64,000 nucleotides of DNA from Verrucomicrobiia bacterium (GCA_036405135.1 DASWYF010000020.1:186001-250000); one strand, 5' to 3'. Positions 1-64,000 are shown, counted from the first letter of the stretch. A program made the numbers and translations. Notes: a model not told the origin generated them from the letters alone.

Positions 1-2
1 CA

Positions 3-425
3 CGTCTGCTGGTGGAAGGTTACTATCCGGAAAAAGAGATCCGCACCTCCGAGACCAGCGCCGCCGTTCCGAAAGTCGCCGCTGGCCCTAAGGTCCGCGA
101 CTGGATGAAGCTGAAGCAACGCGAGTGCATCCAGTTCGGCAACCTCGTGATGGAAGGTCGCGATATCGGCACCAATGTTTTCCCTGAGACGAACTTCAAG
201 TTCTACCTCGATGCTTCGTTGGAAGAGCGCAACCGCCGTCGCGAAGCTGATGGCGTGCAGGAGAACCTCGCGGAACGCGATAAGCGCGACAGTCAACGCA
301 AGGCCGCTCCACTCATGATCGCCCTCGGAGCTACGCTCATCAACAACTCAGGTGAGACCCCCGAGGACACCTCAAACCGCATCATCGCCGAGTTTCACAA
401 GAAACAGGCGGAGTTGAAGAAGTGA
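3..425 (+). CDS. cmk: Cytidylate kinase, C-terminal part (cut by window edge)
   Basis: The reading frame is open to the left edge of the window, so the N-terminal P-loop half is missing. Cytidylate kinase phosphorylates CMP and dCMP with ATP in pyrimidine nucleotide metabolism. The visible part carries the family's VMEGRDIGTNVFPE block, the FYLDAS strand, the basic NRRREADG stretch and RDKRDSQRKAAPL, which form the CMP-binding and lid region. A lysine-rich end (KKQAELKK) closes the protein. A plsC-type acyltransferase follows after 31 bp on the same strand, and cmk-plsC adjacency is common in bacteria. The GTG at 12 is inside the protein and is not a start. Confidence 0.93.
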   Translation, partial: RLLVEGYYPEKEIRTSETSAAVPKVAAGPKVRDWMKLKQRECIQFGNLVMEGRDIGTNVFPETNFKFYLDASLEERNRRREADGVQENLAERDKRDSQRKAAPLMIALGATLINNSGETPEDTSNRIIAEFHKKQAELKK

Positions 426-456
426 CAGGCCGATCGCATCGCGACCATTTAACTGC

Positions 457-1095
457 GTGAACACCATCTACAAAATCACGTGGCACTCTGGTCGCCTTGC
501 GTTCAAGCTGTGGTTCCGTTGGCGCATCTACAATGTCGAGCGCGTGCCGCTGGAAGGTCCAGTGATTCTCGCTTCCAATCATGCCAGTTTCGCCGATCCG
601 CCGCTTATTGGATGCTCCATCCCGCGCCAGATCAATTATCTCGCGCGCGAATCTCTCTTTCGTTTCCCTGGAGTTGGCTGGTATCTGCGCCAGCTCACGG
701 CGGTGCCCGTGGACCGCGATGGCGGTGGCGCTAAAGGCCTGAAGATCATCCTCGATCGTCTGCTCGCGGGCGGCGGCATCACGCTTTTTCCGGAAGGCAC
801 GCGCACTAGCGATGGCAACCTGCAACCTGCGCGCTCTGGCATTGGCCTCACCGTCATCAAATCGAACGCACCCGTAGTCCCCGTGCGCATCTTTGGTGCG
901 TTCGAGGCTTATGGTCGGCACCTGAAATTTCCACGCATGAAGCCGGTCATGGTGAAATACGGCAAGCCGATGATGTTCGAAGCCTTGCGCGAAGAAGCCA
1001 AGACCTGCACCAAGCCGCGCCTCAAAGAGATTTACCAGGAAGTCGCCGATCAGCTCATGGCTGAAATCGCCAAACTGGAACCAAAGGCAGATTAA
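457..1095 (+). CDS. plsC: 1-acyl-sn-glycerol-3-phosphate acyltransferase family (PlsC-type)
   Basis: The 212-residue protein is a membrane-associated acyltransferase that would add the second acyl chain to lysophosphatidic acid. It has the HX4D catalytic motif in NHASFADP (His42, Asp47) and the glycerophosphate-binding FPEGTR motif at residues 111-116, followed by a GIG block near 133 and a PVVPVRIFGA strand. The hydrophobic, basic N-terminus (TWHSGRLAFKLWFRW) fits a membrane-interacting helix. The start used is a GTG, the first codon after the cmk stop in this frame. It probably shares a transcript with cmk, 31 bp upstream. Exact acyl-acceptor specificity cannot be read from sequence. Confidence 0.9.
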   Translation: MNTIYKITWHSGRLAFKLWFRWRIYNVERVPLEGPVILASNHASFADPPLIGCSIPRQINYLARESLFRFPGVGWYLRQLTAVPVDRDGGGAKGLKIILDRLLAGGGITLFPEGTRTSDGNLQPARSGIGLTVIKSNAPVVPVRIFGAFEAYGRHLKFPRMKPVMVKYGKPMMFEALREEAKTCTKPRLKEIYQEVADQLMAEIAKLEPKAD

Positions 1096-1096
1096 G

Positions 1097-1228
1097 TGGA
1101 GCGCGACTCTCCGAGTCGCAGCAGGTCACCTGAGCAAAGCAGACATGAGATAACGCATCAGTTTTGTCCTGCCGTATTTTCGAATACCCCGGATTGTTTG
1201 ATGTTGCTGCGACTCAGAGAGCGTTCCC
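1097..1228. repeat. MITE-like element with imperfect terminal inverted repeats
   Basis: The ends at about 1099-1123 and 1205-1228 are inverted copies of one another (left arm ends GAGTCGCAGCA, right arm begins TGCTGCGACTC), with a 3-bp gap and a few mismatches. A small internal hairpin, GTATT-TTCG-AATAC, lies between them. No coding sequence is present. It sits exactly between two convergent genes, so it could also act as a bidirectional transcription barrier. Confidence 0.6.
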
Positions 1229-1233
1229 AGATC

Positions 1234-4200
1234 TCAATACGGACTTAACCGATAAAACCTTCTCGGCGCCAACAACGGCGGCACGCGTCCCCCTTGTCCG
1301 ATATCCCGCACGGTGAACGAACCCTCTGGCCGATCATTGATCACCTCCATGAGTTGCCAGTTCGGTGAAGAAAGCGAATCGCTCGACTCCAATCTCCACA
1401 CGCTCTTCGGTGGAACGATCATCTCCAATTCCACACCCAAGAGCTGATCAATCAAGCCTGTCTTCCAGATGATGTTGTCAAAACTTGCCGTCGTCGGTGC
1501 GTAGCTCATCGCCTGCAAGCGCAGGTCAAATGCCACATCATCCCACGATGACCACACGTTATTCAGCATCACAGCGATCACATTCTCACCTGGTTGTAGT
1601 AGCCCGATGAACGGCGTGAGGTCGTAATACAAAACATCATTCCCCTGATCGCTCACCGTATCGATGCCCGAGGTCACCAGCTTCACACCGTTCAGATAAA
1701 TCTCCAGCGCCTTGCCATTCGCTCCGCGCGTGCAAGTGGCGGAGAGCAAAAACTCTTCAAACATTTCCGTGGGCACATTGAATGAGCGTCGGAAATAATA
1801 CGCATCCTTCTGTGGTGTGATGGATGTCACGATATTACGCGGCCCGCCACCTGTGCCCAATTTGGCTTTGCCCGAAGACCACGCGCTATCATTGAAGCCG
1901 CGCGCATACCAATCACTCGCTGGTGTCATCACAGAATACTTCCAAGTCGCACCCAATGGCAGCAGCTCCGTCCAGTTCGCATCATTCGGCGAAGGCATCG
2001 CCCGGAAGAACACGTCATCCATCATGAATGAACCGCTCGTTGCTCCATTCACCGTGTAACGCGCACCGACTTCCGCATTCGGAAAACCCGCAGGCATCAC
2101 AAATGCCCGGTTCGCATACGTCCACTCCGTCGCATTCGTGCCGATGGTGAAGTGTGGTGTGAAATAAAGCGGCCATGGCCGCGCCGGACGTGCATTCGTG
2201 TTCTCCGCAGTTACTGTGGAACTCCACTCCAACCAATGCTCCGACGGCTGCGACAGCCCCTTGCTCTTAAAGAAACCGCCCATGCTGTAGAGCTGTCCAC
2301 TGACGACCGGCATATTCCCATCCGGCGTGCCATACTGGCCGTATTGCGAGATGGTGCCGTTGCTAGTGTGATTCGTTAGGTTCACCTGCATCGCCGAGCG
2401 CCCGCCATACACACCACTCGCCGTAGTCATCATATTCGTCCAGCTCAGTTCCCCCGTGAACCACTTGTCCCAATGACTCTCGCTGTTCTCTTCGAAACCG
2501 CCGTTCGTCAGCAGATTGCCGTTCATCTGTGACAGCACTGCGAACGGTGCCGAACGCACGGAGCGATCCGCATACACCGCCTCCACCTCATAAACGTATT
2601 GTGAACCCGCCTTCAGCAGATAATCCGTGTGCGCCCGTTTATCCCCGGTCAAGGTGATGATCGGAGTGAACGGCCCATCAGGATTCTCCGCCCGATAGAT
2701 GCGCCAGGCCAAAGCCGAACCGGTGATGCTCCATGAAAAACTCGCACGCCGATATCCGCCGTCCTTCTGCGTAATGACCGGTGTGCCCGCCGGATAAAGC
2801 GAGACACCCAGATTTCCATCGCGCTTCTGGTTGCTCCGATGTGTCGCCCAAGAAACAAGTCCCGTGCGATTCGCCCCAAAGTTCTGGATATAAACTCGCC
2901 CGGCCAACGAGCGATAGATCACCTCCACTCCGCCATCCCCCGTCACATCTGCCAATGTAGGAATGTGCTTCAATCCACCTGCCACACTCACGGAATTCTT
3001 CACCGACCCATCCAAAGCGAACACATACAACGTGCCATTGACCGAAGCATTCGCCGGATCATATGTGCCGATGACAATCTCCTCTGCACCATCACCATCC
3101 ACATCACCGACTACGGGTGGCGTGGGCAATTGCGGATAAAAATTCTTCGGCCAGCCAGAGCGATCCACCAGCTCCACTCCGTTCCAAGAACGGAATGCGA
3201 TCTCGTGCGCGTGCGTGAAGCTCAGCACATCGATGCGGTTATCATGATCCGGATTCACCGGGATCATGCACGAGTTGTTCTGCCATTGCGTGACCGGAAT
3301 CGTCACCGCCGGTTTCCACTTCCGCCACATCACGGTGCCATCGTCATCCAGTATCGTCTCATTCGGCTGCCACAAAGGATTCGATTGCGTAGAACCAACG
3401 AGCACTTCATCCAATCCATCCCCATCTATGTCCACCGCGTAGATGTCCGCGCCGAGTTGATACGAACCCGTGATCAGCCGCTGGTTCTTGCCGAATTGTT
3501 TGTGCAGGTTGCCGTTGCCATGCAAGCCATGCGGTTTCGTAGCATCAAACGCGGCCACGCTGTCGCTGTCGTTCAATACATACGTCTTCAGCGAAGCACC
3601 TGCATCACCACGTCCTAGCGCCAGCCCGGACTCCACCAGCTGATGCAAATGATACGTGTAATTCTTCTGTCCCGTTTGCGCATTGAAGAACATCACGCCA
3701 CCGGACCATACCTCACCCATCGTGCCCCACTCGCCCGAACCCCAGATGTCATTGATGAACGGATTGAAATCCTGATGATTGCTCGCGCTGTCCGGATCAA
3801 TCTTCCACGCCGTGACGACTTCTTTCACACCATCGCCATTGATATCCGCCACGATGGGACTAGAGACCTGCGAAGAAAAAACCGCCGTGCTGGGCAGACG
3901 CGAGATGAACCCGCCGCCATTGCTCCAATAGAACCCGTTCGTCACCGCCATGAACCCGCTGTCTGGCACGTAATTGGAATAATTCACAGTCGTGGACCAC
4001 AACACCGTTCCGTTTCCGCGCAAAGCGATGACATTGTGGCCTTGAGTGAAAATGATCTCCTCCAGCCCATCACCATCCAGATCATACAAGGTCGGCGAGA
4101 CATTGATCTCCTGCGTCGTGCCGCCATAGGGAAAACCCGAGAGCCTCGTGCCATTCGGTTGAAACGCATCCAGATGCCAGAGCCCGCCCGTTGTGCGATA

Positions 4201-4425
4201 CGGCACAATGATTTCCGGCGTGGAATTGCCCGTCACATTGCCCACGGCCAATGTGCCCATGTTCCAGCCACCTGTGCCTGCGGGAAAAGAGGCCAATTCA
4301 CCAGCGTGCAATGGACTCTTTTCCAGCAAGACCAAGCCCAGCAATAGGGCAACACCTGCGACGCCTTTAGCGCGGTCCGGCAACCATCTGTGCAAGGCAC
4401 GATACGACATGCGCCTTCTATTCAT
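1234..4425 (-). CDS. Large secreted VCBS/FG-GAP beta-propeller protein
   Basis: This 1063-residue protein has a basic, hydrophobic N-terminal signal (GVAGVALLLGLVLL). FG-GAP/VCBS-type calcium-binding repeats follow, visible as DLDGDGLEEIIF, DINGDGVKEVV, DIDGDGLDEVLVG, DVDGDGAEEIVIG and DVTGDGGVEVIY. The spacing suggests one propeller over roughly residues 45-530. Next come a fibronectin-III-like stretch (about 550-630), a carbohydrate-binding-like beta-sandwich, and a galactose-binding-like segment (WYARGFNDSAWSSGKAKLG). The C-terminal PRRFYRLSPY resembles a module I associate with verrucomicrobial secreted proteins. A role in polysaccharide binding or surface attachment is inferred. No catalytic residues are recognised. 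Met6 is an alternative start. Confidence 0.75.
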   Translation of the reverse strand: MNRRRMSYRALHRWLPDRAKGVAGVALLLGLVLLEKSPLHAGELASFPAGTGGWNMGTLAVGNVTGNSTPEIIVPYRTTGGLWHLDAFQPNGTRLSGFPYGGTTQEINVSPTLYDLDGDGLEEIIFTQGHNVIALRGNGTVLWSTTVNYSNYVPDSGFMAVTNGFYWSNGGGFISRLPSTAVFSSQVSSPIVADINGDGVKEVVTAWKIDPDSASNHQDFNPFINDIWGSGEWGTMGEVWSGGVMFFNAQTGQKNYTYHLHQLVESGLALGRGDAGASLKTYVLNDSDSVAAFDATKPHGLHGNGNLHKQFGKNQRLITGSYQLGADIYAVDIDGDGLDEVLVGSTQSNPLWQPNETILDDDGTVMWRKWKPAVTIPVTQWQNNSCMIPVNPDHDNRIDVLSFTHAHEIAFRSWNGVELVDRSGWPKNFYPQLPTPPVVGDVDGDGAEEIVIGTYDPANASVNGTLYVFALDGSVKNSVSVAGGLKHIPTLADVTGDGGVEVIYRSLAGRVYIQNFGANRTGLVSWATHRSNQKRDGNLGVSLYPAGTPVITQKDGGYRRASFSWSITGSALAWRIYRAENPDGPFTPIITLTGDKRAHTDYLLKAGSQYVYEVEAVYADRSVRSAPFAVLSQMNGNLLTNGGFEENSESHWDKWFTGELSWTNMMTTASGVYGGRSAMQVNLTNHTSNGTISQYGQYGTPDGNMPVVSGQLYSMGGFFKSKGLSQPSEHWLEWSSTVTAENTNARPARPWPLYFTPHFTIGTNATEWTYANRAFVMPAGFPNAEVGARYTVNGATSGSFMMDDVFFRAMPSPNDANWTELLPLGATWKYSVMTPASDWYARGFNDSAWSSGKAKLGTGGGPRNIVTSITPQKDAYYFRRSFNVPTEMFEEFLLSATCTRGANGKALEIYLNGVKLVTSGIDTVSDQGNDVLYYDLTPFIGLLQPGENVIAVMLNNVWSSWDDVAFDLRLQAMSYAPTTASFDNIIWKTGLIDQLLGVELEMIVPPKSVWRLESSDSLSSPNWQLMEVINDRPEGSFTVRDIGQGGRVPPLLAPRRFYRLSPY

Positions 4426-4550
4426 ATTGCCGCTACACTCGTCTCATTTCCTGAAACACAAAATCCGTCTTTGTCCGATATCCATGTCAGTCTTTGACCT
4501 ACATGCACATGGCCGAGACGAACCAATTTCACAAGCAGGGCCTAAATGTT

Positions 4551-4593
4551 CTCCCTCTCCCCTCAACGGGGAGAGGGCCGGGGTGAGGGGTGA
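4551..4593. repeat. REP-like palindrome of the GGGGTGAGGGG family, copy 1
   Basis: CCCTCTCCCC (4553-4562) pairs perfectly with GGGGAGAGGG (4568-4577) across a 5-nt loop. It is followed by CCGGGGTGAGGGGTGA. Two related copies occur at 29716-29838. It occupies the gap upstream of coaD, and an open frame running through it is therefore not evidence for an earlier coaD start. The remaining bases of this 266-bp gap show nothing recognisable. Confidence 0.65.
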
Positions 4594-4691
4594 GAATGTC
4601 TACTGGCTATATATGTCGTGACGTGTCCGGCCTACATGCCAGCTCAAAGAAATATCCTTCCCTCCATCACCCGTTTCGCCACACTCCGCCC

Positions 4692-5207
4692 ATGGGGAAA
4701 ACATTACGCGTAGGCGTGTATGCGGGCAGCTTCGATCCGCTGACCATCGGCCATCTCTGGATGATCGAGCACGGTGTGAAAGTCTTCGATCGCCTCATCG
4801 TCGGCATCGGCGTGAACCCGGACAAACGCTACACCTTCGATATCGAAGAACGCGCCGAAATGGTCCGCGCCTCCACCAAGCAGTTCAAGAATCTGAAAGT
4901 CGAAACCTTCGGCCATCAGTTCCTAATCAAATATGCGGAATCGTTGAAAGCCGGTTTCATCCTGCGCGGTGTCCGTTCCGAGAGTGATTACGAATTCGAA
5001 CGCGTGATGCGCAATATCAACGGTGATCTGAACAAAGAGATCACCTCCATCTTCCTCATGCCGCCGCGTGGCATCGCCGAGATCAGCTCCAGCATGGTGA
5101 AGGGCCTCATCGGTCCCGCTGGTTGGGAAAGCATTGTACGCGAATACGTCCCGCAACCCGTCTATGACCGCCTCCTCCAGCGCTTCCATGAACGCCGCTC
5201 TGCGTAA
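4692..5207 (+). CDS. coaD: Phosphopantetheine adenylyltransferase
   Basis: CoaD transfers AMP from ATP to 4'-phosphopantetheine, making dephospho-CoA in the cytoplasm. The protein has 171 residues, close to the usual 160. The nucleotidyltransferase signature is GSFDPLTIGH (12-21). The family block RGVRSESDYEFE (92-103) corresponds to the usual RGLRxxxDFEYE, and ISSSMVK (131-137) is the C-terminal motif. The ATG at 4692 is chosen because the frame upstream runs through a palindromic repeat and the family consensus starts here (KTLRVGVYAGSF). The next gene begins inside its last codons, which suggests translational coupling. Confidence 0.88.
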   Translation: MGKTLRVGVYAGSFDPLTIGHLWMIEHGVKVFDRLIVGIGVNPDKRYTFDIEERAEMVRASTKQFKNLKVETFGHQFLIKYAESLKAGFILRGVRSESDYEFERVMRNINGDLNKEITSIFLMPPRGIAEISSSMVKGLIGPAGWESIVREYVPQPVYDRLLQRFHERRSA

Positions 5208-5832
5208 ACGCTGGCTGAAGTTCACCCGCTCCCTCGGCTGGCAAGGCGATGCCAACGCCGTCTGGGAAATGCTACTCACGCGCTACAGCGAACCTGTGCG
5301 CGCCTATCATAATCTGGCGCACATCGCCGCCTGCCTAAAGGCCTTCGATGAAACCTCAACCGAAGGCGTTGACCGCAAGGCCGTAGAACTCGCCATCTGG
5401 TTCCACGACGCGGTCTACGATCCGAAAGCGAAAGACAACGAAGAGCAAAGCGCCGAGTTATTTGCCCTGTGCGCTCGCGAAGCCGCCTTGCCTGAACTGC
5501 TCATAGCGGAAGTGGTTCGTTTGATTCTCATCACGCAACACAAAGCCATCCCGCAGATGCGCGAAGAAAAACTACTCGTGGATGTGGACTTGAGCATCTT
5601 AGGCTCAGACACCGAAGCCTTCGCCGAATACGAACGTCAGATCCGTAAAGAGTATGCGTGGGTCGCCGAAAAAGATTTCTGCCATGGACGGGCAGCAGTG
5701 CTGGAACAATTTTTAAAACGCGAGCGCATCTACCACACCGATCACTTCTTCCAGCGCTACGAAACCAAAGCGCGACTGAACCTGCAAAAAGCCATCACGC
5801 ACTGGCGCGAAAAAGCCGCTCACTTGCCGTAA
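5188..5832 (+). CDS. Predicted metal-dependent HD-superfamily hydrolase
   Basis: The 214-residue protein resembles the uncharacterised HD-domain phosphohydrolases of the COG4339 type. It has YHNLAHI (His41, His45), WFHDAVYDP with the HD pair at 73-74, and DNEEQSA, followed by a later DVDLSILG block. These are the usual metal ligands of the family. Its substrate is unknown. The ATG at 5188 overlaps the end of coaD by 20 bp. A longer frame reaches 5134, but its extra N-terminus (NPSMTASSSAS) looks like out-of-frame coaD sequence. The 3' end overlaps the end of the convergent ABM gene by 13 bp. Confidence 0.8.
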   Translation: MNAALRKRWLKFTRSLGWQGDANAVWEMLLTRYSEPVRAYHNLAHIAACLKAFDETSTEGVDRKAVELAIWFHDAVYDPKAKDNEEQSAELFALCAREAALPELLIAEVVRLILITQHKAIPQMREEKLLVDVDLSILGSDTEAFAEYERQIRKEYAWVAEKDFCHGRAAVLEQFLKRERIYHTDHFFQRYETKARLNLQKAITHWREKAAHLP

Positions 5833-6149
5833 GCCCGCTCCACCTTCGCCACGCGCAGCGCGTAGTTCTCATACCACACCTTCTTGCCCGTCTCCTGCGC
5901 CACCTGATGCTCCGTGTGCGCTTTCCAATGCTTGATATCCTCCTCCGAACGCCAATAGGAGACCGTGATGCCAAAGCCGTCCGCGCCGCGCACAGACTCC
6001 ACACCAAGAAAACCCGGCATCGTCGCCGCCAACTCCACCATACGCACTGCCATGCGATCATACCCGCGATCACCCTCTGTGCGCACGGAACTGAAGATCA
6101 CCGCGTAATACGGCGGCTCCGGCGTCTTGGCGAATGAGGTGGCAGACAT
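5820..6149 (-). CDS. Antibiotic biosynthesis monooxygenase (ABM) domain protein
   Basis: This 109-residue single-domain protein has a ferredoxin-like ABM fold: YYAVIFSSVRTEGD, MPGFLGVESVRG, then ITVSYWRSEEDIKHWKAHTEH and a basic tail with VWYENYALRVAKVERAYG. Family members act as small dimeric cofactor-free oxygenases or haem-degrading proteins, but the substrate cannot be assigned. It is the last gene of a minus-strand run. Only 3 bp separate it from the GT2 gene, and its ribosome-binding site (GGAG) lies inside the final codons of that gene, so translation is probably coupled. Confidence 0.85.
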   Translation of the reverse strand: MSATSFAKTPEPPYYAVIFSSVRTEGDRGYDRMAVRMVELAATMPGFLGVESVRGADGFGITVSYWRSEEDIKHWKAHTEHQVAQETGKKVWYENYALRVAKVERAYGK

Positions 6150-6152
6150 AAA

Positions 6153-6884
6153 TCATCTCCGGCCATCATACCAGATCGCCGCTGTCTCCGCCTGTTTCAG
6201 CGTTTTCCCGCGACTAAAGATCGTCCGCAGCATGAAGCGCACATGCTCTTTCTTCGAATACAGATGCGCCTTCCGCGCCGAAGTGATGAGCGGATATTTC
6301 TTCAGAATGATGACTTCACGCCCACGCGCTTTCGCGAGCTTCTTCAAACGCTGGCTGAACTCGATCTCCTCACTCGCATACAATTCGAGACTGAAACCAT
6401 TGAGTTCACGAAACGCATTCGCTTCGCAATAGACGAACGAACCCGCCGCCCATTTCTGCCAGCGGCTGAGCTTGTTCCACAAATCAGCCAGCATGCCCGC
6501 TCGTCCGATATCCTGATCAAGCTTCACCGCTGCACCACCCCCAAGAGCGCGACCGGCTGTAATCGTATCCGCCAGATCACCGAGCAATTCCTTGCTCGGT
6601 TGCGAATCCGCGTCCACAAAAAGAAACCACTCACCCCGCGCGATGGAAGCACCCGTATTGCGTGCCCGAGAAATCTGGTTCTTCGGCTCAAATACAACGC
6701 GCGCCCCAGCCGCTTGGGCGATCTCCGTCGTGCGATCTTTCGAGTTATTATCGCACACCACCAACTCCCATTCCCAACCGCGCTCGGTGAAAGCACTCGC
6801 CGCCGCCTTCATCGCCTCAAGCGATTGCGCGATCAACTTCTCTTCGTTGAACGCTGGAACGATGATGGAGATTTTGATGGCCAC
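6153..6884 (-). CDS. Family 2 glycosyltransferase
   Basis: The 243-residue cytoplasmic protein has a GT-A fold. It begins with ISIIVPAFNEEKLI, carries CDNNSKDRT for nucleotide-sugar contact, and has the metal-binding DAD motif in FLFVDADSQPS (about residues 90-100). ELYASEEIEFSQRLKK matches the catalytic-base (ED) region of the family. No transmembrane segments are seen. It lies 21 bp downstream of the kinase-MurQ fusion gene and directly upstream of the ABM gene. Donor and acceptor sugars are unknown. Confidence 0.9.
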   Translation of the reverse strand: MAIKISIIVPAFNEEKLIAQSLEAMKAAASAFTERGWEWELVVCDNNSKDRTTEIAQAAGARVVFEPKNQISRARNTGASIARGEWFLFVDADSQPSKELLGDLADTITAGRALGGGAAVKLDQDIGRAGMLADLWNKLSRWQKWAAGSFVYCEANAFRELNGFSLELYASEEIEFSQRLKKLAKARGREVIILKKYPLITSARKAHLYSKKEHVRFMLRTIFSRGKTLKQAETAAIWYDGRR

Positions 6885-6905
6885 GGGAGATTTACGATTT
6901 TGGAA

Positions 6906-8747
6906 TTACGATTTACGGGGCGCTTGTTTTCTTAATGTATCACGCGCCGCTTTCACATTCCACCCGTTGCGCTCCAGTTCCGCCAGCGCGTCCTCATACT
7001 TTGCCCCGGTGAGTTCCACGACAATGCGCGCTGCACGATCACGCAGCTTCACGTTGCTGGGGTTCAGGTCCACCATCAGGTTTCCCACCACGCGCCCCGT
7101 CTGCACCATCGCGAGCGTGGTGAACATGTTCAGGATCAGCTTCGTTGCGGTGCCGGATTTCAAACGAGTGGAACCCGTCAGCACCTCCGCTCCGATCTGC
7201 GGGGCGATGACCACATCTGGTTTGAATTTCGGTTCAATGATGAGATGCGGATTCAAACAGACGAGCGCGGTCTTCGCCTTACGCTTCTTCGCCTCCGCCA
7301 ATGCGCCCCAAACAAAAGGCGTGCGTCCGCTCGCCGCGATGCCCACCACCACATCCTTGCTGGTGATGCCGCGAAACTCGATTGCCCTCCCACCTGCTTG
7401 CACATCATCTTCCGCGCCCTCCACGGCGGTAAAGATGGCGCGTTGACCACCCGCGATGATGCCCTGCACCCACTCCGGTGGTGTGCGAAACGTCGGCGGA
7501 CACTCACTCGCATCCAAGATGCCGAGACGACCGCTCGTTCCCGCACCTGCGTAAAAGAGCCGCCCGCCTTGTTTAAATGCCTTCGCCGTCCAAGCGATTA
7601 CCTGCGCGATCTTTTCCTTCTCCGGCAAAATGGCAGCGGGCAACTTCGCATCTTCCGACAGCATCAGCTCCACCGCCTCCACAATCGGCATCTCTTCCAG
7701 ATTCGTGGAGAGTGGATTGCGCTGCTCCGTGGGCGATAGTGCCGATGATTTAGGGACTGGCGAGAGAACCGCTTTCGTTTTGAGCGCAGAAACTTTCTTC
7801 GCCGAGGAAGCCGTTACTTTACCCGTCGCAGCCAAACGCTTCGCTAATTCAATCGCGCCGAACGCGCCACCGCGCGATTGCTTCAACACCACCGCCTTCG
7901 GCCAGCGTTCTTTGATGAGCTTGCCCACTTTATCCGCAAACTTCGACTGCTTCACCAGCACGCTGCCGGCGAGTAGAAATTCCACTGGTGCAGTCTTCTT
8001 GGCGAGCTTGCTCGCGCACGCGACCGCATCCTTCGCCAGACTGTTCGCCGCGCCTTCGAGAATATCGCGACCAATCTCATCCTTATCCTGTGCGGCAGCG
8101 AAAACCTCGATGGCTAGTGCCGCGATCTCATTCTTCGGCGCCTGCTGCACCCAGCCAATCAAATCATTCGGCTCATTCAGTTGCAGTGCACGTAAGATGC
8201 GTTGGCCGAGGCCGGACCACTCGCCATCACGATCGAGGTAATACACGCACGCCTTCAACCCACGCAGACCGATCTCATAACCGCTGCCCTTATCACCAAG
8301 GATGTGCCCCCAGCCACCGACTTTGCCCGTGGTGCCATCCGGTGCCTGGCCGAAACAGCATGACCCTGTGCCGCTCAAAACGAGTACGCGTGGCAAAGGC
8401 TTTTTGGATTGGCTCCCCGGCTCCGCGAGCAAGGCGGTCTCCAGATCATTCGTCGCGTGGCACGGCACACCCGGCCACACTTGCGCCGCTGCTTTCACAA
8501 TGCGTTCACGATCTGCCGCCGTGCGCGCTCCCGCCATGCCAACACCGATGGCAGCGGGAGCTTCCGGCAAGGTGGGCAGTGAACGAAAATGTTTCAGCAA
8601 CTGCTCACCCGTCAGCAAACGGAGATTGGCCGGACCGGCCTCACGCTGCGCGACGACTTCACCCTCCGCATTTGCGAGGCAAACCGTGGTGCGAGTACCA
8701 CCTGCTTCAATACCGAGATAAAATGGACCGGACAAACTGGACGGCAT
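6906..8747 (-). CDS. murQ: Fusion of BadF-type amino-sugar kinase and MurNAc-6-phosphate etherase
   Basis: This 613-residue protein joins two enzymes. Residues about 8-305 are a BadF/BcrA-type ASKHA kinase (LGIEAGGTRTT at 11-21, LSGTGSCCFG at 124-133, GGWGHILGDKGSGYEIG at 144-160, and LLAGSVL near 258). Members of this group phosphorylate GlcNAc or MurNAc. After a linker of about 35 residues, residues 338-613 are MurQ: SPTEQRNP, FYAGAGTSGRLGILDASECP (catalytic glutamate region at 413-416) and VEGAEDD (442-448). A C-terminal UBA-like helical segment (YEDALAELERNGWNVKAARD) matches MurQ proteins. MurQ removes D-lactate from MurNAc-6P to give GlcNAc-6P. A fused kinase could therefore supply the etherase substrate in peptidoglycan recycling. 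It is the first gene of a three-gene operon. Confidence 0.92.
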   Translation of the reverse strand: MPSSLSGPFYLGIEAGGTRTTVCLANAEGEVVAQREAGPANLRLLTGEQLLKHFRSLPTLPEAPAAIGVGMAGARTAADRERIVKAAAQVWPGVPCHATNDLETALLAEPGSQSKKPLPRVLVLSGTGSCCFGQAPDGTTGKVGGWGHILGDKGSGYEIGLRGLKACVYYLDRDGEWSGLGQRILRALQLNEPNDLIGWVQQAPKNEIAALAIEVFAAAQDKDEIGRDILEGAANSLAKDAVACASKLAKKTAPVEFLLAGSVLVKQSKFADKVGKLIKERWPKAVVLKQSRGGAFGAIELAKRLAATGKVTASSAKKVSALKTKAVLSPVPKSSALSPTEQRNPLSTNLEEMPIVEAVELMLSEDAKLPAAILPEKEKIAQVIAWTAKAFKQGGRLFYAGAGTSGRLGILDASECPPTFRTPPEWVQGIIAGGQRAIFTAVEGAEDDVQAGGRAIEFRGITSKDVVVGIAASGRTPFVWGALAEAKKRKAKTALVCLNPHLIIEPKFKPDVVIAPQIGAEVLTGSTRLKSGTATKLILNMFTTLAMVQTGRVVGNLMVDLNPSNVKLRDRAARIVVELTGAKYEDALAELERNGWNVKAARDTLRKQAPRKS

Positions 8748-8826
8748 GCGCCGAGTATTCCGAGCCTAGCGCGGCTGGCAAGCGGATAGGAGGAGTATGC
8801 ATGTCGCTAGATATGACTACGCGATC

Positions 8827-9135
8827 TTACGCCCCAATCTTCCACCAAGGTTTTGATTGAGACGGAGTGGGCGGGATGTTTCGGGTCAAAGAGGCAATTT
8901 CTTCAAGGTATTCGGTGAGGAAATCTTCGTCTTTCTCCGACAGCCCAGCACGTGCGACACAAATACCCAACACTTCGGCCATCTTTATATCATCCATCCG
9001 GTTTTCACGCGCACGGTTGACAAAGAGAAACACGGCGGCTTTCAGCCCTTCAGTATCTACCGCAGATCGCCGAAAGGATTCAGTCGTTTCAGCAATCAAT
9101 ACTGTTATGAATGAATCTTCGGCTTCTGAGGGCAT
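8827..9135 (-). CDS. Small acidic protein of unknown function
   Basis: This 102-residue protein is not recognised. It is predicted to be mostly helical and acidic (MPSEAEDSFITVLIAET, KDEDFLTEYLEEIASL), has no signal peptide or membrane segment, and ends in a tryptophan-containing KPWWKIGA. The coherent amphipathic composition and the lack of a better frame support a real gene. It stands alone on the minus strand between the MurQ operon and an AHSA1-domain gene, with 46 bp to the latter. Confidence 0.55.
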   Translation of the reverse strand: MPSEAEDSFITVLIAETTESFRRSAVDTEGLKAAVFLFVNRARENRMDDIKMAEVLGICVARAGLSEKDEDFLTEYLEEIASLTRNIPPTPSQSKPWWKIGA

Positions 9136-9181
9136 TCATCAAGTATTCATGATGCAGACGCTACAAACAAGTGGATAGGCA

Positions 9182-9661
9182 TCACTTCATCTTCTTCACC
9201 AACGCCTCCAATTGATCCGTGCAGATACCCCAACCCACATGAAAGCCCATCTTTTCATGCGTTTCCTTGCTCTCCACAGACCAATGACGCGCACGGGCAG
9301 TGTATTTTGTCTTCCCATTACCTGCATCCTCGAAAGTCAGGATGAGCGTCATGAAAGGTCGGCTGGATGGCTCCCAGGCTTTCGTGTAGGCATCCGTGGA
9401 GACGATCTTCTCGTTCGGGATCACTTCCAGATAGACGCCGGGGTTCGGCATATCCACGCCTTCCGGACTGCGCATGACGAAGAGGGCGAAACCGCCAGCA
9501 CGCACATCCATCTCGACGTGCGGCGTGGTCCAAGGCAGCGGCGCGAACCATTGCTTCGCCAGTTCCGGTGTAGTCCAAGCCTTGTAAAGCGCCTCGCGCG
9601 GGGCATCGATGATACGGGTGAGGACCAGTTCGCGGTCGGCAGGGAAATTATCGGTAGTCAT
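9182..9661 (-). CDS. SRPBCC / AHSA1-domain protein
   Basis: The 159-residue protein has the START-like fold of the activator-of-Hsp90-ATPase homologues: ELVLTRIIDAPREALYKAWTTPELAKQWFAP near the N-terminus, a GGFALFVMRSPEG strand pair, and the C-terminal helix HEKMGFHVGWGICTDQLEALV. Bacterial members bind hydrophobic ligands or act as stress-related proteins. They often pair with a small ArsR regulator, but none is visible here. The function is therefore left at domain level. Confidence 0.88.
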   Translation of the reverse strand: MTTDNFPADRELVLTRIIDAPREALYKAWTTPELAKQWFAPLPWTTPHVEMDVRAGGFALFVMRSPEGVDMPNPGVYLEVIPNEKIVSTDAYTKAWEPSSRPFMTLILTFEDAGNGKTKYTARARHWSVESKETHEKMGFHVGWGICTDQLEALVKKMK

Positions 9662-9809
9662 ATCCTAAATCGGTTTAATGGTTCGTATATTGTTACGGTG
9701 CTTCATATCACCGTGTTTTCAATGATTCAACGAATGAGAAAACGGATTGAGGACAATCGGGTGAAGATATTTTGGAATTTTTCCTTCGGGCCTGAAAATT
9801 AAACGTAAC

Positions 9810-9875
9810 CGCGCTCTGACGGGGAAGGATGCGCAGGATTACGCAAACCATCTCACCCGCCAGAGCGCGTTTTTG
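9810..9875. terminator. Long-loop hairpin between two minus-strand genes
   Basis: CGCGCTCTG (9810-9818) pairs perfectly with CAGAGCGCG (9861-9869), with a partial inner extension ACGGG/CCCGC and a loop of about 42 nt. TTTTT follows on the plus strand. It lies downstream of the rhodanese gene (minus strand), so it may end that transcript, but the T-run is on the other side. No gene is seen in the rest of 9662-9892. Confidence 0.4.
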
Positions 9876-9892
9876 GCCCCCTATTGCCAAAA

Positions 9893-10417
9893 TCAATTGG
9901 TCACTTTCGCTTTAACGCGAGTACCTTCCATGGGCAGCTTGCTGTTGCGTATGTCTGTGAGCGGTCCCAGTTCATACACGTTGGTGTAGCCGTAATTGTA
10001 GAGCGTGTTAAAGGTATAGATGTTCAGGGATGCCCCACCGCTTTTGCTGGCGAAGGCCACCGGTTCATTCAGGAAATTGTTGTTACAATAGATGAGGATT
10101 GGCGTGTCTTTTTTAGGAAAGATTTGCGCCAGAGTTTCTGCCGTCACGTCGGTAAGGGCCAGATGCCTGGCCCCTTTCACATGCAGCATCTCGAATTTAT
10201 CTTTCGTGCGCGCATCGTAGATGATGGTGCCTGGCTGGATGGACAGTTTGATGAACTGCTCTTCAGTGACACGGCGTTGAACGCGCAGTATCGCCACTTT
10301 CCGGGCGTCGCTCATGAAGGCATCGTAATCGATCAGGCGGTTAGGGATCTCGGCGGCCTCGGTCAAGGCGGCAAAGCTGACGGTGAGAGTGAGGAGAAGG
10401 GCTGGGATGTTTTTCAT
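9893..10417 (-). CDS. Secreted rhodanese-like domain protein
   Basis: This 174-residue protein begins with a Sec-type signal peptide (NIPALLLTLTVSFAALTEAAE). A rhodanese-like fold follows: GTIIYDARTKDKFEMLHVKGARHL and the active-site loop ILIYCNNNFLNEP, with the candidate catalytic cysteine at residue 111. The loop is longer than usual and Asn-rich, so sulfurtransferase activity is uncertain and it may only bind ligands. It is transcribed divergently from the sulfatase beginning at 10570. Confidence 0.8.
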   Translation of the reverse strand: MKNIPALLLTLTVSFAALTEAAEIPNRLIDYDAFMSDARKVAILRVQRRVTEEQFIKLSIQPGTIIYDARTKDKFEMLHVKGARHLALTDVTAETLAQIFPKKDTPILIYCNNNFLNEPVAFASKSGGASLNIYTFNTLYNYGYTNVYELGPLTDIRNSKLPMEGTRVKAKVTN

Positions 10418-10569
10418 GAACTCACACTAGTGCAGACGAGGTCTTGAGTTGTCAGGCAGCTGCGAGGAATTTGTAAAAATGTCGTGAGACATCGACCACC
10501 TTGGCTGAAGGCATCTATGTTTGCTCTTTTCCACGAAACCTCTATCTTAGGCTCACCGTCATACCTCCT

Positions 10570-11982
10570 ATGAAATGCAAGGTCCTATTCGCCTCGTTAT
10601 TGATGATGTTCGCCTGGGCACAGTCATCTGTCCAAGCAGCCGAGAAACCCAATGTCCTCTTCATCGCCGTGGATGATTTGAATGACTGGATCGGCGCGCT
10701 GGGCAAACGGCCGGACGTGAAGACGCCGAATATGGATCGGTTGGCCTCGCGTGGCGTGCTATTCACCAAGGCGTATTGCGCAGGGCCGGCGTGCAATCCC
10801 TCCCGCGCTGCGCTCATGAGCGGCAAGCGGCCCAGCACTACTGGCGTGTATCATAACGACCAGCCATGGCGCCCTGTCATGAAGGACACGGTGACGCTTT
10901 CACAGCACTTCATGCAGAATGGGTATCGTGTGGAAGGCGGCGGCAAGATTTTCCACAACGCTTACAATGATCTCGCCTCATGGGAAAAGTGGACGAAGAA
11001 CCCGGGCTTTCCTGAGCCGAAGAAACGCGCGCTGGAAGGCACGGGGCATTTTGATTGGGGAATGGTGGACGCCACAGATGACCAGATGGGCGATACGAAG
11101 GTGGTGGATTGGGGCATCAGCTTCTTGAAGGAGAAGCAGGACAAGCCGTTTTTCTTGGCCGTAGGCATGATCAAACCGCACCTGCCCTTCTACGCGCCGA
11201 AAAAGTATTTCGACATGTATCCGATCGATAAGGTGAAGACACCGAAAGTCCAGGCTGATGACCTTGCGGATGTGCCACCGGCTGGTGTGAAGATGGCGAA
11301 GCCGCAGGGGGATCATAAGAAGGTCGTCGAAGCGAAGGAATGGGAGCATGCTGTGCAATCTTACCTCGCGTGCATCACTTATACGGATGCACAGATCGGT
11401 CGGCTCATCGATGCCTTGGACGCCAGCCCCTATGCGAAGAATACGATCATCGTGCTATGGAGCGATCACGGCTGGCACCTTGGCGAGAAGGAGCACTGGC
11501 GGAAGTTCGCCCTGTGGGAAGAGGCCACGCGCGTGGTCTTCATGGCGGTGGTTCCCGGCATGACAAAAGCGAAACAGGAATGCGCCCGCACGGTGAACCT
11601 GCTCGATATCTATCCCACCATGATCGATCTGTGCGGTTTGCCTAAGCGCGATGGCATCGAAGGCAACAGCCTCGTGCCCTTGCTCAAAGACCCGAAAGCG
11701 AAATGGGAGCATCCCTCCATCACTACGCACGGACGGAACAATCACGCCGTGCGCACGGAACGCTGGCGCTACATCCGTTATGAAGACGGCAGCGAGGAAC
11801 TCTATGATCACGATGCCGATCCGCTGGAATGGAAGAACCTCGCGAGCGATGCGAAATTCGCCAGCGTGAAGGCGGAGTTGATCAAATCATTGCCCGCCGT
11901 TAACGCACCGGATGCGCCCAAGGAAAAGGCGGCGAAGGATGACGAGGATGATCGCCCTAAGAAAAAGAAGAAGGGTGCGTGA
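10570..11982 (+). CDS. Secreted sulfatase, iduronate-2-sulfatase-like
   Basis: The 470-residue protein has a signal peptide ending near AQSSVQAAEK. It shows the alkaline-phosphatase-superfamily sulfatase core: NVLFIAVDDLNDW supplies metal-binding Asp-Asp, and CNPSR at residues 75-79 is the CxPSR site where the cysteine is converted to formylglycine. LWSDHGWHLGEKEHW carries the second metal and substrate ligands. It would hydrolyse sulfate esters on glycans outside the cytoplasm. The start at 10570 is preferred to the open frame from 10501 because it places the signal peptide at the N-terminus. The C-terminus ends in an acidic then lysine-rich tail (DDRPKKKKKGA). No maturase gene is seen in the window. 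Confidence 0.93.
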   Translation: MKCKVLFASLLMMFAWAQSSVQAAEKPNVLFIAVDDLNDWIGALGKRPDVKTPNMDRLASRGVLFTKAYCAGPACNPSRAALMSGKRPSTTGVYHNDQPWRPVMKDTVTLSQHFMQNGYRVEGGGKIFHNAYNDLASWEKWTKNPGFPEPKKRALEGTGHFDWGMVDATDDQMGDTKVVDWGISFLKEKQDKPFFLAVGMIKPHLPFYAPKKYFDMYPIDKVKTPKVQADDLADVPPAGVKMAKPQGDHKKVVEAKEWEHAVQSYLACITYTDAQIGRLIDALDASPYAKNTIIVLWSDHGWHLGEKEHWRKFALWEEATRVVFMAVVPGMTKAKQECARTVNLLDIYPTMIDLCGLPKRDGIEGNSLVPLLKDPKAKWEHPSITTHGRNNHAVRTERWRYIRYEDGSEELYDHDADPLEWKNLASDAKFASVKAELIKSLPAVNAPDAPKEKAAKDDEDDRPKKKKKGA

Positions 11983-11993
11983 GTCAGAGCCTG

Positions 11994-12059
11994 TAGTCGC
12001 CGACGTGAGTCGGTGCTGACTTGTTGCATGTAGTCAACCCGATGAATCTCAGTCGGCTA
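11994..12059. repeat. Short inverted-repeat element of the TAGTCGCCGA type
   Basis: TAGTCGCCGACGTGAGTCGG at 11994-12013 is imperfectly inverted at 12039-12059 (CCGATGAATCTCAGTCGGCTA). The element fills the gap between two convergent genes and supplies the stop codon of the pseudopilin-like gene. A degenerate relative of the left arm starts near 51105, after lpdA. Confidence 0.5.
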
Positions 12060-12494
12060 AGGCAGCGTATGCCCCGGCACCGCCTTCAATCCCATGCTGC
12101 ACAACGGCGCATCCGCTATAGTCAGGCCGAGTGAGTAAGTGCCATCCTCCGGGCATTTCGGCAGTTCACCGCCTTTTATATATTTCAGGACATCTTTCAT
12201 CTCCACGGTGTCCGTGCCGAGCTTGTGATTATCCAGGGCCCACTGTTTCACTGCGCCATCAATCTGTTTGAGATTCGCGGAACAGGACGCTTTCGCAGCT
12301 CCAGCTTGTGGATCGAGATACTTCGGCAAAATCGTAATCGAAAGAATGATGACGACGACCAGGAATACGACATGCGGCCAAGGGAGCTCAGCCGAGCCTT
12401 TGCCCTTGGCTGGAGCTGCAGGTTCAATGACAGGCGGAATCGCTGGCCCACAACCTTCTGGCTGTGGTTTGATTGGCTCTGTCGGCTCGCTCAT
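12057..12494 (-). CDS. Membrane-anchored pseudopilin-like protein
   Basis: This 145-residue protein has a cytoplasmic Pro/Glu-rich N-terminus (MSEPTEPIKPQPEG) and one transmembrane helix (WPHVVFLVVVIILSITIL). A small globular part resembles the C-terminal domain of GspG/PilA-type pseudopilins: CSANLKQIDGAVKQWALDNH, a Lys-rich helix, and KCPEDGTYSLG. It lacks the GFTLxE prepilin cleavage motif, so it is not a normal pilin. The start at 12494 has a GGGAG ribosome-binding site 6 bp upstream. The longer open frame to 12596 runs into a repeat and is rejected. Confidence 0.7.
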   Translation of the reverse strand: MSEPTEPIKPQPEGCGPAIPPVIEPAAPAKGKGSAELPWPHVVFLVVVIILSITILPKYLDPQAGAAKASCSANLKQIDGAVKQWALDNHKLGTDTVEMKDVLKYIKGGELPKCPEDGTYSLGLTIADAPLCSMGLKAVPGHTLP

Positions 12495-12554
12495 AGAAAT
12501 CTCCCTAATGCTGTTCCACATCAGCATGAAAATCAAGGGGTGAGCATTCCATGG

Positions 12555-12584
12555 CTCTTGCGTCCTCCGAGCCTCCGTGGTGAA
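12555..12584 (-). repeat. CACCACGGAGG-type short repeat
   Basis: Read on the minus strand, this is TCACCACGGAGGCTCGGAGG followed by ACGCAAGAG. It resembles the short G/A-rich intergenic repeat (CACGGAGACACGGAG) seen in many unrelated bacterial genomes. It lies between eno and the pseudopilin-like gene. The resemblance is from memory and was not searched. Confidence 0.4.
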
Positions 12585-12595
12585 TCGTAAAAACA

Positions 12596-12636
12596 AAACC
12601 CCGGAAGCCTTACGACTTCCGAGGTTTGAATTTTTG
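12596..12636 (-). terminator. Rho-independent terminator after eno
   Basis: The inverted repeat AAACCCCGGAAG (12596-12607) / CTTCCGAGGTTT (12616-12627) has one mismatch and an 8-nt loop. T-rich tracts lie on both sides (GGTTTTGTTTTTA on the minus strand). It starts 22 bp beyond the eno stop codon and could also work in the other direction. Confidence 0.75.
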
Positions 12637-12657
12637 TTCCGTTGGGAACGCTATCGC

Positions 12658-13956
<1,299 letters not shown>

Positions 13957-14103
13957 TTATTAAGCAAAATGTCCGCGCATGGTAGAGGCCGGAAGGGAAG
14001 TTGGAAGCGTAAAATTTTCCCGCAAAAGCATAGGCCCCACCGGTGCAACCGACCTTGTTTCCCATGAATGTCCGTGTCATCCTGCGCGTCAGCATTTACG
14101 CGT

Positions 14104-17100
14104 ATGAAGGTCCTTCCTCGCATCACGGCTTCGTTGCTCGCTCTCACGGTCTTTTCTTCCCTGACGCCAGCCACTCGCGCGGCGGATACGTTTGATCCCG
14201 CCGTCAAAGATTTCGTCGAACGGTTTCAAGGCAAAGGTGCCTTGAACGATGGCTCCAAGCCGCTCACGCCAGAGGAAACCATCAAGCGCTTCGTCGTGCC
14301 GCCAGAATTGGAAGTGCAAGTGGTCGGGGCGGAACCGCTCATCCGTCAGCCGCTGAACATCCACTTCGATGAACGCGGGCGCATGTGGGTGGTGCAATAT
14401 CTGCAATACCCTTTCCCGGCCGGATTGAAGGTCGTGAAATACGATCAATATATCCGCGCCGTGTTCGATAAAGTTCCGCCTCCTCCGCCGAACCATTTCA
14501 AAGGCGCGGACAAGATCACCATCCACGAAGACACAGATGGCGATGGTGTCTTCGACAAGAGCAAGACCTTCATGGATGGTCTGAACATCGCCACCAGCGT
14601 GGCCGTGGGCCGTGGCGGTGTGTGGGTGCTGAATCCGCCGTATCTCCTTTTCTATCCTGACAAAAATCGCGATGACATTCCCGATGGTCCGCCGGTCGTG
14701 AAGCTCTCCGGCTTTGGCCTGGAAGACACGCACGCTGTGGCAACCAGTTTGCATTGGGGACCGGACGGCTGGCTCTATGGTGCGAATGGCAGCACCACGA
14801 CGGGTAATGTGAAGGGCGTCCACTTCCTTGGCCAAGCCATCTGGCGTTATCATTCTGAACTGGATGTCTTCGAGATTTTCGCGGAAGGCGGTGGCAACAC
14901 GATGAGCGTGGAGTTCGATAAACGCGGACGCACTTTCTCGGGCACGAATTACGGTGATACACGCGGCATGCATTACGAGCAGGGCAGTCGCGGCATCAAG
15001 AACTGGGGCAAGCACGGCCCGCTCATGAACCCGTATTCCTTCGGTTGGTTCGAGCACATGGCGCACGATGGCTACAAGCCGCGCTTTACCCAGAGCATGA
15101 TCATATACGAGGGCGGTGCGATTCCTTCTCTCGAGGACAAACTCATCTCCAGCATGTCGCTGATGAATCGCGTGATCGCGTCCGAGATGCTGCCGGACAC
15201 GTCCACGTATCGCACGCGCGATCTCGATCCGCTCATGCTCACGGATGACCGCTGGTTCCGCGTAGTGGATACGCGCCTGGGCCCGGATGGCGCGATTTAT
15301 CTCGCAGACTGGTATGACAGTCGCCTCACGCATGTGGACCCGCGCGATACGTGGGATCGCGACCACGGCCGCATCTATCGTCTGCAAGCGAAGGGCGGGA
15401 AACCTATCGCTCCCTTCGATCTCGGCAAGCTCAGCAGCAAGGAACTTATCCCGTATCTCTCCAATGCAAATAAGTGGTTCCGCCAAACCGCCGTGCGCCT
15501 GCTCTATGACCGCAAAGACCAGAGCCTTGTGCCAGCCTTGCGCGAACTGGTGACGAAGAACGATGGCCAAGTAGCCCTCGACGCCTTCTGGGCACTGAAC
15601 GCCAGCGGCGGTTTCAATGGCGATTTCGCCCTGCAAACGCTGAACCATCCGAATGCCGATGTCCGCACCTGGACCATTCGTCTCTTGGGCGACCAGCACA
15701 AGGTGACTGCCTCACAACAACAGAAGCTCCTCGCCCTAGCGCGTAGTGAAAAGGATGTCTATGTGCGCGTACAACTCGCTGCTTCGTGCCGTCGTCTGCC
15801 TGCACCAGTTGCCATTCCCATCTTGCGCGAACTCATGCTCCGCACTGAGGATGTGAATGATAAACACATCCCGCTCATGCTCTGGTGGGCCTTGGAAGAT
15901 AAGGCGATCACCGGTCGCTCGATGGTGCTGGATCTGTTGAAGGAAACGCCGTTCTGGCATTCACCCATCGTGAGCCAGCACATCATCGCACGGCTCGGGC
16001 AGCGTTATACGGCAGAGCGCACGGAAGAAAACCTGAACACTGCCGCGCAACTCCTCGCCATGGCCCCCACGCCGGAAGACGTGGATAAATTGGTGAAGGG
16101 CATGGAGCAAGGCCTGCAAGGGGACACGGTGAAAGCCGTCCCGGCCGCCTTGAGCAAACAAGTTGCCGAAGTGTGGAAGACGCGCCCCGCCAGCGGCACG
16201 CTCATCAGCTTCGCCACGCGCCTCGGCTACGAACAAGCAGCTACGGCGGCGCTGGATAAAGTCGCCGATGCCAAGACGCCCGCGAAAGATCGTCGCCAAT
16301 ATCTCGAACTGCTTTCTGAACGCCGAGTCACAGCGGCTGTGCCCGTTTTCCTGAATCTGCTGCGCACTGAAAAGACCGAAAGCTTCCGCCTCGATCTGTT
16401 GAATTCGCTGCAACGCTTCGGTGATGCGAGCATCGCCGCGACCATCCTGGAGCTTTATCCATCCTTGAACGTCAAGCTCCGCGCCACGGCTCAAACGATT
16501 CTCACGAGCCGCAAAGACTGGTCGCAGCAATTGCTGGAAGCGGTGGATAAGGGCGCGTTGAAGCCGGAGCAGGTCACCAGCTTGAATCTCGCGGCCATCC
16601 AGAATCATAAAGACGCCGCGCTGGATAAACTCATCCAGAAACACTGGGGCCGCCTGCGCCAAAGCCCGAAGGAGATCGAGGACAAGATCCAGTCCGTGCG
16701 TACACTATTGGCAAAGGGCAAAGGTGACGCCGTCGCGGGCAAAGAAATCTTCACGCTGGTCTGTGGCACCTGCCACAACCTCTTCGGTGAAGGCGCGAAG
16801 ATCGGTCCTGAACTCACCGGTTACGAGCGTGACAACCTGGACTTCATGCTCCCCGCCATCATCGATCCGAGCTTGGGCATCCGCGAGGAATACACCGTCT
16901 TCAACGTGACCACGAAAGACGACCAGACTATCACCGGTTTCCTGGAAGAGAACACGCCGCAGTTCATCACCGTGAAAGACCCGACCGGTAACAAGATCCG
17001 CCTCGCCCGTGAACAAGTGAAATCCCTCGAAGCCTCCCACACCTCCCTCATGCCCGAAGGCCTGGCCGATGCGCTGGATGAAAAGCAGTTGCGGGACTTG

Positions 17101-17124
17101 TTCGCGTATCTGATGAAGAAGTAG
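14104..17124 (+). CDS. PVC-type membrane-bound dehydrogenase with C-terminal cytochrome c (paralogue 1)
   Basis: The 1006-residue exported protein has a signal peptide (ITASLLALTVFSSLTPATRAAD). Residues about 50-460 form a sugar-dehydrogenase-like beta-propeller typical of PVC bacteria (FVVPPELEVQVVGAEPLI, DTDGDGVFDKSKTF, LHWGPDGWLYGANG, LGPDGAIYLADWYD). HEAT-like helical repeats follow, then a haem-binding domain with CGTCH at 887-891 and GEGAKIGPELTGYERDNLD. It is probably periplasmic and may oxidise sugars or polymers, passing electrons to haem. The ATG at 14104 is preferred over 14068 because it puts the signal peptide first. A paralogue is at 52515-56066. Confidence 0.9.
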   Translation: MKVLPRITASLLALTVFSSLTPATRAADTFDPAVKDFVERFQGKGALNDGSKPLTPEETIKRFVVPPELEVQVVGAEPLIRQPLNIHFDERGRMWVVQYLQYPFPAGLKVVKYDQYIRAVFDKVPPPPPNHFKGADKITIHEDTDGDGVFDKSKTFMDGLNIATSVAVGRGGVWVLNPPYLLFYPDKNRDDIPDGPPVVKLSGFGLEDTHAVATSLHWGPDGWLYGANGSTTTGNVKGVHFLGQAIWRYHSELDVFEIFAEGGGNTMSVEFDKRGRTFSGTNYGDTRGMHYEQGSRGIKNWGKHGPLMNPYSFGWFEHMAHDGYKPRFTQSMIIYEGGAIPSLEDKLISSMSLMNRVIASEMLPDTSTYRTRDLDPLMLTDDRWFRVVDTRLGPDGAIYLADWYDSRLTHVDPRDTWDRDHGRIYRLQAKGGKPIAPFDLGKLSSKELIPYLSNANKWFRQTAVRLLYDRKDQSLVPALRELVTKNDGQVALDAFWALNASGGFNGDFALQTLNHPNADVRTWTIRLLGDQHKVTASQQQKLLALARSEKDVYVRVQLAASCRRLPAPVAIPILRELMLRTEDVNDKHIPLMLWWALEDKAITGRSMVLDLLKETPFWHSPIVSQHIIARLGQRYTAERTEENLNTAAQLLAMAPTPEDVDKLVKGMEQGLQGDTVKAVPAALSKQVAEVWKTRPASGTLISFATRLGYEQAATAALDKVADAKTPAKDRRQYLELLSERRVTAAVPVFLNLLRTEKTESFRLDLLNSLQRFGDASIAATILELYPSLNVKLRATAQTILTSRKDWSQQLLEAVDKGALKPEQVTSLNLAAIQNHKDAALDKLIQKHWGRLRQSPKEIEDKIQSVRTLLAKGKGDAVAGKEIFTLVCGTCHNLFGEGAKIGPELTGYERDNLDFMLPAIIDPSLGIREEYTVFNVTTKDDQTITGFLEENTPQFITVKDPTGNKIRLAREQVKSLEASHTSLMPEGLADALDEKQLRDLFAYLMKK

Positions 17125-17132
17125 GCAGCCAA

Positions 17133-17273
17133 TTACTTCCATTTATTCACTACTGGTTTCAGTGCTTTGCGCGCTTTCTTCAAATCACGTGACCATTTCG
17201 CGGCTTCACGGGTTGTGAGCGATGTCTCTTTAAGCGCTTCGGCCAGTTCTCTGCCGCTTACTGCCTTCTTCAT
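17133..17273 (-). CDS. Small basic protein of unknown function (46 residues)
   Basis: A short frame on the minus strand, 48 bp downstream of the aminotransferase, encodes a Lys/Arg-rich helical peptide. It begins MKKAVSGRELAEALKETS, continues LTTREAAKWSRDLKKARK and ends VVNKWK. The composition is coherent and helix-forming (acidic then basic). It may be a real micro-protein, or the remnant of a DNA-binding or antitoxin-like protein. No family is recognised. Confidence 0.4.
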   Translation of the reverse strand: MKKAVSGRELAEALKETSLTTREAAKWSRDLKKARKALKPVVNKWK

Positions 17274-17321
17274 CCGCCAACATGACATGACGAAGCACAG
17301 GCTGCAAATCGCAGCAGCCGA

Positions 17322-18434
17322 TTACTTCGCCAAAAACTCCTTCACCACCTGCGCCACGCGATCCACCTGCGCATCCGTCAGTTCCGGGAATACCGGCAGA
17401 CTAAGGCACGTCTTCGCCGCGGCTTCGGACACCGGGAAATCACCCATCTTATAGCCGAGTGATTTGTAGCACTCCTGCAAGTGCAGAGGCAGCGGGTAAT
17501 GGACGGCGCTACCGACACCGTTCATCTCCAAAAATGCTTTCAACTCATCCCGGCGCGGATGACGCACGGTGAAGAGATGCCACGCGCTGTCATTACCAGC
17601 ATTCTCCACCGGCAAGGTCAACGCTGTGCCCTTCAACAATTCCTGATAGCGATGCGCGATCGCCTGGCGGCGCTTCGTCCACGCATCAATGTGCTTGAGC
17701 TTCACGCGCAGCACCGCGCCTTGAATGCCCTCCATGCGGTAGTTGAAGCCCACTTCGTCATGGTGATAGCGCACCTTGGAGCCGTGTTCACGTAACGCCT
17801 TCGCGCGGACGGCTGCCGCATCATCATTCGTCACCAGCGCACCGGCTTCACCGATGGCACCGAGGTTCTTCGCGGGATAGAAACTGAAACAGGCGGATGC
17901 ACCGAACCCACCCACGCGTTTACCCTTGAAGGTCGCCGCCACCGCTTGTGCCGCGTCTTCCACGATCGGCAGGTTGTGCTTCTTGCTGATGGCCTCAAGC
18001 GCTTCGATATCGAACGGATGCCCGTAGAGATGCACCGGCAAGATCGCCTTCGTGCGCGGTGTGATGGCTTTCTCCACGAGTGCCGGGTCCAGATTGAACG
18101 TCACCGGGTCAATGTCCACATACACCGGCTTCGCACCGACATAGGAAATTGCCCAACTTGTCGCGGCAAAGGTATACGGCGTGGTGATGACTTCATCGCC
18201 GGGGCCGACATTGAGCAACATCAGCGCGATGTGCAGCGCAGACGTGCCGCTGTTCATGGCGATGCAATGCTTCACGCCGCAGAACTCCGCGAACTCCTTC
18301 TCAAATGCCACCACGTCCGGCCCGAGGCAAAACGTGTTGTTATCCAAGGCACGGGCCAAGGCGGCATCGACTTCGGCCCGGATGGGACGCAATTGGGCCG
18401 AAAGATCCAAATAAGGAACGCGATCAACAGTCAT
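17322..18434 (-). CDS. DegT/DnrJ/EryC1/StrS-family PLP-dependent sugar aminotransferase
   Basis: The 370-residue PLP enzyme has NSGTSALHIALMLLNVGPGD (cofactor phosphate site), PYTFAATSWAI, VEDAAQA (Asp160, pyridine N contact) and FYPAKNLGAIGEAGA with the Schiff-base Lys189. The C-terminus has SVGSAVHYPxPLH-like and LSLPVFPELTDAQ motifs. Family members transaminate keto-sugar nucleotides for amino sugars of surface polysaccharides. No other nucleotide-sugar genes are adjacent, so the exact sugar is unknown. proC lies 45 bp upstream on the same strand, and the two may be cotranscribed. Confidence 0.92.
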   Translation of the reverse strand: MTVDRVPYLDLSAQLRPIRAEVDAALARALDNNTFCLGPDVVAFEKEFAEFCGVKHCIAMNSGTSALHIALMLLNVGPGDEVITTPYTFAATSWAISYVGAKPVYVDIDPVTFNLDPALVEKAITPRTKAILPVHLYGHPFDIEALEAISKKHNLPIVEDAAQAVAATFKGKRVGGFGASACFSFYPAKNLGAIGEAGALVTNDDAAAVRAKALREHGSKVRYHHDEVGFNYRMEGIQGAVLRVKLKHIDAWTKRRQAIAHRYQELLKGTALTLPVENAGNDSAWHLFTVRHPRRDELKAFLEMNGVGSAVHYPLPLHLQECYKSLGYKMGDFPVSEAAAKTCLSLPVFPELTDAQVDRVAQVVKEFLAK

Positions 18435-18479
18435 GTGCAGGCAGTTTGCTAACGATTGCAGGGCTTGAAAACGAAAAAC

Positions 18480-19295
18480 TCAGCCTTGGCCAAGCTTGCG
18501 GGATTTGTCAGATGCAGCGCGCACGGCATTCATCAAACCAGAACGCACGCCCGCTTTCTCCAGCTCATGGATGCCTTCAATGGTCGTGCCGCCGGGGCTG
18601 GTCACCATGTCTTTCAAGGCACCGGGATGCATCCCTGTCTCCAGCACCATACGCGCAGCACCGAGCAACGTTTGCGCCGCAAGTCGCGTCGCGACATCGC
18701 GCGGCAAACCGGCCGCCACCCCGCCATCGCTCAAGGCTTCGATCATCAGGTAACCATACGCCGGACCACTGCCGCTCAGGCCGGTGACGGCATCCAGCAA
18801 CGATTCCTTTACCTGCAAGGCGAGACCGACGGTGGCAAAGAGTTGTTGCGCCAGCTTCGCGTCATCGGCATTTGCGCCCGAACCCAATGCGAAAGCGGAA
18901 GCGGATGCTCCGACAAGTGCGGGCGTGTTCGGCATCACGCGAATGACACGGCTGCCGGGAGGCAAAGGCTTCTCCAGTTTCGCCAGCGGCACACCGGCAG
19001 CGATGGAGATAACGATGTGATTCGGCGTCAGCACTGGCGCGATTTCGCCGAGGACATCAGCGACTTGATCCGGCTTCACCGCCACGATCAGGACATTGGC
19101 GGCCTTCGCCACTTCGGCATTGGAGGCGGCACTGCGCGCGCCGCTATCTTTGGCGAAGGCGAGGCGGGCGGCTTCATACACATCACTGGCGATGAGTTGT
19201 TCCGGCGTGGTCAATTTCGCCTGGACAAAGCCCTTAGCCAGCGCCGTGGCCATCTTGCCTGCGCCGAGAAAACCGATCGTGAGTTGTGCCGACAT
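18480..19295 (-). CDS. proC: Pyrroline-5-carboxylate reductase
   Basis: This enzyme catalyses the last step of proline synthesis, NAD(P)H reduction of pyrroline-5-carboxylate. The 271-residue length is typical. The Rossmann motif is IGFLGAGKMATALAKGF. VIRVMPNTPALVGASASAF marks the dinucleotide/substrate interface, and the C-terminal signature is AVTGLSGSGPAYGYLMIEAL followed by VTSPGGTTIEGIHELEKAG. The gene ends 45 bp before the aminotransferase start. Confidence 0.96.
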   Translation of the reverse strand: MSAQLTIGFLGAGKMATALAKGFVQAKLTTPEQLIASDVYEAARLAFAKDSGARSAASNAEVAKAANVLIVAVKPDQVADVLGEIAPVLTPNHIVISIAAGVPLAKLEKPLPPGSRVIRVMPNTPALVGASASAFALGSGANADDAKLAQQLFATVGLALQVKESLLDAVTGLSGSGPAYGYLMIEALSDGGVAAGLPRDVATRLAAQTLLGAARMVLETGMHPGALKDMVTSPGGTTIEGIHELEKAGVRSGLMNAVRAASDKSRKLGQG

Positions 19296-19350
19296 GCCGG
19301 AGCTTCTAGCAGTCTTGCGGACGGGACGGAAGGGAAAAGCAGACTGAGGT

Positions 19351-20034
19351 TCAATCCTGTGATGGGTCCGGGATGAAGATTTTGGAACCGATGGCCATTT
19401 TATTCGGGTTGAGCCCCGGATTGGCTTTCTCCACCATGGACTGGGTGATCTTCTTGGTCACGCCCTTCTCTTTCAAGGCCTCGTTGTAAGCCTTGATGAT
19501 GGTGCCAAGAAATTCACCCGGCTGGACGACGTGCTCAAACCCCTTGGTCGGCACATTCGCCGGAGAGGTGTCCACGACGGGCTTCTCCACGGTGGGCCGG
19601 GGTGCGGAAGGGGTGGGGCCTGAGATGTTTGCAGAGGAGGCAATCTTTTGCACCAGCTTGCGAACTTCTTCCACGATGCGTTTGTCATCCTCCACACGCT
19701 TCTTATCGAGATCGTTGACGGCATCCACCAGTTTCTTGAGCTGGTCCTGGGTCACATAGCGACCATTGCTTTCCTCAGAGCGGCGTTCTGCCTTGCTGAC
19801 TTCAGCGAGCAGTTCGGCGCGGGTTTTGCGCAAGTCGTTTTCGAGCACGCCTATCTTGCGTTGCAGATCCGCATTGGCGGCCAGCAGATCTTCTACGTGG
19901 GCGCTAAGCCGGTTGTAACGTTCCGCCGCTTCCTGCTGATCGGCTATCTGAGCGGCGCGAGTGGCATCCTGCGCCGTCAGATTTGTGGCGGCGACAAGGG
20001 CAAAAAGGGGCAAGGCCCGGAGCAAACTCTTCAT
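19351..20034 (-). CDS. Secreted coiled-coil protein with LysM-like C-terminus
   Basis: The 227-residue protein starts with a signal peptide (SLLRALPLFALVAATNLTAQ). It has a long coiled coil of about residues 25-130 (AERYNRLSAHVEDLLAANAD, RKIGVLENDLRKTRAELLAE) and a Pro/Ser/Thr linker. The C-terminal domain begins FEHVVQPGEFLGTIIKAYNE and ends MVEKANPGLNPNKMAIGSK, IFIPDP. This has the layout of LysM peptidoglycan-binding domains, though longer between the motifs. A periplasmic cell-wall-associated role is inferred. The start at 20034 is chosen for the signal peptide, and the open frame reaches 20193. Confidence 0.75.
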   Translation of the reverse strand: MKSLLRALPLFALVAATNLTAQDATRAAQIADQQEAAERYNRLSAHVEDLLAANADLQRKIGVLENDLRKTRAELLAEVSKAERRSEESNGRYVTQDQLKKLVDAVNDLDKKRVEDDKRIVEEVRKLVQKIASSANISGPTPSAPRPTVEKPVVDTSPANVPTKGFEHVVQPGEFLGTIIKAYNEALKEKGVTKKITQSMVEKANPGLNPNKMAIGSKIFIPDPSQD

Positions 20035-20101
20035 GGTCCGCACCATAAATCTCACCCGCTTTCCGCGCAAGCGTGTTCCGGCAATTCTATCATATGCACG
20101 A

Positions 20102-20764
20102 TCACGGCAGCTTACGCACGTTGATATCTTTGAAGTAAAACACGCTTCCTGGATCGTGCGCTTGCAACGCAATCGCCCCGCCCAGGGGATCAAGCAATCG
20201 CGCTTTGCGCTCGGGCGGACGTTCGGGTTTTTCCGGCTCCGTATAATCCACAGTCACCTTGTCATTGATCTTCACGAGGATGCGCTTGCCTTCCACGCGG
20301 ATGTAGACATCGAACCACTTGTTTTCATCGACCGGTGATTTATCGAGGTCCACGATGGCATAGAGGCTGCCCGTCTTGCGCTTCTCCTTCTCGCTGCTGT
20401 TCAACTGCACTTCGTAGCCCTTGGCCAGATGGTTCTTCACATCGCGCACGGAAGTGTCCGTGTGGAAGAAGATGCCGGAGTTCGCGTTCGGTTCGCCGCG
20501 CACGGTGGCTTTGAGCTCGAAGTTTTTGAACGCAACTGCTTTCCCGTCTTTCTCTTCACCGACATAGAAGAGGTGCACGCGATCCTTAGTGGATTGGGCG
20601 CGGATGGCACCATCAACGACCTTGAAAGAATCCGGGAGGAGGTTGGATTTCCAGCCGGTGAGGTCTTTGCCGTTGAAGAGCGATGTCCATCCTTCTTCTG
20701 CCGCGTGTAACAATCCCAGCGGCAGAACCATCAAGCTGACTATCAGTGGGATTCGTGATTTCAT
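20102..20764 (-). CDS. Secreted DUF1080 protein (3-keto-disaccharide hydrolase-like)
   Basis: The 220-residue protein has a signal peptide (SRIPLIVSLMVLPLGLLHAA). A concanavalin-like DUF1080 domain follows: WTSLFNGKDLTGWKSN at the start, FELKATVRGEPNANSGIFFH, GYEVQLNSSE and NKWFDVYIRVEGKRILVKIN. Proteins of this family are abundant in Verrucomicrobia and Planctomycetes, and some hydrolyse 3-keto-glucosides. It begins 14 bp after the sulfatase stop, with AGGAGA 5 bp before the chosen ATG, so the two are an operon and probably act on the same glycan. Confidence 0.9.
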   Translation of the reverse strand: MKSRIPLIVSLMVLPLGLLHAAEEGWTSLFNGKDLTGWKSNLLPDSFKVVDGAIRAQSTKDRVHLFYVGEEKDGKAVAFKNFELKATVRGEPNANSGIFFHTDTSVRDVKNHLAKGYEVQLNSSEKEKRKTGSLYAIVDLDKSPVDENKWFDVYIRVEGKRILVKINDKVTVDYTEPEKPERPPERKARLLDPLGGAIALQAHDPGSVFYFKDINVRKLP

Positions 20765-20778
20765 ATGTTCTCCTCTTA

Positions 20779-22239
20779 TCATTTCTTCTTCCCCGCTTTG
20801 GCGTCCACCGGCTTCGTCCGGCCCTCCGCAGCCGCCACTTCCGGCGGTTCCGGGAAACGGCCTTGGTCATCGGATTCCGTGATCCATTGGGTCAACACAC
20901 CCTGCAGGCGTTTCAATGCCGCCTGATGCTCCGGCTTCGTGGACGTCACCAAGTTGTTCATGGACCATGGATCCGTCTCCATGTCGTAAAGCTCCTCGGG
21001 CGGCATGGTGGGCGAAAGGTAGAAGTTCTTCTGCCACTCCGTTAGCTTGCCCTGCTTGCCCAGTTCAGGGATGAGCGTCCATGCCGGGTATTGCTTCTCT
21101 TTGTATTCGTTCGGCTGGAGGAAAGGCCGTTCTGGCATGAAGTTCTTGATGTAGCGATACCGCGCATCACGCACCGTGCGAAAGCGGAAGGTCGTCTCAT
21201 CACAACGATCTCGTGCGCCGAAGACATATTCGCGCGCTGGTTCCGATTTATCACCGAAGAATACTTGCCCCTGCATCTTGGCTGGTTTGCTCACACCGGC
21301 GAGCGAGAGACTCGTGGCTGTAAGGTCCAGTGCCGAGATCAGTTGATCCGAGACTTTGCCCGCCTGATAATTCTTCGGTGCGGGCAATCCTTTCGGCCAA
21401 CGGATGATCAATGGAATGCGCAACCCGTCATCGTAGCAGAACTGTTTGCCGCGCACATGGGCCTGACCGTGATCTCCCATGAAGACCACCATTGTGTTCT
21501 CCGCGAGCCCGTCCTTTTCCAGTTGGGCGAGAATCTTGCCCACTTTCACATCCAGCGCCGTCGCGGCATCCAGGTAACCCGCCCAATCCTCCCGCAGCTT
21601 CTGCACATCGGGATATACTGGTGGCAGTTCCACCTTTGCCGGGTCTGCATGATTCGGCGAATTCCACGGGCCATTCCCTTTCGCGCCACCCACACGATGC
21701 GTTTCTGAAAAATTGATTTGGGCGTAGAAAGGTTGCTTGCCTTTCAGATCGTTCCAACTGGCGGAATCAAAGGGCTTGCCGCTGTAAGTGAAGTTCCAAT
21801 CTGTCTTGCCGGTTCCTTTGAATCCCATTTCCGCCGGCAGTTCGCGGATGTTGGCGGTGAAATAGCCCGCTCCCCGCATCCAGTCGGTGATCACTTTCAC
21901 GCCATCGGGCAGCAGGTAGCCGTCATCCCGATGCGAGCGGTGATTATGTGCGCCAATCGTCGTCTGATACATCCCCGTGATGAACCCCGAGCGGCTGGCG
22001 GAACAAACCGGTGCCGTTGTGAACGCGCGGGTGAAACGCATGCCGCCCTGGGCCAGCTTGTCGAGATTGGGCGTGTGAACTTCTTTGGTGCCATAACAGC
22101 CGAGATGCGGGCTGAAATCTTCGCCGATCAACCACAGGATGTTGGGCCGCTTGATCTCTGCCGCTGCTGTGTGCCGTGTCCCGCCGGTCACGGTCACACA
22201 AATCGCAAGGAGAGAGAAAAGTTTTCGGATCATTTTCAT
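20779..22239 (-). CDS. Secreted sulfatase (arylsulfatase-type)
   Basis: The 486-residue protein has a signal peptide ending near RHTAAAEIK. The N-terminal metal site is NILWLIGEDFSPHLGCYG. The formylglycine motif is CSASR at residues 79-83, a C-x-A-S-R variant of CxPSR. VVFMGDHGQAHVRGKQFCYD supplies the other metal ligands. It ends in a lysine-rich tail (KPVDAKAGKKK). It would desulfate glycans or aryl sulfates in the periplasm or outside the cell. It is followed 14 bp later by a DUF1080 gene in the same operon. Confidence 0.93.
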   Translation of the reverse strand: MKMIRKLFSLLAICVTVTGGTRHTAAAEIKRPNILWLIGEDFSPHLGCYGTKEVHTPNLDKLAQGGMRFTRAFTTAPVCSASRSGFITGMYQTTIGAHNHRSHRDDGYLLPDGVKVITDWMRGAGYFTANIRELPAEMGFKGTGKTDWNFTYSGKPFDSASWNDLKGKQPFYAQINFSETHRVGGAKGNGPWNSPNHADPAKVELPPVYPDVQKLREDWAGYLDAATALDVKVGKILAQLEKDGLAENTMVVFMGDHGQAHVRGKQFCYDDGLRIPLIIRWPKGLPAPKNYQAGKVSDQLISALDLTATSLSLAGVSKPAKMQGQVFFGDKSEPAREYVFGARDRCDETTFRFRTVRDARYRYIKNFMPERPFLQPNEYKEKQYPAWTLIPELGKQGKLTEWQKNFYLSPTMPPEELYDMETDPWSMNNLVTSTKPEHQAALKRLQGVLTQWITESDDQGRFPEPPEVAAAEGRTKPVDAKAGKKK

Positions 22240-22348
22240 AGGGATGGCGTTCAGGATGCCAAGGTAACAGGCAGGCCAGACTATTTCGATACAAACTTAT
22301 CGGGCTGCCTGCTGTTTCTCCTGCGTGGAAGATGTGGTAGGGTTGGGG

Positions 22349-22600
22349 ATGGCCCGCGTGCCCCGCCAGTCTTTCATGGGCGAGGTCGTCAGAATCCGTG
22401 AAACAGACGAACTGGCGATCGTGATTTCGGACAATCTCTATCTGGAGAGTGAAAGCACCAAATGGCGGGCCGTAGTGAGGACACTGAATGGTGATGAGAA
22501 TATCTATTTTCTGAGCCAGTTGGACATGGAGGTGACCAAGTATGAATCCGGTGCGTTTATATTTGCGGTGCGTATGGAGTTTTCCGATCTGGACTTATAG
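22349..22600 (+). CDS. Small protein of unknown function
   Basis: This 83-residue protein is not recognised. It is beta-strand rich and acidic at the C-terminus (GEVVRIRETDELAIVISDNL, ENIYFLSQLDMEVTKYES, FIFAVRMEFSDLDL), with no signal or membrane segment. The ATG at 22349 is preceded by a G-rich stretch, and a GTG at 22325 is an alternative. It is a single gene between a divergent sulfatase and a convergent amidase. Confidence 0.45.
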   Translation: MARVPRQSFMGEVVRIRETDELAIVISDNLYLESESTKWRAVVRTLNGDENIYFLSQLDMEVTKYESGAFIFAVRMEFSDLDL

Positions 22601-22622
22601 CAGGGCATGTCTGAGAGGGCGT

Positions 22623-24257
22623 TTACGAATAATAAGAGGCCTCCATGGTGGAATGGAACTTGGGGATGATACGAGCCTTGCAGGATTGTTCAAAAGCGTA
22701 CGCCAGGCTCAATAATGTTGGCTCGCTCCAGGCGCGACCGAAGAAGGAAAGCCCCAAGGGCAGGCCGTAAACATTTCCACAGGGGACTGTGATATGCGGA
22801 AAGCCAGCGGTGGCCGCAGGTGTGGAGCTGCCGCCGAGGCCACGATCTCCCGTGATGTAATCGATCGTTGGCGCTGGACCAGCGGTGGGAGCGATGAGTG
22901 CTTCAACACGGTTGGAGTCCATGAAACGGGTAAGGATGTCGCGCCACTCCTGAAGTTTATTTCTTGCTTCAAGGTAAACGGAATCCGTGAGTGGGCCTTT
23001 TCGGACGGCGTCCAGGAGGATTTCCTGGCCGAAGATGGCAAGCTCCCTGCGATGCTCTTTTCGATTGAATTCGATGAGGTCTTCCAGCCGTTTGACAGGC
23101 GAGTGCGGACCCAGGCTGGCGAAGTAGGCATTCAAGCCGGCTTTGAATTCATAGAGCATGACTTGATAGCGGGCTTCACTCAGGCCGGGCAGCGCAGGCA
23201 AGTTGAGATTCACCATCTCCGCCGAGATGTCCTCTTCCAAGTGTCTAAGTACAGCGGCGAGGACGGTATCTATTTTCGGATGCAGGCGAAACATGGTGTG
23301 CAAGACCCCGATACGGGTGCCTCTCAAGGCGTCTGCTTTCAGGAATTGGGTGTAATTCTGATGGATTCTTCCGGCCGAACGCTGAGTGGCCTCGTCTTTA
23401 GGATCGGGTCCGGCGAGCACGCCCAGCAAGACGGCGGCATCAGTAACGGTACGTGTCATCGGACCAGCAGTGTCCATGGCGGCGGAGATGGGGATGATGC
23501 CCGTGCGACTGACCAGTCCTACAGTCGGTTTGAGGCCAACGATGCCACAGTAGGAAGAGGGCGAGACGATTGAACCATTTGTTTCAGTGCCGATGGAAGC
23601 GGCGCAGAGGTTGGCCGAGGTAGCCACCGCAGAGCCAGAGCTGGAACCGGAGGGGTTACGGTCAGTGAAGTATGGATTGCGAGTTTGTCCGCCGCGTGCG
23701 CTCCAACCACTGACGGAATTGGAGCCGCGAAAATTTGCCCATTCGCTGAGATTTGTTTTGCCCAGGATGATCGCCCCGGCCAGGCGCAGACGTTGTACGA
23801 CGGTGGCATCCTGCAGTGGTATGGACCCGGATAAAGCCAACGAGCCCGCAGTGGTGCTCATGCGGTCATGGGTATCGATATTGTCTTTGATGAGGACAGG
23901 AATGCCATGCAGCGGACCACGTGTTCCTTTGGCCATACGCTCTGCATCCAGGCTGGCGGCGATGGAGACGGCATCAGGATTTACTTCGATGACGGATTTA
24001 AGCTGTGGCCCCCGGCGGTCAATGGAGTCTATGCGCGATTGGTAGCTGCGGACGAGATCGACCGCTGTATATCGTCCTGATGACAGGCCCGCCTGGAGAT
24101 CGCGGATGGTGGCTTCCTCGATGTCAAACTGGGAAGATGATCGTGAAGACAGGCGAGTTTCACTGCGGGGCGCGAGGCAGCCGGTGGTGAGTGAAACAGT
24201 GGAGATGGCGGATAAGGTGCTGGCCCTTTGCAGAAATTCCCGGCGGTTCATGCGCAA
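22623..24257 (-). CDS. Exported amidase of the amidase-signature family
   Basis: The 544-residue protein starts with a twin-arginine-like [10 protein letters not shown] signal and a lipobox LTTGC (Cys27), suggesting a membrane-anchored lipoprotein outside the cytoplasm. The amidase-signature Ser-cisSer-Lys triad is visible as Lys124 ([11 protein letters not shown]), about Ser205 in [12 protein letters not shown], and Ser229 in [12 protein letters not shown]. It resembles GatA but lacks gatB/gatC neighbours, so a peptide or carboxamide hydrolase is more likely than a tRNA amidotransferase subunit. Codon use and length (family about 480-540) look normal. Confidence 0.88.
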
Positions 24258-24321
24258 GGGAAAGTAGCTCAGCTTTGGAAAAGTTTAAAGGATGATGACC
24301 AGCGTTCAGAGAATGCGGATT

Positions 24322-24831
24322 TTATTTTGCAGCCAAGGATACTTTGCGCGTAGCAGGATCCAAAATGAACTGTTGCCCGGCGGGAGGTGCTGGAAGCGCG
24401 CGGATGACCTTGTATCGCACCAACAGCGAGAGATCGGTCATCGGGGGCCAGTCAGGAGAATCGTCTGACTTGTATTTGCGAGTGTCCATGTAGCTTTGAA
24501 TGGCTTTCTCCAAGAAATCCACCGAGTCCTTGGGCAGAAAGTTGTCGTCCTTGTCGTAGAAGAAAATGTTTCCGCCTTGGACGAGGTTTTTTAGCGGTCC
24601 ATGGGGATCTGCCGGTGGCAGGGCAGTTTTGCCCAAGGCGGTAGGGCTGCCTCCTGCTGCTGGCGGGGGAGGGACGACAGGCTGGGCTACGAGAACAACT
24701 CCCATATCCGCATGAGCAGAAGGCGCGGTGGTGGAAGCAGGTGCGGGTATTTCAGCTTCACCATTGCCGCATCCTGCAGCCAGCAGCATAGCCGCAGACA
24801 TCACGAACATGGAAAGGAACATTTGTTTCAT
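24322..24831 (-). CDS. Lipoprotein of unknown function, prepilin operon
   Basis: The 169-residue protein starts with a lipoprotein signal (FVMSAAMLLAAGCGNGEAE, lipobox LAAGC). A Pro/Ala-rich spacer follows, then a small domain containing GGNIFFYDKDDNFLPKDSVD and LSLLVRYKVIRALPAPPAGQ. No family is recognised, although related small proteins often follow prepilin genes in Verrucomicrobia (recollection, not checked). It starts 20 bp after the stop of the upstream prepilin gene, so cotranscription is likely. The start at 24831 puts the signal first. Confidence 0.65.
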   Translation of the reverse strand: MKQMFLSMFVMSAAMLLAAGCGNGEAEIPAPASTTAPSAHADMGVVLVAQPVVPPPPAAGGSPTALGKTALPPADPHGPLKNLVQGGNIFFYDKDDNFLPKDSVDFLEKAIQSYMDTRKYKSDDSPDWPPMTDLSLLVRYKVIRALPAPPAGQQFILDPATRKVSLAAK

Positions 24832-24851
24832 TGTGCCCTTACGGCGGAGGC

Positions 24852-25868
24852 TCAATGTTTCGGGTCGATCGTCCACTGGCCGCTCTGGCGGTTGTTTGTA
24901 GCCACTGAGTTCTGAACTTTCTTGAGGTTATTCAATTGCACATGACCGTCCACGTACAGGAAATCGAACATCTCAAGACCATGCAGGGATTTTTCATTCG
25001 GCCCCATGCTGTCTGAGGTGAGGATCTGCTGGGCATTGGAGGTGCCGCCACCCCAGTGTCCATCCGGACGGGGAATCTCAGCCGCCGTGATGGTGCCGAA
25101 GTAATTGTTGGCCAGGATGCGCTCGGTGAGCATGAAGGTGTCGTCCGGTGCGCGAATGATGGCGGCGTTGACTGCCAGTTGACGGCGGATTTGTCCGACA
25201 TTGGCTGCGTTTGTGTCGCTGTTCATGGTAAAGGCGGCGTTGGCGTTGTTTACCACGGGCTTTGAACTGTTTAGCACCAGCCCGACGCCAGTTTTGGAGG
25301 CGGGATTTGGCGGCCAGTCGTCGTCCGGTTGCCGGGTGTAGCCGGCAGGATCCCAATTCCATGGTGCGGTTGCCGTGCCACCATTGTGTTGCGGCATGGA
25401 ATAGGAACGGCGGTAATTGAAACCGGGGGTGTTCTCCACCACGCAGAGCGCCGGGACTTTATCTCCGGGGCAGAGAATCCATTTCTCAGGTTGAGGAGTC
25501 AGGCTTCCATTGGGAACACTCCCTGCGGGATCCCATTCCCATGGTTGCGTGCCGGTGGCCGTAGGATTGCGATGGGACCCCATGTAGGGGCCGACTTTTT
25601 TATCCCATGACATTTGGCCGCCGTTTGAGGCTAGGCCATGTTGCAGGCGGGCATACGGCAGTTTCTGGCTGTTGTCCCCGATGTAGACGGTCATGCCCAG
25701 ACCGATCTGTTTCAAGTTATTGATACACCCGGTGAGCAGGGCCTTTTGCTTGGCGCTTGCCAAGGCTGGGAGAAGCATGGCTGCCAAAATGGCGATGATG
25801 GCGATGACCACCAAGAGTTCAATCAATGTAAATCCACGACGATGGGCAGGGATAGGGCGCGAATTCAT
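24852..25868 (-). CDS. Prepilin-type protein with H-X9-DG-like C-terminus (paralogue 1)
   Basis: The 338-residue protein has a class III prepilin signal, [19 protein letters not shown], with the predicted cleavage after Gly12 and Glu at +5 (Glu17). It continues into the hydrophobic helix and [25 protein letters not shown]. The C-terminal [17 protein letters not shown] resembles the H-X9-DG motif of the DUF1559-like secreted pseudopilins numerous in PVC bacteria. It probably enters the inner membrane and is processed by a prepilin peptidase, which is not in this window. A paralogue lies upstream at 26266-27168. Confidence 0.9.
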
Positions 25869-25987
25869 AGAGCCTCACTATCTTTTTTGGGGTTGTAGTG
25901 AGGTTACGCTGAATTCGCGCCATTGCCATAGGCATTTTGGGTGGAAAAACCAGTTAAAAATACTGCTTTAACAGTAACTAATATTTA

Positions 25988-26018
25988 ATTTGACTAATAG
26001 TTTTTTAAGATTATCGTT
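25988..26018 (+). promoter_or_regulatory. Possible sigma-70-like promoter for the 26024-26182 transcript
   Basis: TTGACT at 25990-25995 and TATCGT at 26012-26017 are separated by 16 bp and lie in an AT-rich stretch. Transcription from here would start near 26024. The match is moderate and the surrounding A/T-richness raises the chance of coincidence. Confidence 0.3.
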
Positions 26019-26023
26019 ATAGT

Positions 26024-26182
26024 TGTGAAAATTCTGTGGCCGAGTGGCTGGAAGAATTGGAAGGCGTAGTCTTTTGGGTTCTGACGGTCGTTTCGGCTCA
26101 GTTACAGGGTCATTTGGTGCCTGCTCTTTCGCCAAAGCCTCGTCAGAACCCCCAAAATCCTCGCTTGGCTGCAGGATTTTTT
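26024..26182 (+). ncRNA. Candidate structured RNA between two prepilin genes
   Basis: A 15-bp stem, TTTTGGGTTCTGACG (26072-26086) with CGTCAGAACCCCCAAAA (26141-26157), is perfect except for a 2-nt bulge. It encloses a second hairpin, TTTGGTG (26113-26119) with CGCCAAA (26130-26136). Directly after it, ATCCT/AGGAT and six T (26177-26182) look like a short terminator on the plus strand. No open frame fits. The region could instead be a processing or termination element of the minus-strand prepilin genes that flank it. The rest of the 397-bp gap is AT-rich with nothing else recognised. Confidence 0.4.
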
Positions 26183-26265
26183 AAACCGCAGTAAAGTATA
26201 AATGGCTAATTTCTTCAGATGGATGGAAGTAGAATATGGGAGCTTTTCGGGGCAGATGCTAGATA

Positions 26266-27168
26266 TTAGTCATCTTGCCAAACCGTCCAAGCACCGGCTG
26301 GAACTGAGGAAGCAGTGACAGACGCAGCAGGCAAACGGCTCTCGACGTGGCCATCAACCATGAGGTAGTTGATCTGGCTGGGGGCGGCCGCACCTTTGGG
26401 TAGGTGACTGGAGGCATCGGAGATGGTTGCTCCATTCCACGAACCCACCTTGTTTGCTCCGTCGAACAATTCTGTCAGGAACAGAGTGGAGGAGGGCGTA
26501 GTGATCATCGGTACGTAGAAAGAGGTCTGCCACTTCGGAGCCGCTTTGGTGCCCGGTTCATCATCTTGATTCCAGCGAGGACTCACCTGTCCCGGTCGGC
26601 CGTCCAAACGGATGCCTATCCCGGTCTGATTGACTGGACTAGGTGGCCAGTCAGCTGCAGTGGCCATCCGCCCGGCAATCATGTTCAATCCCAAATTGTG
26701 CTCGGGCATTGCATAACTGCGGCGGCTTTCCTTGCGGTCAACCCCTTTTTCCATCAGCACAGGGATAGCATCTTGCGGGCAAGACAGCATTTTGAACGAG
26801 CCAGCGCCAGACGCCCCATCTTGGTCGCGTTGAAGCGGAGTCATCTCTACGCCGAGGTATGGACCCATCAGGTCATCCCACGCCAGATGATGTTCTTCCT
26901 GTCCGTCTGAGTAGCGCAATGCAGCATAAGGCAGTTTGTCGTTGGAATCTTGAATATAGAGACTCACGGCAGTGCCAACATCCTGAAGGTTGCTAAGGCA
27001 ACGGTTGGACCTCATCTTGGACTGGGCTTTTGCCAGCGCCGGCATGACCAGCACCAGCAAAATGGCCAAAGCTGCCAGAGCGACACACAGCTCAAGCAAA
27101 GTAAAACCAGATACGCTCCGCGAGGGGTTGGCGCGGCTTCCGGCAGGATGGGTGGTCCTCGGATGCAT
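26266..27168 (-). CDS. Prepilin-type protein (paralogue 2)
   Basis: The 300-residue protein has a prepilin signal SGFTLLELCVALAALAILLV with predicted cleavage after Gly21 and Glu at +5 (Glu26). A helix and NRCLSNLQDVGTAVSLYIQD follow, then an INYLMVDGHVESRLPA motif near the end. It is the same architecture as the 24852-25868 protein (KLPYAALRYSDGQ versus [10 protein letters not shown]), so the two are tandem paralogues. The start at 27168 is preferred because the frame upstream adds only a 21-residue non-prepilin extension. About 400 bp separates the two genes. Confidence 0.88.
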   Translation of the reverse strand: MHPRTTHPAGSRANPSRSVSGFTLLELCVALAALAILLVLVMPALAKAQSKMRSNRCLSNLQDVGTAVSLYIQDSNDKLPYAALRYSDGQEEHHLAWDDLMGPYLGVEMTPLQRDQDGASGAGSFKMLSCPQDAIPVLMEKGVDRKESRRSYAMPEHNLGLNMIAGRMATAADWPPSPVNQTGIGIRLDGRPGQVSPRWNQDDEPGTKAAPKWQTSFYVPMITTPSSTLFLTELFDGANKVGSWNGATISDASSHLPKGAAAPSQINYLMVDGHVESRLPAASVTASSVPAGAWTVWQDD

Positions 27169-27506
27169 GTGTTTTAAATTAAGCGGGGTGCTTCTGGGGT
27201 AACTATGCGGTTCATGACAGGCGGCAATCAACTAAAATCTAAGCTAATAACCTGGATAAGGTTTATCGTTTTTTGCTCAACAGCTTTTCGCTGCTTCGGG
27301 GTGTGACTCCTTATACTCCCGAAAATCCCTGCCGTGTATGGGCGGGAGACATGATATTGGCTGTAAATTTACCCTATACGGAATGACCGTTCACGAATGG
27401 GAAGATAGCGGTCGAGCTTTCGTGGAAAAGGTCATGACGTGGGGTGCCGCCTGAGGTTGATGCATGGCCAGGCCGTCGGGAGGTAACTGTCTGTGGCAGC
27501 CTGCCA
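27169..27506. other. Intergenic region with no gene recognised
   Basis: About 338 bp between two minus-strand genes. No open frame of convincing quality is present. The side nearest 27168 is AT-rich and probably holds the prepilin promoter; on the minus strand TTGATT and CATAGT lie about 18 bp apart as a weak candidate. A T6 run lies near 27271. I see no hairpin followed by a T-run and no repeat shared with the other gaps. Confidence 0.4.
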
Positions 27507-28208
27507 TTACTTCAATTCGCGGAGCTTGATATTACGGAACCAGCACTCGTCCTTGTGATCTGTAAGCAGGATGTGTCCGGTGACTTTTTCCCCGAATTTC
27601 AACGCACTTTTGAACTTTGTTTTGGCCACTTGCTCCAGGATCTTCGCATCACCGCATTCATACTCTGTCACTTTCACCCCGTTGAGCCAGTGCTCAACAT
27701 GGGTCCCTTTCACCACGATGCGGGATTGGTTCCACTCGCCCATCGGTTTCAGGGGTTTGTCCGGCATGGGCGCAACGATGAGGTAGAAGGAGGCAGTTTT
27801 GGAAAGATCATCCTTCACAGTCGTGTCATCGATCATCTGATACTCATGGCCGATGGCGGCTTTGCGTTCCGGGATGATGAAGTACTTCACGCCGTTATTG
27901 CCCTTCTCCGCCAGTTTCCACTCCCAGGAGAATTCAAAATCAGTGTATGCACTCTCCGTGATGATATCGCCGGAAGTGACATTCGGCAATTTGTGCAGCA
28001 ACCCATCCTCAATCTTCCATCCTGCGCCGATTTTGCCCCCATCTTTAAAAGTGCGCCAGCCGTTGAAAGATTTGCCATCGAAGAGCAGTTTCCACCCGGA
28101 GGATTCCTCCTCTTTCGTCAGGGTGTTGAGGCCGGACGCAAGTGCGAAAGGCGCAGGTACAAAAGCGGTACAGAATAAGGCAAGGGCTAGCAGGCGTTTG
28201 ATGGGCAT
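27507..28208 (-). CDS. Secreted DUF1080 protein (second copy)
   Basis: The 233-residue protein has a signal peptide (LLALALFCTAFVPAPFALAS) and a DUF1080/3-keto-disaccharide hydrolase-like domain: WKLLFDGKSFNGWRTFKDGG, FEFSWEWKLAEKGNNGVKYF, IGHEYQMIDD and THVEHWLNGVKVTEYECGD. The GHEYQxxDD block is well conserved in the family. It stands alone, with no sulfatase partner, unlike the copy at 20102-20764. The likely role is carbohydrate processing outside the cytoplasm. Confidence 0.9.
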   Translation of the reverse strand: MPIKRLLALALFCTAFVPAPFALASGLNTLTKEEESSGWKLLFDGKSFNGWRTFKDGGKIGAGWKIEDGLLHKLPNVTSGDIITESAYTDFEFSWEWKLAEKGNNGVKYFIIPERKAAIGHEYQMIDDTTVKDDLSKTASFYLIVAPMPDKPLKPMGEWNQSRIVVKGTHVEHWLNGVKVTEYECGDAKILEQVAKTKFKSALKFGEKVTGHILLTDHKDECWFRNIKLRELK

Positions 28209-28396
28209 AATGGATTATGCGGTAGCCTAAGCGAGAAATGCTTGGAGGTCACGCTCCAAACTGGCGTTTGATCGGAGCTTAATTTCTGAAGCGGAATGTT
28301 CGGATCAGAGCCAGCCTGACAGACAGAGGAGATAACAGCTCCTTCGTCAGGGACGGTATGACCACGGAGCTGCAAATGCCCGGCACGCTGCGCACA

Positions 28397-29623
28397 TCAG
28401 AATTTCAATGTCGCCTGAACGGCCACCAATTGCTCGCCCTGCTGGTGATTGCCTTTTTGATGGCTGTAGCTGTACTGCAGCTTGCCTTGCAGATGACGTG
28501 TTAGGCGGTAGCCGAAGGCAGCATCGATTCGCCACATGTCATTATCCCAATCTTCTTCCCCTCCCGCACCGTTTTGCACCGGATCGAAGAATTGCTGGTT
28601 CCAACGCAGAGCAGCGAAAGCCTTGGTAGTGAGCTTGTATTTGCTTTCGATGAAGTAAGCTGAGGTGTCGGCGTTGCCGACGTTCGGCACGTCGAAGCGG
28701 GAGAAGACGACTTCGCCCCAGAACTGCCAGTCTCGCCACGCATAGGAAACGTCATAGGCGATAGAGGTTTGCGCATAATCATCCAGTGTTTTGCCTGCAG
28801 GCAGAACGGTTTCGGCGACGGGAAGCAGGTAAGGGCCGTAGCTGGCGGAGACACCGAGTTTCCACGCGGCATTCGGCCGCCAGCCCAGGCGGCCGCTCCA
28901 CGTCGGGTGTTCCCAGCCGAGATGACGGGCATCCCAGATGGTGGGGCGGGAGGAGATGGATGCGTTCTTGAAATCGAGGGCGTAATCAAACTGGTGAACG
29001 CGACCAAAGATGGCGGCACCGCTGGTGTAGGCCGGGCCCCACAGAATGGGCAGCCAGGCGGCTTTGGCGTCAAAAGTGTTTTTTCGGGCAAGGAAGCCAG
29101 CGGGTGTGGCTGGCACGGTCTGGTCCGTGATAGTCAGGACATTCTCGTAAGCGACGGGCGCGGTGATGAAAGGGTTGTTCCACGATTCGTGGCGGTTTAC
29201 CCAGTCACCGAAAACGGTGGCGAATTTGCCGACTTGTAAATTCACCCAAGGTTCGTCAAAGGGTTTGTAGCGCAGCAGGTATTCATCGAACCGTGCGGCG
29301 CTATCGGCAGCACCGGGATCGAAACCGCGATCGGCACGGAATTGCACGAAGCTGTAGAACTGCTGGCCGAAATGGGTATCGAGAAAGAGCGAGAGGCGTG
29401 GGTTGAAGTAGTGGTTATCGTCCGGGAAGAGGAGGCCGGGAGGGCGTTGATCGATGTAATAGCCTTCGAGATCAAGCGTGCCGCTGAAATCGGAGCGGAA
29501 CCAGCCGTTCTTGGTCTCAACGTGAAGGGCTTCATCGATCTGATCGAGGATGGCCTGTCCGTGTGAGGCGTTTGCGAAGGCCAGTGACGCGGTGCCGATG
29601 AGGAGTGTTAGCCACGCTTTCAT
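28397..29623 (-). CDS. Outer-membrane beta-barrel (porin-like) protein
   Basis: The 408-residue protein has a signal peptide (TLLIGTASLAFANASHGQ). It continues as alternating amphipathic strands rich in Tyr/Trp and ends in the outer-membrane sorting pattern VAVQATLKF with a terminal phenylalanine. The region YFNPRLSLFLDTHFGQQFYS and FVQFRADRGFD look like barrel strands, and GKFATVFGDWVNRH resembles a conserved segment of porin-like proteins. Substrate is unknown. It is the last gene of the minus-strand cupredoxin-cyclase block, separated from the cyclase by a 271-bp gap holding REP-like repeats. Confidence 0.8.
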   Translation of the reverse strand: MKAWLTLLIGTASLAFANASHGQAILDQIDEALHVETKNGWFRSDFSGTLDLEGYYIDQRPPGLLFPDDNHYFNPRLSLFLDTHFGQQFYSFVQFRADRGFDPGAADSAARFDEYLLRYKPFDEPWVNLQVGKFATVFGDWVNRHESWNNPFITAPVAYENVLTITDQTVPATPAGFLARKNTFDAKAAWLPILWGPAYTSGAAIFGRVHQFDYALDFKNASISSRPTIWDARHLGWEHPTWSGRLGWRPNAAWKLGVSASYGPYLLPVAETVLPAGKTLDDYAQTSIAYDVSYAWRDWQFWGEVVFSRFDVPNVGNADTSAYFIESKYKLTTKAFAALRWNQQFFDPVQNGAGGEEDWDNDMWRIDAAFGYRLTRHLQGKLQYSYSHQKGNHQQGEQLVAVQATLKF

Positions 29624-29715
29624 GAATGCTTAGAACCCGGCATGAACTTTTCTGAAGCAAAATTATTAAAATGAAGTGAACCTACGGTCATGAAGATGAA
29701 TGCAAACTCTTTTGT

Positions 29716-29838
29716 CCTTCTCCCCTCGGAGGGGAGAAGGATTGAGGATGAGGGGTGCCCCTTTCTGTAAAAGCTAATGTTTCCGAGCAAATCCCCGGCA
29801 CCCCTCACCCCGGCCCTCTCCCCTCCAAGGGGCGAGGG
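29716..29838. repeat. Inverted pair of REP-like palindromes (GGGGTGAGGGG family, copies 2 and 3)
   Basis: Copy 2 has CCTTCTCCCC (29716-29725) pairing perfectly with GGGGAGAAGG (29731-29740), followed by GATGAGGGGTGCC. Copy 3, read on the other strand, has GGCACCCCTCACCCCGGCC followed by the same kind of hairpin (29814-29838, one mismatch). The copies face each other with a spacer of about 40 bp. They are related to the element at 4551-4593. The pair sits between the cyclase and porin genes and could modulate readthrough or mRNA stability. Confidence 0.65.
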
Positions 29839-29894
29839 TGCTAACGCCAGTCGTTTCTCGCACCTATTGCGGTTGTTTAAGTGCATGACAGGTT

Positions 29895-31742
29895 CTATTT
29901 CTTCGGTTGCACGTGGGTGACCTTGTAGGCCTTCACCATGTCGCTGAAGCCTTTCAATTTCAGCTCGGGCAATTCTTCGGCATCGATGTGTCCGGAGAGT
30001 TTCGCACGAGTTGTCTCGTCGATCACCACTTCACCGCGTCCAGCAACACTGCACAGGCGGGAAGCGAGGTTCACGCGTTCGCCGAGGACCGTGTAGTTCA
30101 GGCGGTCAGCGGACCCCATGCAACCGGCGACGGCTTCTCCCGTGGCGATGCCGATGCCGACCTCGATCTTGTGAGATGAAATTTTGTTCAGCTTGTTGCG
30201 CTCCTCGATCATACGCATGGCGCAGCGGGTTGCGTTGAAGGCGTCATCGCCGTAGCTCTTGGGGGCGCCGAAGACGGCCATGATGAGATCACCTACGAAC
30301 TTGTCCACCACACCGTTGTGTTCGTAGACGACCTTGGTGAGCGCGGTCATGTGTTCGTTCAGCATCTTGATGACCTCGGCGGGGTCCATGCCTTGCGTGT
30401 GCGCGGTGAAGCCGCGGATGTCGCAGAAGATGACGCTGACTTCGCGTTTCTCGCCACCAAGGGACATCGCACCGTGGACCATCTGATGAGCGACATCTTT
30501 ATCTGCGACCATGTCCAAGACAGCGCGATATTTCTCTTTGAGCGCGAGTTCGGCGGTCATCTCATTGAAGGAATGAGCGAGTTGGCCGACTTCATCATTA
30601 CTGCGTACCGGAACACGTACTTTAAAATCACCATCCTGCACACAGCCGGTGGCGGCGACGAGTTCGCGGATGGGAGCGGAGAAACCGTTGCTGAGGAAGA
30701 CGCTGATGAGCATGGAGCCCATGAGGAGGATGGCGCCGAACATGATAATATTCCGCTGCAAGTCCTGCTGATCGCGGATGGCCTCGGCCATGGAGTAGAT
30801 GCTGACCTGATAGGTGGGCGTGAAATTGGAATCACGGTTCATCAACTGGAAGAAGACCTGATGCGGTTCACCGGCGACATCGACATCGAAGGTGCCTTGC
30901 ATCTTGATGGAGCGCTTTTGCTCCATCATCTCGCGCATGCGGCTGTTGATCTCCACGGCATCGGCAGGAGCGAGGCTCTCGGTGTAAAGCATATTGTCGG
31001 ACCAGATGCCGCTTTTGATGCGGCTGAAATCCGAGAGGCCGTGCTCCGTGTCGTTGATGAAATGAAAGCCCACGATGAGGGAGCCCATGCATTTGCCATC
31101 GATGTCTTCAACGCGTGTGAGGATCACTTCGACCAGGGTCCGTTTCTTCTGGTGTGCTGCCAGCTGGCGGGCACGGGAAGGAAAGCGTGGCTGGTTTGGT
31201 GCGACGTTTTCAACCGAGACATAACCGACCTGTTGAATGGGGCCGGAGGCGAGATTTGTGATGACCTGTTCGAGCTGGGTCTCCAGTTGATCGTATGCGA
31301 GGAACCCGCGCCCGTTAAGAAGCGGCGCTGAAGGCGGCAGCTCTTTGCCTTTTTCGTCCGTATAACGGACAAAGGCCAGTGTCATAGGGCGGCGTTGGCG
31401 GATGGCTTGGGCGGCCAGCTCCCGGACATCGAGTTCATTGAAGGTGGTCTGGTAGAGCCGTTCGCTTTCGCCAGATTCCTTGGTGGCTTCCAAGGCGGCT
31501 TGGACTCGAACGGACTGGGTCAGTTCTGTGCATTTTGCTTTGATGGCGGAGAGACGCGCATCCTGCATGGAGTTGAAGACCGCGATCTGGCCGGTGAAGC
31601 GTTCGGCGAACAGCGTCTGATAAGCCGTCTCCATCCGTTTTTGAGAGACGTAGAGAGTGGTGCCGGTGGCACCGACCACCACGAGCATCATGCCGAGGAG
31701 CAGCTTGAAACGGAAACTGAAGTTCGGCATCAACGACTTCAT
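29895..31742 (-). CDS. Membrane class III adenylate/guanylate cyclase with periplasmic sensor and HAMP
   Basis: The 615-residue protein has transmembrane helix 1 at about 12-32 and a large periplasmic region (33-330) without a family I recognise. TM2 lies at 332-352, a HAMP domain at about 352-405 (APIRELVAATGCVQDGDFKV, SNDEVGQLAHSFNEM) and a class III cyclase domain at about 430-600. Metal-binding Asp441 (VSVIFCDIRGFT) and Asp485 (KFVGDLIMAVFG) are present, with Lys481 favouring ATP. LNYTVLGERVNLASRL matches the dimer/catalytic loop. It would make cAMP in the cytoplasm in response to a periplasmic signal. Its ATG overlaps the end of the cupredoxin gene by 4 bp (ATGA). Confidence 0.92.
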   Translation of the reverse strand: MKSLMPNFSFRFKLLLGMMLVVVGATGTTLYVSQKRMETAYQTLFAERFTGQIAVFNSMQDARLSAIKAKCTELTQSVRVQAALEATKESGESERLYQTTFNELDVRELAAQAIRQRRPMTLAFVRYTDEKGKELPPSAPLLNGRGFLAYDQLETQLEQVITNLASGPIQQVGYVSVENVAPNQPRFPSRARQLAAHQKKRTLVEVILTRVEDIDGKCMGSLIVGFHFINDTEHGLSDFSRIKSGIWSDNMLYTESLAPADAVEINSRMREMMEQKRSIKMQGTFDVDVAGEPHQVFFQLMNRDSNFTPTYQVSIYSMAEAIRDQQDLQRNIIMFGAILLMGSMLISVFLSNGFSAPIRELVAATGCVQDGDFKVRVPVRSNDEVGQLAHSFNEMTAELALKEKYRAVLDMVADKDVAHQMVHGAMSLGGEKREVSVIFCDIRGFTAHTQGMDPAEVIKMLNEHMTALTKVVYEHNGVVDKFVGDLIMAVFGAPKSYGDDAFNATRCAMRMIEERNKLNKISSHKIEVGIGIATGEAVAGCMGSADRLNYTVLGERVNLASRLCSVAGRGEVVIDETTRAKLSGHIDAEELPELKLKGFSDMVKAYKVTHVQPKK

Positions 31743-32434
31743 GGTGCCTTGAATTCTACCTTCAGCGTTTCACCGGCTTTGAGGGTGACGGGCTGGGAGC
31801 GGATGTCTTTGTCATCCACCCAGGCTTTCAGGGTATAGGAGCCGGGGGGCAGGTTCTCAAGTTTGAAGGTGCCTTCCGGGTTGGTGGTGATGAAATGAGG
31901 AGTGTCGAGCACAAGGATGTTCGCGCGCATGTGTTCGTGGATCTCGCAGTAGAGTTTCACGAGACCGGGCTGATCGAACTGGATGGCGGCGGGTTTCTCG
32001 TCTTTCCGGTAGCGGCCCAGGTCGAAGCGCTTGGTCTTGGAGTAGGAAAATACGTTGTGGTAGTCGTCATCAAGGTTTGGGAATTCGACGTAGTGGCCTT
32101 TCTGCACGGGCAGTACGGAATGAGTGAATTGAAACCCTTTTTGCGCCATCTGCACCTGATTGGTCTTCACGGCATTGGTGGAAGCGGTGAACTGGCCTTC
32201 CAGATAGACGATGGCGACGGGGGCAGGCGGAGCGGCGAGCTGGCCGGCCTTTAGGCCGTAGCGGTCGTTGGAAGGGGGCGGGGATTTGGGTTTGGGCAGG
32301 GTGACGGTGCCTTCCACGGTGGCGGTTTGGCTGTAGCCTTTGGTGGCCATCAGAAGCGACAAGGCAAGAATCAGTGCGAGCAGCCCATGCCGATGGACTG
32401 TCTGCACAAAAACATTAGTGCTAAAATACTTCAT
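31739..32434 (-). CDS. Secreted cupredoxin-like protein with C-terminal beta-sandwich
   Basis: The 231-residue protein has a signal peptide (HGLLALILALSLLMATKGYS). A plastocyanin-like region follows: HYVEFPNLDDDYHNVFSYSK provides an N-terminal His, and KLYCEIHEHMRANILVL carries the Cys/His/Met cluster expected for a mononuclear copper site. The C-terminal EGTFKLENLPPGSYTLKAWV is a carboxypeptidase-regulatory-like or SpaA-like beta-sandwich. Similar proteins are labelled methylamine-utilisation-like, but no methylamine dehydrogenase is present. The start at 32434 puts the signal first. It is the first gene of the operon and overlaps the cyclase start by 4 bp. Confidence 0.82.
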   Translation of the reverse strand: MKYFSTNVFVQTVHRHGLLALILALSLLMATKGYSQTATVEGTVTLPKPKSPPPSNDRYGLKAGQLAAPPAPVAIVYLEGQFTASTNAVKTNQVQMAQKGFQFTHSVLPVQKGHYVEFPNLDDDYHNVFSYSKTKRFDLGRYRKDEKPAAIQFDQPGLVKLYCEIHEHMRANILVLDTPHFITTNPEGTFKLENLPPGSYTLKAWVDDKDIRSQPVTLKAGETLKVEFKAP

Positions 32435-32674
32435 GGCCTTTGAACCGGAGAACCTAAACAAAGCGCGGAGTCTGTGCAATGACCGTAAATGGGGAGGGAT
32501 CAAAGGGCGGTGGTGTATCTCAGTGAGAATTGTCACTGCGGAGCGGTCACGGCCTCTTCGCTAGCATTACAGTGTGAGCCATGTCTGGACTGGCGATGAA
32601 GATTGCGCCCAGTTGAAACAAACCGGCTGTGACTTTTCCCCAGATTCTAGCTTGCCGCGATCCAGAAGTAAGGG

Positions 32675-35053
32675 ATGATGGCTTATATGCCGTCCCTGTC
32701 ATTCAATTGCGCGTCTGTTCGCGGTGCGCTGCTATGCCCATTTCTTGGGCTCGTCTTTTCCGCCGGATTGATCCAAGCGGCGGATGAGACAGGGCCGCTC
32801 GCCGGACATTCCATGCATGGAGACGCCTTCAATGAAGGACCACGCCAGAAGGCTTTTCTGATGGGGGAGACAGGGCGCATCCATTTTCCTATCACGACCA
32901 AATCCGCGCAGGCGCAGAAGTTCTTCAACCAGGGCGTCGGGCAGCTTCATGGTTTCTGGTATTTTGAGGCGGAACGTTCTTTCCGCCAGGCGGCGATGCT
33001 GGACCCGGATTGCGCCACGGTTTATTGGGGCATGGCGATGGCGAATGTGAACAATGCCAAGCGTGCGCGTGGTTTTATCGAGAAGGCAGTCTACCTGAAA
33101 TCACTCGTCAGCGCGCGTGAGGGATTGTGGATCGATGCCCTGGCCGAATATCGCAAAGAGGACAAGCGCGACGACAAGCAGCGGCGTAAAGATTATCAGG
33201 CGGCGTTGGAAAAGATCGTGGCCGCTTACCCTGACGACATCGAGGCAAAGGCATTCTGTGCGTTGCAGTATTGGGATAACAACAGCAAAGGCGTGCCCAT
33301 GGGTGACAAGCAGAAGGTGGACGCGATGTTGAAGACGGTGCTGGCCGCTGAGCCGCTGCATCCGGTGCACCATTATCGCATCCATCTCTGGGATGACAAA
33401 GGCGCGACCAATGCCCTGAACTCCGCCGCGTTGAACGGTTACGCGGAACCGGACACCGCTCACATGTGGCACATGAGCGGCCACACTTACACCAAGCTCA
33501 ATCGCTACTCGGATGCCGCGTGGCAGCAGGAGGCCAGTGCCCGCACGGATCATGCCTACATGATGAAGAACCGCGTGATGCCGGATCAGATCCACAATTT
33601 CGCGCACAATAACGAGTGGCTCATCCGCAACTTGAATTTCATCGGCTCGGTGGATCGCGCAGTCGATCTGGCCAAGAACATGATCGAGCTGCCGCGTCAT
33701 CCGAAGTACAACACGTTGGCAAAAGGCAGTGCGAATTACGGTTATCAACGTCTCGCTGAAACGCTCGTCCGCTATGAGATGTGGCCGGAGCTGGTGGCGC
33801 TGGGCCAGACCACTTACCTCGAACCGTTGGATAATAACGATCAGGAAGTTCGGCGTTTGCGCGCACTCGGGACGGCTCACTTCAACTTGAGTGATGTTTC
33901 GGCGGGCAAAGCACAGCTCGCCGCACTGGAGAAGTTGAAGATCAAGATCGAGGCAGACGCGAAAAAGAATCCGAAGAGCGAACCTAAGAAGGACGAGGAG
34001 AGCAAATCCAAGGAGGAAAGCAAACCGCAGGCGGAAGCCGACAAAAAAGAGGAGAAAAACAAGACCGCCGGGAACACGTCTACGAACAGCACAAACCGAT
34101 TGACGGGCGTGAACAATGCCATCGCGGAGTTGCAGGGCTGGGAGGCATTAAAAGCGGGGGATGCGAAGAAAGCGAGAGAGGCGTTCGCGAAGTCGAAGGA
34201 TATCCCGAAGGAACGGCAATCACAGATCGAATGGTTCCTTGGTGATAACAAGAAGGCGGAGCAACTGGCGCTGGATGCGGTAAAAGGCGCGACCAATCAG
34301 GTGCAGCCGCTGGCGCATTACGTGGATATCTCCTATCGCAACGGAAACTACGAGACGGCGTATAAATATTTTTTCCAGTTGCGCGATCTGGCGGCGGAAG
34401 CGGACTTGAACGCGCCGGTGTTTCAGCGGCTGAAAACCGTAGCGTCTGATCTGGATTTTCCGGCGGATTGGCGGCCTGCGTTGAAGCGGGAGAAGGACTT
34501 TGGCAAGCGGCCGAGTTTGGCATCGCTCGGGCCAATTCGCTGGCAGCCTAGTGCCGCGCCTGCATGGTCATTGCCGAATGCGGAGAACCGCCAAATTTCG
34601 CTCAAACAATACAAGGGCAAGCCGGTGATCGTGATCTTTTACCTCGGTCACGGTTGCCCGCATTGCATCCAGCAACTCGCGGCTTTCGCACCGGAGACGG
34701 ATAAGTTCACCAAGCTGGGGATCTCGCTGATCGCGGTGAGCACAGACTCAGTGGATGGCCTCAAAAAGACGGAAGAGAAAGTAGCGGAGAGCGGCGGCTT
34801 CCCGTTCCCGCTAGTCTCGGACAAATCCATGAACATCTTCAAGGCGTATCGTGCGTTTGATGATTTCGAGAACTTGCCGCTGCATGGAACATATCTGATC
34901 GATGGCGATGGATTGGTGCGCTGGCAGGACATCAGCTACGATCCGTTTGTGGATACGAAATTCCTGCTGGGAGAAGCGCAACGGTTACTCGGCAAGGTGC
35001 GTGTGCCGGAACTGGCGGCAACACCGGCGAAGGTCAAAGAGGGCGGGGAGTGA
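32675..35053 (+). CDS. Secreted TPR protein with C-terminal peroxiredoxin-like (AhpC/TSA) domain
   Basis: The 792-residue protein has a signal peptide (GALLCPFLGLVFSAGLIQAA). TPR-like repeats span about 75-440 (FNQGVGQLHGFWYFEAERSF, AMLDPDCATVYWGMAMA) and contain conserved His-rich segments (HPVHHYRIHLWDD, AHMWHMSGHTYTK). A highly charged Lys/Glu linker lies near 425-465, followed by another helical region. Residues about 610-780 are a thioredoxin-fold peroxiredoxin-like domain with CPHC (Cys661, Cys664), LIAVSTDSVDGLKKTEEK and GTYLIDGDGLVRW. A periplasmic thiol or redox role is inferred. It is divergent from the cupredoxin operon, with 240 bp between that probably hold both promoters. Confidence 0.85.
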   Translation: MMAYMPSLSFNCASVRGALLCPFLGLVFSAGLIQAADETGPLAGHSMHGDAFNEGPRQKAFLMGETGRIHFPITTKSAQAQKFFNQGVGQLHGFWYFEAERSFRQAAMLDPDCATVYWGMAMANVNNAKRARGFIEKAVYLKSLVSAREGLWIDALAEYRKEDKRDDKQRRKDYQAALEKIVAAYPDDIEAKAFCALQYWDNNSKGVPMGDKQKVDAMLKTVLAAEPLHPVHHYRIHLWDDKGATNALNSAALNGYAEPDTAHMWHMSGHTYTKLNRYSDAAWQQEASARTDHAYMMKNRVMPDQIHNFAHNNEWLIRNLNFIGSVDRAVDLAKNMIELPRHPKYNTLAKGSANYGYQRLAETLVRYEMWPELVALGQTTYLEPLDNNDQEVRRLRALGTAHFNLSDVSAGKAQLAALEKLKIKIEADAKKNPKSEPKKDEESKSKEESKPQAEADKKEEKNKTAGNTSTNSTNRLTGVNNAIAELQGWEALKAGDAKKAREAFAKSKDIPKERQSQIEWFLGDNKKAEQLALDAVKGATNQVQPLAHYVDISYRNGNYETAYKYFFQLRDLAAEADLNAPVFQRLKTVASDLDFPADWRPALKREKDFGKRPSLASLGPIRWQPSAAPAWSLPNAENRQISLKQYKGKPVIVIFYLGHGCPHCIQQLAAFAPETDKFTKLGISLIAVSTDSVDGLKKTEEKVAESGGFPFPLVSDKSMNIFKAYRAFDDFENLPLHGTYLIDGDGLVRWQDISYDPFVDTKFLLGEAQRLLGKVRVPELAATPAKVKEGGE

Positions 35054-35203
35054 AAAACCTTTGGACCGCGCCTGTGTGCTCAGAGCACCGGGCGCAGCGG
35101 GCAGGGTGGCTATCGCGCAGGTGAAATAATTTCAAGGCACTATGTCAGTCTCACATGCTGCGGCTGATTCTGTCAGGCAGAACACAGCCGCGGTCCACTG
35201 TAG

Positions 35204-35707
35204 TTAGGCTGTTGCCGCTTCTTTTTGTGAAGCCCGGTATTTGCGGGCGTGGTCGAAGAACTCGGCGGCGACCATGTAGCCCACGCAATCTTTCGCGCCG
35301 CAGTTACACGGGTAGTCTTTGTATTCCTCGATATCGAAGCCGTAATTGTAGGTCAGCTCCTCACCGGCCTTGATGTCCCGAACGGCGAGGATCCAGATAT
35401 GCGGGTCATCGTTCTCGGATTCACAGTTGGGGGCGCAACTGTGGTTGATGAAGCGTGCCGGGTTCCACTCGACATTGCCGTTTATGTCCACCGCATCATT
35501 CAGTGTGAAGACGTAGACGTTGCCGTCTTCACATTGTTTCGCGGATTCTGCCTTGCTCATGTGCGGGCCGACGTATTCGATGACCTTCTCGCCTTTGCGG
35601 ATGTCACACGCGGCGAAACAGCCAGTATCATGGATGCCTGATTTGCGCACTTCGACTTTGGAGGCATCGACTTTCGTTCCGGCAGGTTTGGCTTTTTTCT
35701 TGGACAC
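35204..35707 (-). CDS. SET-domain protein (lysine methyltransferase-like) with post-SET zinc motif
   Basis: The 167-residue protein is a compact SET domain. It has GIHDTGCFAACDIRKGEKVI at the start, RFINHSCAPNCESEND (NHSC motif at 88-91, SAM/pseudoknot region), and EELTYNYGFDIEEY with catalytic-type tyrosines 120 and 122. The post-SET cluster CNCGAKDCVGYM has Cys134, Cys136 and Cys141. The family methylates lysines in eukaryotic histones, and bacterial members act on varied proteins or host histones. Its target here is unknown. The basic N-terminus (SKKKAKPAGTK) could contact nucleic acid. It stands alone between the TPR-redoxin gene and an esterase. Confidence 0.9.
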   Translation of the reverse strand: MSKKKAKPAGTKVDASKVEVRKSGIHDTGCFAACDIRKGEKVIEYVGPHMSKAESAKQCEDGNVYVFTLNDAVDINGNVEWNPARFINHSCAPNCESENDDPHIWILAVRDIKAGEELTYNYGFDIEEYKDYPCNCGAKDCVGYMVAAEFFDHARKYRASQKEAATA

Positions 35708-35818
35708 AGCTTGATTCGGTTAACAGGTAGGTGATGAGTGCGTCAATCCGTTAAAAAGGTTGAATCATGAAATGATACCGTTTCGCCATTTTAACCATTC
35801 AACAGTTTAACGTCTTAC

Positions 35819-37135
35819 TCACTTCTTCTGGTCGGCAAGGTGTTTTAGCACGGCTTTGCGCATGGATTCGGTGGCTTTCGGTGTGTTTGTGTGCCCGGCT
35901 TTGATGTCGTTGTAGATCTGTTTTGGGCCGGAGAAATTGTTGTAGGCTGCATAGACACTTGTTGGTGGGCAGACGCCGTCGATGAAGCCGACTGTGAAGA
36001 TGCTGCCGGCTTTCGTACGGGTGGCGAAGTTCATGCAATCGATATAACGGGCGGCCTCCGTCACTTTGGCCTCCGGTTTCCCGGCTTTGTCATTGGGCAC
36101 GATCTTCGGCCAGCCACTGATGCGGTTCACTGCATGGCCTGAATGATCGCAGCCTGCGGGAACACCGGCAGCGATGAAGGTCACGCGGGAATCCAGTCCC
36201 GCTGCGGCGATCGCCTGCAAACCGCCCTGGCTGGAGCCGTAGACCACCACGGTCTGGCCATCCCATTCCGGCTGGGAGGTGAGGAAATCGATGGCGCGGA
36301 CGAGGCGGAGGCACATGCCGAGGAAATAAATGGTGTCACGCGAATCGCGTCCTTTGGCCCGGTAGTCTTTCAGTTCGCCATTGGCCAGATCCGTGTAGAA
36401 CTGGTCTGGTTTGCCATTCGGTATGCCGTGGGCGTTGATGTCCAGAGCGATCAAACCTTGCTTGGCCCAGCCGACCGCCGAGCCCAAACTGGAACTGCGC
36501 ACACCTGCTCCATGTACGGTGAGAATGGCTGGCAGGCTCTTGGGCTTCGCACCTGATGGCCGTGCGAAGTAGCCCGAGACGGGCGCACCCAAACTGGCGG
36601 CTTGCAGATCGTAGGCCTCAATATTATCCGCACCCGACTTCACGGCAGTAAGTTTCGGGTCCATCGGGACCTTGGCGAGATCTGCTTTTTTTGCCTTCCA
36701 GAACGCATCGAAATCATCGGGCACCGGCAGGCTGGGCTTGATCCGCAGAGCATCGATGGCTGCGCCAGCAGTGGCTTTGAAGGAGAGCTTGTTCGTCTGA
36801 TATGTGACAAAGCAGGTGAGAAAGCCCGGTTCGTCGAGCTTGCCCGTGATTGTCGCCCTGCCGTTTTCGAGTTTCACTTTGCCACTCGCTTTCGGAGCCA
36901 CGCCGTCTTTGCTCGTTGACCAGGCGATTTCTCCGCCGTTGACCGGTTGTTTGTCCAGTCGGAGCGTAACGTGGAATGAAACCGTTTCCCCTTGCTTGTA
37001 GAGGGCGTCCGGCCGCTCCGCATCAACGTTGAGGACGTAGTTCGTGGATGGCTTGATCTCTTGTGCCTGCAGGGTGAAGAGGTTGATGAGCAGGGCGGCT
37101 GCAAGCGGGAGCGGACGGACGAACGCAGGTTTCAT
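35819..37135 (-). CDS. Secreted acetyl-xylan-esterase/cephalosporin-C-deacetylase-like hydrolase
   Basis: The 438-residue protein has a signal peptide (PLPLAAALLINLFTLQAQ). A beta-sandwich N-terminal domain of about 25-125 (ALYKQGETVSFHVTLRLDKQ) precedes an alpha/beta-hydrolase of the AXE1 type. PSLPVPDDFDAFWKAKK is the family N-cap, VHGAGVRSSS holds the oxyanion region, YGSSQGGLQA carries the nucleophile Ser, VGFIDGVCPPTS carries the Asp, and IKAGHTN the His. It would deacetylate plant-type polysaccharides outside the cytoplasm. It is a single minus-strand gene that ends 111 bp before the SET gene start. Confidence 0.9.
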   Translation of the reverse strand: MKPAFVRPLPLAAALLINLFTLQAQEIKPSTNYVLNVDAERPDALYKQGETVSFHVTLRLDKQPVNGGEIAWSTSKDGVAPKASGKVKLENGRATITGKLDEPGFLTCFVTYQTNKLSFKATAGAAIDALRIKPSLPVPDDFDAFWKAKKADLAKVPMDPKLTAVKSGADNIEAYDLQAASLGAPVSGYFARPSGAKPKSLPAILTVHGAGVRSSSLGSAVGWAKQGLIALDINAHGIPNGKPDQFYTDLANGELKDYRAKGRDSRDTIYFLGMCLRLVRAIDFLTSQPEWDGQTVVVYGSSQGGLQAIAAAGLDSRVTFIAAGVPAGCDHSGHAVNRISGWPKIVPNDKAGKPEAKVTEAARYIDCMNFATRTKAGSIFTVGFIDGVCPPTSVYAAYNNFSGPKQIYNDIKAGHTNTPKATESMRKAVLKHLADQKK

Positions 37136-37349
37136 ATGGACTTATTTCGCGGGCGGACCGGCCCTAGGGCAAGCCGAAAGGAGCCAAAGTGATGCAATCC
37201 ATCGAGGGGTCGCAACGATGAACGGAATTCCAGCCAGCATGAATTATTTGCGACAAAACCAAAATTTTGCGCTGGAACTCGTGGCCGTTTTGACTTCAAA
37301 TGCTTACAGTAATCGCTGCTGGTGCCTTCTCGTGGCCGGCATTTTTCGC

Positions 37350-37355
37350 AAGGAG
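37350..37355 (+). promoter_or_regulatory. Ribosome-binding site deciding the start of the XRE regulator
   Basis: AAGGAG lies 7 bp before the ATG at 37363. It selects this start over an upstream in-frame one at 37300. Many genes in this window lack a clear Shine-Dalgarno sequence, so this one is informative. Confidence 0.7.
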
Positions 37356-37362
37356 TTGTTGT

Positions 37363-37791
37363 ATGAACGTCCTAAATGCAGAGTTCGCAAGATTGCTGGC
37401 AAGTTCCGGTTGGAAACAATCGGAGGCAGCAAGACAGTTGGAGCTGTCACCGGCTGTGGTCACGCGCTATCTGAGCGATGACACCCGTCCCAGCCTCACG
37501 GTCTTGAAGCTTTTCAAGCTGCTGATCGGTGATATGCTGCCATTGCCGGGGGAAAGCGATCTGACCGGTCTGGAGGGTGAATTGGAGCGGCCGCTGGATT
37601 CCGCCGAGCGGCAGTTGCTCACGCACTTGCGGGCGATGCCGGATGCACAACGGCGCAAGGTGATTCATTGCATGTGCTCAATGTTGGGTGCCACCAGTGC
37701 AGTGAATACCCCCAGCAAAACGGTTCCGGCTCTGCCGAAGAAAGCCCGGGCCAAAAAGCGACAGAACGGGGCAAACGGTGCCAAGAACTAA
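37363..37791 (+). CDS. XRE-family helix-turn-helix regulator
   Basis: The 142-residue protein has an N-terminal HTH of about residues 5-60 (NAEFARLLASSGWKQSEAAR, QLELSPAVVTRYLSDDTRPS), typical of XRE/lambda-repressor DNA-binding domains. An unrecognised middle region (ERPLDSAERQLLTHLRAMPD) follows, and the tail is strongly basic (KKARAKKRQNG). It could bind DNA as a dimer. No toxin, prophage or restriction-modification gene is adjacent, so the target is unknown. The ATG at 37363 follows a good ribosome-binding site. The esterase gene is divergent. Confidence 0.82.
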   Translation: MNVLNAEFARLLASSGWKQSEAARQLELSPAVVTRYLSDDTRPSLTVLKLFKLLIGDMLPLPGESDLTGLEGELERPLDSAERQLLTHLRAMPDAQRRKVIHCMCSMLGATSAVNTPSKTVPALPKKARAKKRQNGANGAKN

Positions 37792-38070
37792 AACGGCAGC
37801 AATTGACGGTTTTACAGTAGTAAAGGCGGTTGAGGATTGCGGCAAATATTTGAGTTATAGATGGATTGTGGGACGGCCCATGTGGGGCAGCGGATCGTGG
37901 CATTCGTTGGCGAAGGTGGCGATCGAAGCGGGGAGGGAAGCATTCAGCCGCTCAAACAGGTAAAGTTTGCCCAGTCTACCGGGGCGTTTAAGAAACTGAA
38001 AAGTGCCAATGAGGTTTTTCCAAGGACAACCGAAACAATCCACGGATGCTAAAAGGCCAAGGACCAAAAA

Positions 38071-38367
38071 ATGAAAATCATCAACCTACTGTTACTGATC
38101 GGGGCTCTCATCATCAGCGGCTGTGCGACAGGTAAGAAGTTCGACGTAAGCAAGACCCAAAACATCAAGCGTGGGGAAACGGTTCCCACCCAGTTGACCG
38201 AGTGGTTCGGCAAGCCCTGGACGGTGCGCGAGAAGAAAGATGGCACTCAAGAGTATATCTGGCAATACACGCGGGGAACGATCGGCGGCCTGGTAGAACA
38301 GCAAGAGCTGCGCGTCTATGTGGACCCAGATGGCAAGGTGAAGGATTTTACGCTCAAGCAAATATAA
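38071..38367 (+). CDS. Small lipoprotein, SmpA/OmlA (BamE)-like fold
   Basis: The 98-residue protein has a lipoprotein signal (NLLLLIGALIISGCATGKK, lipobox ISGC). A BamE-like alpha/beta domain follows: IKRGETVPTQLTEWFGKPWT is the characteristic helix pair with the GKPW turn, followed by VREKKDGTQEYIWQYTRG and LRVYVDPDGKVKDFTLKQI strands. Related proteins sit in the outer-membrane-assembly complex or act as generic periplasmic lipoproteins. It is not adjacent to other Bam genes. The 279-bp gap before it (37792-38070) shows no gene or repeat that I recognise. Confidence 0.8.
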   Translation: MKIINLLLLIGALIISGCATGKKFDVSKTQNIKRGETVPTQLTEWFGKPWTVREKKDGTQEYIWQYTRGTIGGLVEQQELRVYVDPDGKVKDFTLKQI

Positions 38368-38507
38368 GGCACCCGGGTCGTTTGCCGGGAATTCCAGCTT
38401 TGACATAAGCGGAGGTGATTGGCATCGTTCGGCCTCTGTTTTGGGGCGTTTTCCCAGTTAATTGACCGGGTGAACGAAAAGCGGTTAACGAATACTTTTT
38501 GAAATTT

Positions 38508-39788
38508 ATGGCAGATCTGGTTGGAAATCTTTTGGTGGCCCAGTCTGGCGGGCCGACGTGCGTGATCAACGCCAGCGTGGCGGGCGTCATCCAGACGGCG
38601 GGCAAGTACCCCGACCAGATCGAGGAGATCTACGGCGGCATGAACGGCATCCTCGGCATCTTGAACGAGGAGATCATCGACCTGCAGGAGGAAAAAGCCT
38701 CCTCGATCGAGGGTTTGAAATACACGCCCGCAGCCGCGCTCGGCACGTGCCGTTACAAGATCAATTTCCAGAAGAAGCCCGAACAGGCCGCGAAGGACAT
38801 GGACCGTTTGTTCGAGGTCTTCCAGGCGCATAACATCCGTTATTTCTTCTACGCGGGCGGCAATGACTCGCAGGACACGGCGCACAAGATCCATCTCGAA
38901 GCCGTGAAGCGCGGCTACGATATGCGCGTGAATGGTGTACCGAAGACGATCGATAACGATCTGCCGCACACGGATCACTGCCCCGGCTATGGCTCAGTGA
39001 TAAAATACAATTCTACGACGGTGACGGAGATCGGCTTCGACGTGGGCAGCATGGCCACGGATGACGGCTCCTGCTGCATCGTCGAGGTGATGGGCCGCGC
39101 GGCTGGCTGGATCGCGGCTGGTACCGTTCTCGCGAAGCAGGGTAATCCGGCGAATCCGCCGCACATCATCTTGCTCCCGGAGATTCCGTTCAACGAAGCG
39201 AAGTTTCTCGCGAAGGTCAAAGAAACCGTGGATGCCTACAAGTATTGCATAGTGGTTTGCGGCGAAGGTGTGAAAGACGAGAAGGGCGAAGAGATCGGCG
39301 CAGACAAGACACGCTTGGACGCCTTCGGTCACGCGGTGCTCGCCGGTGCCAGCGAAGTGCTCAAGGGCATTGTGCAGGAGAAGCTGAACCTCAAGACGCG
39401 CACGGTGTTGCTCGGCTACGCGCAACGCGCTTCCGCCCATTACGCCAGCGCGACGGATGCGGAAGAAGCTTACGCGTGCGGTGCGGCCGCGGTGAAGGCA
39501 GCTATCGAAGGCAAGAGCGGTTTCATGCCGAAGATCGTGCGTCTCAGTTCCAATCCTTACAAGTGGACGGTGGATCTGCAGCCGCTGGAGGACATCGCGA
39601 ATGTCGAACACTTCCTGCCGCGCGAGTGGGTGACGGAGGACGGCTTCCTGCCGAACGAGAAGTTCGTGGAATACGCCTCCCCGTTGATCGCCGGTGAGAC
39701 GAAGGTGCCGACGGAGAACGGCCTGCCGAAATATGTGGTGCTGGAGAAGGTGAAGGTAGAGAAGAAGCTCCCGGCCCGAGTGAAGTAA
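38508..39788 (+). CDS. pfp: PPi-type 6-phosphofructokinase
   Basis: The 426-residue protein belongs to the phosphofructokinase family. It has LLVAQSGGPTCVINASVAGV at the N-terminus, YAGGNDSQDTAHKI (117-130) and PKTIDNDLPHTDHCPGYGS (145-163). In this family an Asp at the GGND position (Asp120), where ATP-dependent enzymes have Gly, together with Lys146 of PKTIDND, favours pyrophosphate over ATP as donor. The reaction would be reversible between fructose-6-P and fructose-1,6-bisphosphate. Asp149 is the catalytic base. The ATG at 38508 is preferred over the TTG at 38499. A strong terminator follows the gene. Confidence 0.92.
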   Translation: MADLVGNLLVAQSGGPTCVINASVAGVIQTAGKYPDQIEEIYGGMNGILGILNEEIIDLQEEKASSIEGLKYTPAAALGTCRYKINFQKKPEQAAKDMDRLFEVFQAHNIRYFFYAGGNDSQDTAHKIHLEAVKRGYDMRVNGVPKTIDNDLPHTDHCPGYGSVIKYNSTTVTEIGFDVGSMATDDGSCCIVEVMGRAAGWIAAGTVLAKQGNPANPPHIILLPEIPFNEAKFLAKVKETVDAYKYCIVVCGEGVKDEKGEEIGADKTRLDAFGHAVLAGASEVLKGIVQEKLNLKTRTVLLGYAQRASAHYASATDAEEAYACGAAAVKAAIEGKSGFMPKIVRLSSNPYKWTVDLQPLEDIANVEHFLPREWVTEDGFLPNEKFVEYASPLIAGETKVPTENGLPKYVVLEKVKVEKKLPARVK

Positions 39789-39811
39789 GCGGACTGAACA
39801 GTTTAAGACGT

Positions 39812-39848
39812 ATCCCCGGGCCGAAAGGTCCGGGGATTTCGTTTAGCA
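39812..39848 (+). terminator. Rho-independent terminator after the phosphofructokinase gene
   Basis: An 11-bp stem ATCCCCGGGCC / GGTCCGGGGAT (39812-39822 with 39827-39837, one wobble) with a GAAA tetraloop is followed by TTCGTTT, 23 bp after the stop codon. It cleanly separates this gene from the glycosidase-glycosyltransferase fusion. Confidence 0.85.
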
Positions 39849-39972
39849 GTGTGGCGAAGAAGATGGTTTTCGTGCATTTGGCACGGGTTGGAACGCCTCG
39901 ACATTTCCTCAAATCGGAATATTTTCATAACTCTTGTGATTACAGCGGGATCATATGTCGTCTAAGTAACCA

Positions 39973-42543
39973 ATGGCTGCGGAGGCACATGCACGTCCCC
40001 GGGTGACGGTGGATGGAAAGTTCTTTCGGTTGGGGACTGCGAAGTTCCACGTAAAAGGCGTGGCCTACGGTCCTTTTGCACCGAACGGAAACGGGGAGGC
40101 GTTTGCCTCGCCGGAGCAGACCGCGCAGGACTTCAAACTCATCCGCCAGCTCGGCGCGAACCTCATCCGCGTTTATCACGTGCCGCATCGCTGGTTGCTG
40201 GATCTCGCGCAAGAGCACGGTCTCAAAGTCCTGGTGGACGTCCCTTGGGGCAAGCACCTGTGCTTCCTTGATTCGGCAGAGCTGAAACAAAAAGGACGCG
40301 AGGCGGTGCGCAAGGCCGCTCAAACCTGCGCTTCCCACCCCGCCACTTTTGCATTGTCCGTGGTGAATGAAATCCCTCCTGATATCGTGCGCTGGAGTGG
40401 AGCAACGGATGTCGGCGAGTTCATCGATGAACTGATCGACATCGTGAAGTCAGTGGATGCCGATTGTCTCTGTACTTTTGCGAATTATCCTCCCACAGAA
40501 TTTCTCAGCGCTCAACGCGTCGATTTTCTTTGCTTCAATCTCTACCTGCACAAACAGCAACCGTTCGCGAACTACCTCGCGCGCTTGCAGATGATCGCGG
40601 ATACGAAGCCGCTGATGCTCGGCGAGTTCGGCATGGACTCCTTGCGTGAAGGTGAGGAAGCCCAAGGACAGTTCCTCGAGTGGCAGATACAAACAGCGTT
40701 TCGCGGAGGTGTCGCGGGCGTGGTGGTGTTCAGTTTCACGGATGACTGGCACACGGGCGGGCATCAGATCGAGAACTGGGCATTTGGTCTCACCACACGC
40801 ATGCGTGAGCCCAAGGCTGCGTACGCCGTGGTGCAGAAACACTTCGAGATCGCACCGTATTTCCCGCTGCCTTATCAGCCGAAAGTGTCCGTGGTGGTAG
40901 CGAGCTACAATGGTGCGCGCACATTGAAGGCGTGTCTTGAATCACTTGAGCATCTCAATTATTCGAACTACGAAGTCATCCTCGTAGATGACGGCTCCAC
41001 GGATAACACGCAGGAGATCGCGGCGAACTATCGCTACATCCGCAATGTGCCGCACAAGGTGAACCAGGGTCTTTCGGTGGCGCGGAACACTGGCATTCAA
41101 GCGGCTACTGGTGAGATAGTCGCGTTCACAGATTCCGACTGTCGCGCGGATGAGGACTGGTTGTTTTACCTCGTCGGCGATCTGTTGAACTCTCGCTTCG
41201 CGGGCATCGGAGGTCATAACTTTTTGCCGCCGGAAGATTCGTGGGTGGCCTCTGCTGTGATGGTTTCACCTGGTGGACCCGCACATGTGATGCTGACCGA
41301 TCGCATCGCCGAGCATATTCCTGGCTGCAACATGGCGTTCTACAAATGGGCTCTGGAAGAGATCGATGGCTTTGACCCCATCTTTCGCACTGCGGGGGAT
41401 GATGTGGATATATGTTGGCGCTTGCAGCAGCGCGGCTATCGCATCGGGTTCAGCCCGGCAGGATTCGTGTGGCATTATCGCCGTTCGACGGTGCGTGCTT
41501 ACTTGAAGCAACAGCACGGCTATGGTGAAGCGGAAGCGATGCTCGTGCGTAAGCATCCGGAATATTTCAATTCGCTCGGTAATAGCATCTGGCAAGGACG
41601 CATCTACACGCCGGCGAAGCTGGGCATCGTGACGCGCTCCCCGGTGATATATCACGGTGTGTTCGGCAGTGCGTTCTTCCAATCCATTTACACTTCAGAG
41701 GCATCGCTCGCGCTGATGCTGCTGACGAGCCTCGAGTTCCACGTGCTGGTGACGTTGCCGTTGTTCGTGCTGGGTGGCGTGTTCGATCACCTGTTGCCGT
41801 TGGGCTGGGCTGCATTGCTCACCTCGTTAGGCATGTGCCTCACTGCCGCAGTGCAAGCGGATGTGCCGAAGACCAAGCGGCATTGGGCCTTCCGTCCGCT
41901 CGTCGCGTTGCTCTTTTTCTTGCAACCGATCCAGCGTGGCTGGGCGCGGTATCGTGGTCGACTGCTGCAAAGTCCCACGCCGCTCTCGCATCGCGAGACG
42001 ATGCAAACGCTCGATCCGAAGCACGAAGGCAAGAGCTTCGAGGTCGTCCAATACTGGACCAAACAACCGGTCACACGCATGCACTTCCTCGGTGCGATCC
42101 TTGAGGAGCTCGATCACCATAGCTGGCCGAACAAGACGGACGTGGGCTGGAACAGTTACGACATCGAGATCTACGGCAGCCGCTGGTGTACGCTGCAACT
42201 CACCACGGTCGCTGAAGGGCACAAAGATGGCGCGCAACTCTTCCGTTGCCGGCTTAAGACCGTGCCTAGTCTCCTCGCAGAAACTGTTGTCGCCCTCACC
42301 ATCGCGTTCGAGATATTGCTTGTCGGTCTCACAGGCGAGAGCAAATGGATGTGGGCTGTGCTGGTGCTTTCCGTGATCGGTTTGTTTTGGTTGCTGCGTT
42401 CCGAAGCGCAGGATCTTCGCCGGATCATGTCTGTGTTCCTGGATACCGTTGCGCCCAAGCTCGGGATGAGCCGCGTTGAACTTACCGAAGCACCACCAAC
42501 TCCCGTAAAGACTCCGCCGCCGGGCAAGATCCAGCAGCCTTGA
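39973..42543 (+). CDS. Fusion of a TIM-barrel glycosidase-like domain and a membrane GT2 glycosyltransferase
   Basis: In this 856-residue protein, residues about 10-290 form a GH2/GH5-like (beta/alpha)8 domain (KGVAYGPFAPNG, GANLIRVYHVPHRWLLDLA). The acid/base is Glu133 in VVNEIPPD and the nucleophile is Glu218 in MLGEFGMDS. Residues about 303-560 are a GT2 domain (KVSVVVASYNGARTL, VDDGSTDN, Asp388 in AFTDSDC, and GDDVDICWRLQQRGY). The C-terminus holds two hydrophobic clusters, about 575-630 (LALMLLTSLEFHVLVTLPLF) and 760-810, so it is probably membrane anchored with the GT in the cytoplasm. No polymer-export genes are adjacent. There is no signal peptide at the N-terminus. Confidence 0.88.
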   Translation: MAAEAHARPRVTVDGKFFRLGTAKFHVKGVAYGPFAPNGNGEAFASPEQTAQDFKLIRQLGANLIRVYHVPHRWLLDLAQEHGLKVLVDVPWGKHLCFLDSAELKQKGREAVRKAAQTCASHPATFALSVVNEIPPDIVRWSGATDVGEFIDELIDIVKSVDADCLCTFANYPPTEFLSAQRVDFLCFNLYLHKQQPFANYLARLQMIADTKPLMLGEFGMDSLREGEEAQGQFLEWQIQTAFRGGVAGVVVFSFTDDWHTGGHQIENWAFGLTTRMREPKAAYAVVQKHFEIAPYFPLPYQPKVSVVVASYNGARTLKACLESLEHLNYSNYEVILVDDGSTDNTQEIAANYRYIRNVPHKVNQGLSVARNTGIQAATGEIVAFTDSDCRADEDWLFYLVGDLLNSRFAGIGGHNFLPPEDSWVASAVMVSPGGPAHVMLTDRIAEHIPGCNMAFYKWALEEIDGFDPIFRTAGDDVDICWRLQQRGYRIGFSPAGFVWHYRRSTVRAYLKQQHGYGEAEAMLVRKHPEYFNSLGNSIWQGRIYTPAKLGIVTRSPVIYHGVFGSAFFQSIYTSEASLALMLLTSLEFHVLVTLPLFVLGGVFDHLLPLGWAALLTSLGMCLTAAVQADVPKTKRHWAFRPLVALLFFLQPIQRGWARYRGRLLQSPTPLSHRETMQTLDPKHEGKSFEVVQYWTKQPVTRMHFLGAILEELDHHSWPNKTDVGWNSYDIEIYGSRWCTLQLTTVAEGHKDGAQLFRCRLKTVPSLLAETVVALTIAFEILLVGLTGESKWMWAVLVLSVIGLFWLLRSEAQDLRRIMSVFLDTVAPKLGMSRVELTEAPPTPVKTPPPGKIQQP

Positions 42544-42624
42544 TTTTTCATCACTTGGAATAAGCACTTGCGGAGCGAGGCAGGGTATCTAACCTCTCTC
42601 TACGATTTTCGATTTATCGCCGCT

Positions 42625-43419
42625 ATGGTCCAATATCTGCAACTGCTCAAGCTCGTCCTCGAACAAGGCAAATTCAAAGGTGACCGCACCGGCACCGGCA
42701 CCTATTCCCTCTTCGGCGCGCAGAGCCGTTATGACCTGCGCGAAGGTTTCCCGCTCGTCACCACCAAGAAGACCCATCTCAAGTCCATCATCCACGAACT
42801 TCTCTGGTTCCTGAAGGGCGAGACGAACATCCAATACCTGAAGGAAAACGGCGTCACCATCTGGGATGAATGGGCGAAGGAAGACGGCAGCCTTGGTCGC
42901 GTTTACGGCGCTCAATGGTGCGATTGGCGCACCGTTGATGGTCGTTCCATCAACCAGATCGATCAAGTCATCGAGCAGATCAAGAAGAACCCGAACAGCC
43001 GCCGCCACATCGTCAGTGCATGGAATGTCGGCGAGATCGAGCAAATGGCGCTGCCGCCCTGCCATGCTTTCTTCCAGTTCTACGTGCAAGACGGCGAGCT
43101 AAGTTGCCAGCTCTATCAACGCAGCGCGGATCTTTTCCTCGGTGTGCCGTTCAACATCGCCTCCTACGCCTTGCTCACCATGATGGTCGCGCAGGTCTGT
43201 GATCTGAAGCCCGGCGATTTCGTCCACACTTTCGGTGATCTGCACCTCTACTCGAACCATCTCGAACAGGCGAAGCTCCAGCTTTCGAGGTTGCCGCGAC
43301 CTCTGCCGCAGATGAAGATCAACCCCGTCGTGAAGAATATCCACGACTTCGTTTACGCAGACTTCGAGCTCGTCGGTTACGATCCTCATCCGGGCATCAA
43401 AGCGCCGATCGCTGTTTAG
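42625..43419 (+). CDS. thyA: Thymidylate synthase
   Basis: This enzyme converts dUMP and methylene-tetrahydrofolate to dTMP. Its length of 264 residues equals that of the Escherichia coli enzyme. Motifs are [13 protein letters not shown] (19-31), [20 protein letters not shown] with catalytic Cys146, [17 protein letters not shown], and HLYSNHLEQ. The C-terminus ends APIAV, as in ThyA. The ATG at 42625 is preferred over the in-frame 42568 because it matches the family N-terminus ([12 protein letters not shown]). No dihydrofolate reductase gene is next to it. It lies 81 bp downstream of the glycosyltransferase fusion. Confidence 0.98.
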
Positions 43420-43438
43420 TAATCTCTGAGGAGGCGTT

Positions 43439-44521
43439 TTATTCGGCTTTCTTTGTGGTGGGAGCAGCCGTCGGCTCGGCTGATTTTGGCGCGTCAGTCA
43501 CTTCGACAAGAGTTTTCTTCGACTTGATCGTGACCGGTTGCGTCATGGTTTGCCCATTGGCCGTCACCTTGATCTCCATGGACATCGTGGTATTGGCCTC
43601 AGTGTATCTGCCTGTCTCCACCTCGTAAACCACATCGCCCTCCAGCTTCACGTTCTCGAACTGCATCATCGCCGCCGCAGGTGTGTTGCCCAGACTGATC
43701 TGTGCTGTGCCCGTGTTCTTGATGATCGCACACTTCTTGGCATTCTTCTCTTCGTAACCGCTGAAGGAGGATTGCACGGTGAATTTCGCCGTCGCGCCAC
43801 TTACGGGCATGTCGAAGGTATTTGTCCATGAATCCCCAGGGGCTACCGCTTGCGCTGGAATCCCTTCTGGCAACAGCCCCAACTTCTTGAGCTGCTCTTC
43901 ACTATACTGTGCCCGCAGCAGCTTGGCCGTATTGGCGTCCAGTCCCAACGTCACCTTGCGGACCAGATTGGAGACGCCTTCAATTTTTTCGACATTCCCG
44001 TTCGTATCCGTGATGTAAGTGAACTTCCCTCCCACGAGTTTGCGATGCATTTTCGCCAGTGCATTCGTCCGGTCTGTTTTGACATCTGAAGCCGAATCGA
44101 ACGCAGCCGTCACACGGTCCGCCATCCTGACCTCGATCTTGTTCGCCAAGAACTCGGCCTCCATCACATGTCCACCTTCAGGTCTCGCGCTCAAGATTGT
44201 GAGGGCGAAATCGCGTTTCACGGAATTGCCAGACTTCACCGGTGCAGGCTGGTTTGGCATTGTCATCGTGGCCTCCTGCTCCGTTTCCTCGCGCATCACG
44301 TAGCGCTTGCCCGCTTCCCATTTCGGTTTTAGCTCGATCGGCGGCTCTTTCGGCTTGGGCGGTTCTGCCGGAGCTGCCGCTTCCGCAGAGGGTGTGGATG
44401 CATTCGCTGCCGGCGTTTTCTTCTTATCACAGCCCGTAAACATCACTAAGCCCGTGGAGACAAACACGAGCAGAAGCGCTTGAAGGCGGCGATTTAAGGG
44501 TGCTCCTCCGGTGATAACCAT
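43439..44521 (-). CDS. Lipoprotein of unknown function (DUF6263-like, tentative)
   Basis: The 360-residue protein has a lipobox FTGC in its signal (LLLVFVSTGLVMFTGCDKKK) and a Pro/Ala/Glu linker. A beta-rich domain follows, with RYVMREETEQEATMTMPNQP, KFTYITDTNGNVEKIEGVSN, GDSWTNTFDMPVSG and VEVTDAPK near the end. It may belong to a secreted beta-rich lipoprotein family like DUF6263, but this is from recollection. The start at 44521 puts the signal first. It is convergent with thyA, 19 bp away, and is not linked to the pyruvate dehydrogenase genes. Confidence 0.7.
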   Translation of the reverse strand: MVITGGAPLNRRLQALLLVFVSTGLVMFTGCDKKKTPAANASTPSAEAAAPAEPPKPKEPPIELKPKWEAGKRYVMREETEQEATMTMPNQPAPVKSGNSVKRDFALTILSARPEGGHVMEAEFLANKIEVRMADRVTAAFDSASDVKTDRTNALAKMHRKLVGGKFTYITDTNGNVEKIEGVSNLVRKVTLGLDANTAKLLRAQYSEEQLKKLGLLPEGIPAQAVAPGDSWTNTFDMPVSGATAKFTVQSSFSGYEEKNAKKCAIIKNTGTAQISLGNTPAAAMMQFENVKLEGDVVYEVETGRYTEANTTMSMEIKVTANGQTMTQPVTIKSKKTLVEVTDAPKSAEPTAAPTTKKAE

Positions 44522-44620
44522 AATGATTTGGTTGAATTTTTGGGTGTTCAACAACAGCTACCACCGCCAGCCTAAGCGGCAAAGCAAAAACGAGGCTACA
44601 AATTGAACAGATAACACTCC

Positions 44621-45337
44621 TCAGAACTTCTCATGCCACTGCGGATTGTCGTATTTCTCCGCGAGCAACGCCTGCATGTCTGACTCGATATCGTCGGTGA
44701 ATTTTCCGCTTACTTGCCATTCCTGTCGCAAGGCACTTTTCAGGCCCATGCCGGTGATCGGGATGTTGGCGACGAACTCCGTATGACTGCGTTGCTTCCG
44801 GTAATCCGGCTGCAAAAGGGGCATCTGGAGGGTCTGTTCCACCAGCGCGAGATCATATTTCAGTAAAAAAGTTCCGTGAAAGAGCAGGGCGTTCTTCGTT
44901 CGGCGTTGGGAATTGCCTGAAAACTTTCGCCCCTTCCAGACCAAATCCGTGTGCCCTTCTACTGTGATCGCCCCGGACAGGAGCAAATGGATGGCATTGG
45001 CGTTCTTGGCCATGATGTAGGAGTTGGAATCAGAAATGGATCGCAGCTCCGCTGCATAATCCAAAGGCAAGACCAAGGCGTAGCTGATACAGCCGGGGCC
45101 TTGTAATACGGTACCGCCTCCACTGCAACGTCTTAGAACTGGAACACCTGCCCGTTCGCAGGCAGCTTTATCCACTTCTTTAGCCACCCGATTGGCATAG
45201 CCCAATACCACAAAAGGCACGGGCGATTCCCAAAAGCGCATCACGGGCCGCTGATGGGCTTCACACCAGTTGAGCAATGCCTCATCACAGGCTAGATTGC
45301 GGGCTGGCTCAGGATAACTGAGATCAAGCAGTTGCAT
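44621..45337 (-). CDS. lplA: Lipoate-protein ligase family protein
   Basis: The 238-residue cytoplasmic protein is of the BPL/LplA fold: LACDEALLNWCEAHQRPVMR, FVVLGYANRVAKEVD, and RRCSGGGTVLQGPGCISYAL (the RRxSGGG lipoyl-AMP/ATP loop). LVWKGRKFSGNSQRRTKNAL contains the catalytic-type Lys and the GNSQRR motif. It attaches lipoate to E2 and GcvH. It is divergent from aceE-aceF-lpdA, with about 154 bp between, so it probably modifies that E2. It lacks the separate C-terminal accessory domain of E. coli LplA (338 residues), as in short LplA-like or LipM-type proteins. Confidence 0.88.
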   Translation of the reverse strand: MQLLDLSYPEPARNLACDEALLNWCEAHQRPVMRFWESPVPFVVLGYANRVAKEVDKAACERAGVPVLRRCSGGGTVLQGPGCISYALVLPLDYAAELRSISDSNSYIMAKNANAIHLLLSGAITVEGHTDLVWKGRKFSGNSQRRTKNALLFHGTFLLKYDLALVEQTLQMPLLQPDYRKQRSHTEFVANIPITGMGLKSALRQEWQVSGKFTDDIESDMQALLAEKYDNPQWHEKF

Positions 45338-45491
45338 CAGTTTGGTTTAGGCCACTAATAAGCCGGTCTTGCTGGTGCGGAAGCGTCACCGATTTAGGTT
45401 GGCGGACGCGCTCCGCTGCTTTTAGATGTGCGGCTTCGGCGGTCACCCCGCCGGGCCGTATATTGGTCAACATTGGACGACGGGACAAGCT

Positions 45492-48203
45492 GTGAGCACA
45501 AAGATTTTGGAATCAGCGCCGGAAAACGGCGTAGCAGGCAAATCCGGTAACGCCGCCATCGCACAAAAATGGCTGGTGGCGCTGGAGCATTTTGTCGATG
45601 CCACCCTCGCGCAACAGAACCCTGAACAGGCCCACGCCTTTGTGGAGCGTCTGCTCGAACGTCTCGAGGAAGCGGGCGTCAAGGCCGCGCGTTCCGTCAG
45701 CACGCCTTACGTCAACAGCATCCCGGTGGAAGAGCAGCCGAAGTATCCCGGTGACTGGCAGATGGAAGTGCGTATCAAGAGCCTTCTGCGCTGGAACGCG
45801 ATGGCGATGGTGGTAAACGCGAACCGCAAGCACAACGGCCTTGGCGGTCACATCTCCACGTATGCTTCTTCGGCCACGTTGTACGAGGTCGCATACAATC
45901 ATTTCTTCCACGGCGGCGATGGCGAACGTCCCGCGGACATCATCTATTTCCAAGGTCACGCGACGCCCGGTAACTACGCGCGCGCTTTCCTGGAAGGCCG
46001 TTTGACGGAGCAGCACTTGCATAACTTCCGTCAGGAATTGGCTGAAGGCGGCGGTCTCTCCTCCTATCCGCATCCTTATTTGATGCCGGATTTCTGGCAG
46101 TTCCCGACGGTATCGATGGGTCTCGGCCCGATCATGTCCATCTATCAGGCGCGTTTTAATCGCTACCTGAAAGCACGTGGTTTCGTTAATTGGAAAACGG
46201 AGCCGAAGGTCTGGGCGTTCGTCGGTGACGGTGAATCCGATGAACCGGAAACGCTCGGTGCACTCACGCTCGCTTCGCGCGAGAACTTGGACAACCTCGT
46301 CTGGGTGGTGAACTGCAACCTCCAGCGTTTGGACGGTCCCGTTCGTGGTAACGGCAAGATCATCCAGGAACTCGAATCCGCCTTCCGCGGTGCGGGCTGG
46401 AATGTCATCAAGGTCATCTGGGGCACGGACTGGGATGAACTCCTCGCGAAGGACAGCAAGGGCATCCTCCGCAAACGCATGGAAGAAGTCGTGGACGGCG
46501 AGTATCAGAAATACGTCGTCGAACCCGGCTCCTACATCCGCAAGAATTTCTTCGGCAAAGACCCGGAACTGCTCGCGATGGTGCATCACCTCACGGACGA
46601 GCAGCTCACCAAGCTCATGCGCGGCGGTCACGATATGCGCAAGGTGTTCGCTGCCTTCAAGGCCGCCACCGAGCATAAGGGTCGCCCGACGGTCGTACTC
46701 GCGAAGACGGTCAAAGGCTACGGTCTCGGTGAAGCGGGCGAAGGCCGCAATGTTTCGCACGGTCAGAAGAAGCTGAACGAAAAAGAACTGCGCGAATTCC
46801 GCAAGCGTTTCAACATCCCGATCAGCGATGAAGAGATCGCGGAAACGCCGTTCTATAAGCCCGCGCCGGACAGCCCGGAGATCAAGTATCTCCAGAAGCG
46901 CCGCAAAGAACTCGGTGGTTACATTCCTAAGCGCACGGTCAAGGTCGCGCCCTTGAACATTCCTGACCGCGAGCATTTCAAGGACTTCTACAAGGGTTCG
47001 GCCGACAGCCAAGTCTCCACGACGATGGCGTTCGTGCGCTTGCTCACGCATCTGCTGCGTAACAAGGAGATCGGCCGCTATGTCGTTCCGATCATCCCTG
47101 ATGAAGCGCGCACGTTCGGTATGGATGCCTTGTTCCGCGAGGTCGGCATCTACTCGCCGAAGGGCCAGCTTTACGAGCCGGTGGATAGCAAGTCGCTCCT
47201 CTACTACAAGGAAGCGAAGGACGGTCAGATTCTCGAAGAGGGTATCACTGAAGCCGGTGCGATCTCGTCGTTCATCTCGGCCGGCACGGCTTACGCCACG
47301 CATGGCGTGAACACGATGCCGTTCTTCACGTATTACTCGATGTTCGGCTTCCAGCGTATCGGCGACCAGATCTGGCTCGCCGGTGACATCAAGGCGAAGG
47401 GCTTCCTGCTCGGCGCCACCGCTGGCCGCACGACATTGAACGGTGAAGGTCTGCAACACGAAGATGGTCACAGCCTCTTGCTCGCGAGCACGATCCCGAC
47501 CTTGATGACGTATGATCCGGCGTTCGCTTACGAACTCGCGATTATCGTGCAGGACGGCATGCGCCGCATGTATCAGGAAGGCGAAGAGATCTTCTACTAC
47601 CTGACGCTCTATAATGAGAACATCCCGATGCCGCCGATGCCGGAAGGTGTCGAGGAAGGCATCCTCAAGGGTCTGTATAAGTTTAACACGGGCGCGACTG
47701 GACTGAAGCACAAGGCGCAGATCCTTGGCAGCGGCACCATCATGCAGTCCGCGTTGAAAGCCCAGAAAATCCTCGCCGAGAAATACAATGTCTCGGCGGA
47801 TGTCTGGAGCGCCACGAATTACAAACTGCTGCGGAATGAAGCCCTGCGTTGCGAACGCTGGAACATGCTGCATCCCACAGAAACGGCGAAGAAGCCATGG
47901 TTCCAGGCGGATCTGGAAAAGGAAAAGGGCCCGTTCATCGCGGTGTCCGATTCCATGAAGATCGTGCCGGACCAGATCGCTCCTTGGGTGCCGGGTGGGT
48001 TGACCACCTTGGGCACGGACGGCTTCGGCCGCAGCGATACGCGTGAACGTCTGCGCCGCTTCTTCGAAGTGGATGCGGAAAGCACCGTGATCGCCACGCT
48101 GTATGCCCTGGCGAAACGTGGCGAAGTGGATCGCAAGGTAGTGGCGCAGGCCATCAAAGACATGGGCGTGGACCCGGAGAAGGTGTTCCCGTACCTGCTG
48201 TGA
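45492..48203 (+). CDS. aceE: Pyruvate dehydrogenase E1 component, homodimeric type
   Basis: The 903-residue protein matches the homodimeric AceE (about 887 residues in E. coli). It decarboxylates pyruvate with thiamine diphosphate and acetylates the E2 lipoyl group. Signatures are INSIPVEEQPKYPGDW-like near the N-terminus, GLGGHISTYASSATLYEV, SSYPHPYLMPDFWQFPTVS, VGDGESDEPETLGAL with NCNLQRLDGPVRGNGK (TPP motif), FRGAGWNVIKVIWG, and GRTTLNGEGLQHEDGHS. LGTDGFGRSDTRERLRRFFE is the C-terminal block. The GTG at 45492 is preferred, and an ATG at 45426 adds 22 Gly-rich residues. E2 and E3 follow on the same strand. Confidence 0.96.
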   Translation: MSTKILESAPENGVAGKSGNAAIAQKWLVALEHFVDATLAQQNPEQAHAFVERLLERLEEAGVKAARSVSTPYVNSIPVEEQPKYPGDWQMEVRIKSLLRWNAMAMVVNANRKHNGLGGHISTYASSATLYEVAYNHFFHGGDGERPADIIYFQGHATPGNYARAFLEGRLTEQHLHNFRQELAEGGGLSSYPHPYLMPDFWQFPTVSMGLGPIMSIYQARFNRYLKARGFVNWKTEPKVWAFVGDGESDEPETLGALTLASRENLDNLVWVVNCNLQRLDGPVRGNGKIIQELESAFRGAGWNVIKVIWGTDWDELLAKDSKGILRKRMEEVVDGEYQKYVVEPGSYIRKNFFGKDPELLAMVHHLTDEQLTKLMRGGHDMRKVFAAFKAATEHKGRPTVVLAKTVKGYGLGEAGEGRNVSHGQKKLNEKELREFRKRFNIPISDEEIAETPFYKPAPDSPEIKYLQKRRKELGGYIPKRTVKVAPLNIPDREHFKDFYKGSADSQVSTTMAFVRLLTHLLRNKEIGRYVVPIIPDEARTFGMDALFREVGIYSPKGQLYEPVDSKSLLYYKEAKDGQILEEGITEAGAISSFISAGTAYATHGVNTMPFFTYYSMFGFQRIGDQIWLAGDIKAKGFLLGATAGRTTLNGEGLQHEDGHSLLLASTIPTLMTYDPAFAYELAIIVQDGMRRMYQEGEEIFYYLTLYNENIPMPPMPEGVEEGILKGLYKFNTGATGLKHKAQILGSGTIMQSALKAQKILAEKYNVSADVWSATNYKLLRNEALRCERWNMLHPTETAKKPWFQADLEKEKGPFIAVSDSMKIVPDQIAPWVPGGLTTLGTDGFGRSDTRERLRRFFEVDAESTVIATLYALAKRGEVDRKVVAQAIKDMGVDPEKVFPYLL

Positions 48204-48221
48204 GCTGGTGAATGATTTGGT

Positions 48222-48269
48222 GCGGCATCAGCCGCGCACGATGGCAGCCGTGGGTTTTGTGACCCACGG
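48222..48269 (+). promoter_or_regulatory. Two hairpins in the aceE-aceF spacer
   Basis: GCGGC-ATCA-GCCGC (48222-48235) is followed by CCGTGGGT (48248-48255) / ACCCACGG (48262-48269) with a 6-nt loop. No long T-run follows, so they look more like mRNA-stability, processing or attenuation hairpins between E1 and E2 than a full terminator. Confidence 0.45.
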
Positions 48270-48321
48270 TTTCCGCGTTAAAAGATTTTGCGTCATTTGA
48301 GACGCGGTGACATAGAAATTT

Positions 48322-49641
48322 ATGGACGTCAAATTACCGAAACTCGGTGAAGGTGCAGATTCCGGCGTGGTGGTCGGGATTCTGGTCAAGGAAGGTGACA
48401 AAGTCACCAAGGGCCAGACCATTATTGAATTGGAAAATGAAAAGGCCGTCGCGCCCATCCCTGCTACAGCGGATGGCGTGGTGAGCAAAATCCACGTGAA
48501 GGAAGGCGCCAAGATCTCCATCGGCGCGCTGCTCATCACGTTGGATGGCGGCAGTGGCGGCGGTGCCGCTGCTCCGGCCGAAGCTCCGGCTGCGAAAGCC
48601 GCCGCGCCGAAGGCCAAGAAGAAGGCCGCCCCGGTGGTCGTCGAGGAAGAGGAAGAAGCGGATGATGATTCCGGCGACGAGGGCGAAGAAGAATCTTTCG
48701 ATGACGTGGAAGTCGCCGCGCCGCCTTCCGTGCGCAAGGTCGCCCGCGAGATCGGTCTCGACCTGCGCCGCGTGAAGGGCAGCGAAGCCGGTGGCCGTGT
48801 CGTGATGGCCGACGTCCGCGTTTACATCCAGAAGCTCATCAAGCTCGCCGCGAAGGGCAAGGCCGCTCCAGCCGCAGCTCCTGCTGCCGCTGCCGCACCT
48901 GCCAAGCCGGTGGCAGAATCCATCGACTTCTCGCAATGGGGCGACATCACCAAGAAGCCGATGACCGGCCTCCGCAAGGTCATCGCCCGCCGCATGGTGG
49001 AGAGCGTCACCACGATCCCGCAAGTCACGCAGTTCGACGATGTGGACATCACCGCGCTGAACGATCTGCGCAAGAAATTCTCCGCTGATTACGAGAAGGC
49101 CGGTGCGCGCCTCACGCTCACGCCGTTCGCCATCAAGGCGCTCGTCGCCGCGTTGAAGAAGCATCCGATCATGAACTCCAGCATGGATGAAGTGACGGAA
49201 GAGATCGTCTTCAAGAATTACTACCACATCGGCATCGCCGTGGATACGGAAGCCGGTCTGATGGTCCCCGTCATCAAGGACGCGGACAAGAAGAGCCTCC
49301 TGGAAATCTCCAAGGAACTCGAAGAGATCGCCAAGAAAGCGCGCGATCGCAAGCTCTCGCCCGATGACATGAAGGGCGGAACATTCACCATCTCGAACCA
49401 AGGCGGTATCGGTGGTGCTCATTTCACGCCGATCGTGAACAAGCCCGAAGTCGGCATCTTCGGCATGGGCCGCGGTGCGCTGAAGCCGGTGGTCGTCGGC
49501 AAGGAAGTGCAAGTGCGCTTGATGATGCCGATCGCGATCAGCTACGACCATCGATTGATCGATGGTGGTACGGCAGCACGCTTCACCGTGGATCTCATTG
49601 CGGCTTACGCGGCGATGACTGATGCGGACGTGAAACTCTAA
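48322..49641 (+). CDS. aceF: Dihydrolipoyllysine acetyltransferase (PDH E2)
   Basis: The 439-residue protein has one N-terminal lipoyl domain, with the lipoylated Lys41 in ELENEKAVAPIPA. A long Ala/Pro/Lys then acidic linker spans about 80-130. The peripheral-subunit-binding domain is at about 134-175 (PPSVRKVAREIGLDLRRVKG, GGRVVMADVRVY), and a second Ala/Pro linker follows. The acetyltransferase core (about 205-439) ends with SYDHRLIDGGTAARF: catalytic His410 and Asp414. It transfers the acetyl group to CoA. It sits between E1 and E3 on the same strand, with 118 bp from aceE. Confidence 0.96.
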   Translation: MDVKLPKLGEGADSGVVVGILVKEGDKVTKGQTIIELENEKAVAPIPATADGVVSKIHVKEGAKISIGALLITLDGGSGGGAAAPAEAPAAKAAAPKAKKKAAPVVVEEEEEADDDSGDEGEEESFDDVEVAAPPSVRKVAREIGLDLRRVKGSEAGGRVVMADVRVYIQKLIKLAAKGKAAPAAAPAAAAAPAKPVAESIDFSQWGDITKKPMTGLRKVIARRMVESVTTIPQVTQFDDVDITALNDLRKKFSADYEKAGARLTLTPFAIKALVAALKKHPIMNSSMDEVTEEIVFKNYYHIGIAVDTEAGLMVPVIKDADKKSLLEISKELEEIAKKARDRKLSPDDMKGGTFTISNQGGIGGAHFTPIVNKPEVGIFGMGRGALKPVVVGKEVQVRLMMPIAISYDHRLIDGGTAARFTVDLIAAYAAMTDADVKL

Positions 49642-49674
49642 ACAGCACCTCACAACGATTAAGAATTAAGACAT

Positions 49675-51099
49675 ATGGAAACGATTAAGACCGATATCGT
49701 AGTAGTAGGCGCTGGCCCGGGCGGATATGCCGCTGCGTTCTACGCTGCGGACCAAGGCAAGAAAGTCATCCTCATCGAGAAAGATCCCAAGCTCGGTGGC
49801 GTCTGCTTGAACCGCGGTTGCATCCCTTCCAAGGCGTTGCTCAACGCGACGAAAGCGATCAAGGAAGCCCGTGAATCCGCGCATCGCGGTATCACGTTCG
49901 CCGAACCGACCATCGACCTGAACAAGCTGCGCGAGTGGAAGAACTCCGTGATCAGCAAGCTCAGCGGCGGCGTCGCCTCTCTCGCGAAGATGCGCGGTGT
50001 GGAAGTCATCCACGCCCGTGGTTATTTCGAAGGCTCGCAATCCCTCCGCATCGAGACCGCGGAAGGCCAGAAATTCATCAGCTATGACAAGGCGATCATC
50101 GCCGTCGGTTCCAAGGCCGCACTGCCGAAGGCGTTCGACCTCGGCAACCCGCGCGTGATGACCTCCCGTGGCGCGCTGGAAGTGGAAGACATTCCGGAGA
50201 ACCTGCTCGTGGTCGGTGGCGGTTACATCGGCATGGAGCTGGGCACGGTGTATGCCGGTCTCGGCAGCAAGGTCGTCGTCATCGAAGCGATGGATTCCCT
50301 CCTCGCCGGTGCCGATGCTGACCTCGCCCGTCCGGTCGTCGCTTACGCGAAGAAGGCGTTCAAGGAAGTGCGCCTCAAGGCGAAAGTTCTGAGCATGGCC
50401 ACCGTCGGCAAGCAGATCAAAGTGGTGAGCGAAATGAACGGACAGAAGCTCGAAGAGTTGTATGACCGTGTGCTCGTCGCCGTGGGTCGCGGACCGAACT
50501 CGGAAGATCTCGGTCTGGAAAACACCAAGGTCACGCGCGATGAAAAAGGTTTCATCAAGATCAACGCGCAGCAGCAGACCGAAGACCCGAACATCTACGC
50601 CATCGGCGACGTCGCGGGCGGCATCATGCTCGCGCACAAGGCTTCGAAGGAAGCGCGCATCGCGGTGGACGTCATCACGGGCCACAACAGCGCCTTCGAG
50701 AAGATCGTCATCCCGGCCGTCGTATTCACCGATCCTGAAGTGGCTTGGGCCGGTCTGACGGAAGCGGAAGCGAAGAAACAAGGTCGCGAAGTGAAGGTCG
50801 CCAAGTTCCCTTGGGGCGCTTCCGGTCGCGCACTGAGCTTCGATCGCCCGGATGGTTTGACCAAGCTGATCATCGATCCGGAGACCGAGCGCATCCTCGG
50901 CGTGGGCATCGTGGGTCACGGCGCGGGCGAACTCATCGCCGAAGGCACGCTCGCCATCGAGATGGGTGCCACGGTGACGGACCTCGCGGAAACGGTCCAC
51001 CCGCATCCGACGCTCTCCGAGACGTTGATGGAAAGCGCCGAAGTGTTCTTCGGCCACGCCACGCACACGTTCGTGAAGAAAGCCGCTCCGACGGAGTAG
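49675..51099 (+). CDS. lpdA: Dihydrolipoyl dehydrogenase (PDH E3)
   Basis: The 474-residue flavoprotein reoxidises dihydrolipoamide. The FAD-binding VVGAGPGGYAAAF is at 10-22. The redox disulfide GGVCLNRGCIPSKALL has Cys44 and Cys49. LLVVGGGYIGMELGTVYAGL binds NAD. The C-terminal HPHPTLSETLMESA carries the catalytic pair His444 and Glu449. It follows aceF by 33 bp. Besides the pyruvate complex it may also serve the glycine cleavage or 2-oxoglutarate complexes, whose genes are not in this window. A strong hairpin follows it. Confidence 0.97.
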   Translation: METIKTDIVVVGAGPGGYAAAFYAADQGKKVILIEKDPKLGGVCLNRGCIPSKALLNATKAIKEARESAHRGITFAEPTIDLNKLREWKNSVISKLSGGVASLAKMRGVEVIHARGYFEGSQSLRIETAEGQKFISYDKAIIAVGSKAALPKAFDLGNPRVMTSRGALEVEDIPENLLVVGGGYIGMELGTVYAGLGSKVVVIEAMDSLLAGADADLARPVVAYAKKAFKEVRLKAKVLSMATVGKQIKVVSEMNGQKLEELYDRVLVAVGRGPNSEDLGLENTKVTRDEKGFIKINAQQQTEDPNIYAIGDVAGGIMLAHKASKEARIAVDVITGHNSAFEKIVIPAVVFTDPEVAWAGLTEAEAKKQGREVKVAKFPWGASGRALSFDRPDGLTKLIIDPETERILGVGIVGHGAGELIAEGTLAIEMGATVTDLAETVHPHPTLSETLMESAEVFFGHATHTFVKKAAPTE

Positions 51100-51146
51100 C
51101 CAACGTAGTCGCCGAGATAACGAGGCGGAACTAACTGATAGTTTGA

Positions 51147-51194
51147 AGCGGCTCTGGCGATGGCACTTGATGCTGTCACAGAGCCGCTCTCTTT
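51147..51194 (+). terminator. Terminator-like hairpin after lpdA
   Basis: AGCGGCTCTG (51147-51156) pairs perfectly with CAGAGCCGCT (51179-51188) across a 22-nt loop, followed by CTCTTTAT. It starts 48 bp after the lpdA stop, ahead of the ygfZ start. A fragment resembling the TAGTCGCCGA repeat (about 51105-51127) lies just upstream. Confidence 0.65.
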
Positions 51195-51207
51195 ATAGAA
51201 TCTGAAC

Positions 51208-52266
51208 ATGAGCCTGCTCCCATTACACGAGTTCCACGAGCTGCAAGACGCCCAGTTCACCGAGGTGAACGGCATCGAGTTCGTCGCGAGTTATGGCGAT
51301 GTGGCGGCAGAGTATCGCGCCTTCAAAGAAACGGCGGGATTCATTGATCTCAGTGGCCGCAGTCGCGTTTGCTTGCTCGGCGCGGACCGATTGAAATTTC
51401 TCCACGGCCAAGTCACCAATGACGTGCAGGGTTTGAAAGCCGATGGCGGTTGTTACGCGGCCCTCGTAAATGCGAAGGCGAAGATGGAGACGGATCTCTA
51501 CATCTATCGTCTCGCAGATGAGATTCTCCTCGATTTCGAACCGGCGCTTACGGAGAAAGTCACGGCGCGACTGGACAAATACATCATCGCGGATGATGTG
51601 CAGATCGTGGATGTCGCGCCGCATTATGGTCTCGTGAGTGTGCAAGGGCCGAAGTCTGCGGCAGCGATTGAAGCGCTCGGCATCGTGCCGACCTTGCCCG
51701 CGAAATCATTGCATTGGGTGAAAGATAATGTGCCGGATGTGGGCGACATCTATGTGATGAATCAGCCACGCTTTGGCACGACGGGTTACGATGTGTTCAT
51801 CCCGAGCGCAGGCTTGGGCATGATCGCGGACAAACTTCTCGCGGCAGTGAAAGCGCAGGGCGGTCGTGCGTGTGGCTGGGAGGCGTTTGAAGCGGTGCGC
51901 ATCGAGGCCGGTATCCCGCGCTTCGGAGCGGACATGGATGAAACAAATTTGCCGCCGGAAGCAGGTATCGAGCCGCGCGCGGTCAGCTACAACAAAGGCT
52001 GCTACATCGGCCAGGAAGTGATCGCGCGTATTCGCACATATGGACAAGCGGCGAAATCCTTGCGTCGTCTGGAGCTGACGGGGGTGAATGAATTGCCCGT
52101 GAAAGGCACGAAACTGCAACTCGCGGGCAAGGATGTGGGCTATATCACCTCAGCAGTGAGATTGCCGGTGAGTGGGCAAGTGTGTGCGCTGGGATATGTG
52201 CGCAAGGAGCACAAGGAAGCGGGAACGGTTTTGGATTTGCCGAGCGGGCAGACGAAGGTGATTTGA
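51208..52266 (+). CDS. ygfZ: YgfZ/IbaG-type folate-binding GcvT-like protein
   Basis: The 352-residue protein of the GcvT family carries the YgfZ signature KGCYIGQEVIARIRTYG near residue 268. Other blocks are TAGFIDLSGRSRVCLLGADR, FLHGQVTNDVQGLKADGGCY and EAVRIEAGIPRFGADMDETN. YgfZ binds tetrahydrofolate and helps Fe-S enzymes such as the radical-SAM lipoate synthase work under oxidative stress. Its place after the lipoate-dependent PDH genes fits that role, although the terminator before it suggests a separate transcript. GcvT proper would be unlikely, since no gcvH/gcvP are near. Confidence 0.88.
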   Translation: MSLLPLHEFHELQDAQFTEVNGIEFVASYGDVAAEYRAFKETAGFIDLSGRSRVCLLGADRLKFLHGQVTNDVQGLKADGGCYAALVNAKAKMETDLYIYRLADEILLDFEPALTEKVTARLDKYIIADDVQIVDVAPHYGLVSVQGPKSAAAIEALGIVPTLPAKSLHWVKDNVPDVGDIYVMNQPRFGTTGYDVFIPSAGLGMIADKLLAAVKAQGGRACGWEAFEAVRIEAGIPRFGADMDETNLPPEAGIEPRAVSYNKGCYIGQEVIARIRTYGQAAKSLRRLELTGVNELPVKGTKLQLAGKDVGYITSAVRLPVSGQVCALGYVRKEHKEAGTVLDLPSGQTKVI

Positions 52267-52282
52267 GCGAGAGCAACGGCGT

Positions 52283-52506
52283 TTGGCCCAAAGGGCCAAA
52301 AGATTCCAGCCCAGGGCATCCCAAGATGCCCTGGGAAAGAGGATAAAAAGAAGAGCGGCCTGAAAGGCCGCCAGAGCTAGAGAATTATCCGATGGTTTCT
52401 TGTGCCCATTCAGGGCACGTTTTTTTTTGATGTATTTTTCCCAGGGCAGCATTCGCTGAATGGCGAATGCTGCCCTGGGCTATGCTCTCTTGGCCCTTTG
52501 GGCCAA
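52283..52506. repeat. Nested-palindrome element with perfect 17-bp terminal inverted repeats
   Basis: The ends TTGGCCCAAAGGGCCAA (52283-52299) and TTGGCCCTTTGGGCCAA (52490-52506) are exact reverse complements of each other and are also near-palindromes. Inside are CCCAGGGCATC/GATGCCCTGGG (52310-52335), GCGGCC/GGCCGC (52355-52371), GTGCCC/GGGCAC (52402-52418) and a 17-bp perfect stem CCCAGGGCAGCATTCGC / GCGAATGCTGCCCTGGG (52440-52479). It fills the gap between ygfZ and the convergent PVC dehydrogenase 2. No coding frame is seen. It resembles a MITE or a chain of REP units. Confidence 0.75.
52402..52428 (+). terminator. Probable ygfZ terminator within the repeat element
   Basis: GTGCCC-ATTCA-GGGCAC (52402-52418) is followed by a GT and a run of nine T on the plus strand, 136 bp after ygfZ. 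It is the most terminator-like hairpin of the element that spans 52283-52506. Confidence 0.65.
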
Positions 52507-52514
52507 CAAGGATG

Positions 52515-55500
52515 CTATTTCTGATTCAGCAAGAACGCCAACAAGTCATACAATTGCTCGGGTGTCAGGGCTTCGCCGAAATTGTCCGGCATCAATGAAT
52601 TGGCGGATTCTTTGCGCTCTTTGATGTCTTTCTTCGGGATGCTCACTTCGATACCCGCTGAGTTCGCGATGACAAGCACTTCGCCTTCTTCACGACGCGG
52701 CAGGCCGGTGGTCACGTCGCCGTCCTTCAGCGTGATGGTGTGCGAGCGGAAGGCGTGATCCACGTTTCGATTCGGATCGAGGATGTCTTCGATGACACGT
52801 TCCGTGCCCCGGCTCATGATGCCGTCAAGCTGCGGACCCACCAAACCGCCTTTGCCCTTCACCTGATGGCACGCAGCGCAAACCGTGGTGAACAATTCAC
52901 CGCCTTTACGGGCATCCGTCTTGGCTCCCACGAAACCCAAGCGGCGTTCGGTGATGAGTTTATTCCGCGCCGCATCTTCAGGCGGCAGGCTTGCGGTCAA
53001 TTTGTTCAAGCGCGCTTCCCATTGCTGCGGCTTCGCGGCGCTGAGTTTTTCTTTCACGGTCGCAGCGGCAACTGTCGCGGCGGCGATCTTGTTTTCCTCG
53101 GCCAAGGACAGCACCAGCTCAGCGCCTTCTGGCGAACCAGCCAGAATCAGCACGAGCTTTTGCAGCACACGCGTGGGTGCGTGCTGCAGATTCTTCACAA
53201 TGGCTTCGCGAGCGTTTGCCTTGTCGGCGGTGAAGGCGGTCACGAGCGATTGCTTCGTCTCCTCCGGCACCGTGGCGTCGGTGAGCGCCGTAGCGAGTGA
53301 GGAAAGGAGGCTATCATTCTTCAAGTTAGCGACGGCAGAGGCGGCGGCAGCGCGGCTGCTTGAGTCAGTGCCGGATTCGCGCAGCAAGGTGGTGAGTTGT
53401 GGTTGCAGGTCGCGCAGTTCCAGGCTTTTCGCGAGTTCGGCTGCGGCCTTGTGGAAGCGGGCGGTCTGGCTGGGGTCAACCGTGGCCACTTGCGGCAAGG
53501 CCGGTTCGAAACGACCGAAGGCGAACCACGCATAAGCCGTATCCGTGTTGTCATCAATCGCTTCGATGTAACCCTTCTTGCCTTTGTGGGCGGCGAGATC
53601 CCACGTGATCAGTTGCGCTGCATCATTGCGTGGCGGCGTCACTTCAAAAAGAACCGCATCAGAACCAGCTTCGCGCAGGCGGATGAAGTTTTTTCTCAGC
53701 AACGGTTTTCCGGGAATTCCATCGTGACCGCAGAGATAGAAGCTCAGTTTCTCCGGCAGCTCGAAGGCGCTGGAGCGCAAGACGCCGGTGAGTTTTTCGC
53801 CCAAGGGAAAACTGGAGATGACTTGCGCCTTGGTGCCATCGGCCAGGCTACGCTCTTGCAACGCCCAAGGATTCTTATCCGCTTTGCCATCTAAGGGGGT
53901 ATTGCCCCAAGTGGATTTCGTGAAGAGACGCGGCGCGAGCGCCTTGCCCCAGGTTTGCAGCTTGGGTGTGAGTTTCTGTCCGCGTTGCTTGAAGCCTTGC
54001 TCAACGGTCTGAAAGAGTGAGAGCTGGAAATCGAGATCATCCGCACGCTGCTTCTGCACAGTGTCCGCCAGTTCATCGAGAGCGCTGGCCGGCGCATAGC
54101 GCGCAACGTTTTGCAGAATGCGCGTGCGCAGTTCCATGTTCTTATCGGCAACATCTTGGTTCTTCAAAAGGAACACGGCCGCAGCTTCGGATTTCAGACC
54201 GAGCGCGATATCTACCAGCGTGGTGAGTTCCTCTTTGGTGAAGGAGTTCGCTTGGGTAAGCGCCCATGCACCGGCGCCGCTCAATTGGTTGCGCAAGGCC
54301 AGTCGTGCCATGTGCTTCAGGTGCGTGTCTTCCTCAGGCACCTTCGCGATCAGTGCCAAAAGAGCCTTCACGCCATCCACTTTTGTTTGCTGAGACAACG
54401 CTTCCGCCGCCGTGCGTTGCACCAAAGGAGCAGAGTCATTTAACGCATTCACCAGCAGCTTTTGCAGGGATTGGCTCAAGGCGGGCGCACTGGGCGGGCT
54501 TTGTTGTTTGAGACCGCGATCGGCGAGGATGCGAAGAGCATGCACACGCGCGATGGCCGCCGGAGCCTTCAACGCCTGCTCCAGCTCACTGTCCTTCAGC
54601 ACGCCCAATCGCTCACGTAACCAGAGTGAATGCACGTAGCGCAGCACCTCAGGAGATTGCTCGTCAGCAGAACTCTTGGGTGTCTTGAGCGGCTGTTTCG
54701 CAAATGCCTTCCCGTGCACATCCGCGATGGTATTCATTGCGAGCATACGGCGCGTCATATTCGGAGAACCGAGTTCAGCGACCAAACCTTTCAGATCTTC
54801 CGGCAGCCTGGTGGCGGGCAAAACGGCTTTGCCATCTTCACCACGATAGACGATGCGCCAGATGCGGCCACGCTCGCGATCTCGTCCGGGATGAAGCAAG
54901 GGCACTTCGTAATGGCCGATGATGCGGTTGTAGAAATCCGCGACATAGAGCGCGCCATCCGGACCGAATTGCATATCCACGGGACGGAACCACGGATCGT
55001 CCGTACGCAGGAAGTCAGGCACTTCGTGGCCTTTGCTGGTGGAGCCGAGCCATTCTACGCGGTCTCGATTGATACGGCTGGTCATCACGTTGCCGATGAT
55101 GAGATTGCCCTGAAATTCCTTCGGCCACGATGGATCGGTGATCATCTGGATGCCGCAGATGGCCGTGCTACCGTGACTATGCTGGATGGTGAGCGGAGCG
55201 AAGCCAAGGCCGTCATGCGGCTTGCCGAAGCTGGGATAATACGCGCCGCGCAAGAGCTGGTAGATGGGCGAGCTGTGGCAATCGGCGGAATAAAGATTTC
55301 CCTGCGGATCGAAGCAGAGGCCGAAAGGGTTCACTTGGCCCCACGTATGATGCTCCATGCGCACGCCGCCGAGCTGCATGCGATAGGTGTTGCCGGAGGA
55401 CATCACCAGTTCGTTGCCATCTTTGCCAGCGACCTTCGTGTTGTTATTGAAGCCATGTGTGGCGTAGAGCCAGCCATCGAAGCCGCGACGGAAGCTGGCC

Positions 55501-56066
55501 TGATTGCCGTGCGTGTCCTTCGAAAAATCGAACGGGCCGTAGAGCATCTCCTTCTTGTCCGCTTTGCCATCGCCATCAATGTCTTCAAAGAGCCAGATGT
55601 TCGGGATGGACCACGCGATGCATTTCCAACTGAGCTTGGAAGGATTCTTAGAAGAGGGGGAACGGAAGGGATAAACACCGATGGGAATGTTCAAGCCACC
55701 TGCGAATTCAGTGATCTTGCGCGCTTTGCCATCCGGCGCGAAGTCCTCAAAGATCATGATGCGATCGCGCGGCGCATTCGTCGTGGCAGGAAAAGGATAC
55801 TCGATGCTCGTCGTGACCCAGAGACGCCCAGCGACATCAAAAGCCATGTTCATGGGCTTATTGATGTGTGGTTCCGTGGTGACGAGCTGCATCTCGAAGC
55901 CGGGAGGAAGATGGAAAGTTTTGCTCTCTTGCTCGGGTGTCAGCGGTTCGGTGGTGCGGACACCGGCGGCGAAGGGGTCATCTGCTGCGAAAAGCGGGGA
56001 AGCGGCCAAAGCTCCAAGCAGAGCCGATGACAGGACGGCAGAGATGCGCGTGCGAACAGGGGGCAT
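52515..56066 (-). CDS. PVC-type membrane-bound dehydrogenase with C-terminal cytochrome c (paralogue 2)
   Basis: The 1183-residue exported protein has a signal peptide (AVLSSALLGALAASPLFAAD). A sugar-dehydrogenase-like propeller follows (HLPPGFEMQLVTTEPHINKP, DIDGDGKADKKEM, NPFGLCFDPQGNLYSADCH, FGPDGALYVADFYN). HEAT-like repeats span about 440-680. An inserted beta-sandwich segment of about 740-880 (LPEKLSFYLCGHDGIPGKPL) is absent from the 14104-17124 paralogue. The haem motif CAACH is at 1063-1067, with GLVGPQLDGIMSRGTE and SLMPDNFGEALTPEQLYDL after it. The start at 56066 puts the signal first. A periplasmic sugar or polymer oxidation role is inferred. Confidence 0.9.
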   Translation of the reverse strand: MPPVRTRISAVLSSALLGALAASPLFAADDPFAAGVRTTEPLTPEQESKTFHLPPGFEMQLVTTEPHINKPMNMAFDVAGRLWVTTSIEYPFPATTNAPRDRIMIFEDFAPDGKARKITEFAGGLNIPIGVYPFRSPSSKNPSKLSWKCIAWSIPNIWLFEDIDGDGKADKKEMLYGPFDFSKDTHGNQASFRRGFDGWLYATHGFNNNTKVAGKDGNELVMSSGNTYRMQLGGVRMEHHTWGQVNPFGLCFDPQGNLYSADCHSSPIYQLLRGAYYPSFGKPHDGLGFAPLTIQHSHGSTAICGIQMITDPSWPKEFQGNLIIGNVMTSRINRDRVEWLGSTSKGHEVPDFLRTDDPWFRPVDMQFGPDGALYVADFYNRIIGHYEVPLLHPGRDRERGRIWRIVYRGEDGKAVLPATRLPEDLKGLVAELGSPNMTRRMLAMNTIADVHGKAFAKQPLKTPKSSADEQSPEVLRYVHSLWLRERLGVLKDSELEQALKAPAAIARVHALRILADRGLKQQSPPSAPALSQSLQKLLVNALNDSAPLVQRTAAEALSQQTKVDGVKALLALIAKVPEEDTHLKHMARLALRNQLSGAGAWALTQANSFTKEELTTLVDIALGLKSEAAAVFLLKNQDVADKNMELRTRILQNVARYAPASALDELADTVQKQRADDLDFQLSLFQTVEQGFKQRGQKLTPKLQTWGKALAPRLFTKSTWGNTPLDGKADKNPWALQERSLADGTKAQVISSFPLGEKLTGVLRSSAFELPEKLSFYLCGHDGIPGKPLLRKNFIRLREAGSDAVLFEVTPPRNDAAQLITWDLAAHKGKKGYIEAIDDNTDTAYAWFAFGRFEPALPQVATVDPSQTARFHKAAAELAKSLELRDLQPQLTTLLRESGTDSSSRAAAASAVANLKNDSLLSSLATALTDATVPEETKQSLVTAFTADKANAREAIVKNLQHAPTRVLQKLVLILAGSPEGAELVLSLAEENKIAAATVAAATVKEKLSAAKPQQWEARLNKLTASLPPEDAARNKLITERRLGFVGAKTDARKGGELFTTVCAACHQVKGKGGLVGPQLDGIMSRGTERVIEDILDPNRNVDHAFRSHTITLKDGDVTTGLPRREEGEVLVIANSAGIEVSIPKKDIKERKESANSLMPDNFGEALTPEQLYDLLAFLLNQK

Positions 56067-56142
56067 ACGCGCGAAGTTTAATGAAGGTGATGGAGAAGGC
56101 AAACGAACTTGCTCCAACGATATGCCACAGCGAACGCCATAG

Positions 56143-56165
56143 ACTGCCGGCTGGAATCCGGCAGT
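56143..56165. repeat. Perfect 8-bp palindrome between two minus-strand genes
   Basis: ACTGCCGG (56143-56150) and CCGGCAGT (56158-56165) enclose CTGGAAT. No T-run follows. It lies downstream of the tandem hydrolase gene (minus strand) and upstream of PVC dehydrogenase 2. It may mark the 3' end of the hydrolase transcript or be a degraded repeat. Confidence 0.4.
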
Positions 56166-56187
56166 ACGGGCTCTGTCCTGCGTCGAA

Positions 56188-58161
56188 TTACTCCAGCACG
56201 CCTTGTTTCTGAAACCACGTTTTCATCAGCGCCATCACTTCGGTGGCTGTGGCGTTTTGCAGTTCGTGACCGATGCCTTCGAATGTGTGCCGCTCGTTGG
56301 GCACCTTGGCTTCATCCAATGCTTTCTTGAGCGCTTCAGACTGTTCGGGGCGCACGACGGTGTCGGTGGTGCCGTGGAGCATTAGAATGGGGACTTTGAT
56401 CTTGCTCGCGATGGAGATGGGCGGTGCGGGATTTCCTTCTGCGGACGCAGTGCCTCCCGCGGTGATGGCGACGGCTTTCAAGGAATCAGCGGCATCCGCG
56501 GCGAGGCGGATGCTTAGGAAGCCGCCCATGCTGTTGCCGTAAGCGGCGAGGCGATTCGCATCCACGATGGGCAAGGTCTTAAGAATGGCGAGACAGGCTT
56601 TGGCGCGACGGACGTTTTCATCACTGGCACCGAAATCTTCGCGATTCGATCCGCCACGGGCATGGGCGTAATCTGTGGCGATGCAGACGAAGCCCATCTT
56701 CACGAAGTCGCGCGCCTTCGCTGTGCCGAACTGTTTTCCATTCGAGCCGTAGCCGTGGCTGATGAGGATGGCGGGGAAGGGGCCTTTGCCTTCCGGCTTC
56801 ACGAGGATGCCTTCCATGGTTTTGTCGTTCACGTCGCAGGTCCATTGCTCACCCGTCAGTTTGAAATCTTTAATGCTGATAGCTTTGGAATCTAAGCGGC
56901 TTGAAGAGTTCTTCTCTGGAGCTGGTGCCGATTCTTTCGGTTGGGCTGGAGTCGCAGGCGTGCCTGCCTGACCGGGACGTATGAATGATTCGTGCTCTTC
57001 CTTGTTCAAGAGGCCGTCGCTGTTACGGTCCAAGCGCTGAAAGAGGGCAGGTGGACCAGCGAACTCATCGCGTGAAATTTTCCCATCGTTGTTCTTGTCA
57101 CTGCGGATGAGAACTTGCTCAAAGGTCGGTCGGCGAGGTTCGATTTTGGGATTGGTGGGAGCGGTTGAAGCAGGCGTGGCGGTTTCTTTGGTGTCTGCCG
57201 TCGAGCTTTCGGAGGTTGTCGCAGAAGGAGTGAACTTCTCGCTGCCCTTCAGGAATTTATCGAAGAAGGTCTGCACTTGCGTGGTGATCGCCGATGCGTT
57301 GAATCCCGGACCACCGTGACCTGCGCCATGGATGGTGTGGAAGTGGACCTGACGATTTGCCTTCTTTAGCGCATCGAAGAGCAACTGGCTTTGATTGAGC
57401 GGAACGGTGCCATCCTTATCGCCATGAACGATAAGGAAGGGAGGATCATCGGCGCTGACGTAGGTGATGGGATTCACTTTCGCGGCTTTGTCTTTGTTCT
57501 CCAGAACAGCACCGCCGATGAGTTTGGCTTCGGGGGCACTGGAAGCGGCGTGACTTTCATACTTGGGTGTGGTGACGAAGACGACGAAGTCCGTTGGGCC
57601 ATAGAAATCGCAGACAGCTTGCACGCGGCTGGATTGATCGAGGTTTGCGCCTTGATCGAATTCTTTCACATCACCGCTGGTGCCGAGAAGGGCGACGAGA
57701 TGGCCGCCAGCGGAACTGCCCCAGACACCGAAGCGTTTCGTATCCAGATTGTATTGTTTGGAATGGGCGCGCAGCCAGCGGATGGCGGTTTTGCAATCCT
57801 CTATCTGCGCCGGGAAAGTGGCGTGACCGCTCAGGCGATAGTTGATGCTGGCCACGGCATAGCCGCGTTGTGTGTAGCCTTCGCGCAGTGGAGGGCAGCC
57901 ATCTTTGGAGCCATTTTGCCAGCCGCCGCCATGCACCCAGATGATGAGGGGCAGGGGGCCATCGGACTTCTCGGGAATGTAGAGGTCCAGTCTGTGCCGT
58001 TCGTGGGCATCGGTTTCCACGTAGGCGAGATCGCGATGGGCTTTCACACCTTCGGGCACACGGGGAGCGGCGGGCGCGCCTTGCTTTGGAGCGGGTTGAG
58101 CGATGGCAGAAAGACTGATGAGCAGGCTGGCCGACAGCAAAATCATCGAGAGATATCTCAT
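56188..58161 (-). CDS. Secreted tandem alpha/beta-hydrolase with central EF-hand pair
   Basis: The 657-residue protein has a signal peptide (LSMILLSASLLISLSAIAQ). Hydrolase 1 (about 40-290) is BD-FAE/esterase-like: IIWVHGGGWQNGS, nucleophile in GVWGSSAGGHL, VHGDKDGTVP and HGAGHGG. A Thr/Ser linker leads to EF-hand-like calcium loops (SDKNNDGKISRDEF and DRNSDGLLNKEE, about 360-400). Hydrolase 2 (about 430-657) is dienelactone-hydrolase-like: ISHGYGSNG, nucleophile in YGNSMGGFLS, LHGTTDTVVRPE and GIGHEL. Both catalytic triads look intact. It may deacylate a carbohydrate or ester polymer. The start at 58161 is chosen for the signal. Confidence 0.88.
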   Translation of the reverse strand: MRYLSMILLSASLLISLSAIAQPAPKQGAPAAPRVPEGVKAHRDLAYVETDAHERHRLDLYIPEKSDGPLPLIIWVHGGGWQNGSKDGCPPLREGYTQRGYAVASINYRLSGHATFPAQIEDCKTAIRWLRAHSKQYNLDTKRFGVWGSSAGGHLVALLGTSGDVKEFDQGANLDQSSRVQAVCDFYGPTDFVVFVTTPKYESHAASSAPEAKLIGGAVLENKDKAAKVNPITYVSADDPPFLIVHGDKDGTVPLNQSQLLFDALKKANRQVHFHTIHGAGHGGPGFNASAITTQVQTFFDKFLKGSEKFTPSATTSESSTADTKETATPASTAPTNPKIEPRRPTFEQVLIRSDKNNDGKISRDEFAGPPALFQRLDRNSDGLLNKEEHESFIRPGQAGTPATPAQPKESAPAPEKNSSSRLDSKAISIKDFKLTGEQWTCDVNDKTMEGILVKPEGKGPFPAILISHGYGSNGKQFGTAKARDFVKMGFVCIATDYAHARGGSNREDFGASDENVRRAKACLAILKTLPIVDANRLAAYGNSMGGFLSIRLAADAADSLKAVAITAGGTASAEGNPAPPISIASKIKVPILMLHGTTDTVVRPEQSEALKKALDEAKVPNERHTFEGIGHELQNATATEVMALMKTWFQKQGVLE

Positions 58162-58337
58162 AGGAACTAATCCTTTTCTAAGGGCAAAGGCACGAACAGG
58201 CGAACAGCAAATAGCAGGATGCCTTTTAGGTGATACCATGGTGATGTCGGTTTGGTTCGGAACTATTTGTAGGATTAATATTTGGGGTCATTACATCCCC
58301 CTTGCGGGAGGAGGTTGGAAATGCTTTCCTATAACGG

Positions 58338-58667
58338 ATGAACCGCCCTTTTATAATTTGCATACTCACGGTCCTTGGTGTCGTGGCGGTTTTTATCGGG
58401 GCAGGTTCTATGCGAGCAGAGGATAAACAGCAGGCAGTTGCTCCCTTACAGCCGGTAAAGGATACGGTTTGCCAGACGAGCGTGAAACCGGGTGCGGAGT
58501 GTCACAGTCCGGGCAGCCGGGCAACGGTTTTGAAAGCTTACATCACCGAGCAAGGAAAGCTGACGGCCAAGCAATCCCAAATGACTTCGACGAATGCATT
58601 GAAGGATTGTGAAAAGCCCCCTTCCCGGGCGGCATTGATGCAAAAGGCGGGTCCGGCGGCGAAGTGA
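58338..58667 (+). CDS. Small exported protein of unknown function
   Basis: The 109-residue protein has an N-terminal signal or membrane segment (RPFIICILTVLGVVAVFIGA) and a short mature region with three cysteines, in CQTSVKPGAECHSPGSRA and ALKDCEKPP. One could imagine a CxxxxxxxxC disulfide or metal site, but no CxxCH haem motif is present. It is not recognised. It is preceded by a 98-bp gap and followed by comEC on the same strand, with 148 bp between, so an operon is not clear. Confidence 0.5.
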   Translation: MNRPFIICILTVLGVVAVFIGAGSMRAEDKQQAVAPLQPVKDTVCQTSVKPGAECHSPGSRATVLKAYITEQGKLTAKQSQMTSTNALKDCEKPPSRAALMQKAGPAAK

Positions 58668-58800
58668 GGTTTGGCTTATCAGCCTGCCTTCTTATTTAGT
58701 CAGGATCAACATAGTTGTACATAGTTGTGGCTGGAGGGAGCAGGGTACAGGCTTGCCAGCCGGAGGTTTTCTGTTCATCTCTTTGAACTAGAGAAACGCA

Positions 58801-58809
58801 AAGGAGGAG
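58801..58809 (+). promoter_or_regulatory. Strong ribosome-binding site selecting a TTG start for comEC
   Basis: AAGGAGGAG lies 6 bp before the TTG at 58816 and is close to the anti-16S consensus. No in-frame ATG with a comparable site lies nearby, so the rare TTG start is supported by position. Confidence 0.75.
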
Positions 58810-58815
58810 AATACC

Positions 58816-61272
58816 TTGAAGTGGCCGTTGGCATCCGTGGTTTTGTGCATGGTGGCAGGCATCGTCGCAGGCGATGTCTGGGGATGGCATTGGTGGGTGG
58901 CAATTTTCTGTTTTGCGGGTTTGGCATTGGAGTTCTTTTGTGGGAAGCAGGCCAGAGCCATAAGTGTTGGCGCACTTTTCCTGTTCGCTGGCTGGAGCAA
59001 TGTCGTATGGAACAAGGAAGTGTTTTCCTTGGAGGACTTGCGCGTTTTTCTGGGCAAGGAACCGCAGCTTGTCACCATCGAGGGAACGCTGAAGGAAGCC
59101 CCTAAGGAACGTTTCGTACAAGCGAGACAGGGGACAGCGACGAATTTCAGCAGCTTCGTGGAGGTTGAGCGCATCCAGCTTCATGGTGAGTGGCGTGAGG
59201 CGGATGGCCTTGTCTTTGTGCAAACGGGTGCGGCTCCTTCTGTTGATCTGTATGCGGGACGGATGGTGCAGGTTTACGGAGTGATCCAGCGACCGATGCC
59301 GGAGGCGGTGCCCGGCGAATTTGACATGCAGGAGCATACGGCGCGGAGGGGCATCCATTACCAGATGTATGCGGGCAAGATGACGGATTGGAAGTTGTCA
59401 GGAGCGGAAAACCGGAAGGGGTTGCCAGCCCGGTTTCGCGCCTGGGCGATGGGGCAGTTGCAGGCATCGCTGCCTGCGGGTGACGACAACGTGATGCTTT
59501 TGCAGGCAATGGGACTTGGCTGGAAGGCGGGCCTACAACCAGAGGATGCCGATCCGTTCGTCAAATCCGGTACCTTGCATCTGTTTGCCATCTCCGGTTT
59601 GCATGTGGCGTTGATCGCGGTGATGCTGGTCGAATTGCTGCGTGGGTTGGGCATTCCGCGGCGTGTCTGTGGCGGAGTCTTGATTCCGCTGTTGTGGTTT
59701 TACACGATAGCGACGGGCTGGCAGGCATCGGCGGTGCGGTCGGCCATCATGATGACCGTGATCGGTGTGGGATGGATGCTGGAACGGCCGAGCAATCTGC
59801 TGAATTCATTGGCGGCTGCGGCGTTGATCATCCTGATGCTGGACCCGCAGCAATTGTTCCAGCCGGGCTTTCAACTGTCATTCATGGTGGTGCTGGTGAT
59901 GGGGCTGCTGGTGCCTCCGATCGAGGAATGGCGGCAAAAATTCTTCCGGCCTGATCCCTTGCTGCCAGAGGAGTTGCGACCGCGCTGGCAACGCTGGCTG
60001 GATTGGCCGGTGCGTTTTGTGACGATGAACCTGGTTGCTTCATTCGCCGCATGGGCCGGTTCGCTGCCATTGATCGCCCATTATTTTCATTTGATCACGC
60101 CGGTTTCGCTTTTGGCGAATCTTGTCCTGGTGCCGTTAAGCAGCCTGGCGCTGATGAGTTCATTCGGCTCCTTGTTGATGGCATGGTGTCCGCCGATCGC
60201 GGATTTGTTCAATCACGGGGCGTGGCAGTTGATGGATTGGATGGTGGTTTCAAGCCGTTGGTTTGCGGCATGGCCGTGGGCCTGGTTTCCGGTGTTGAAG
60301 CCGGGAGCAGGGGTTTTCATCAGTTTTTACGGACTGGTCTTGACGCTGTTCGCCTTGGAATGGAAATCACTTTGGCGATGGAGGATCGCGGTGGTTTCGG
60401 GCGTAGTGCTGGCAAGCCTGCTGGTGGTGGGATGGCGGGAGCATCAGGAGAGCATCCGACTGACGGTGCTGGATGTGAATGGGGGGGATGCGCATGTGTT
60501 CGAAGGGGGACGGCATCATCCGCAACTGGTCATAGATGCCGGAGATGCGGCCGGGTATGAGCATGCGTTGAAAGGGTTCTTGTTGAGCCGCGCCATCCGC
60601 ACGGTGCCTGATCTGCTGGTGACTCATGGAGATGTAAGGCATGTGGGCGGAGCGTCTGCGTTGATCGCGGATCAAAAGGTTAAACGGCTGATCACGAGCC
60701 CGGTGGCTTCTCGTTCGCCAGGTTACCGGCAACTGTTGAAGGAATGGACGGCGGCGGGAAATCCGCATCTGGTGGTGACGGATGGGAGCACTCTAGGGCC
60801 ATGGCGGGTGCTGCACCCGGCAGTCCATGACAAGTTCGCTTCGGGCGATGACAATGCGGTGGTATTGTATGCCGAGTTGCGCGGTATCCGGGTGTTGTTG
60901 CTTTCTGATTTGGGGAGAGCAGGCCAGAAAGCGCTGCTGGAACGACATGAAGAATTGCGGGCGGATATCGTGGTGGCTGGCATCCCGGCAAAGGATGAGC
61001 CGTTGATGGATGAGTTATTGGCAAAGATCAAACCGCAGGTGGTCATCGTCACCTGCGCGCATCGTCCGGCAACGGAACAAGCGAGACCGGAACTGCGGGA
61101 GCGATTAAAGGTGGGACCATGGACATGCTACTACTTAAGTGAACGTGGATCTGTGACGATAGATTTTCAAGATAATCAGTGCGAAGTGCAAACGATACGG
61201 ATGGAGGAAAGGATAATAATACGTCCACGTGATCCATCCTTTGCCAATGATGCGATGAAGCCTGGTGATTGA
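58816..61272 (+). CDS. comEC: ComEC/Rec2-type DNA-uptake channel protein
   Basis: The 818-residue protein begins at a TTG with a strong ribosome-binding site. Hydrophobic helices open the protein. A DUF4131/OB-like soluble region lies near 70-200. The Competence domain follows (LHLFAISGLHVALIAVMLVE, about 254-273, and TGWQASAVRSAIMMT), with several further helices (QLSFMVVLVMGLLVPP; LLANLVLVPLSSLALM). A C-terminal metallo-beta-lactamase-like domain of about 545-790 has VLDVNGGDAHVF and THGDVRHVGG (603-612). In ComEC that last motif is usually THGDxDHxGG; here Arg608 replaces the second Asp. ComEC forms the inner-membrane channel for single-stranded DNA. No comEA/comF lies in the window. Confidence 0.9.
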   Translation: MKWPLASVVLCMVAGIVAGDVWGWHWWVAIFCFAGLALEFFCGKQARAISVGALFLFAGWSNVVWNKEVFSLEDLRVFLGKEPQLVTIEGTLKEAPKERFVQARQGTATNFSSFVEVERIQLHGEWREADGLVFVQTGAAPSVDLYAGRMVQVYGVIQRPMPEAVPGEFDMQEHTARRGIHYQMYAGKMTDWKLSGAENRKGLPARFRAWAMGQLQASLPAGDDNVMLLQAMGLGWKAGLQPEDADPFVKSGTLHLFAISGLHVALIAVMLVELLRGLGIPRRVCGGVLIPLLWFYTIATGWQASAVRSAIMMTVIGVGWMLERPSNLLNSLAAAALIILMLDPQQLFQPGFQLSFMVVLVMGLLVPPIEEWRQKFFRPDPLLPEELRPRWQRWLDWPVRFVTMNLVASFAAWAGSLPLIAHYFHLITPVSLLANLVLVPLSSLALMSSFGSLLMAWCPPIADLFNHGAWQLMDWMVVSSRWFAAWPWAWFPVLKPGAGVFISFYGLVLTLFALEWKSLWRWRIAVVSGVVLASLLVVGWREHQESIRLTVLDVNGGDAHVFEGGRHHPQLVIDAGDAAGYEHALKGFLLSRAIRTVPDLLVTHGDVRHVGGASALIADQKVKRLITSPVASRSPGYRQLLKEWTAAGNPHLVVTDGSTLGPWRVLHPAVHDKFASGDDNAVVLYAELRGIRVLLLSDLGRAGQKALLERHEELRADIVVAGIPAKDEPLMDELLAKIKPQVVIVTCAHRPATEQARPELRERLKVGPWTCYYLSERGSVTIDFQDNQCEVQTIRMEERIIIRPRDPSFANDAMKPGD

Positions 61273-61320
61273 AAGCCCGGCTCTGAGCGCAAAAAAAGAG
61301 AAGTTGCTGCAAGGTTTGCT

Positions 61321-61349
61321 TTGCCAACCAAGTTAGACTACGGTATTTA
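61321..61349 (+). promoter_or_regulatory. Possible sigma-70-like promoter of the response regulator gene
   Basis: TTGCCA (61321-61326) and TATTTA (61344-61349) are 17 bp apart, about 160 bp before the ATG at 61513. The -35 match is good and the -10 weak. A TGCCTT-AAAGGCA mini-hairpin (about 61474-61486) lies in the leader. No riboswitch is recognised in this leader. Confidence 0.35.
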
Positions 61350-61512
61350 TAGCGCATCAAGGCAGTCCCCAACATTGTTCCGACGAGAGGGAGCGTGACC
61401 TTTTGGCAGCCGACGCCGGTGCGGTTGCCGCCAGACTGTGACAGGCTGGTATAAAACGAATCACCCGCCAAGTTGCCTTAAAGGCAGCACGAGTTAACCA
61501 TTGGGAACAGGC

Positions 61513-62157
61513 ATGGTTTCGATCATTCTGGCAGAAGATCATGTGATCGTCCGCAAGGGCATCAAGCTGATGCTTGAGCGAGAGGCGGATTTCAAATTGT
61601 TGGGCGAGGCGAGTGACGGGCTGGAAGCTGTCCAGCTGGCCGACAAGCTCAAACCGGACATTCTGCTTCTCGACCTGATGTTGCCTCGGCTGCACGGTCT
61701 GGAAGTCATCCGCCAAGTGCGCCGCGATTCTCCCAAAACGAAAGTGATCATCTTGAGCATGCACTCGGATGAACCCTATGTGATGGAAGCGCTCCGTTAT
61801 GGTTCCTCCGGGTATCTGCTCAAGGACTGCACACCGGACGAACTGGTAAAGGCCATCCGTGAGGTGCTTGCCGGGCGCCGCTACCTCAGTCCTGTGCTGG
61901 CTGAGCGAGCCTTGGCCGGTTATGTGACTCATCCAGGTGAGACTGAGGAGGATGTATACACTACACTGACGAAGCGGGAAAGGCTGGTGCTTCAGCTTGC
62001 TGCGGAAGGCCTTACCACGGCGGAGATCGCCAAAAAGCTTTTTATCAGTCCCCGCACAGTGGAGACGCATCGCGCCAACCTGATGCGAAAGCTGAACTTG
62101 CACACGCAGACGGACTTGGTGAAATTTGCAATACGCAAGGGCATCATCTCGGCATAG
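61513..62157 (+). CDS. NarL/FixJ-family response regulator (orphan)
   Basis: The 214-residue protein has a REC domain with IILAEDHVIVRKGIKLMLE, phospho-acceptor Asp54 in LLLDLMLPRLHG and Lys104 in YLLKDCTPDEL. A LuxR-type HTH follows (LTKRERLVLQLAAEGLTTAE, IAKKLFISPRTVETHRANLM). It would bind DNA as a phosphorylation-dependent dimer. No histidine kinase is adjacent, so it is an orphan here. It lies downstream of comEC with about 240 bp between and a possible own promoter. The ATG at 61513 is preferred over the TTG at 61501. Confidence 0.93.
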   Translation: MVSIILAEDHVIVRKGIKLMLEREADFKLLGEASDGLEAVQLADKLKPDILLLDLMLPRLHGLEVIRQVRRDSPKTKVIILSMHSDEPYVMEALRYGSSGYLLKDCTPDELVKAIREVLAGRRYLSPVLAERALAGYVTHPGETEEDVYTTLTKRERLVLQLAAEGLTTAEIAKKLFISPRTVETHRANLMRKLNLHTQTDLVKFAIRKGIISA

Positions 62158-62339
62158 ACAAGCCGTTGATCCGCCTAAAAGTTTCATCGTAAATCCATTT
62201 GCGACTTAACGTATTGGACCCGTTCTCTGGTCTTTGTATTCTTCTAGTCTGCTTCCGCATGGCAAATTACGTCCCCGTACGTATAGGCATAAGAGCCTAC
62301 GACGATTAGATTGACATTGTTAAATCAATTGCCGTAAGC

Positions 62340-62549
62340 ATGAGCATATTCTCAATGGCCAAAAAAGCTACAGCGCAGAAGCTGGCGTCTCTGTGGTCCA
62401 CGGTTGCCAAGGCTGACCAGGCACTCGCGGTTGACTTCACTCCGCTGAAAGCACCCGTCGCTCTGCAACTCCAACGCGCGAAGCAAGTGGTGTATTCCGA
62501 GCATCGTCCCAAGGCCCGCGTCATACGGGTGGATTGCTACTTGGGCTAA
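62340..62549 (+). CDS. Small protein of unknown function with its own terminator
   Basis: The 69-residue protein begins MSIFSMAKKATAQKLASLWS and ends RVIRVDCYLG. It is basic and probably helical at the N-terminus, with no membrane segment and no family recognised. A strong terminator starts 29 bp after the stop, which argues that the region is a transcribed unit. A second start, ATG at 62355 (MAKKATAQK), is possible. It could alternatively be the coding part of a small RNA. No ribosome-binding site is obvious. Confidence 0.5.
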   Translation: MSIFSMAKKATAQKLASLWSTVAKADQALAVDFTPLKAPVALQLQRAKQVVYSEHRPKARVIRVDCYLG

Positions 62550-62578
62550 GCCGATCATTCTTTCGTAAGTATTCTAGC

Positions 62579-62604
62579 AGCCGCCTCAAAAAGGCGGCTT
62601 TTTG
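62579..62604 (+). terminator. Rho-independent terminator after the small gene
   Basis: AGCCGCCT (62579-62586) and AGGCGGCT (62592-62599) form a perfect 8-bp stem with a 5-nt CAAAA loop, followed by TTTTT G. It ends the small plus-strand gene and lies just before the end of the convergent DUF1552 gene. Confidence 0.85.
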
Positions 62605-62633
62605 TTGCTGACGAAAACGTCCCTGTGCTCCTC

Positions 62634-63896
62634 CTACGACAACTCCAGTCCATTGACCCTCCCCTTGCCGCTCGCGAACTGGTCCGCTCCCACGCCCAAC
62701 CGCTGCAACATGCTCACAAAGATCTGCCCGGCCGCGGTGTTATTCTTCAGGTCAAAACCCACATGCCCGCCATGCTTGAACCCGCCACCGGCCAGCAGCA
62801 TCGGCATGTTCTTCGTATCGTGACTGGACGCATTGCCAAGGTTGGAGCCGTAAAGCACCATCGTGCTATCCAGCACGGAACTGCCTACTTCTTTCGAATC
62901 GCGGAGCTTGATCAGAAAATCCCGTAACGCCTGCATCTCCAATGTCTCCACGATCTTGAGCTGCGCCAGCTTCTCCGGGTCTTTGCCGTGATGCGAGAGA
63001 TTGTGGTGATCGATAGTCACCCCTTGGATCGGCGGCACATCGTTCATGCCATCAATGCTCAACGTGATGAACCGCGTGGAGTCCGTCTGCAACGCCAGGT
63101 GCATCACATCGAAAAGCAGGCGCGTGCGGCCCACAATGTCTTTACGGTCCGCGATGTCGTTCGGCACCGGCGCAGTGACCTTGGGCTTCGGTTTTTGCGA
63201 CCACGCCTCCGCCTTCACCAATCGTTGTTCCACTTCCCTTACCGCCGTGAAATACTGGTCCAGCCGTTCGCGATCCGTCGCAGTCGCGTCCCGTTCGATC
63301 TTCTTAGCCTGCGCATGCACCGTGTCCATGATGCTCTGACCGTCCTTGAGCCGCTGCACCTGTTGTTTCACCTCGGCGGGCGTGCCATCCACAAAAAGTT
63401 TACGGAAAATCTGTGAGGGCCGCTTGTCCGAAGGGATCTGCACGCCCGAGCGACTGTAGCTCAGGCTGGAGCGATCCGTGCCGAGCGCGAGGAAGGAAAA
63501 GCGCGTATCCGGCGCGAGCTTCTCCACGGCAAATTGATCCAGTGAAATGCTGTTGCGAAAGCTGCTGCTTCCCGGATGCACCGCTGCCGTCAGAAAACTC
63601 GCTTCCGACGAATGCCCGCCATCCACTTCCGGATGCGACACACCGGAGAAGATCGTGAAGTCGTTGCGGAAATCCTTCAGCACTTCGAGATACGGCGTGA
63701 GCGTGTAGTCACGGCCCGTCTTCGTCGGGAACAGGTATTCGCCATGCAAACCAAGCGAGGTGTTCACACACACCATACGACGCGGCGCACCTGTAGCGGC
63801 AGCGGCGGCGGTACCCAGTGATTCCAGCGCGGGCAAGGCCAGCATCACCCCCGCTGCGCGGAGGAACGAACGTCTATTGATTGCGTGCATACTCAT
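62634..63896 (-). CDS. DUF1552 protein (PVC-type secreted, Tat-like signal)
   Basis: The 420-residue protein has a twin-arginine signal (NRRSFLRAAGVMLALPAL). It shows the DUF1552 blocks: VCVNTSLGLHGEYLFPT, FTIFSGVSHPEVDGGHSSEA, VTIDHHNLSHHGKDPEK and STMVLYGSNLGNASSHDTKN. This family is typical of PVC bacteria and usually accompanies a DUF1592/DUF1585 cytochrome; its function is unknown, probably export-linked oxidation of biopolymers. The ATG at 63896 is chosen because it lies 1 bp after the stop of the upstream gene (translational coupling). The open frame reaches 63956, but that extension overlaps the other gene's coding region. Confidence 0.88.
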   Translation of the reverse strand: MSMHAINRRSFLRAAGVMLALPALESLGTAAAAATGAPRRMVCVNTSLGLHGEYLFPTKTGRDYTLTPYLEVLKDFRNDFTIFSGVSHPEVDGGHSSEASFLTAAVHPGSSSFRNSISLDQFAVEKLAPDTRFSFLALGTDRSSLSYSRSGVQIPSDKRPSQIFRKLFVDGTPAEVKQQVQRLKDGQSIMDTVHAQAKKIERDATATDRERLDQYFTAVREVEQRLVKAEAWSQKPKPKVTAPVPNDIADRKDIVGRTRLLFDVMHLALQTDSTRFITLSIDGMNDVPPIQGVTIDHHNLSHHGKDPEKLAQLKIVETLEMQALRDFLIKLRDSKEVGSSVLDSTMVLYGSNLGNASSHDTKNMPMLLAGGGFKHGGHVGFDLKNNTAAGQIFVSMLQRLGVGADQFASGKGRVNGLELS

Positions 63897-63897
63897 A

Positions 63898-64000
63898 TCA
63901 CTTGGATTGAAAGGTCGGGCTTTGCACCAGTTCATGGATGAGACTGCGCAAGCCATACTGCTTCGGCTCTGTGCGCTTCACAATACCCTCGATGATCGCA
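63898..64000 (-). CDS. C-terminus of a DUF1592/DUF1585-type cytochrome protein (cut by window edge)
   Basis: The last 33 codons before a TGA at 63898-63900 read IIEGIVKRTEPKQYGLRSLI then HELVQSPTFQSK. This resembles the C-terminal DUF1585 motif of PVC multidomain cytochromes (the GxRSLIxxIVxSxxF pattern). DUF1592 cytochromes are commonly paired with DUF1552 proteins, which supports this. The upstream part and any haem motif lie beyond the window. Confidence 0.75.
   Translation of the reverse strand, partial: AIIEGIVKRTEPKQYGLRSLIHELVQSPTFQSK

Follow-up and report, generated by a model that had tools for sequence, protein, structure and literature searches.

Two described systems come closest to the locus reported here. 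In LuxP/LuxQ, the Vibrio autoinducer-2 receptor, a membrane transducer is controlled by a soluble protein of the periplasm, and in YfiB/YfiN/YfiR (YfiBNR), a system with an envelope-sensing diguanylate cyclase, outer-membrane, periplasmic and inner-membrane HAMP-enzyme parts are encoded in one operon and tied to envelope and redox state. Within a 64,000-nucleotide stretch of DNA from a Verrucomicrobiia bacterium (the window) we analysed adjacent genes for a cupredoxin (cup), a class III cyclase and a predicted porin, which share traits with both systems: the sensor of the cyclase and the periplasmic domain of LuxQ are alike in fold (Z 12.9), and YfiBNR likewise spans the three layers of the envelope and includes a HAMP enzyme. 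However, LuxP has a sugar-binding-protein fold, whereas the soluble partner here is a blue-copper protein with a cupredoxin fold and not a periplasmic binding protein, the outputs are varied and a beta-barrel is linked to the system. Nor is this partner a YfiR-type regulator: Pfam finds no YfiR or YfiB domain, and unlike YfiBNR the cassette combines a cupredoxin and a barrel with a variable output. LuxP/LuxQ and YfiBNR are precedents for the working mode, but the cassette belongs to neither system. Class III cyclases with a periplasmic sensor and a HAMP domain resemble the present enzyme in domain order and catalytic residues, but here a constant cupredoxin partner and a porin accompany it. 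A full-text search of open-access papers found no description of the pairing of a cupredoxin with a sensor transducer.

Organization of the locus

Open reading frame calls recovered four genes where the first-pass annotation had placed them and on the same strands (Table 1). The cup, cyclase and porin genes follow one another in that order on the minus strand, and a gene for a TPR-peroxiredoxin runs divergently. The 4 bp overlap reported between the cup and cyclase genes is an ATGA, and the 240 bp divergent gap, likewise confirmed, extends from the cup ATG at 32434 to the start of the TPR-peroxiredoxin gene at 32675; the cup reading frame itself reaches a GTG at 32536, but the ATG is preferred.

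Table 1. Features of the locus, with positions counted from the first nucleotide of the window
Feature	Position	Strand	Basis
Secreted cupredoxin with CarboxypepD_reg-like domain	31739..32434	-	66/66 relatives with all four copper ligands
Codon of copper ligand His126 (numbering from ATG 32434)	32057..32059	-	invariant
Codons of Cys163-x2-His166-x2-Met169, amicyanin-like copper loop	31928..31948	-	invariant
Two-TM HAMP class III cyclase, 615 aa, ATGA overlap with cup	29895..31742	-	
Periplasmic double Cache sensor domain (modelled), ~residues 33-330	30753..31646	-	model pLDDT 83; dCache matches Z up to 13.6
HAMP domain, residues 350-399	30546..30695	-	PF00672 (HAMP) 1.1e-13
Class III cyclase catalytic domain, residues 432-606	29925..30449	-	PF00211 (Guanylate_cyc) 5.4e-29; catalytic residues
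Predicted outer-membrane beta-barrel (porin), 408 aa	28397..29623	-	15/16 strong homologues adjoin cup; beta-barrel C-terminus
Gene with CPHC AhpC/TSA domain ('TPR'-peroxiredoxin)	32675-35053	divergent to cup	

The first-pass annotation did not mention that in the source genome 271 bp holding a dispersed repeat separate the porin and cyclase genes, which directly adjoin each other in the same-genus relatives. With up to two mismatches allowed, the genome has 138 copies of the motif CCCTCACCCCGGCCCTCTCCCC, against 0 of the reversed control, which marks the element as a dispersed repeat by which the operon was split here. Within the gap, at 29716-29838, the motif forms part of a 25-nt inverted repeat. 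A promoter and terminator scan of 29600-32800 gave nothing clearly above chance.

Fold and copper site of the cupredoxin

When searched against Pfam, the cup product scored above cutoff for CarboxypepD_reg and only below cutoff for Cupredoxin_1. Its structural model (pLDDT 90) has a clear fold and site, and structure comparison matches it to NirK, plastocyanin and amicyanin domains (Z about 12.5, rmsd 1.6-2.0); the match to amicyanin, Z 12.4 with an rmsd of 1.6 over 85 residues, identifies a beta-sandwich fold. The Cys/His/Met copper site that the first-pass annotation had thought possible turned out to be a complete type 1 (blue) ligand set of His, Cys, His and Met: none of the 66 aligned relatives, the most distant at about 20% identity, departs from H126, C163, H166 or M169, and N120 and D122 are equally invariant. 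From this site the protein is predicted to bind copper. The fold is that of amicyanin and plastocyanin and the ligand spacing, H..C-x2-H-x2-M, that of amicyanin; what sets cup apart from these proteins is its fusion to a CarboxypepD_reg-like domain and a gene that neighbours those of signal transducers instead of a dehydrogenase. Residues 33-230 match domain II of rhamnogalacturonan lyase (Z 11.0, 81 aligned), suggesting a single unit, made up of the N-terminal strands together with the C-terminal domain, that has the cupredoxin domain inserted in it. Proteobacterial members of the family carry the annotation 'methylamine utilization protein'.

The cyclase and its sensor domain

The reading of the second gene as a class III cyclase with a HAMP domain and intact catalytic residues holds both by Pfam (Guanylate_cyc, 101.5 bits against a cutoff of 21.9) and by inspection of the residues: going by the roles established for class III cyclases, the metal-binding Asp441 and Asp485, the base-selecting pair Lys481/Thr551, and Asn558/Arg562 are all in place. 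The product is probably cAMP, that is, the output of an adenylate cyclase, and ten cNMP-binding-domain matches over cutoff in the source genome make a cyclic-nucleotide response plausible.

The 300-residue domain in front of the HAMP domain had been annotated as periplasmic and unrecognised; the former stands, the latter does not. Although searches of Pfam and NCBIfam give the window sensor no family name, an AlphaFold2 model built from 31 sequences (pLDDT 83) combines a long helix at the N-terminus with a pair of PAS-like modules, and structure comparison returns dCache domains throughout, with 8w7p at Z 13.6 over 228 residues, LuxQ (3c38) at Z 12.9, vpHK1S-Z8 (3lid) at Z 12.6 and DctB (3by9) at Z 12.3. 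As modelled, the domain is a double Cache, a fold that is generic among periplasmic sensors, so the special element of the system is the cupredoxin partner. Pfam Cache models do not match the window sensor; among its 31 relatives five match dCache_3 and one dCache_1, weakly, and the transducers of other cassette types (see below) match dCache_3 over cutoff. In window-type sensors Cys71 is conserved in 27 of 31 sequences and His294 in 26.

Conservation of the three genes

Both same-genus genomes, G387 (L042/L140) and G388 (L041/L141), keep the order cup-cyclase-porin, with identities of 68-71% for cup, 54-61% for the sensor, 82-84% for the HAMP and catalytic part and 79-87% for the porin. Among 22 loci read from genome contigs the cyclase gene follows cup in 20, and the porin gene follows the cyclase in 15 of these 20; with L068, L080, L142 and L144, the three genes stand in order at 19 loci, both same-genus genomes included. 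The cupredoxin, the dCache-HAMP class III cyclase and the porin are a conserved cassette.

The porin has no Pfam or NCBIfam match, and a PDB sequence search gave nothing usable. Its C-terminal beta-barrel signature, with F as the final residue, and its strong conservation bear out the annotated outer-membrane porin as a prediction. The single exception among its 16 strong homologues in the phylum sample (E<1e-60, outside the window) is in G013, where the 14 kb read around the porin hold no cup; the porin is nearly private to the cassette.

Exchange of output around a constant cupredoxin

The neighbourhoods of all cup matches were read in a phylum sample of 387 genomes, the sample being mainly of one phylum and its ORFs called mechanically, and 39 cup loci (E about 1e-17 or better, window excluded) were counted. 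At 35 of the 39 a two-TM transducer lies immediately after cup on the same strand. These transducers are 14 second-type cyclases, 2 window-type cyclases, 9 histidine kinases, 8 hybrid kinases and 2 Ser/Thr kinases, ten representatives having been classed by Pfam and the others, which are the majority, by BLAST to these ten. Three of the remaining four loci have a porin without a transducer, and one has neither. Beside the transducer-less cup and porin loci L079 (8750-10930) and L082 (7785-10544) lies a Ser/Thr protein kinase gene on the opposite strand.

On plasmids of Burkholderiales and Novosphingobium cup is followed by a HAMP-GGDEF-EAL protein, at most loci together with DUF3034 and a truncated globin; with these plasmid loci included, the kinds of cytoplasmic output number five. 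In the Caballeronia plasmid cassettes L064, L065, L147 and L149 the truncated globin gene lies between the DUF3034 and cupredoxin genes, and the globin of L065 may be periplasmic, because a signal-peptide-like stretch stands at its start. At two kinase loci the gene of an OmpR-type response regulator precedes cup. The combination of cupredoxin and cyclase to which the first-pass annotation drew attention is therefore a true unit but not a cyclase-specific one, as histidine, hybrid and Ser/Thr kinases and GGDEF-EAL proteins occur in it too.

On the cup tree, several deep forks of which are weakly supported, the output class changes at least seven times, and the histidine-kinase group nests within the window-type clade. 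Sensors of the different output groups align end to end, with 98-99% probability in profile comparison. Seven sampled genomes (G060, G099, G122, G169, G181, G320 and G375) carry a pair of cassettes that differ in their transducers, and every cassette has a separate cup.

An outer-membrane beta-barrel C-terminal signature, which is a call from sequence and not from structure, was found on a neighbour in every cassette type. With window-type cyclases and histidine kinases this is the porin, downstream; with hybrid kinases, proteins of 429-473 aa, upstream; with second-type cyclases, proteins of about 300 aa, upstream; at one Ser/Thr kinase locus, an Alginate_exp barrel; and in the plasmid EAL cassettes, DUF3034. 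Cassette neighbours carry the signature at most loci, against a background of 8 of 475 ORFs, and the barrel families differ between cassettes.

A proposed co-sensor role and its alternatives

Taking into consideration the computed gene order, conservation, copper site, folds and output exchange, we lean towards the view, with confidence a little above even, that the cassette is a modular trans-envelope signalling unit, with the cupredoxin as a periplasmic copper/redox co-sensor dedicated to the dCache transducer; the contact between cup and sensor, the nature of the signal and the direction of regulation are what we infer from them. Such a unit would consist of a secreted type 1 copper protein, a two-TM dCache-HAMP transducer and an outer-membrane beta-barrel. 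Cup would bind copper, its copper occupancy or redox state would track the condition of the envelope, and its docking on the dCache domain would switch the output across the membrane, that output being a class III cyclase, probably adenylate, in the source genome, and a histidine kinase, hybrid kinase, Ser/Thr kinase or c-di-GMP enzyme in relatives. The barrel would probably admit copper or a redox-active compound, or else belong to the response. An action of cup on the sensor domain is the simplest reading, given a cupredoxin that accompanies the sensor half through the exchanges of output and is present separately for every copy of the cassette. Candidate signals are copper level, redox state, NO and oxygen; the putatively secreted globin of the plasmid cassettes and the oxidase-linked outgroup of the cupredoxins tilt the choice towards redox chemistry. 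Against a co-sensor we count the three sampled loci with cup and porin and no transducer, and the adjacency of cup and transducer could be co-regulation only. Distant members of the family are found in respiratory clusters, so electron transfer may be both the ancestral and the present role.

It is rather unlikely, though worth weighing, that the cupredoxin and the barrel are instead effectors: the dCache domain would bind a small molecule, as dCache domains mostly do (amino-acid chemoreceptors are among the structure matches), and the transducer would regulate an envelope electron-transfer or uptake module with cup as the electron carrier. Some loci consist of cup and porin only, and outgroup cupredoxins adjoin oxidase, CtaA, SCO and cytochrome c genes; in weaker members of the cup family (E above 1e-16) the site reads CDxHxxM, and the adjoining genes are CoxA-like, CtaA or others but no transducers, the identity of CoxA being read from sequence. 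However, cup has stayed with the sensor through the at least seven exchanges of output, cyclase, Ser/Thr kinase and c-di-GMP outputs would have to act back on the cup gene by a different route in each case, and oxidase, dehydrogenase or cytochrome genes do not recur among the cassette neighbours. A sister group of cup with the CDxHxxM site lies beside CoxA-like and CtaA genes at L153, L154, L157 and L107, the last in the source genome itself.

The lack of recurrent copper pump, oxidase and chaperone genes in the neighbourhoods speaks against a cassette for copper homeostasis, in which the barrel would pass copper, the cupredoxin would buffer or deliver it and the transducer would report copper status. 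A copper protein does adjoin a barrel in these loci, but the barrel family varies between cassettes, which argues against one fixed cargo, and we consider this reading improbable. A metal-free role for the cupredoxin domain, as a module that binds, for example, a sugar or polymer, is suggested by the resemblance of the cup C-terminal domain to fn3_3 of polysaccharide lyases, and is scarcely credible with the four copper ligands invariant in 66 sequences.

The co-sensor reading may extend further. We put forward tentatively, and with less than even confidence, a general class of trans-envelope copper/redox receptors, in which a blue-copper co-receptor, linked to a barrel, would serve dCache transducers of every major output type, namely cyclic AMP, c-di-GMP, and His-Asp and Ser/Thr phosphorylation. 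If this is true, cells read the copper or redox state of their surroundings through a blue-copper co-receptor. Cupredoxins are taught as electron carriers; one that is kept with a sensor while the enzyme is repeatedly exchanged would be a signalling component, and a co-sensor role would give a function to many genes labelled 'methylamine utilization protein'. The same cup beside different signalling enzymes suggests a reusable copper/redox antenna, and cup and the sensor, being two soluble domains, would make an easy test system for the entry of copper or redox state into cAMP and c-di-GMP signalling.

The divergent peroxiredoxin gene

The divergent protein has the CPHC peroxiredoxin-like domain ascribed to it (AhpC/TSA, Pfam 2.1e-27); its 'TPR' region was called by eye, and Pfam recognises none there at E<=0.1. 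The first-pass annotation had counted this gene as the fourth member of the system and its redox output, but in related genomes it is the cup, cyclase and porin genes that recur together. In G387 and G388 the TPR-peroxiredoxin gene lies on another contig than the cup triad, beside a SET gene, and the sequence read upstream of the triads (about 3.7 and 8 kb) does not contain it; for G387, neither the 834 bp upstream of the TPR-peroxiredoxin gene holds cup nor the roughly 8 kb upstream of cup the TPR-peroxiredoxin gene. The gene is present in 11 of the 387 phylum genomes, and both in those that also have cup (G190, G217 and G234) and in the same-order genomes G390, G391 and G405 the two are on different contigs. 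Since they are on separate contigs wherever both occur, the TPR-peroxiredoxin gene is a chance neighbour of the cassette in the source genome. A four-gene unit with the TPR-peroxiredoxin as functional output, to which the divergent adjacency in the source genome had pointed, deserves almost no credence with the genes unlinked in all eight of these genomes, and linkage in the same-genus and wider genomes rules the protein out as a cassette member. The gene set first proposed was one gene too wide, and the generality of the pairing had been missed. Across 32675-35707, the TPR-like AhpC/TSA gene adjoins a SET-domain gene, and the two stay paired in both same-genus genomes (L118 and L119).
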